Virus record (IMG/VR): IMGVR_UViG_3300048904_000449
Span: 1-22,203 of that record
From: a virus
Direction: 5' to 3' (one strand)
Length of the DNA: 22,203 nucleotides
Positions within the stretch are counted from its first letter, which is position 1. Each line of letters begins with the position of its first letter. This document shows, piece after piece, positions 1 through 22,203 of the stretch. The notes beneath the pieces were generated by a model. That model ran no database searches. It saw only the letters and a program-made list of their open reading frames with translations, and was not told the DNA's origin. The position numbers were made by a program, and so were the translations under genes.

Positions 1-612
1 ACCAAGGTTTTTGAGAACGTCACCAATCAGGCCAGCGCTTTTAATTTCAGCAAGAGCATTTGCTATCTGCAGGTACTGACTGTGCGGATTATCTGCATCT
101 GCGTGCTTCTTCATCACGCTGTCGGCGTAGGCCTTAACCTCGATCAAAGCGTCATCAACATATTTACGCGTCGCCAGCACCACGGACGGATCTATTTTCA
201 GCGTCACAGCGCTGGTGCTATTCACGATTAAAATCATGCGAACCGTCTGCGTGCGGCCGCTGCCTTCGGCAAGTTGCGGCTTGTAGGTCTCTGCACAGTT
301 CGCCACCGCCATCAGAACGCCGTCTGCGTCATACAGCCCAATCTCACGAATCCAGAAACCGCCCTCGCTCTCCGGGATAATCTGCTCGGCAATAATCTGG
401 CTGCTGTTCGCCGCATCAATCGACAACGAGTTAAGCTGTGCGCGACGTTTCTCGCCAATAAGTTTCGTCTGCGCCGGGTCTGGCGTGGGCAACGTGCCGC
501 CACCGTCACCAACGGCCATTTCTTTAAGGTCTACTTTAGTGCCGAGCGCGGCGGCGTTCGCCAGCTTAGCCGCGCCCTGATTGGTCAGCAGGGCAAAATA
601 TTTTGTCGTCAT
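1..612 (-). CDS. H: Tail fibre protein H, N-terminal part (cut by window edge)
   Basis: The reading frame opens with ATG at 612 and stays open for 204 codons to the edge of the window, so only the N-terminal part is seen. It begins MTTKYFALLTNQGAAKL and continues with the GDGGGTLPTPDP and EIGLYDADG segments typical of the P2 gpH N-terminal domain, which fixes the fibre to the baseplate. The receptor-binding C-terminus would lie to the left and is not visible, so host range cannot be read. The start overlaps the stop of gene I by four bases (ATGA), which indicates translational coupling in the V-W-J-I-H operon. The identification rests on recognised family sequence and exact synteny with P2. 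Confidence 0.93.
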   Translation of the reverse strand, partial: MTTKYFALLTNQGAAKLANAAALGTKVDLKEMAVGDGGGTLPTPDPAQTKLIGEKRRAQLNSLSIDAANSSQIIAEQIIPESEGGFWIREIGLYDADGVLMAVANCAETYKPQLAEGSGRTQTVRMILIVNSTSAVTLKIDPSVVLATRKYVDDALIEVKAYADSVMKKHADADNPHSQYLQIANALAEIKSAGLIGDVLKNLG

Positions 613-1217
613 GCGCTCACTTCCGTCAGGTCGATAAGATGCACCGCCGCACCGGAATAGACCGGCCCGCCGACGCTGATTAGTTCAGGGGTGTAGGGAT
701 AAACGGTCAGCTCGTCGCCGCTGTAGCTGGCGACAGCAACCGGGATTGCGCCGTTTGCATCGAGATTGATGGACAGCCCGATCAGATGGCGGCTGCACGG
801 CTTAGCATCCGCAATTAACCGTTCCAGCTCGTTGTACATTTCCTCAGTGATGCCGGTATCAAGCACACCCACATCAAGCCGGAATGTGCCTAGCGTTTCG
901 TTAGTCTTCCACCATTCGATAACGCGGATCAGATAGCCCAGCGGCTCAACCACGCGACGGATTGCGCCAATGGTTCCTTTATGGCGGTGCACGTAACGCG
1001 CAGCCGCCACTACGGCACGCTTGGTTGATTCACTCCAGCCAGAATCCCAGCGGTCAACTGACCATGCCCACGCCAGATAGGGCAGCAACTGCACCGGGCA
1101 GGTTTGCGGGTTCCATAGCTGGCGCAGCGGCACATTCATCGTGCTGAGGATTGCCAGCGCTTCAGCGGCGGCGACTTCCAGTGACGATGAGCCGGTGGGC
1201 AGCAGGCGATCACTCAT
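609..1217 (-). CDS. I: Baseplate/tail protein I
   Basis: This 202-aa protein matches the P2 gpI family (tail protein I), a component of the contractile-tail baseplate to which the tail fibres attach. Recognisable features are the N-terminal LLPTGSSSLEVAAAEAL stretch, the PQTCPVQLLPYLAWAWSVDRWD segment, and the helix HRHKGTIGAIRRVVEPLGY, all characteristic of the family. It overlaps gene J upstream by 8 bases and gene H downstream by 4 bases, so it is translated as part of the tightly packed baseplate operon driven from the promoter in front of V. Nothing about the length or sequence looks broken. Confidence 0.95.
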   Translation of the reverse strand: MSDRLLPTGSSSLEVAAAEALAILSTMNVPLRQLWNPQTCPVQLLPYLAWAWSVDRWDSGWSESTKRAVVAAARYVHRHKGTIGAIRRVVEPLGYLIRVIEWWKTNETLGTFRLDVGVLDTGITEEMYNELERLIADAKPCSRHLIGLSINLDANGAIPVAVASYSGDELTVYPYTPELISVGGPVYSGAAVHLIDLTEVSA

Positions 1218-2118
1218 CCGAGCCCCCCACGGTCAGCGTGTAGCCGGTGCAATATGCCGCCTGCGTCTTGTCCAGCACCACGTCAGCGACAGGCTGAATC
1301 AGATTTACGCGCTGCACGCCCTCAACGTGGATAGCCGCATACAGCGCCGACAGACGAATATCGCGCCCCAGCCGTTTCTGTGCCGTCACGTAGGCCGCAA
1401 GCTTTGCCTCTGATGCCGCCCGGATGGGTTCAGCCTCCGGCCCCGGATAGAGATAAAGCTCAGCTTCGATGGCGTAATCAACAATCTCTGCCGACTGCAC
1501 GCCTACGCGGTCAGCCACCGGGCGCACGTTCTCATCGTTCAGCGCGGCATCTACCACCGCCAGCAGGTCGTCGGCAGCGGTGCCATTACCCTCGCGCGCC
1601 AGCACAGTTACCGTAACAACGGCGGGCGATGGACTGATGGCGGACGCATCTGCCACTCTGCCGTCAGCGCTTCGTGCGTGGTACTCATATGCGCCAGTCG
1701 GCCCGGCCACGCTCAGGCCTTCGAATGCAGCGGCGATACGGGCGCGAAAATCATCATTACTTTCCATCACCGCTGCCGTGGGCGGGATAGTCGTTTCATC
1801 TGCCGCTGTAATGGTCAGGCGTTCAACGCCGTTATTCGCACCGAGTTGGTCGAGATCGTCGTCAAGTGCATAAGCCACCATCACGGCCTTAGCCGCTTCG
1901 TTGATGCGCTGGCGCAGAATCACTTCGCGATAGGCATTTTCCTGCAGCAGCTTCACGATGGGTTCAGATTCAAGCGCCAGCGTGCGTGCGACAGCGGCCT
2001 GCTGTTCTTCCGGGTAGAGCGAAATCAGCGTGGCTTTGCGCTCGGTCAGAAGGATTTCATAGTCCAGCGTTTCCACCACGTCGGGCGCGGGTAACTGGCT
2101 CAAGTCAATAGTTGCCAT
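1210..2118 (-). CDS. J: Baseplate assembly protein J
   Basis: This 302-aa protein is the P2 gpJ baseplate wedge protein (gpJ/Mu gp47 superfamily). Family traits seen are the N-terminal IDLSQLPAPDVVETLDYE, the internal ESNDDFRARIAAAFEGLSVAGPTGAYEYHA block near residues 120-150, and the C-terminal VEGVQRVNLIQPVADV segment. The length equals that of its P2 counterpart. It sits four bases downstream of the W stop codon and overlaps I by 8 bases. It acts in virion assembly, linking the spike/hub to the tail fibres. Confidence 0.95.
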   Translation of the reverse strand: MATIDLSQLPAPDVVETLDYEILLTERKATLISLYPEEQQAAVARTLALESEPIVKLLQENAYREVILRQRINEAAKAVMVAYALDDDLDQLGANNGVERLTITAADETTIPPTAAVMESNDDFRARIAAAFEGLSVAGPTGAYEYHARSADGRVADASAISPSPAVVTVTVLAREGNGTAADDLLAVVDAALNDENVRPVADRVGVQSAEIVDYAIEAELYLYPGPEAEPIRAASEAKLAAYVTAQKRLGRDIRLSALYAAIHVEGVQRVNLIQPVADVVLDKTQAAYCTGYTLTVGGSDE

Positions 2119-2122
2119 GTTC

Positions 2123-2473
2123 TCAGCTCACAGGAACGGTTAAGGTAAAAGGCTGTGTCGTGTCGGCGCGGTTGCCGGTCAGCTCAACCACCATGCCGCC
2201 GTTGAAATCAGAATCGAAATTGATGCCGGTGAGTTTTACCCGCGGCTCCCACTGCAGGATCGCCATATAACAGGCGGACATAATCTGCAGACGGAGCGAT
2301 TCGTTTTGCGGCTGGTCAATCAACGCCGACAGCAGCGAGCCGTACTTGCGCCGCATCACCCTGGAGCCGAGCGGCGTTAAAAGAATGTCGCGCACTGACT
2401 GGCGGATATGGTCGAGGTCGTTAAGCGCCTCTCCGGTCTCACGGTTCATGCCAATGTATTTTGCTGTCGTCAT
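2123..2473 (-). CDS. W: Baseplate wedge protein W (gp25-like)
   Basis: This 116-aa protein is the P2 gpW, a T4 gp25-like lysozyme-fold baseplate wedge subunit. The sequence IGMNRETGEALNDLDHIRQSVRDILLTPLGSRVMRRKYGS is the diagnostic N-terminal half of this family, and the C-terminal half has the LTGINFDSD strand. It overlaps the end of V by four bases and is followed by J after four bases, consistent with coupled translation. The gene looks intact. Confidence 0.95.
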   Translation of the reverse strand: MTTAKYIGMNRETGEALNDLDHIRQSVRDILLTPLGSRVMRRKYGSLLSALIDQPQNESLRLQIMSACYMAILQWEPRVKLTGINFDSDFNGGMVVELTGNRADTTQPFTLTVPVS

Positions 2474-3060
2474 TCAGGGCCGTCCGTTCTGCTGCTTCCG
2501 CGTTGTATGCCGCCGTGGTCGTGGTCATCAACAACAACGCCATTCGAATCGAACTTCCCACCGCTGTGCTCAACGTTGCCGGTCATCTTGCCGCCTTCTG
2601 TAAATTCAAACGTTTTGGCTTTCAGATGCGCAGAGCATTCAACCTCTGGCGTACTCAGCAGGATCTTTACCGCCGCCTCAATGGTTGCGGTCTGAATGCC
2701 GGTTGCTTTTAGCGCGCCGGTTTCCGGTTCGTATTCAATCACTGCGCCGTCAGGGAATGACCAGTGCAGTGCGTCAGCCGATGCAGATGGGGCGGGATTG
2801 TCATCAGAGAAGATGCCCGGCAGTACAAACCCGGTATCGAGTTCACCGCCGAGGCATAAAACGAGTACCTGCTCACCCACCGACGGGGCATTCCAAGAAC
2901 GGGTTTTACCCGCACGAGCAGACAGCCAGTGAAGCCAGCCGGTAGTGTTATTACCTGTATCCACGCGGCATAACCCACCGTCCAGTTTTACGGCGGATAC
3001 GGTGCCAATGCGGATCAGGTTGCGCAGCAGGCGCAGGATTTCTGTAATTTGCTCATTCAT
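2470..3060 (-). CDS. V: Baseplate spike protein V
   Basis: This 196-aa protein is the membrane-piercing central spike of the P2 tail. The N-terminal region carries the OB-fold typical of the gpV family (PSVGEQVLVLCLGGELDTGFVLPGI, about residues 60-85), followed by SASADALHWSFPDGAVIEYEPETGAL leading into the beta-helical shaft. Near the C-terminus the motif H180-D-H182 matches the HxH iron-binding apex known for P2 gpV. An in-frame TAG lies just upstream of the ATG at 3060, so this must be the start, yet no Shine-Dalgarno sequence precedes it; the predicted promoter puts the transcript start at or next to the ATG (see findings). First gene of the baseplate operon. Confidence 0.95.
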   Translation of the reverse strand: MNEQITEILRLLRNLIRIGTVSAVKLDGGLCRVDTGNNTTGWLHWLSARAGKTRSWNAPSVGEQVLVLCLGGELDTGFVLPGIFSDDNPAPSASADALHWSFPDGAVIEYEPETGALKATGIQTATIEAAVKILLSTPEVECSAHLKAKTFEFTEGGKMTGNVEHSGGKFDSNGVVVDDHDHGGIQRGSSRTDGPE

Positions 3061-3128
3061 ATGAGCATAATAGGGCTAAATGAATTTAAGCCGCAAAGCG
3101 ATAGCGCGTGCTGGTCGATTAGCAAACA
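3061..3128 (-). promoter_or_regulatory. Probable late promoter PV with activator dyad
   Basis: Reading leftwards toward V, a dyad TTTGCT-N8-AGC lies at 3110-3128 (centre about 3116). A TATTAT hexamer at 3072-3067 sits exactly where a -10 box would be if transcription began at 3060. The dyad would then be centred near -56, the position at which P2 late promoters bind the zinc-finger activators Ogr/Delta (established for P2/P4). The same TGTTTGCTRAT half-site recurs between O and P. No sigma70 -35 box is evident, as expected for activator-dependent late promoters. The assignment is inferred from geometry and repetition, not proved. Confidence 0.6.
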
Positions 3129-3155
3129 ATTCTATAAAGAAGAGGATATAAACTG

Positions 3156-4217
3156 ATGGAGCAATTTTTCTCGCTTTCTGGTGTAAGAGATGAAATTAAT
3201 AAATACAGAAAAAAGTTATCACAAGTTGTGCCTGATAATGAATTTGAGAAGGAAAGAAATGATTACATTAAATCCATACTAAGTAACTTTGTTAATTCTC
3301 CGGATGAGTGGGAGTCAAAGACACAAGTAAACATTGGGTATATTTCTAATGTAATGATGAACGAACTTAAAGCTCAGGATATGGATAAGGATGGGCTGGA
3401 TATTGTTTTTACCACTTGCTTTAGATTTCTTTTGGAATATTACATAAACTCCCCTGGTGAGCTTGCTCCCCCGTATAGCTCCATGAAAGGATTCGCAATT
3501 CATAATATCAGTGGCTTTGGACAAAGAGCCCAAGATCAAATTGAATACGCGTTGAGAGAAATGCCAATTAGCATGTTAAAAGGGATGCTCAATGATACGG
3601 ATTTTAAAACTGTCCGTGAATTGCCCTCTATAACGAAAGCCGGTGAGGAACTAAAAACAAAGTGGGACTTTGAATTAGATGAACGGTTAAAAAGAATAGA
3701 AGCATTAGATTCATCTCTTAAGGAAAAAGAGCATGCTTTTAATTTTGTAGGTTTACATAAAGGGTTTTCAGATCTTTCTCGAATGAAAGAATCTGAGTAT
3801 ACCTGGGCAAGAGGAACACTTATTGGTCTTGCCATCGCTCTTCCGCTTCCTACAATTATACAGACTTGTTTTTTTATTTTCTCAGCGATTACTTTCTCAT
3901 CTCCTTGGGACTTGGTTAAAATCGCACCTGCGGTGTCATTGACGCTATTGCTAATCTATTTTTTTAGAGTTGCATTGAAAAACTTCAACTCAATCCGGGC
4001 TCAGATTATGCAAATTGAGTTACGAAAAAGCCTTTGCCAATTCATTCAAAGCTACGCTGATTATTCTGAAGGGAAGAAATCAAAAGAACATAACCCCCTT
4101 GAAAGATTTGAAGAAATAGTTTTTTCTAACATAATGGTAATGGAAGATAAAATACCATCAACCTTTGATGGCCTTGAACAAATTGCAGCGGTTCTTAACG
4201 CTATGAAAAAAAACTAA
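3156..4217 (+). CDS. Inserted accessory (moron-type) membrane protein of unknown function
   Basis: I do not recognise this 353-aa protein. The first 220 residues are charged and mostly helical, ending in a Lys/Glu-rich coiled-coil-like stretch (about 165-195). Two hydrophobic segments follow at about 221-245 and 252-272, predicting a hairpin membrane anchor with both ends in the cytoplasm, then a soluble helical C-terminus. The gene is much richer in A+T than its neighbours, lies on the opposite strand to the late genes and sits exactly between V and S, the place where P2 carries the accessory gene orf30. It starts at ATG 3156 with AGAGGA nine bases upstream and ends three bases from the stop of S. 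Its context suggests lysogenic conversion or superinfection exclusion; that is inference only. Confidence 0.85.
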   Translation: MEQFFSLSGVRDEINKYRKKLSQVVPDNEFEKERNDYIKSILSNFVNSPDEWESKTQVNIGYISNVMMNELKAQDMDKDGLDIVFTTCFRFLLEYYINSPGELAPPYSSMKGFAIHNISGFGQRAQDQIEYALREMPISMLKGMLNDTDFKTVRELPSITKAGEELKTKWDFELDERLKRIEALDSSLKEKEHAFNFVGLHKGFSDLSRMKESEYTWARGTLIGLAIALPLPTIIQTCFFIFSAITFSSPWDLVKIAPAVSLTLLLIYFFRVALKNFNSIRAQIMQIELRKSLCQFIQSYADYSEGKKSKEHNPLERFEEIVFSNIMVMEDKIPSTFDGLEQIAAVLNAMKKN

Positions 4218-4220
4218 AAT

Positions 4221-4667
4221 TCATTGTAAATACTTGAATATCATAGTTTCAATTAGTTCGAAGTCGCCCTTTCTAATACCAAGTAAAGGGCGTACTTCAT
4301 ACCTTATCTCTTTACCATTCCGCGATGGCCTATCACGCAAGCCATAATGGTGCACCCGCGCCATGCGCTGCACGTGTCCGGTAAACTCGACTACCGCTTC
4401 ATCTGAAGTCGCGCGAGCTTTCATGTATTTCGCAGTGCGGAGTTTGGCGAACATCTCACGCTTAACCCGGCCCTTTTTGCTGCGTATCCGTTGTGCCTTG
4501 CGTGGCTTAAAGGGTGTGCCATCTGGAGCCTGCTGGCGCTTGATGTTCTGCTGCTGGCTGGCGCGCAGCTTCTTCGCGATATTGCGCGCCATCTCCTTAC
4601 GTGAAGACGGCGAAAGATTGCCTATCAGTGCGTTAAGCCGGTCATTGACCAGTTGTAAGTCACTCAT
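4221..4667 (-). CDS. S: Tail completion protein S
   Basis: This 148-aa protein corresponds to P2 gpS, a tail completion protein. Family features are the N-terminal LNALIGNLSPSSRKEMARNIAKKLRASQQQNIKRQQAPDG region, a basic segment around residues 50-75, and the C-terminal VHHYGLRDRPS motif. I chose the ATG at 4667 because it overlaps the stop of R as ATGA; a GTG three codons upstream would add MAI. The last about 30 codons are clearly lower in GC than the rest of the gene, next to the inserted gene at 3156-4217, suggesting that the insertion event replaced the 3' end. It is the last gene of the O-to-S operon. Confidence 0.92.
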   Translation of the reverse strand: MSDLQLVNDRLNALIGNLSPSSRKEMARNIAKKLRASQQQNIKRQQAPDGTPFKPRKAQRIRSKKGRVKREMFAKLRTAKYMKARATSDEAVVEFTGHVQRMARVHHYGLRDRPSRNGKEIRYEVRPLLGIRKGDFELIETMIFKYLQ

Positions 4668-5131
4668 GATCGCCACTCGCTAACCAGATCACCGCCAGCA
4701 TAGAGCTGCACGGGACGCGCATCGTTCTCAGGTAATGGATTTTCGCCAACGTGATTAACGTGCAGTTCATCACCCACGCGCTTGACGATCACCCGCTCGC
4801 TCAGTTGCAGATCAATACTGATATCGCTGGCCGTGTCGCTGATGACGTCCGCCTTGAACGTGAAGCCGGTCTGCTGCTTTTCTTTTGTCGCCATGATGTC
4901 GGGTTCATTTACACGCAACCATTCCAGCATCGGCACAATCAGCAGATCGATATCGCCGGTGTAGTCAGTGATCACCATGTTTAGCCGGTACTGATATTCA
5001 AACGACAGCGAGGTGGCGAGCGTTGACACGATACGCCCGCTGTCAATGAACACATTCAGGCTGTCAGGGTTGCGCTGCAGCAGCGGCACGCTGTCGGTCA
5101 GCGCCTTGCGGAGTTGTTGAGGTTTCAGCAT
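4664..5131 (-). CDS. R: Tail completion protein R
   Basis: This 155-aa protein is P2 gpR, which acts with gpS in tail completion. The start MLKPQQLRKALTDSVPLLQRNP is the characteristic opening of the family, so ATG 5131 is preferred over the longer frame upstream, which would run deeper into lysC. Other family segments are FEYQYRLNMVITDYTGD and VPMLEWLRVNEPDI. The first 68 bases overlap the 3' end of lysC in another frame, and the stop overlaps the S start. No defect is seen. Confidence 0.94.
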   Translation of the reverse strand: MLKPQQLRKALTDSVPLLQRNPDSLNVFIDSGRIVSTLATSLSFEYQYRLNMVITDYTGDIDLLIVPMLEWLRVNEPDIMATKEKQQTGFTFKADVISDTASDISIDLQLSERVIVKRVGDELHVNHVGENPLPENDARPVQLYAGGDLVSEWRS

Positions 5132-5384
5132 CGTGTTGCTCCTGGCACTCTTTAATGATTTCGATCTGCAGCCCACAGGAGGCGAGCGTCGCCTCAAGCT
5201 GGCGGTTGTCCGCCGCCAGATCGCCCGCCGTTCTCAGGCTATTTCCCGGCACCGGGCAGCTTGTCACGCGCGGACAGCCAATCCAGATAATCTCTGGCGC
5301 TGGTGAAGGCGGGGCGGGTGTGCAGCCTGATAACATCGTCAGGCAAAGCAGTAACAGACCAGTCACGGAGTATCGGGTTTGCAT
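5064..5384 (-). CDS. lysC: LysC, outer-membrane spanin lipoprotein (Rz1-like)
   Basis: This 106-aa protein begins with a lipoprotein signal, LLLLCLTMLSGC, with the lipobox cysteine at residue 21, followed by a proline-rich segment (TPAPPSPAPE). That is the layout of Rz1-type outer-membrane spanins and of P2 LysC. The gene starts inside lysB in a different frame, continues past the lysB stop and then overlaps the beginning of R by 68 bases. With LysB it would bridge the periplasm and fuse inner and outer membranes at the last step of lysis. The long C-terminal tail (GADRQRAAAAAQP) is probably dispensable. Confidence 0.85.
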   Translation of the reverse strand: MQTRYSVTGLLLLCLTMLSGCTPAPPSPAPEIIWIGCPRVTSCPVPGNSLRTAGDLAADNRQLEATLASCGLQIEIIKECQEQHDAETSTTPQGADRQRAAAAAQP

Positions 5385-5655
5385 CGGTTTCCCTCTGTAT
5401 GTGTGCCTCTCGCGTCAGCGCCCCGGCGCTGGCTTTACCCTGCATTAGCCGCAGCGTGGCTTCGCGCTTCTGCCCTTCGTTGTTTTGAATTTTAAGCCGG
5501 GTGATGGCTTTATCCCGGCTCTCGATACCGGCGGACAGTGTGCCGATAACCCGCTGCGCACTCGCCAGCTCATCGCTGGCAACCGACCATCGCCAGCCGG
5601 TTAGTGCCAGCGCCAGCAGCGCCACGGCTAAAAGGGTTCCCGTAATGCGTATCAC
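5239..5655 (-). CDS. lysB: LysB, inner-membrane spanin (Rz-like)
   Basis: This 138-aa protein has one N-terminal membrane helix (about residues 4-22, GTLLAVALLALALTGW) followed by a charged, coiled-coil-like periplasmic region (ELASAQRVIGTLSAGIESRDKAITRLK), the arrangement of Rz-type i-spanins and of P2 LysB. The C-terminal LRDWSVTALPDDVIRLH segment is a recognisable Rz/LysB signature. It follows the endolysin K with a four-base overlap and contains the start of lysC in another frame. Together with LysC it disrupts the outer membrane. Confidence 0.9.
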   Translation of the reverse strand: MIRITGTLLAVALLALALTGWRWSVASDELASAQRVIGTLSAGIESRDKAITRLKIQNNEGQKREATLRLMQGKASAGALTREAHIQRETDANPILRDWSVTALPDDVIRLHTRPAFTSARDYLDWLSARDKLPGAGK

Positions 5656-6164
5656 AACGCCCCCTTAAGGCACCATGCCAGCTCTCGCACGCGACGGTTA
5701 TCCAGCCCCTGATTAAACACGCCTTTCACGTACACCCAGCGCGGCAACTGATAGCAGGCTTCGCGCCAGCGGCTCTGGTTCAACAGCTTCACCATCGTTG
5801 AGCTGCAGGCATTGCCCGTGCCGACGTTGAAGGCCAGCGACACCACGGCGTCGTAAACCTTTTGCGGCACCTTCACGAACAGGCAACGCGTTAACGCCTT
5901 TTCCGTGCGGAGCACGTTAGCGATAAACGTGCCCGCCGCCTGCCGCTCGGTGATAGCTTTGCCCGGCACCACGCCAACCGTATTGCCGATGCCATCCGTC
6001 CATTTGTCCGCGTTGCACTTGTAGGGACTCAGGCGACAGCCCTCGTAATCGGCGATAAGTTTCAGTCCCTCTACCGAGGTGTGCAGCTGCTGAAAGCCCG
6101 GCAGCGTGGCGGCAATCGCCAGCACCACGCCAATCGAGCAGCGCTTAACGGTTTGCAGATTCAT
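5652..6164 (-). CDS. K: Endolysin K, P1 Lyz-like SAR lysozyme
   Basis: I start this gene at ATG 6164 (170 aa) because GGAG lies seven bases upstream; a start 10 codons earlier is less well supported. The protein is a GH24 muramidase that cleaves peptidoglycan. Residues 9-24 form a weakly hydrophobic Ala/Gly-rich signal-anchor-release segment. The catalytic pattern E41-x8-C50-x5-T56 is followed by the DGIGNT motif. Cysteines at 9 (in the anchor), 43 and 50 match the spacing of C13, C44 and C51 in phage P1 Lyz, where disulfide exchange activates the released enzyme. It overlaps the holin gene by 20 bases and lysB by four. P2 K itself lacks this kind of anchor, so the lysis cassette appears to have been exchanged. 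Confidence 0.9.
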   Translation of the reverse strand: MNLQTVKRCSIGVVLAIAATLPGFQQLHTSVEGLKLIADYEGCRLSPYKCNADKWTDGIGNTVGVVPGKAITERQAAGTFIANVLRTEKALTRCLFVKVPQKVYDAVVSLAFNVGTGNACSSTMVKLLNQSRWREACYQLPRWVYVKGVFNQGLDNRRVRELAWCLKGAL

Positions 6165-6366
6165 AGTCACTCCGGCTGATGCGGCCTGTTGCAAAAAGCT
6201 GGTAGGTTTTGCGCCGGTAATACCAGCTCACCAGAAACATGCCGACGCCGAGCACCATGCCGAGGATCGTCGCCACGTCCTGCAAATCCCATTTACCGAG
6301 CCAGCCCATCACCACGGCAATGCTGTAGGTGATAAAGGCGCTGATGCGCTCCATCGTGATGTTCAT
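6145..6366 (-). CDS. Small holin (Y position)
   Basis: This 73-aa protein sits in the place of P2 gene Y and resembles the short HP1-type phage holins. It has two membrane segments, about residues 8-24 (ISAFITYSIAVVMGWLG) and 31-50 (VATILGMVLGVGMFLVSWYY), and a charged C-terminal tail (RRKTYQLFATGRISRSDYES). A two-helix holin beside a signal-anchor endolysin suggests a pinholin-type system, in which the holin collapses the membrane potential rather than letting the enzyme through; this is inferred from the pairing. Its stop lies inside the endolysin gene, so synthesis is probably coupled. Confidence 0.85.
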   Translation of the reverse strand: MNITMERISAFITYSIAVVMGWLGKWDLQDVATILGMVLGVGMFLVSWYYRRKTYQLFATGRISRSDYESANR

Positions 6367-6369
6367 GAT

Positions 6370-6576
6370 TCAGTCCCAAAGATTAACGGTCTCACCCGTT
6401 GACGATTCCGGCAGCTCAGGCAGAACGACCGGCCAGCCGTGCGGCAGTATCAGCCCGGCGTCGGCGAGGCCGGGGTTAGCATCAAAGACCGATTCCGTTA
6501 CCTGCTCCGTGCGCCCGTAGTGGCGGTAGCAGATATCGTCCACGGTATCGCCCTGCAGGGCGTAAACCCGCGTCAC
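6370..6576 (-). CDS. X: Tail protein X (LysM-like)
   Basis: This 68-aa protein is P2 gpX, a small essential tail protein with a LysM-like fold. It shows the pattern YALQGDTVDDICYRHYGRTEQVTESVFDANPGL...LPHGWPVVLPEL that is conserved across the tail protein X family. It overlaps the end of L by four bases and is followed three bases later by the holin. Length and sequence are normal for the family. Confidence 0.95.
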   Translation of the reverse strand: MTRVYALQGDTVDDICYRHYGRTEQVTESVFDANPGLADAGLILPHGWPVVLPELPESSTGETVNLWD

Positions 6577-7040
6577 AGCAGGCTCACGATGCAGTTAGGG
6601 CGCTCACCAACGCGGCTGATGCTGAACCGCGCGTCGCGCCAGTATTCGTCGGCGCTGGCTTCAACGTCTCCGGCCTTCTTCATGCCGCTGGCGTCATAGC
6701 CGCGATAGCGCTCGGCGATGGTAGCGGCGGTGATAGCCTCAACGGCGGCAAGGTAGTGCGTGATTTTTTCGCTTATGCCGTCCAGCACTTCCGCCGGGAT
6801 GTCAGCGAGCGTTTTAAAGCCCGCCGCCATCTGGTCAGCGCGCCAGTCGTACAGCTCGGCGTTCACTTCGCTAATCGCCGTTTTCACCGCCAGCCGCAGG
6901 CGCTGCGCGGTGACGGTTCCCTCGTAGCGCAGTGACTCGCGCAGTTGCTGCAGGTCGATATCAGGCCAGAAAAACGTGTTCTTTACCGGCGGCTCGGCAG
7001 TCTCTGCCGGTCGCTGTGCTGCTATTACCAGCGTGCTCAT
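6573..7040 (-). CDS. L: Head completion/stabilization protein L
   Basis: This 155-aa protein corresponds to P2 gpL, which finishes the DNA-filled head at the connector. The start MSTLVIAAQRP at 7040 is preferred because GAGG lies about six bases upstream and the P2 protein begins similarly. Family segments include FWPDIDLQQLRESLRYEGTVTAQRL, YDWRADQMAAGF and the C-terminal RDARFSISRVGERPNCIVSLL. It lies between the small terminase gene M (91-base gap) and X (overlap of four bases), as in P2. Confidence 0.94.
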   Translation of the reverse strand: MSTLVIAAQRPAETAEPPVKNTFFWPDIDLQQLRESLRYEGTVTAQRLRLAVKTAISEVNAELYDWRADQMAAGFKTLADIPAEVLDGISEKITHYLAAVEAITAATIAERYRGYDASGMKKAGDVEASADEYWRDARFSISRVGERPNCIVSLL

Positions 7041-7131
7041 AGTTGGCCTCAGAAATAGGTGGGCGGTGGAGGACGGCGCAGGCACTGAAAGTGCGTTGCC
7101 GTCCTGCCGCCCTGCGCGGGGTCGCGTCCGG

Positions 7132-7800
7132 TCAGCGGCTGGCCTGCGCCTGCTTTTTCATGGCAGTCGCCAGCCGCTCTATGTCTTTTTTCACGCCGCA
7201 GCCCTCATGCAACTGCAGCGCGCGTTTCAGGTGATGCATGGCTTCCAGAGTCCCGCCCGAATCGCGATACACATACCCGGCGATTTTGTGCAGCTTGGCG
7301 CGCACCTGATCGGGCATGTCTTCGGCGTCGGTCAGCCGGATGGTTTCAAGCAGCGGCGCAATATCGACCGCCTCTTTTGCCGTCCAGGCGCGTGTCGCGG
7401 CGCTGGCAACTTCTTCTGCCAGCAGATACGGCAGGCTGTCTCGTTTAAATCCGTCGGGCGGCACCAGACCGTGCGTGAGAGCGTAACGGGCGATTTCGAG
7501 CGCGCCGGTTACGTCGCCTGTGTCCAGTCGCCAGATCATGACGGTCATCACGATGGCATCCTGCGCGCCGCGCCCGCTGTTCATCACGCCTGCAATCCAC
7601 GGCAGGTAGCCGGGCAGGAGCTGGCGCTTTAGCTCAGCCTTGCGCTCTACCGAGTGGACTTTCTTCAGGCGTCGCTTGTCCTCGTTAAGTTTCACGAGCA
7701 TCTGCTCATAGCCGGTGGCGTGGCGCAGCTGGTTCGCATCCCGCTGCGATTCGGTTTCGGCCTGGACGCGCATCCGGTGACGGCGGGCGGGACTCAGCAT
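7132..7800 (-). CDS. M: Terminase small (endonuclease) subunit M
   Basis: This 222-aa protein is P2 gpM, the small terminase subunit that recognises and cuts the cos site. In P2 the gpM/gpP pair makes the 19-base cohesive ends. The opening LSPARRHRMRVQAE, the block LLPGYLPWIAGVM and the segment IWRLDTGDVTGALEIARYAL, followed by HGLVPPDGFKRD, are diagnostic. It follows N after three bases. The matching cut site is visible at 14060-14078 in this window. Confidence 0.94.
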   Translation of the reverse strand: MLSPARRHRMRVQAETESQRDANQLRHATGYEQMLVKLNEDKRRLKKVHSVERKAELKRQLLPGYLPWIAGVMNSGRGAQDAIVMTVMIWRLDTGDVTGALEIARYALTHGLVPPDGFKRDSLPYLLAEEVASAATRAWTAKEAVDIAPLLETIRLTDAEDMPDQVRAKLHKIAGYVYRDSGGTLEAMHHLKRALQLHEGCGVKKDIERLATAMKKQAQASR

Positions 7801-7803
7801 GCG

Positions 7804-8886
7804 TTACTCTCCCGCTGCCGGGGTTTCGGTGGTGGCTGCAGCCGGTTCACTGAAATCACCGAGTTCGATGTTTTCAATCACGCAGCCCGCCGCATAGTCC
7901 TCCACCACGTAATCCTCATTAGCGGACTCGTAGTTTTCGATGCGGTCACGCTTCGGCACCTCCTCGATGTGGCGGCGCTGCGTGCCTTCCTGCCAGTAAA
8001 TCGACAGGTTATCGGTGCGGGTGATCATCATGGCGTTGGCCGGGAAGTACGGCACGCGCACCGCTGGCAGGTTGCCGATGCGCTTCTGGCTGATGATGAC
8101 GTCAGCGGCAAGCTGCTCGGTGTTCGCCTGGTCTTTGTTCACAATCGGGAAATACTTGTCGGCCAGAAGCTGACGGCCAACGATGACGACCAGCTCCGGG
8201 TCTTCCTGATACCAGGGCTCGATCAGATTGTTGGTGGCGTCCATCACAAGCGCGTCGAGGTTGGCATAGTCGCCGTCTTTGCCCACGCGGATTTTGGGCG
8301 AAATCACCGTGCCGTCTTCCTCCGTGATTTTGCTCATCACACGGCTCGGCGCTTCGTTGCGGTACTTCTGCAGCCAGCCAACCGCCACGTCCTGCAGCAT
8401 CGGGTTGGCTGCGCGGTTGGAGGTTTTCGCGCGATGCGTGCCGTTAAAGCCGATCATGATGCGGTCCAGTGCCTGCCGCTGGATGATGGAATCGCGTAAG
8501 CGGGTCTGGAAATCGTCATAGCGCGCCCACAGGTCGAGCGTGTTGTAGCGGATGTGGAAATCGAAGTTGACCTGCGCGCACTCATAGCCCTGGCTGTCGA
8601 GCGAAGAGAAATCAGCGGTTTCACGTTCATCGCCGCCAGCGGTATCGGTGGTGCTGGCAATCGAGCCGGACACACCGACGCCGATTTTCTCGCCTTTCAT
8701 TTCCGGCACCGGCACGATGTTGATGCGGGTCAGAAACGCAGACGACTCCTGCACGCGGGTCATCAGCTTCTGCGTAACGGACGGCTCGAGGCTGAATTTC
8801 TTGTTCATATCGTCGATTTCAACACCGTTCAACTCGGCGACGCGGGACATGTAGGCGTTAAATTTAAAGCGGGTATTCTTGCGCAT
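7804..8886 (-). CDS. N: Major capsid protein N
   Basis: This 360-aa protein is the P2-type major capsid protein (HK97 fold). Hallmarks are the N-terminal MRKNTRFKFNAYMSRVAELNGV, the region TQKLMTRVQESSAFLTRIN (processed by the gpO protease in P2), the FHIRYNTLDLWARYDDFQ segment and AKTSNRAANPMLQDVAVGWL. It lies directly downstream of O and upstream of M. The extra C-terminal Ala/Thr-rich tail (EPAAATTETPAAGE) is a common variable extension. Confidence 0.96.
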   Translation of the reverse strand: MRKNTRFKFNAYMSRVAELNGVEIDDMNKKFSLEPSVTQKLMTRVQESSAFLTRINIVPVPEMKGEKIGVGVSGSIASTTDTAGGDERETADFSSLDSQGYECAQVNFDFHIRYNTLDLWARYDDFQTRLRDSIIQRQALDRIMIGFNGTHRAKTSNRAANPMLQDVAVGWLQKYRNEAPSRVMSKITEEDGTVISPKIRVGKDGDYANLDALVMDATNNLIEPWYQEDPELVVIVGRQLLADKYFPIVNKDQANTEQLAADVIISQKRIGNLPAVRVPYFPANAMMITRTDNLSIYWQEGTQRRHIEEVPKRDRIENYESANEDYVVEDYAAGCVIENIELGDFSEPAAATTETPAAGE

Positions 8887-8932
8887 TGGCGCTCCTGTTA
8901 ATCAGTAATAGGGGTTTCTCTGGCCAGGTGTA

Positions 8933-9778
8933 TCAGCAGTCGGTCTGCACGCTGCCTTTGTTGTCGCCGCCGGTCGCAGGGGGACGACGGTTAAAGCCGC
9001 CGTCAGTTTTTGCCAGCATTTCCTGCAGGGTGCTCAGCGCTTCGCGGTCTTTACCGGCTTCCAGCTCCAGCGCCGCAATGCGATCGAAAAAGCTTTTTTC
9101 CAGCGCTGACACTTGCTGCGAATGGGTTTCGCCGTTCTTCTGCACCTGCTCCGCGACGGCCGTTACCGCTGCGCTCACGTCGTTAAAGCGCTCGTCGTCG
9201 GTTTTCTCTTTGCGGGTAAACAGCTCTTTCACGCGGGACAGCAGCGACGGGCCAGCATCGGCTTCGTCGTAAAACTCGATCAGGGTTTCTTCGGCGGCGG
9301 TAAACAGGTTCTCTTTGTCCTGCTTGCGTGAGGCCAGCGGGCTGGCTTTGGCGGTGGCGCTGAAGCTCAGGTATTCCGTGCCGAGGCTTGCCGGGTCGTC
9401 GGTCACGGCCAGACCAATCAGATAGGCTTCGCCGGTGTCGGAGAATTTCGGGTTCACTTCAATCGAGGTGTAAACCTTCTGGCGTGCTTTAGTCAGCTCG
9501 ACCAGCTCAGGCGTGGGATCGATGTAGCCAAACAGCGCCAGCTTGCCCGCCAGCGGGCCGTCGGTGATTTCCTCGGCTTCCACCTTGGTTACGTCACCAA
9601 AGCGGCGGAACGTGCTGTCGGCGGCATAACCCTTGATGTGTTCCATGTTGACGCGTGCGCCGTACACAGTGGGGTCATAGTTTTTCGCCATCTGCGAAAT
9701 CCAGTCGCGGGAAATTTCGCGGCCGTCGGTGGTTGCGCCCTGCACAGCGATGCGGAAACGCTTTGCTTTAGTTGCCAT
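8933..9778 (-). CDS. O: Capsid scaffold and maturation protease O
   Basis: This 281-aa protein is P2 gpO, an internal scaffold fused to a serine protease that processes the capsid proteins. The N-terminal half is the protease: D18, H47 (in NMEHIKGY) and the serine of KVYTSIEVNPKF (S105) correspond to the Asp-His-Ser catalytic residues described in P2. The C-terminal third is a charged coiled coil (LEKSFFDRIAALELEAGKDREALSTLQEML), which acts as the scaffold. A GGAG ribosome site lies about 10 bases before the ATG at 9778. First gene of the O-to-S late operon. Confidence 0.95.
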   Translation of the reverse strand: MATKAKRFRIAVQGATTDGREISRDWISQMAKNYDPTVYGARVNMEHIKGYAADSTFRRFGDVTKVEAEEITDGPLAGKLALFGYIDPTPELVELTKARQKVYTSIEVNPKFSDTGEAYLIGLAVTDDPASLGTEYLSFSATAKASPLASRKQDKENLFTAAEETLIEFYDEADAGPSLLSRVKELFTRKEKTDDERFNDVSAAVTAVAEQVQKNGETHSQQVSALEKSFFDRIAALELEAGKDREALSTLQEMLAKTDGGFNRRPPATGGDNKGSVQTDC

Positions 9779-9923
9779 TAATCAGGCTCCGGTCAGTGGG
9801 TTGGTTCGGTTCGGGGCCAGTTTCACCGCCGCCACCCGATCCCTCAACGCATGCCCGCCCGCTCATGTATCAGCAAACAGCGAGTGCAGGCGCGCCCAAT
9901 TTGCCACCGGTAGCCTTACCGGC
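9779..9923. promoter_or_regulatory. Divergent late promoter region between O and P
   Basis: This 145-base gap separates the leftward O operon from the rightward P-Q operon. It holds the dyad GCT-N8-AGC at 9861-9874, flanked by AAACA; read leftwards it is TGTTTGCTGAT, nearly the same half-site as in front of V (TGTTTGCTAAT). If the dyad acts about 56 bases upstream of both starts, transcription would begin near 9811 for O and near 9924, the P start codon itself. The -10 candidates (AAACTG for O, TAGCCT for P) are weak. A short perfect hairpin CCGGTA-GCCT-TACCGG lies at 9907-9922 immediately before the P ATG. The O side has a normal ribosome site; the P side shows none. Confidence 0.5.
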
Positions 9924-11687
9924 ATGAACATGACACCCGGCACCATCATCAGCGATCCGCGCCGTCAGGCTGCGCTGCTTTACTGGCAGGGATTTTCCGT
10001 GCGCCAGATTGCGGAGACGCTCGGACAGAAAACACCGACCGTGCAGAGCTGGAAGCTGCGCGACGAGTGGGACAGCATCGCGCCCATCAGCCGCGTGGAA
10101 GCCAGCATGGAAGCGCGGTTGATTCAGCTCATCATGAAAGAGGTAAAGGGGAACGGTGATTACAAGGAGATAGACGCGCTCGGTCGCCAGATTGAGCGGC
10201 TGGCGCGCGTTGAGCGCTACCGCAGTAGCGGCAACGAGGCGGATCTCAATCCCAACGTGCGCAACCGCAACAAGGGCGAGCGCCAGCCGGTAATCAAGAA
10301 CGTATTCAGCGACGAGCAGATCGACAAGCTCACCGGCCTGTTTATGGAGGGCTGCTTTGCGTACCAGCTCGGCTGGCATCAGGCGGGACTCGCGCACCGC
10401 ATTCGCAATATACTCAAATCCCGCCAGATTGGCGCAACGTTCTATTTTGCCCGCGAGGCGCTGATAGATGCGCTCACCACCGGGCGCAACCAGATTTTCT
10501 TATCAGCCAGCAAGGCGCAGGCACACGTCTTCAAAAACTACATCCTCGACTTTGCCCGTCAGGCTGACGTTGACCTGAAAGGCGATCCGATTGTGCTGCC
10601 CAACGGCGCGCGCCTGATTTTTCTCGGCACCAACGTGCGCACCGCACAGAGCTACACCGGCAATCTGTACCTGGATGAATATTTCTGGATACCGAAGTTT
10701 CAGGAGCTGCGCAAAGTCGCCAGCGGCATGTCGCTGCACAAGAAGTGGCGCACGACGTATTTTTCCACGCCGTCGAGCCTGTCACACAGCGCTTATCCGT
10801 TCTGGTCTGGCGAACTGTTTAACAAAGGGCGCCGCAATAAAGATGACCGCATCGAGCTGGATCTCTCGCATTCACATCTGGCGAAAGGCGCGCTGTGCGG
10901 CGACGGGCAGTGGCGGCAGATTGTCACAGTTGAGGATGCGCTGACCGGCGGCTGTAACCTGTTCGATATCGATCAGCTGCAGCTCGAATACAGCCCGTCA
11001 GAGTATCAGAACCTACTGATGTGTGAATTTGTCGACGATGAGGCCAGCGTGTTTCCGTTCGCCGAGCTGCAGACCTGCATGGTCGACAGCCTGGAGGAGT
11101 GGACGGACTTCAACCCTTACGCGCTGCGCCCGTTCGACTATCGCCCGGTATGGATTGGTTACGATCCTTCGCATACCGGCGACAGCGCCGGATGTGCCGT
11201 AATCGCGCCGCCGCTGGTGAAGGGCGGCAAATTCCGCGTGCTGGAGCGCCACCAGTGGCGCGGCATGGACTTCGCCGCGCAGGCGCAGTCGATAAAGCAG
11301 CTCACCGAAAAATACACCGTGGAATACATCGGCGTGGATGCGACCGGCATCGGTCAGGGCGTCTTTCAGCTCGTGCGTCAGTTCTTTCCGGCGGCGCGCG
11401 AAATCAAATATTCGCCGGAAGTGAAAACCGCAATGGTGCTGAAAGCGAAAGACACCATCAGCAGCGGGCGACTCGAATACGACGCGGGCCAGACGGATAT
11501 CACCCAATCCTTTATGGCGATCCGCAAAACCATGACGGCCAGCGGCAACCGTTCAACCTACGAAGCCAGCCGCAGCGAAGAAGCCAGCCACGCCGACGTC
11601 GCCTGGGCAATCATGCACGCACTGCTTAACGAACCGCTTACCGCTGCCAGCGGCGGCGATAACCCTTCATTTATGGAATTCTACTGA
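9924..11687 (+). CDS. P: Terminase large subunit (ATPase) P
   Basis: This 587-aa protein is P2 gpP, the packaging motor and ATPase; the P2 protein is close to the same length. I start at ATG 9924 (MNMTPGTIISDPRRQAALLYWQGFSV); the longer frame upstream is not family sequence. An HTH (SVRQIAETLGQKTPTVQSWK) near residues 25-45 precedes the ATPase domain, whose Walker A-like loop is SRQIGATFYFARE and Walker B is LYLDEYFW. The nuclease domain has the acidic motifs WIGYDPSHTGDSAG and YIGVDATGIG and ends HADVAWAIMHALLNE. No Shine-Dalgarno sequence precedes the start. The stop overlaps the Q start by one base. Confidence 0.96.
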   Translation: MNMTPGTIISDPRRQAALLYWQGFSVRQIAETLGQKTPTVQSWKLRDEWDSIAPISRVEASMEARLIQLIMKEVKGNGDYKEIDALGRQIERLARVERYRSSGNEADLNPNVRNRNKGERQPVIKNVFSDEQIDKLTGLFMEGCFAYQLGWHQAGLAHRIRNILKSRQIGATFYFAREALIDALTTGRNQIFLSASKAQAHVFKNYILDFARQADVDLKGDPIVLPNGARLIFLGTNVRTAQSYTGNLYLDEYFWIPKFQELRKVASGMSLHKKWRTTYFSTPSSLSHSAYPFWSGELFNKGRRNKDDRIELDLSHSHLAKGALCGDGQWRQIVTVEDALTGGCNLFDIDQLQLEYSPSEYQNLLMCEFVDDEASVFPFAELQTCMVDSLEEWTDFNPYALRPFDYRPVWIGYDPSHTGDSAGCAVIAPPLVKGGKFRVLERHQWRGMDFAAQAQSIKQLTEKYTVEYIGVDATGIGQGVFQLVRQFFPAAREIKYSPEVKTAMVLKAKDTISSGRLEYDAGQTDITQSFMAIRKTMTASGNRSTYEASRSEEASHADVAWAIMHALLNEPLTAASGGDNPSFMEFY

Positions 11688-12709
11688 TGAGCAAACGCAA
11701 AGACCGCAGAACATTCAAAGCCCAATCGCAACCATCACCGGCAGTGCCGCAGCCGTTCGAGGCGTTCAGCTTTGGCGAGCCAACGGCAGTACTGGATAAG
11801 CGCGATATAATGGATTACACCGAATGCATCCATAACGGGCGCTGGTACGAGCCGCCTGTCAGCTTTCACGGGCTGGCGAAAAGCCTGCGCTCAGCGGTGC
11901 ATCACAGCTCGCCGCTGTACGTTAAGCGCAACATTCTGGCTTCAACCTTTATCCCGCACCCGCTCCTGAGTCAGCAGGAGTTCAGCAAGTTCGCGCTGGA
12001 TTATCTGGTGTTTGGCAACGCCTTTGCCGAGCTGCGCCGCAACACGCTTGGTCAGCCGCTGCGCCTTGAAACGTCACCGGCCAAATATACGCGGCGCGGC
12101 GTGGAAGATGGGGTGTACTGGTTTGTGGGGGAATGGAAGGAGGCGCACCAGTTCGATGCGGATCAGGTGTTCCACCTTATCGAGCCGGATATTAATCAGG
12201 AGCTGTACGGCCTGCCGGAATATCTCAGCGCGCTTAATTCCGCCTGGCTGAATGAGTCGGCCACGCTGTTCCGCCGCAAGTATTACCAGAACGGGGCGCA
12301 CGCCGGGTACATTCTTTACATGACCGACGCGGCACAGAGCAGCAGCGATATCGAGCGTATGCGGCAGGCGATGCGTGACACCAAAGGGATCGGCAACTTC
12401 CGCAACCTGTTTATGTACGCGCCCAACGGCAAGCCGGACGGCATCAAGATTTTGCCGCTCAGCGAAGTGGCAACGCGGGATGACTTTTTCAATATCAAAA
12501 AGGCCAGCCGTGACGACCTGCTCAGCGCGCACCGCGTGCCGCCGCAGATGATGGGGATTATTCCTGAAGGAAATGGGGGCTTTGGTGACGTTATTAAGGC
12601 GGCGCAAGTTTTTGTTAGGAATGAGCTTACTCCGTTACAGGAGCGAATGAAGGAAATTAACAACTGGGTTGAAACTGAAGTAGTTACTTTTAGTGCATAT
12701 TCCCTATAA
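11687..12709 (+). CDS. Q: Portal protein Q
   Basis: This 340-aa protein is the P2-type (PBSX family) capsid portal, the ring through which DNA enters and leaves the head. Diagnostic segments include EPTAVLDKRDIMDYTEC, SPLYVKRNILASTFIPHPLL, YLVFGNAFAELRRNTLGQP, YYQNGAHAGYILYMTDAAQ and SAHRVPPQMMGIIPEGNGGFGD. It starts on the last base of the P stop codon (TGATG). From about 12600 to the stop the codons become markedly AT-rich and the C-terminus (EVVTFSAYSL) differs in style from the GC-rich body, suggesting that the edge of the accessory segment to the right was joined inside this gene. Confidence 0.96.
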   Translation: MSKRKDRRTFKAQSQPSPAVPQPFEAFSFGEPTAVLDKRDIMDYTECIHNGRWYEPPVSFHGLAKSLRSAVHHSSPLYVKRNILASTFIPHPLLSQQEFSKFALDYLVFGNAFAELRRNTLGQPLRLETSPAKYTRRGVEDGVYWFVGEWKEAHQFDADQVFHLIEPDINQELYGLPEYLSALNSAWLNESATLFRRKYYQNGAHAGYILYMTDAAQSSSDIERMRQAMRDTKGIGNFRNLFMYAPNGKPDGIKILPLSEVATRDDFFNIKKASRDDLLSAHRVPPQMMGIIPEGNGGFGDVIKAAQVFVRNELTPLQERMKEINNWVETEVVTFSAYSL

Positions 12710-12744
12710 AGCTACAAAGATTGATAGTAACTTGAATAGTTAAT

Positions 12745-12772
12745 AAAAAACCCGCCTGAGCGGGTTTTTTTT
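12745..12772. terminator. Bidirectional intrinsic terminator
   Basis: A perfect stem CCCGC-CTGA-GCGGG (12751-12764) is flanked by an A-run on the left and eight T on the right, so it can stop the rightward P-Q transcript and, on the other strand, the leftward toxin-antitoxin transcript, whose stop codon lies just beyond. Confidence 0.93.
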
Positions 12773-12775
12773 CAA

Positions 12776-13312
12776 CTATGCAGCAAGGATGTGCTGGATA
12801 GCAATAAACATTGGTTGTGCACCAAAAGCATTTGGTGGCTCATTAAGCTCCACAAACCCTAAACGTAAGTAAAAGTTTACCGCGTCTGGGGCTGCATCCA
12901 GATATACACCCTTCACAGGCATTGCATCGTGAATGATTTTGACTTGTTCGAAGAACTCAAGCAACAAATCCTGCCCATAGCCTTTCTTCTGCTCTTTAGT
13001 GGCTACGCCAAGCATAACCAACCGCACTACACCCACTTCGCCAGGCATTGAACCAGAAACGACACCGGCCAGTTTCTTCTTTTCAAGCGAATAAGCACTA
13101 TAAGTGCAGACCCCTAAAAGTTCGCCAGTTTTAGCATTAATTAGGGCTTTAGCTGCGCAGTTGCCATCTTTTACGCTTCCCTTAAGTGAGTCGCGCACGT
13201 ACTTATTGATTACATCATTACCGCAATCAAATTTTTTATTACCGGGATATGTGATATCAGATTGATAGGCACATACCATTACTTCGCTTACTTCATTTTG
13301 CTTGCTTTCCAT
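12776..13312 (-). CDS. GNAT acetyltransferase toxin of a type II TA pair (TacT/AtaT-like)
   Basis: This 178-aa protein is a GNAT-fold acetyltransferase. The acetyl-CoA loop Q-K-K-G-Y-G fits the Q/RxxGxG motif A, preceded by the strand VRLVMLGVATK, and the C-terminal VNFYLRLGFVEL carries the tyrosine typical of motif B. N-terminal CGNDVINKYVRDS (the 'Cys-Gly/Asn..Y' segment) is typical of TA-linked members, which block translation by acetylating the amino group of charged tRNAs. The partner antitoxin gene overlaps it by 20 bases upstream, the usual order for this class. Which aminoacyl-tRNA is modified cannot be read from the sequence. It ends at the bidirectional terminator. Confidence 0.92.
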   Translation of the reverse strand: MESKQNEVSEVMVCAYQSDITYPGNKKFDCGNDVINKYVRDSLKGSVKDGNCAAKALINAKTGELLGVCTYSAYSLEKKKLAGVVSGSMPGEVGVVRLVMLGVATKEQKKGYGQDLLLEFFEQVKIIHDAMPVKGVYLDAAPDAVNFYLRLGFVELNEPPNAFGAQPMFIAIQHILAA

Positions 13313-13604
13313 CGGTCTTTTTTCTCCGCATTAACGCTTGTAAAGCCAGCGTCGGTGCAGCAGGTTCAGACAAGAGTTGGTTCACTTGCTGCCAGCTCTT
13401 TTCAGATAGCTGTCGACGGCGCTGGTTATCCAGCACGGTTTCTGCTCTTTCAAGGGCTGCGCTTAAGATAAACGCACTCAAATCCAATCCTGCCGCCGAA
13501 GCTGCTTCACGAAGCAGGTCTTTTGAATTACTACTAGTTTTTAGTTCAACCCTCGCATCTTTAACGCTACGAGCGTCGACTGGGAACGTTGCAACTTTTG
13601 ACAT
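13293..13604 (-). CDS. DUF1778-type antitoxin (TacA/AtaR-like)
   Basis: This 103-aa protein matches the DUF1778 ribbon-helix-helix antitoxins paired with GNAT toxins. The N-terminal beta strand and helices (DARVELKTSSNSKDLLREAASAAGLDLSAFILSAALERAETVL) form the DNA-binding dimer; the C-terminal part (LSEKSWQQVNQLLSEPAAPTLALQALM) has the F/W..L..L.....P..N/ALQ.L pattern that wraps the toxin. A GAGG ribosome site lies eight bases before the ATG. It would neutralise the toxin and repress the operon. A strong promoter is found about 200 bases upstream, leaving an unusually long leader for such a module. Confidence 0.92.
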   Translation of the reverse strand: MSKVATFPVDARSVKDARVELKTSSNSKDLLREAASAAGLDLSAFILSAALERAETVLDNQRRRQLSEKSWQQVNQLLSEPAAPTLALQALMRRKKTDGKQAK

Positions 13605-13647
13605 TTTGTAAACCTCTAAATTAATATAAAAACACCTCCTTAAAATG

Positions 13648-13701
13648 TTACGATAAGTGCCTTATCTTTCGTAACTTCAGATAGTTAGCTCTAAGTTTCA
13701 T
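13648..13701 (-). CDS. Possible 17-aa leader peptide
   Basis: Within the long leader of the toxin-antitoxin operon, ATG at 13701 is preceded by GGAG at a good distance and opens a frame of 17 codons (MKLRANYLKLRKIRHLS), basic in character. Its stop lies in an imperfect inverted repeat (13648-13674, TTACGATAAG against CTTAT...CGTAA). A perfect AGGAGG without any nearby start codon follows at 13634-13639. It may be a real regulatory peptide, a relic, or chance. Confidence 0.3.
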   Translation of the reverse strand: MKLRANYLKLRKIRHLS

Positions 13702-13789
13702 GATATTCTCCAGTTTGTTTCAGTTAAGGACGTGTTTCTTACGCCCGAATGCTTTACCGCTAAAAACGCGGGATAAATTCAATTTCAAA

Positions 13790-13864
13790 TACGGCCATCA
13801 GCCGTATGTCGTCAATATAATGATATTGTACATCGGTTGTCAACTTATACGGATGAGAGCCGTA
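13790..13864. promoter_or_regulatory. Twin operator-like dyads flanking the promoter
   Basis: Two copies of the dyad TACGG-N7-CCGTA, at 13790-13806 and 13848-13864, lie 58 bases apart, centre to centre. One covers the predicted transcription start, the other lies just upstream of the -35 box. The first is longer (ATACGGC-N5-GCCGTAT). They are good candidates for operators of the DUF1778 antitoxin or another repressor, perhaps acting by looping. Confidence 0.55.
13815..13843 (-). promoter_or_regulatory. Strong sigma70 promoter reading toward the TA pair
   Basis: Read leftwards, TTGACA (13843-13838) and TTATAT (13820-13815) are separated by 17 bases, an almost consensus housekeeping promoter. 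Transcription would begin near 13808 and reach the antitoxin after about 200 bases. The -35 box overlaps the stop codon of the small ORF at 13840-14013. Confidence 0.72.
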
Positions 13865-14013
13865 CAAAAAACGCATCGTACTGACTCACTTGAAATGAGC
13901 ATTTCTTCCATATTCTCTGAGTGCCGAACGTAGCCAAAAAATTTTAAAAATCCCGCATCAAAATTCAAACTTGAAAAATTGTGTGTTTCACATCTCTCAT
14001 GCTTTATAGCCAT
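13840..14013 (-). CDS. Small ORF of unknown function next to cos
   Basis: An ATG at 14013, preceded by AAAGGAG three bases away, opens a 57-codon AT-rich frame (begins MAIKHERCETHNF, ends VRCVFCTALIRIS). It has cysteines at the start and a CxxC pair near the end but no family I recognise. It lies between cos and the toxin-antitoxin promoter, and its stop codon overlaps the -35 box. The short ribosome-site spacing and lack of homologs known to me make it uncertain; it could also be a remnant of an exchanged accessory gene. Confidence 0.4.
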   Translation of the reverse strand: MAIKHERCETHNFSSLNFDAGFLKFFGYVRHSENMEEMLISSESVRCVFCTALIRIS

Positions 14014-14059
14014 AATCTCCTTTGAAGCCTGCAAACACGTGTTACCTCATCCGCGCGCA

Positions 14060-14078
14060 ATGCTTTCCCCGCCACGCC
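14060..14078. other. cos: cos site (19-base cohesive end)
   Basis: On the minus strand the sequence GGCGTGGCGGGGAAAGCAT differs at two positions from the 19-base P2 cohesive end GGCGAGGCGGGGAAAGCAC as I remember it, and the next bases (TGCGCGC) also continue as in P2. It lies between Q and A, as in P2 and 186. This is where the M/P terminase cuts, so a packaged genome would begin here with the Q-side accessory genes and end with the 14267-14443 gene. Confidence 0.9.
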
Positions 14079-14213
14079 TGCCCGCTTCATGCATCGTTTT
14101 TAATGCATCTGCATGCCACACCTCATACCGCGCCAGCTGTGGTTAGCAGGGCGATTAGCGATCCTGTTTGGATCATGCAAAATCACGCACCTACATGCGT
14201 TCTGCTGCAGCAT
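14079..14213. other. Non-coding cos-flanking stretch
   Basis: No convincing gene lies between the cohesive end and the terminator at 14214. The stretch holds repeated GCAT elements near 14090-14117 and a perfect inverted repeat GATCC-TGTTT-GGATC at 14160-14174. In P2 more than 100 bases around cos are needed for packaging, so these may be terminase or host-factor contact sites; that is inference. Confidence 0.4.
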
Positions 14214-14239
14214 AAAAAAAGCCACCGAAACGGTGGCTT
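14214..14239 (-). terminator. Intrinsic terminator of the 58-aa gene
   Basis: On the minus strand a stem GCCACCG-TTT-CGGTGGC is followed by seven T. It lies 28 bases beyond the stop of the gene at 14267-14443 and would stop the leftward SOS-controlled transcript before cos. Confidence 0.9.
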
Positions 14240-14266
14240 AGTCGCAATGCTGAAACTTCCAGGCGA

Positions 14267-14443
14267 TCATTCTGCCTGGCAGTAGATAGCGTCCTGGTAA
14301 AATGAGGTGTCAATCGAACCGGCGATGTCACTGATCATCGACAGTGCCATTTTCAATTCATCTTCCTTGCAGTGTGCGATGAGTGATACGTCGGCTACAA
14401 ATTGGATTCTGGCAACGGTCTCGCTCAGATTATCGATGTCCAT
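14267..14443 (-). CDS. 58-aa LexA-box-controlled gene, candidate antirepressor (tum position)
   Basis: ATG at 14443 opens a 58-codon frame (begins MDIDNLSETVARIQFVADVSL, split here for length: then IAHCKEDELKMALSMISDIAG). It is acidic and probably all-helical, with no family I recognise and no clear DinI similarity. AAGGA lies about 12 bases upstream. A near-consensus LexA box is centred about 40 bases before the start, and a good terminator follows, so it forms a one-gene SOS unit. Phage 186 has its LexA-controlled antirepressor gene tum at this same place between A and cos, but Tum is much longer (about 146 aa). Functional equivalence is inferred from position and control only. Confidence 0.8.
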   Translation of the reverse strand: MDIDNLSETVARIQFVADVSLIAHCKEDELKMALSMISDIAGSIDTSFYQDAIYCQAE

Positions 14444-14472
14444 CAGCTAATTAATTCCTTATCAATAAAATA

Positions 14473-14492
14473 CACTGTATGTATAAACAGTA
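14473..14492. promoter_or_regulatory. LexA (SOS) box
   Basis: The sequence CACTGTATGTATAAACAGTA contains CTGT-N8-ACAG with the A/T-rich centre of the enterobacterial LexA consensus (TACTGTATATANANACAGTA). It lies upstream of the 58-aa gene and just beyond the 3' end of A. Downstream on the minus strand, TATTTT (about 14464-14469) could be the -10 box, so LexA would cover the -35 region. Confidence 0.85.
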
Positions 14493-14549
14493 TCATGGCG
14501 TTAAGGAATCGTAAACAATCGTATGGCTCGGATTTGTCCGACCGATGGA

Positions 14550-16805
14550 TTATTGAACATTACAGCTTTTTCGATGCTGAGCGGCCAATGCCTCGAACCG
14601 CTGCAGGGCGGTAGAAGGTTTTCTACGTTCAACGAAAAGATGGCCGCTTGTTCCACTCCAGAATATTTGCGCGCCAACTTTGAGTTTGTGCCCCATCATC
14701 ATGCGTGTAACTTCGCCTTCGGTAAGGGTAAGACGTGAGACATCATAAAAGCTGTCTTTAAGCTGCTTACGTTGATCGCGATATTTATCAGAAACCGGCG
14801 CCTGTCGTTTTTTTCGCGGTTTTGCAGGCGTGCTTTCATGCAATCTCTTCAAAATACGTCTTCTCTCAGTGCGGGTCGGCGAGCGCGTGAAGTCGATAGG
14901 GGGATCATCATCCGGCGGGGCCGTACAGTTATTGACAGAACTCCAAGAGGACGCGGACGCGCCCTTAACGTCAACGGCCAAATCAACGGCACGCTTCGGC
15001 ACAATCTTCCATTGCGTCAATCTGGTTAGAATCGGCGTATCTGCGCCCGCGTCTGTGGCATAAACGCCTTTGATGCGCACGGTTTCCTCGCCGTAAGCGT
15101 TGAGATCTTCGCTTGGTTGATACCAGGTGCGCACGGCCAGTTCATCACGACGAACAAATGCGCCGCCTTGTGCGTTAACGTAGCCAGCCCAATCGCCAGC
15201 ATCTGCTGCGTCATGCGCAGCAGCGAACTCGATGCTGAGTCCGTGAGCGGTTTCGCTGTCGGCCATGCGACGTAACTCACGGTAGACCGTGACCGGCGCG
15301 CCGCCGATAAACTGGAACTGGCGAATGTGCCAACGTGCTGCCCATGCCGAAACGGCTGAAGCAGTTTCTTTCAGCTCTTTACCGCTCTCGTCGTCTAGCT
15401 CGCCGTCGAGCGCGTAGCCATCGATATTTTTTGAGATGTATTTCGCCACGTAGCCGGTGGCGCTGCCTTTATCGGGATCGATGGCTTCGGCATGAAAGCG
15501 CGCTCTGCGGGCCTTTTCGGTGGTAAGCTCATTGCCATCTTCGCGCCATGCATAGTCGCTGATCACCTCACGTACGCGATCAACATTTTCAGGCAGCATA
15601 AACATCAGCATGTGCCAATGTGGAGTTGCATCGTGATGGGGCTCGGCAACACGAATACCGAATATGCGGATTTCTTCGCGATGCAGTTTGGCGCGAATTT
15701 TCTGCCACACGTTGCACAGATAACGCTGCGTGTCTGCCGGGCTGGCACCATTCCACTTGCGGTTACGATGACCGGTCTTGATAGTGGCGTGGTAGCGAGA
15801 CGGGGCGGTAACTGTATAAAAATCGCCGACAAAACCCATCTCGTTGCAGATATTTTCAAATCCGCGAATGCGATTCATCAACTCGCAGCGTTTAATGGCG
15901 GGATTCGACACGCTGGAATCAAACTTGTCGATTAAGCTGATCCTCTCACCGGTTTCCTCATTCTCCAGCTCAAGCCCTTTCAGAAACTCTCGCGTGCGGC
16001 GCTTTTGCTCGCGCCACTCCGACACCGTCATATTGCTGGCATAGGGTGTGTGTTTTTTGCTGACGTTAGCGAGGGCGATTTGCAGATGTTCACGCCATGA
16101 TGCCGCGATACGACGCAGGCGACCTTTCCACCATTTCTCGGTTTGCATGCGCATGATCGCAGGGGTTACTTCTTCTGGGTCGAATAAGCGTGACGTGACT
16201 TTTTCCCACAATGGTGGTGTCTGGTTGAACTCGCGAGTGATGGTGGCGGCGGTCATGTAAATGCGGTGCGAGTATTTGTAATCTGATTCGTTGTCAGATT
16301 GAGCATGCGCCTGCACCAGTTCAGCTAGGGCAAAGTTGGCAATGTCGCCAGCCAGCAAATCAACATCGGCGCGAGCCATATCAGGCAAGCGGTTAAAACG
16401 ACGCATTAACTCCCATAGCGCGCCACTTGCTCTGGCTGCACCATTTGCTTTGTCTGAATTATTAGTGAGTAGAGTTTGCGTACCGGCCTTCATTCCGATG
16501 AGGCGATACTTGATGTTCACACATTCAACGCGTGGCAATGTGCGCTCGACAAAAGTCTTCGTTAAGTACGCATTGGAACGAATTTCACCCTGTGACTTTT
16601 CAAGTTCGGCCATACGCCGTTTAATATCAAACTGAACAATCTGAGGTTGTTTTTCTAGCAGGTGATGAGCTTGAATCAGCTTGGCTATTTGCTCAGCTTT
16701 TTGAGCATTCAGATGATTACGATGGTGAATCTCATCATACGTGGGATAGGGGCTGGTAATGGCTTCCCGTGGAGCATTCCACGGGTAAGCATAATTCTCT
16801 GACAT
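14550..16805 (-). CDS. A: Rolling-circle replication initiator endonuclease A
   Basis: This 751-aa protein is P2 gpA, which nicks the phage origin and starts rolling-circle replication. The HUH motif is in EPHHDATPHWHMLMFM (H396, H398); the paired catalytic tyrosines are in GYVAKYISKN, Y452 and Y456, corresponding to Y450 and Y454 of P2. The C-terminal third is more variable and basic. Like P2 A it contains its own nick site, here at 14932-14955. Its ATG overlaps the stop of the zinc-finger gene (TGATG). P2 A works in cis and the origin placement inside the gene is consistent with that. Confidence 0.96.
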   Translation of the reverse strand: MSENYAYPWNAPREAITSPYPTYDEIHHRNHLNAQKAEQIAKLIQAHHLLEKQPQIVQFDIKRRMAELEKSQGEIRSNAYLTKTFVERTLPRVECVNIKYRLIGMKAGTQTLLTNNSDKANGAARASGALWELMRRFNRLPDMARADVDLLAGDIANFALAELVQAHAQSDNESDYKYSHRIYMTAATITREFNQTPPLWEKVTSRLFDPEEVTPAIMRMQTEKWWKGRLRRIAASWREHLQIALANVSKKHTPYASNMTVSEWREQKRRTREFLKGLELENEETGERISLIDKFDSSVSNPAIKRCELMNRIRGFENICNEMGFVGDFYTVTAPSRYHATIKTGHRNRKWNGASPADTQRYLCNVWQKIRAKLHREEIRIFGIRVAEPHHDATPHWHMLMFMLPENVDRVREVISDYAWREDGNELTTEKARRARFHAEAIDPDKGSATGYVAKYISKNIDGYALDGELDDESGKELKETASAVSAWAARWHIRQFQFIGGAPVTVYRELRRMADSETAHGLSIEFAAAHDAADAGDWAGYVNAQGGAFVRRDELAVRTWYQPSEDLNAYGEETVRIKGVYATDAGADTPILTRLTQWKIVPKRAVDLAVDVKGASASSWSSVNNCTAPPDDDPPIDFTRSPTRTERRRILKRLHESTPAKPRKKRQAPVSDKYRDQRKQLKDSFYDVSRLTLTEGEVTRMMMGHKLKVGAQIFWSGTSGHLFVERRKPSTALQRFEALAAQHRKSCNVQ
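14932..14955 (-). other. ori: Origin of replication (gpA nick site) inside A
   Basis: Read on the minus strand, CGCGTCCTCTTG is followed by GAGTTCTGTCAA. The P2 origin as I remember it reads CGCGCCTCG/GAGTCCTGTCAA, with the nick before GAGT. Twelve bases on the right side match apart from one, and the left side keeps the CGCG and CTC elements with a three-base insertion. It encodes SSWSSVNN within A. Confidence 0.8.
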
Positions 16806-17029
16806 CAGGCTTTGGCCTGCAGATGTTTCACGCGATGTTCTTCAATCTCCTGACAAGAAACGCAACGAGTAACGCCAAGGTAGGCGCGACGACGCAATTC
16901 TGGAATTGGGGCGTCACAGTCTTCGCAGAAGGATGCGCTGATAGCTGGAGCGCGATTAACGATTAAAGCAATGTTGCGTTCAAGCATTTCCTCGGTGCGC
17001 TGCTGCACTATATCCATTGAATCAGCCAT
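16805..17029 (-). CDS. TraR/DksA-type C4 zinc-finger protein
   Basis: This 74-aa protein matches the small TraR/DksA-like proteins of P2 phages (P2 orf82 type). It has an N-terminal helix (MADSMDIVQQRTEEMLERNIAL) and a four-cysteine zinc site, C-x2-C-x17-C-x2-C (FCEDCDAPIPE...TRCVSCQEIE). By analogy with TraR it may enter the secondary channel of RNA polymerase and alter transcription without ppGpp. It overlaps both neighbours, DUF2732 upstream by an ATGA and A downstream, so it is an early-operon gene. Confidence 0.9.
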   Translation of the reverse strand: MADSMDIVQQRTEEMLERNIALIVNRAPAISASFCEDCDAPIPELRRRAYLGVTRCVSCQEIEEHRVKHLQAKA

Positions 17030-17259
17030 CAGTGCGTCTCCGCGATTTGTGTTTGGATCTTTTCGATTTCCTGATGGAGCAGCTCAGCGGCTTCAATCGG
17101 CGATAATTCGTCGTGCCGGATTTTCGCAGCGAGGATGTTCAGACGGTTGACCATTAGGTCAGCACGACCGCGACGTTCTTCTTTACGCGCATCATTCAGC
17201 ATCATGTCGAGATCGATGCATGAAGCCATTTGTTTAGGTTGGGATGAATTATTTAGCAT
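17029..17259 (-). CDS. DUF2732-type early protein
   Basis: This 76-aa, mostly helical, charged protein fits the DUF2732 family found in the same place in P2-like phages (segment LDMMLNDARKEERRGRADLMVNRLNILAAKI). Its function is unknown. AGGAAA lies a few bases before the ATG at 17259. It ends in an ATGA overlap with the zinc-finger gene. Confidence 0.75.
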   Translation of the reverse strand: MLNNSSQPKQMASCIDLDMMLNDARKEERRGRADLMVNRLNILAAKIRHDELSPIEAAELLHQEIEKIQTQIAETH

Positions 17260-17324
17260 GTAATTTCCTGTTTTTGGGCAAAGTGAATCCCGGCGGGTTT
17301 ACGCAAGTTAATTGCTTGGGTTAT

Positions 17325-17666
17325 TTAGTTAGAAAGCGTCATTCGTTTAGGAAATAAACTCACGACGGCTTTTAATTGGTTCATTGCACGTATGACGGCG
17401 GTTTTTTCATCGGTGCTTAATTCGCTAAAATCGGCGCTGTGTCGGTCTTTGCCAATATTTGCCAGGAAAAAGATGGCGCTCAGTGCGCGCTTATTGTCCT
17501 GATAATTGCTGTCTCTAACATCACGCATTGAGTCGAAGAATCGCGATAAATCCTGTTCACTGTCGCCGCCCTTAAATTGCGAGCGCAACAACGCAACGTG
17601 ATTGAGTGCCGCGACACGTTGACCGGCGCTCAGTTCGACAAGCATTGAATCGCCTTCGATAGCCAT
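17325..17666 (-). CDS. Conserved early protein, DUF5347-like
   Basis: This 113-aa protein resembles a conserved helical family in the P2/186 early region that I believe is DUF5347; the family name is from memory. Recognisable segments are LSAGQRVAALNHVALLRSQFKG, RALSAIFFLANIGKDRHSADFSELS and AMNQLKAVVSLFPKRMTL. No function is known. Two starts are possible, 17666 (AGAGG eight bases upstream) and 17645 (GAAGG upstream). The start overlaps the end of the Fil-like gene by 37 bases, pointing to coupled expression. Confidence 0.75.
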   Translation of the reverse strand: MAIEGDSMLVELSAGQRVAALNHVALLRSQFKGGDSEQDLSRFFDSMRDVRDSNYQDNKRALSAIFFLANIGKDRHSADFSELSTDEKTAVIRAMNQLKAVVSLFPKRMTLSN

Positions 17667-17818
17667 GACTTGCCTCTCTTGAGTGTTGCTTGATTTCGTG
17701 GTGCGCTTGAAACCTCTTTAACCGGATGCCAGCGCTTACCGTTGTCACCTAAAATCCAGCCATGTCCGTAGGACATTGATGGGCTTTGTCTTTTGAGCTG
17801 TGCAGCAAATGAAATCAT
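17630..17818 (-). CDS. fil: Fil-like filamentation protein (DUF2724)
   Basis: This 62-aa protein has the signature FAAQLKRQSPSMSYGHGWILGDNGKRWHPV of the phage filamentation protein family, named for phage 186 Fil, which inhibits host cell division when expressed. The C-terminal WLSKAIQCLSN is a basic amphipathic end. GAGG lies seven bases before the ATG. It lies directly after CII, as in 186. Whether this version causes filamentation is not known. Confidence 0.85.
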   Translation of the reverse strand: MISFAAQLKRQSPSMSYGHGWILGDNGKRWHPVKEVSSAPRNQATLKRGKSWLSKAIQCLSN

Positions 17819-17827
17819 GACTGCACC

Positions 17828-18337
17828 TCAAACCACGCCAAACGACGCGCCAAGACCGCTTATCGCATCGACTGTTGAAGACAAAGCTGGGTTTGCCTGT
17901 ATGCGCGCCTGGACGGCCAGTGCGGCGAGTGTTAAACAACGAATACCGCTGTTAACGTTTTGCAGCAGGCTACGTTTGCAGCTCGCGCTCAATTGCTCAG
18001 TGGAAATTGCGCCAGCCGCTAACTGCCCAACCTCAGCGGTGGCTTTCATCACATACAGCGGCAGTTTGTCGTTGGCAACTTCGTTGACCGGCACGCATGG
18101 CAAGCACTGGATTTGCGCAAGTAAGCCATCAATGAGCGTCGCGTCTTCTGTGACATCGGTAAGCGTCAGAACCTCATGCACTGTCAGCTGATGTGGCTGA
18201 TCTGGGTTGAGCTTGTTACGCAGAGTTTGGGCGCGCATTCCGGATTGCTTAGCGACGTCTTCCATGTTGTGTGATAAAGCGAATTTACGGCAGGCATCGT
18301 CATAATGCGCATGGGTAGAAACCTTGAAATCAAACAT
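17828..18337 (-). CDS. cII: CII-like transcription activator (phage 186 type)
   Basis: The start MFDFKVSTHAHYDDACRKFA at 18337 gives 169 aa, the length I recall for phage 186 CII; the longer frame upstream overlaps the Cox-like gene and is not family sequence. Residues about 20-60 form an HTH (HNMEDVAKQSGMRAQTLRNKLNPDQPHQLTVHEVLTLTD), characteristic of the CII/regulatory family in P2-like phages. In 186, CII turns on the repressor promoter pE to establish lysogeny. GAGGG lies ten bases upstream. It lies 32 bases after the Cox-like gene and 9 bases before fil. Confidence 0.9.
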   Translation of the reverse strand: MFDFKVSTHAHYDDACRKFALSHNMEDVAKQSGMRAQTLRNKLNPDQPHQLTVHEVLTLTDVTEDATLIDGLLAQIQCLPCVPVNEVANDKLPLYVMKATAEVGQLAAGAISTEQLSASCKRSLLQNVNSGIRCLTLAALAVQARIQANPALSSTVDAISGLGASFGVV

Positions 18338-18368
18338 GTGCAAATAGCCCTCAACTTGCAAAATCAAG

Positions 18369-18770
18369 TTATGGTTTAATGTAGCGACATTTGATTGCCT
18401 GTTGACGATTCTTTTCGCGCCAGGCAGCAACATTGATAAGCGGATTGCCATGTTTGGTCATGGTGGTTTCTACCACTTCACCGGTCTTACGGTTGGTGCG
18501 GTTCTGTGTGTAGGTGAAGGATGGAGTAGGGGCAAGCAGCACAACGCCGTTAGCGATCCATTTCTCAAGGACGGATAGGCTGATACGGTTAGCGTTTGCG
18601 AAGTCCTGCTTGGACATGGTCGGTGACGTTGCTAACGTGACAGCTTTGTTTACAGCGTCGTTAACCGCTTCGCTGATGACAGGCATTAAAATTGCAGCGA
18701 TATTGGCAATAAAATCTTGAGATTGCACTAAGTCAAATGCGTTCTTGCTGTTTGCATTTTCAGTATGCAT
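18369..18770 (-). CDS. Cox/Apl-position regulator and excisionase candidate
   Basis: This 133-aa protein is the first gene of the lytic operon, divergent from CI, the place of P2 cox and 186 apl. The N-terminal half is helical and hydrophobic (DFIANIAAILMPVISEAVNDAVNKAV). An HTH-like region SKQDFANANRISLSVLEKWIANGVV follows, and the C-terminus has the HGNPLINVAAWREKNRQ segment seen in phage Cox family proteins. Such proteins repress the lysogenic promoter and direct excision. It is longer than P2 Cox (91 aa). GGAG lies ten bases before the ATG. The family call is moderately sure; the role comes from position. Confidence 0.72.
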   Translation of the reverse strand: MHTENANSKNAFDLVQSQDFIANIAAILMPVISEAVNDAVNKAVTLATSPTMSKQDFANANRISLSVLEKWIANGVVLLAPTPSFTYTQNRTNRKTGEVVETTMTKHGNPLINVAAWREKNRQQAIKCRYIKP

Positions 18771-18884
18771 AACGCAGTATCTCCTTTTGATCGTTTTGTT
18801 CTACGGTGTGTCATGTGGTGTGTTACATCCTAGATCAACAAATGATGTCTAGTAAACAACAAATGTTTATTTATTTGGTGGTGT
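18771..18884. promoter_or_regulatory. CI/Cox divergent switch region with direct repeats
   Basis: This region must hold both promoters of the lysis-lysogeny switch. It has the direct repeat CAACAAATG at 18836-18844 and 18857-18865, spaced exactly 21 bases (two helical turns), the direct repeat GGTGTGT at 18805-18811 and 18817-18823, and an inverted repeat CTAGA/TCTAG at 18830-18852. A possible leftward promoter is TTTACT-N18-TAGGAT within these repeats, so bound repressor would block it. Long perfect palindromes are lacking. The repeats are candidate CI and Cox operators. Confidence 0.55.
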
Positions 18885-19730
18885 ATGGATTTTAGCAAAG
18901 GTTCAGCCTTAGAAATTGTTGAGCGTCTTTCGTCTGCATATGGCGTTGCAACACAGAAAGCGTTGGCCGAATGCCTGGGTGTGCCTGCTGCGAACGTAAG
19001 TAACTGGGTGCAGCGTGATAGCGTTCCAGGCAGCGCGTTCGTGAAATGCGCATTAGATACGGGGAGTGATCTTCATTGGCTAACAAGCGGAAAACTTGCA
19101 AATGCAAATATAGACGCTTCGCCTAATTCCCTTAATGGTGAAGCTCTTTACACTGAAATCACTTCAAACGGTGGCAAACCAGTTTTGCGTCGCATCATGG
19201 ACGCCTACGGCTTCACTCTACAAAAACAACTGTGTGAACTGCTGGGAATTTCATCTGGCACGGTCAGTACTTGGGTGCGGCGAAACTACTTTCCCGGGGA
19301 TGTAGTGGTGACGTGTGCGCTCGATACCGGAGTCTCACTGCAATGGTTAGCAACAGGAAAGGGCTCACTACAAAATAAATCAAATAGTCTACAAAGTGTG
19401 AACTCTTCAGTTCCGCGTAAAAATCTTGTAGCAGGAATTTTGCAGGAGGCCGAATTCTGGGAGATTAATTTAGGTTTTATCCCCCACGCGGTAAGTAAAC
19501 CTGTTTTTATTACGAGTAACATGGGCGCATGGATTGTCGATGTGAGTGTGGATGAAATTAGTAATGGTCGATGGTTGCTGGGCATAAACGATAAATATGA
19601 TATTTATGATGTTGCAATTTTACCGGGAAATAAGATTAATGTAACAAGCATTGGCGCGAATTTCATTTGTAAATCTGATGAGATTGATGTTGCAGGTAAG
19701 GTTATATTGACGATAGATTTCAATTTTTAA
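18885..19730 (+). CDS. cI: CI-type repressor with two tandem DNA-binding domains
   Basis: This 281-aa protein is the lysogeny repressor by position and by resemblance to 186 CI, which is 192 aa with one HTH domain. Here the N-terminal domain occurs twice, residues 10-70 and 99-159, with about 29 identities in 61 aligned positions by hand (shared AYG, QK.L.E.LG, VS.WV.R, PG, CALDTG, L.WL..GK). A linker and a C-terminal domain (about 180-281; NGRWLLGINDKYDIYDVAILPGNKINV) follow, like the 186 CI oligomerisation domain. I see no Ala-Gly/Ser-Lys self-cleavage site, so RecA-triggered autocleavage is unlikely. The start is ATG 18885. The next gene in the same direction is the OLD-type gene. Confidence 0.88.
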   Translation: MDFSKGSALEIVERLSSAYGVATQKALAECLGVPAANVSNWVQRDSVPGSAFVKCALDTGSDLHWLTSGKLANANIDASPNSLNGEALYTEITSNGGKPVLRRIMDAYGFTLQKQLCELLGISSGTVSTWVRRNYFPGDVVVTCALDTGVSLQWLATGKGSLQNKSNSLQSVNSSVPRKNLVAGILQEAEFWEINLGFIPHAVSKPVFITSNMGAWIVDVSVDEISNGRWLLGINDKYDIYDVAILPGNKINVTSIGANFICKSDEIDVAGKVILTIDFNF

Positions 19731-19769
19731 TTTAACTATAAGTTTCCTTGTGAAAATGGAGTGGCAGCT

Positions 19770-21281
19770 ATGTTTCAGAGTGAGATTAGACAAGGCACCA
19801 TAAATGAATTGTTAGAAAAAGTGAAAGCAAAAAAATATGGTAAGTACCTCCTCAAAATTAATATAGATAAAGCAAGATCAATTAATAATAAAACAATCAC
19901 TTTTGATTTTCCTGTGACTGCCATTGTTGGACCTAACGGGGGCGGGAAATCAACCATAGCCGGTGCGGCTGCTATTTTATATAAAGAAGTCGCTCCAGCT
20001 CAATTTTTTGCTAAGAGTGGTGCATACGATGCTAGTATGCAAAATTGGAAAATTGAGTACGAGGCTATTGATAGGGGGGTTCAGAAAAGTAATGATACTG
20101 TAAAGCGCACTGCTAAATACCATAATCTTAAATGGGCTAGAGGAACTCTCGATAGAAGCGTACTAATTTTCGGTGTAATCCGTACTGTGCCAGCCTCGGA
20201 ACGAAAGGAATTAAAGCGCTGTGTATCAAATAATTTTATTGTTCGCCCAGATCGAATAGAAGGTTTATCAGAAATCGTTGCACTTTCAGTCTCTGCAATA
20301 CTTGATAAAGATGTTTCAGAATTTAAACATATGAAAGTTGATGAAAATGGAAATGTAACATTGTTATCCGGGGTGAATAAAACCGGAGATTCATTTTCAG
20401 AGTTTCATTTTGGTGCTGGTGAATCAAGTATCATTAGGATGGTTCTTCAGCTAGAAGCTGCTGAGGATCATTCTTTAGTCATAGTTGAAGAGATTGAAAA
20501 TGGTCTGCATCCAATAGCTACAATAAGGATGGTTGAATATCTTATAGAACTTGCAGAAAGGAAAAAAATACAGGCTATCTTTACAACACACTCTAATGAC
20601 GCATTAATACCTCTTCCCAGTGAGGCTATATGGGCCTCAGTTAATGGACAGTTATATCAAGGTAAACTCGACGTCAAATCGTTACGCGCAATAAGCGGAC
20701 AAATAAATTCAAAGTTAATCATATTTGTTGAAGATGAGTTTGCAGCAATTTGGGTAAAAACAATCTTAAACTTTATGCCAAATGTTGCTATTGATGCGAT
20801 TTCCATTCACGCAATGAAAGGAGATGGGACTTCAGTCAAAGTGCATGAAAACCATAATATAGATCCTAGCGCACAACAAAAATCGTTATGCATCATTGAT
20901 GGTGACTCGTTACAGCTTGATTCAGATGAAAAATTGATCTTTCGACTTCCTGGGGCAGGGCCAGAATCAACTGTATATAACTCTATATTGAATAGCATTG
21001 ATGATTTGGCTGGTGAACTGGCTGTTCAATTACTCAAGCCGTTTGAATTCCAAGAAAAATTGAAAGAAAAAATGGCGAGTGTTAGAAATACAAACCGTGA
21101 CTATCATTTGTTGTTCAGTCAGTTAGGTCGGGCTATCGGATTAGTTTCTGAGTCCCGAGTAAAAGAAGCATTTCTGACTCAATGGTGTGTTAAACATAAA
21201 GATTTTATTGATGAGTTATACGTGAAAATTTCACAGTATTTACCTCTCGAGAGTGACGAGGTGGAAATAAAACAATCTTGA
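19770..21281 (+). CDS. OLD-type ABC-ATPase/Toprim nuclease, likely antiphage defence
   Basis: I start at ATG 19770 (503 aa), because GGAG lies eight bases upstream; GTG 19761 would add MAA. The N-terminal ABC-type ATPase has Walker A GPNGGGKST (54-62), a signature-like FGAGESS (214-220), Walker B LVIVEEIE (236-243) and the H-loop TTHS (273-276). The C-terminal Toprim domain has the glutamate of IIFVEDE (about 321) and the DGD of CIIDGDS (377-379), the metal-binding residues expected in a nuclease. This layout is that of P2 OLD and GajA-like proteins; fused PARIS-type ATPase-Toprim proteins are an alternative. The gene is AT-rich and 39 bases downstream of CI, so it is probably expressed in the lysogen. 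Target and partner are unknown. Confidence 0.9.
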   Translation: MFQSEIRQGTINELLEKVKAKKYGKYLLKINIDKARSINNKTITFDFPVTAIVGPNGGGKSTIAGAAAILYKEVAPAQFFAKSGAYDASMQNWKIEYEAIDRGVQKSNDTVKRTAKYHNLKWARGTLDRSVLIFGVIRTVPASERKELKRCVSNNFIVRPDRIEGLSEIVALSVSAILDKDVSEFKHMKVDENGNVTLLSGVNKTGDSFSEFHFGAGESSIIRMVLQLEAAEDHSLVIVEEIENGLHPIATIRMVEYLIELAERKKIQAIFTTHSNDALIPLPSEAIWASVNGQLYQGKLDVKSLRAISGQINSKLIIFVEDEFAAIWVKTILNFMPNVAIDAISIHAMKGDGTSVKVHENHNIDPSAQQKSLCIIDGDSLQLDSDEKLIFRLPGAGPESTVYNSILNSIDDLAGELAVQLLKPFEFQEKLKEKMASVRNTNRDYHLLFSQLGRAIGLVSESRVKEAFLTQWCVKHKDFIDELYVKISQYLPLESDEVEIKQS

Positions 21282-21288
21282 TATGAAC

Positions 21289-21320
21289 AAGCCAAAGTTA
21301 GCTGCTTTGGCTTATTTATT
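21289..21320 (+). terminator. Probable terminator after the OLD-type gene
   Basis: A nine-base stem AAGCCAAAG / CTTTGGCTT with a seven-base loop starts eight bases after the stop codon. It is followed by ATTTATTTGTG, a T-rich but broken tract, so termination may be moderate. Confidence 0.72.
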
Positions 21321-21534
21321 TGTGATTGAAATATCTCATTTTTCATTTTTATTATTAATAATTCTTTCATCCTTGTCAGTTAACAAAATGGTTGATTCTT
21401 CAGAAGGTAAGTGAGTTTGATATACGTTCGCACTGAAAAAAGCTAAACGATCACGAGATGTTGTCTCAAATGATAGCGATACATTTCTACCCATCAGTAT
21501 AGTCAGCCCACTGTCGAAAAAAGCAGTTGTAAGT
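21321..21534. other. AT-rich stretch without a secure gene
   Basis: No gene is firmly supported here. On the minus strand an open frame runs from about 21584 to 21336 and has natural-looking codons (for example ending TDKDERIINNKNEK), while on the plus strand the frame of the next gene is open from 21421 but lacks a normal start and has two TGA codons just before that. It may hold the promoter of the next gene, a small minus-strand gene, or a decayed N-terminus. Confidence 0.4.
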
Positions 21535-21903
21535 TTGATTCTTTTAAGAAAAGGGAGCTTTTCAGAGAAAATGAATAATTTCATAAAATCAATCCATTGC
21601 AGGGCAAGATGGAATATTATAGACGAGATTAAAAATGAACTCGACGAATTAGGACAAAAAAATGAAAGAGGTCCTATATGTTTGTCTGTTGGTAATCTGG
21701 AGTACTTAAATATTGCATTACCGATAGCAACAGCTCTTATTGGAGGAGTGACTGGCATATTAGTAGCTTTTGTTAATCGAGGTAAAAAAGTGCGAATTGT
21801 GTTCGATGGCGATGCCATAAAAGAAATCGATGCATCAAACTGTAATCCTGATGAACTCGTTGCCACAATTCAAAAGATTAAAGCTATAGATATCTTAGAC
21901 TAA
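21535..21903 (+). CDS. Small single-membrane-helix protein, unknown function
   Basis: I do not recognise a named family with certainty. The frame gives 122 aa from TTG 21535, or 110 aa from ATG 21571 (GGGAG 13 bases upstream). A soluble N-terminal part (ARWNIIDEIKNELDELG) leads to one membrane helix (IALPIATALIGGVTGILVAFV, about residues 59-79 of the longer form), then a small C-terminal domain with the pattern KKVRIVFDGDAIKEIDASN...DELVATIQKI. A helix followed by such a beta-alpha module recalls small effector-associated proteins linked to conflict systems; that resemblance is from memory and tentative. The start is uncertain, and an upstream open frame without a start hints at an N-terminal truncation. 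It is AT-rich like the OLD-type gene and may act with it. Confidence 0.65.
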   Translation: MILLRKGSFSEKMNNFIKSIHCRARWNIIDEIKNELDELGQKNERGPICLSVGNLEYLNIALPIATALIGGVTGILVAFVNRGKKVRIVFDGDAIKEIDASNCNPDELVATIQKIKAIDILD

Positions 21904-21966
21904 ACACTCACAAGAATTGAGCAGCCACTTCATCGCCAATGCAGCACTTAACTATATGAAATATAA

Positions 21967-21994
21967 GGCCGAAAATAGTATTCGGTCTTTTTTT
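21967..21994 (+). terminator. Intrinsic terminator
   Basis: The stem GGCCGAA / TTCGGTC (one G-T pair) with a seven-base loop is followed by seven T. It lies about 60 bases after the stop of the small membrane-protein gene and would end that transcript. Confidence 0.85.
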
Positions 21995-22083
21995 ATCTGC
22001 ATAATAATGAATTGTCTGCACGCGTTAGGCTTACCTTTATGCTGGCATCTACACTTAATTCTCTTAGCAACTCAGGAGGATTT

Positions 22084-22203
22084 ATGTCTGATAGACCGAT
22101 TGAAGCGGATGAGCTTGAAGAAGATACTAAGGTGAAGCCGGATGAGCATGAAAAAGACGATGAGAGTCTGGCACCGGAGTCGGGCGACAACCAGCCTGAT
22201 TGA
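22084..22203 (+). CDS. 39-aa very acidic small protein
   Basis: ATG 22084 is preceded by a perfect AGGAGG four bases upstream, so this start is preferred over the longer frame from 22012. The 39-aa product (begins MSDRPIEADELEEDTKVKPD) is rich in Asp and Glu, hydrophilic and probably disordered, with no cysteine or hydrophobic core. The stop is the last codon of the window. I do not recognise it. It may be a phage gene before int, or the first host gene; the window does not show which. A DNA-mimic role would fit its charge but is only speculation. Confidence 0.65.
   Translation: MSDRPIEADELEEDTKVKPDEHEKDDESLAPESGDNQPD

Follow-up and report, generated by a model that had tools for sequence, protein, structure and literature searches.

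In the window analysed here, the whole 22,203-nt stretch of the viral record IMGVR_UViG_3300048904_000449, the CI repressor carries two homologous HTH domains in one chain, and we consider it likely that these two heads split the work of coliphage 186 CI between them: HTH1 would act at the lytic promoter pR and determine immunity, HTH2 would act at the FR, FL and pB sites, the C-terminal domain would oligomerise, and the segment made up of pR and HTH1 could be exchanged among phages. The features on which this reading is built are collected in Table 1.

Table 1. Annotated and predicted features of the immunity region
Feature	Position	Strand	Basis
cI, double-headed immunity repressor, 281 aa	18885..19730	+	ORF, ATG start, Pfam, BLASTP
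HTH1, residues 10-70, variable, predicted immunity-type DNA-binding domain; recognition helix residues 35-44	18912..19094	+	PF07022, model helices, alignment classes
Inter-head linker	19095..19178	+	predicted model: residues 72-82 with pLDDT <50, helix 85-94
HTH2, residues 99-163, nearly invariant predicted DNA-binding domain; recognition helix residues 124-132 (SSGTVSTWV region)	19179..19373	+	PF07022, alignment
186-type oligomerisation domain, C-terminal, residues 175-277	19407..19715	+	PF16452, fold match 2FKD
Predicted FR site AACTTGCAAAATCAAGTT, HTH2-type palindrome	18353..18370	.	15 bp upstream of cII start
Predicted FL site AACTTGCAAATGCAAATA, HTH2-type palindrome, 2 mismatches	19093..19110	.	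inside cI, codons 70-76, disordered linker after HTH1
Predicted pR, driving cox-cII	-10 TAGGAT 18827-18832, -35 TTTACT 18851-18856, 18-bp spacer	-	position relative to mapped 186 pR, conservation
Predicted HTH1 operator 1, ATCAACAAATGAT	18834..18846	.	sequence, class-A relatives
Predicted HTH1 operator 2, palindrome TAAACAACAAATGTTTA	18853..18869	.	sole exact copy in window
GGTGT direct repeats, probable Cox/Apl array in the interval where pR and pL face each other	18805..18822	.	186 layout
cox/apl-position gene, 133 aa, PHROG 3554 without named function	18369..18770	-	position
cII, PF06892, start likely 18337	17828..18337	-	Pfam, alignment, FR geometry

Two homologous heads in one CI chain

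Scanned alone, residues 11-70 and residues 100-163 of the 281 aa encoded at 18885-19727 each match PF07022 (Phage_CI_repr), with 70.2 bits (E 1.9e-19) and 99.0 bits (E 1.9e-28), and residues 175-274 match PF16452 (Phage_CI_C) with 64.3 bits. An earlier note, made from the letters of the window, had proposed two tandem copies of a CI-type HTH with about 29 identical positions counted by hand; BLASTP returns the same figure in an ungapped alignment of the two heads (29/60 identical, 48%, E 3e-22), where shuffled sequences gave a mean identity of 23% and a maximum of 35% (500 shuffles). In an AlphaFold2 model of the monomer both regions fold as five-helix HTH bundles, at residues 8-19, 24-31, 35-44, 49-59 and 63-68 in HTH1 and 97-108, 113-120, 124-132, 138-148 and 152-157 in HTH2, with block pLDDT mostly 74-89, so that the tandem copies are confirmed by structure prediction as well as by the alignment and by the profile match of each half.

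Residues 4-73 of the model match Cro/XRE-type HTHs (Z about 6) and residues 89-281 match the structure of 186 CI (2FJR), while the beta-rich, 186 CI-like C-terminal domain superposes on 2FKD with a Z of 17.9 and 1.5 A over 110 residues. The linker is poorly ordered with one helix, and given the low pTM (0.39) the model does not predict how the two heads are arranged relative to each other. The protein is a variant of the 186-type family and not a 186-identical member: it has the PF07022 HTH, in two copies, the PF16452 domain with the 186 fold, and a gene position facing the cox/apl-cII operon, but it departs from the single HTH per chain of 186, a trait that the Pfam families do not demand. 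Assembly into a 14-mer wheel is a trait of the 186-type CI repressor.

Occurrence and origin of double-headed CI proteins

Double-headed CI proteins are already present in sequence databases. We found relatives that align across both heads, at 50-54% identity, in Escherichia phage Midge, Klebsiella phage RCIP0057 and the Salmonella phages SW9, SI22, SEN1 and PSP3. The cI gene of PSP3 (GenBank AY135486; same genus as 186) is annotated as "immunity repressor", and the double-headed proteins of SW9, SEN1, Midge and E. coli prophages are annotated simply as "CI". A DNA-level match was present in 60 of 5,426 complete E. coli genomes, and the three matches that were opened encode CIs of 278-286 aa that are two-headed by domain scan. 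A profile search returned 458 relatives in IMG/VR, with 80 retained, plus a set of 74 from genomes in GTDB, almost all of Enterobacterales origin; 158 of 182 loci were double-headed, which is a biased figure and not a prevalence as the query itself was double-headed, and a non-redundant set of 151 double-headed loci was used for the site counts. A contig labelled Chryseobacterium (L133) carries an Enterobacterales-type P2-like CI and probably reflects contamination or mislabelling.

By the criterion that the earlier note had set, the novelty of this architecture is partly refuted, since the CIs of PSP3, SW9, SEN1, Midge, E. coli and many other Enterobacterales P2-like elements share it. What stands is that literature searches on the CI of PSP3, on phage repressors with two HTHs and on immunity groups of P2-like phages yielded no published description of a two-headed CI, and the division of labour between the heads appears undescribed as far as could be found in the literature searched.

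In a tree of the individual domains, all HTH1s, one independent case apart, form one clade and all HTH2s another, together with the HTHs of single-headed proteins (100/100), which bears out the suggestion that the duplication is old and indicates that the second head is ancient. The exception is a pair of Klebsiella phage CIs (L064 and L065), whose HTH1 lies outside the common HTH1 clade and groups with single-headed Felsduovirus-type HTHs; these double heads apparently stem from an independent HTH duplication. Single-headed HTH2-like CIs nest among the HTH2s, and we also considered an origin of these proteins by loss of HTH1, which the nesting fits and to which the AU test leaves an alternative (p 0.34).

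Unequal conservation of the heads

HTH2 is nearly invariant in the alignment of relatives, with the recognition helix SSGTVSTWVRR, and HTH1 falls into discrete helix classes that include PAANVSNW (in the window), PANNISGW, AKSNVASW, AKSNVAGW and PSNNVSAW. Among sampled pairs, mean pairwise identity was 60% for HTH1 versus 79% for HTH2, and HTH2 was the more similar head in 91% of pairs. Two loci (L022 and L028) that are alike in the cox coding region (95%), HTH2 (90%) and the C-terminal domain (98%) are divergent in pR (59%) and HTH1 (66%), the pattern expected if the pR-HTH1 segment had been exchanged. We infer that this exchange, with its crossover mechanism, took place by recombination: the pR operators and HTH1 would form a cassette of ~270 bp between conserved flanks that could be swapped among phages while leaving the circuit otherwise undisturbed.

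The lytic promoter and its predicted operators

A consensus promoter scan missed pR, and the promoter was placed by analogy to 186. The ~57-bp region over pR in double-headed phages varies with the HTH1 class, and it contains class-specific sites that are often palindromes (TAAACAACAATTGTTTA; ATCGTAAAAACGAT; AATCGCAAATGCGATT; TTTTCTTATCTGTAAATAAGAAAA; ATCACATTTGTGAT; ACACGTAACGTGT). In the window, CAACAAATG occurs twice in pR as a 21-bp direct repeat, which is better read as two predicted adjacent operators; an automated repeat search of 18760-18900 returned none, although the element is there twice. The earlier note had suggested that a two-headed monomer could read direct repeats instead of palindromes. 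This idea finds no support here: the FR, FL and pB sites described below are clear palindromes and most pR classes include palindromes too, making pairing of like heads with like the simpler reading.

The GGTGT repeats beside pR are constant across HTH1 classes and probably correspond to an Apl/Cox (excisionase) array, as known in 186 (PMC7498355). We had also considered these repeats as an HTH2 site, which was rejected on position and direct-repeat layout, and the Cox/Apl alternative is likewise one that we infer. The cII open reading frame (17828-18451, minus strand) could begin at an upstream ATG at 18451 that overlaps cox; the alignment and the FR geometry favour 18337.

A common palindrome at FR, FL and pB

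The 186 record (U32222) lists three CI sites at pR, one at FR, one at FL and a pair at pB, and it places seven Apl sites in the interval from pR to pL; its FR, FL and pB sites (ATTCAC...GTGAAT) are unlike its pR sites. Among the double-headed phages, a palindrome of the type AACTTGCAnnTGCAAGTT, which first came to notice in PSP3 and Midge (at pB) and in single-headed relatives (at pR), recurs at FR, FL and (in relatives) pB whatever the HTH1 class. The window has predicted sites at the 186 positions of both FR and FL: the FR palindrome overlaps the cox stop exactly as 186 FR does, and the FL palindrome, found at the same offset in relatives, corresponds to 186 FL. The contig of the window lacks ogr, and pB sites were seen in relatives only.

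When strong HTH2-type palindromes (at least 13 of 16 positions, with a motif picked after viewing some of the same sequences) were counted in the 151 non-redundant loci, we found 93 at FR, 75 at FL, 4 at pB, to which few contigs extend, 5 at pR, all of these in Serratia types, and 11 elsewhere (933 kb). With a threshold of at least 12, we found the FL site in 108 of the 151 loci, whereas none of the 151 had such a site at a control offset. With ogr in these records as the guide to pB, clear copies were seen there in five phages (L009, L015, L024, L046 and L058), and the pB sites of L187, L191, L192, L212 and L216 are weak or absent; for chromosomal loci, the ogr examined may be that of a different prophage.

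In the types from Rahnella, Serratia, Kosakonia and Lonsdalea, FR was either missed or failed to match, in part because cII went unrecognised there. The Rahnella-like types (L053-L055, L097, L106, L109 and L169) mostly have the FL palindrome without a matching FR, and the gap upstream of cII holds TTGAGTCAGATTATTCAA in its place. Six Serratia loci (L089, L092, L094, L095, L100 and L103) have an HTH2-type palindrome also at pR (-78), where an HTH1-type palindrome, TCGCAAAATGCGA, makes for a mixed operator.

Within cI, codons 71-74 at FL show the strongest synonymous constraint in the two-head region, with serine set aside for its two codon boxes: Leu is CTT in 79 of 83 cases, Ala is GCA in 108 of 111, Asn is AAT in 87 of 88 and the second Ala is GCA in 103 of 116. 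These codons fall in the low-confidence linker of the model. Judged by its sequence, FL is a DNA element within cI.

Assignment of the heads to their sites

Differences at pR track HTH1 (partial rank correlation 0.40, against 0.18 for HTH2 and -0.02 for the C-terminal domain; n = 103) and differences at FR track HTH2 (0.70, against -0.10 for HTH1 and 0.02 for the C-terminal domain; n = 103). Since FR and HTH2 flank the pR-HTH1 segment on opposite sides, close linkage is not the cause of the correlation between them. Changes in the HTH2 recognition helix also go with changes in the palindrome: T129 to S or A variants accompany TTG to TTA, giving AACTTAA at FR and FL (in L110 the pB site is altered as well, along with its HTH2 variant), and STAT/PTGT variants accompany a TTCGAA core, AATTCGA. 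Helix and site are concordant in 99 of 101 rows, which represent only ~4-6 independent changes, too few for significance. In single-headed relatives with an HTH2-like domain as their sole HTH, this type of palindrome is found at pR, for example AACTTGCATTTGCAAGTT in L132.

Most likely, immunity is set by HTH1 and the shared sites are read by HTH2, with each head binding palindromes as a dimer. HTH1 dimers on immunity-specific palindromes over pR would determine the immunity type, and HTH2 dimers would occupy the common palindrome at FR (beside pE and cII), FL (in cI) and pB. In 186, CI at FR represses pE (PMC7708051), and the same may apply here; pB, the promoter of the late activator ogr/B, would be repressed through its HTH2 site, FL would serve looping, and the C-terminal domain would drive CI oligomerisation and assembly. 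Both heads are probably in use, as had been proposed, because each has its own conserved set of predicted operators.

We weighed three other explanations. HTH1 and HTH2 of one chain might instead bind adjacent half-sites, as direct repeats or asymmetrically, which the two copies of CAACAAATG 21 bp apart in the window pR would suit and for which a mycobacteriophage immunity repressor with two domains on an asymmetric site offers a precedent (PMC9283540). We regard this as improbable: FR, FL and pB are symmetric and contain no HTH1-class sequence, most pR classes include symmetric sites, and single-headed relatives make do with the HTH2-type palindrome by itself. The conservation of HTH2 spans the whole domain, beyond the recognition helix, and in 186-type phages CI is bound by an antirepressor (PMC3121763), so HTH2 could be a protein-contact domain (for instance for the Tum antirepressor or for dimerisation) that has ceased to read DNA, with FR, FL and pB read by HTH1 or another protein. 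To this we would give quite a small chance, as these three sites are constant while HTH1 classes vary, HTH2 helix variants change along with the sites, and HTH2-like single-headed CIs have the palindrome at pR, where the sole HTH must bind.

Backbone history is common to everything outside the HTH1-pR segment, so the partial correlations alone are no proof, and the Cox array also tracks HTH2 (partial 0.55). Together with the small number of independent site changes, this would agree with shared ancestry only, in which HTH1-pR was swapped and FR, HTH2 and the rest are merely a co-inherited backbone. That account is very improbable in our judgement, for it leaves unexplained one palindrome at three places, at mapped 186 CI positions, as well as the palindrome at pR of single-headed phages and the synonymous constraint at FL.

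Implications and neighbouring genes

It is an old question how immunity can change when one domain also reads distant sites, which a change of its helix breaks; the two-head split would be a simple answer, seen in sequence over roughly 150 loci, and it predicts a role for each head. It could let phages switch immunity type without rewiring the remaining control circuit. In this well-studied phage family, the switching of immunity, the control of late genes and looping through FL would become separable questions, for which isolated phages (PSP3 and Midge) exist. Because HTH2 and the FR, FL and pB sites are common to many HTH1 classes, a prophage CI might also repress pB of an incoming phage of another immunity type and so provide a common second layer of superinfection immunity beneath the type-specific one, the HTH1-pR cassette then being the layer open to free exchange, a possibility that we find rather doubtful.

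Directly 3' of cI lies a 506-aa AAA ATPase gene (19761-21278, plus strand), whose product gives a 707-bit match to the PADLOC candidate defence protein HEC-04, which would make it a defence cargo gene at the lysogenic operon position. Between the portal and replication genes (12776-13604, minus strand), a GNAT acetyltransferase (12776-13312) adjoins a TacA1-like antitoxin (13293-13604), likely a TacAT-type toxin-antitoxin pair. A 353-aa open reading frame (3156-4217, plus strand) among tail genes of the opposite strand had no Pfam or PADLOC match.

Comparison with known systems

Coliphage 186 CI (PDB 2FJR and 2FKD; U32222) shares with the window the PF07022 HTH fold, the PF16452 domain, the gene order, the positions of the pR, FR and FL sites, and pR sequences distinct from those of FR, FL and pB; it differs in that its single HTH must read both kinds of site, which two heads appear to split here. 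The CIs of PSP3 (AAN08403, Eganvirus), SW9, SEN1, Midge, RCIP0057 and an E. coli prophage (WP_000093633) have the double-headed architecture, the HTH2 recognition helix and the FR and FL sites, with a pB site in PSP3, SW9 and Midge, but belong to another HTH1 class and have other operators at pR. Klebsiella phages ST437-OXA245phi4.2 and Kp4860-7 (Elveevirus 4LV2017) likewise combine two PF07022-type HTHs with the C-terminal domain, but their HTH1 is of Felsduovirus type, apparently of separate origin, and AACTTGCA sites are lacking. The repressor of mycobacteriophage TipsytheTRex is also an immunity repressor with two DNA-binding domains per chain, an HTH and an unlike second domain, and it binds one asymmetric site as a monomer (PMC9283540). 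The CI of the window does not belong with such Cluster A two-domain repressors: its two domains are homologous PF07022 HTHs, and they appear to read separate predicted palindromes.
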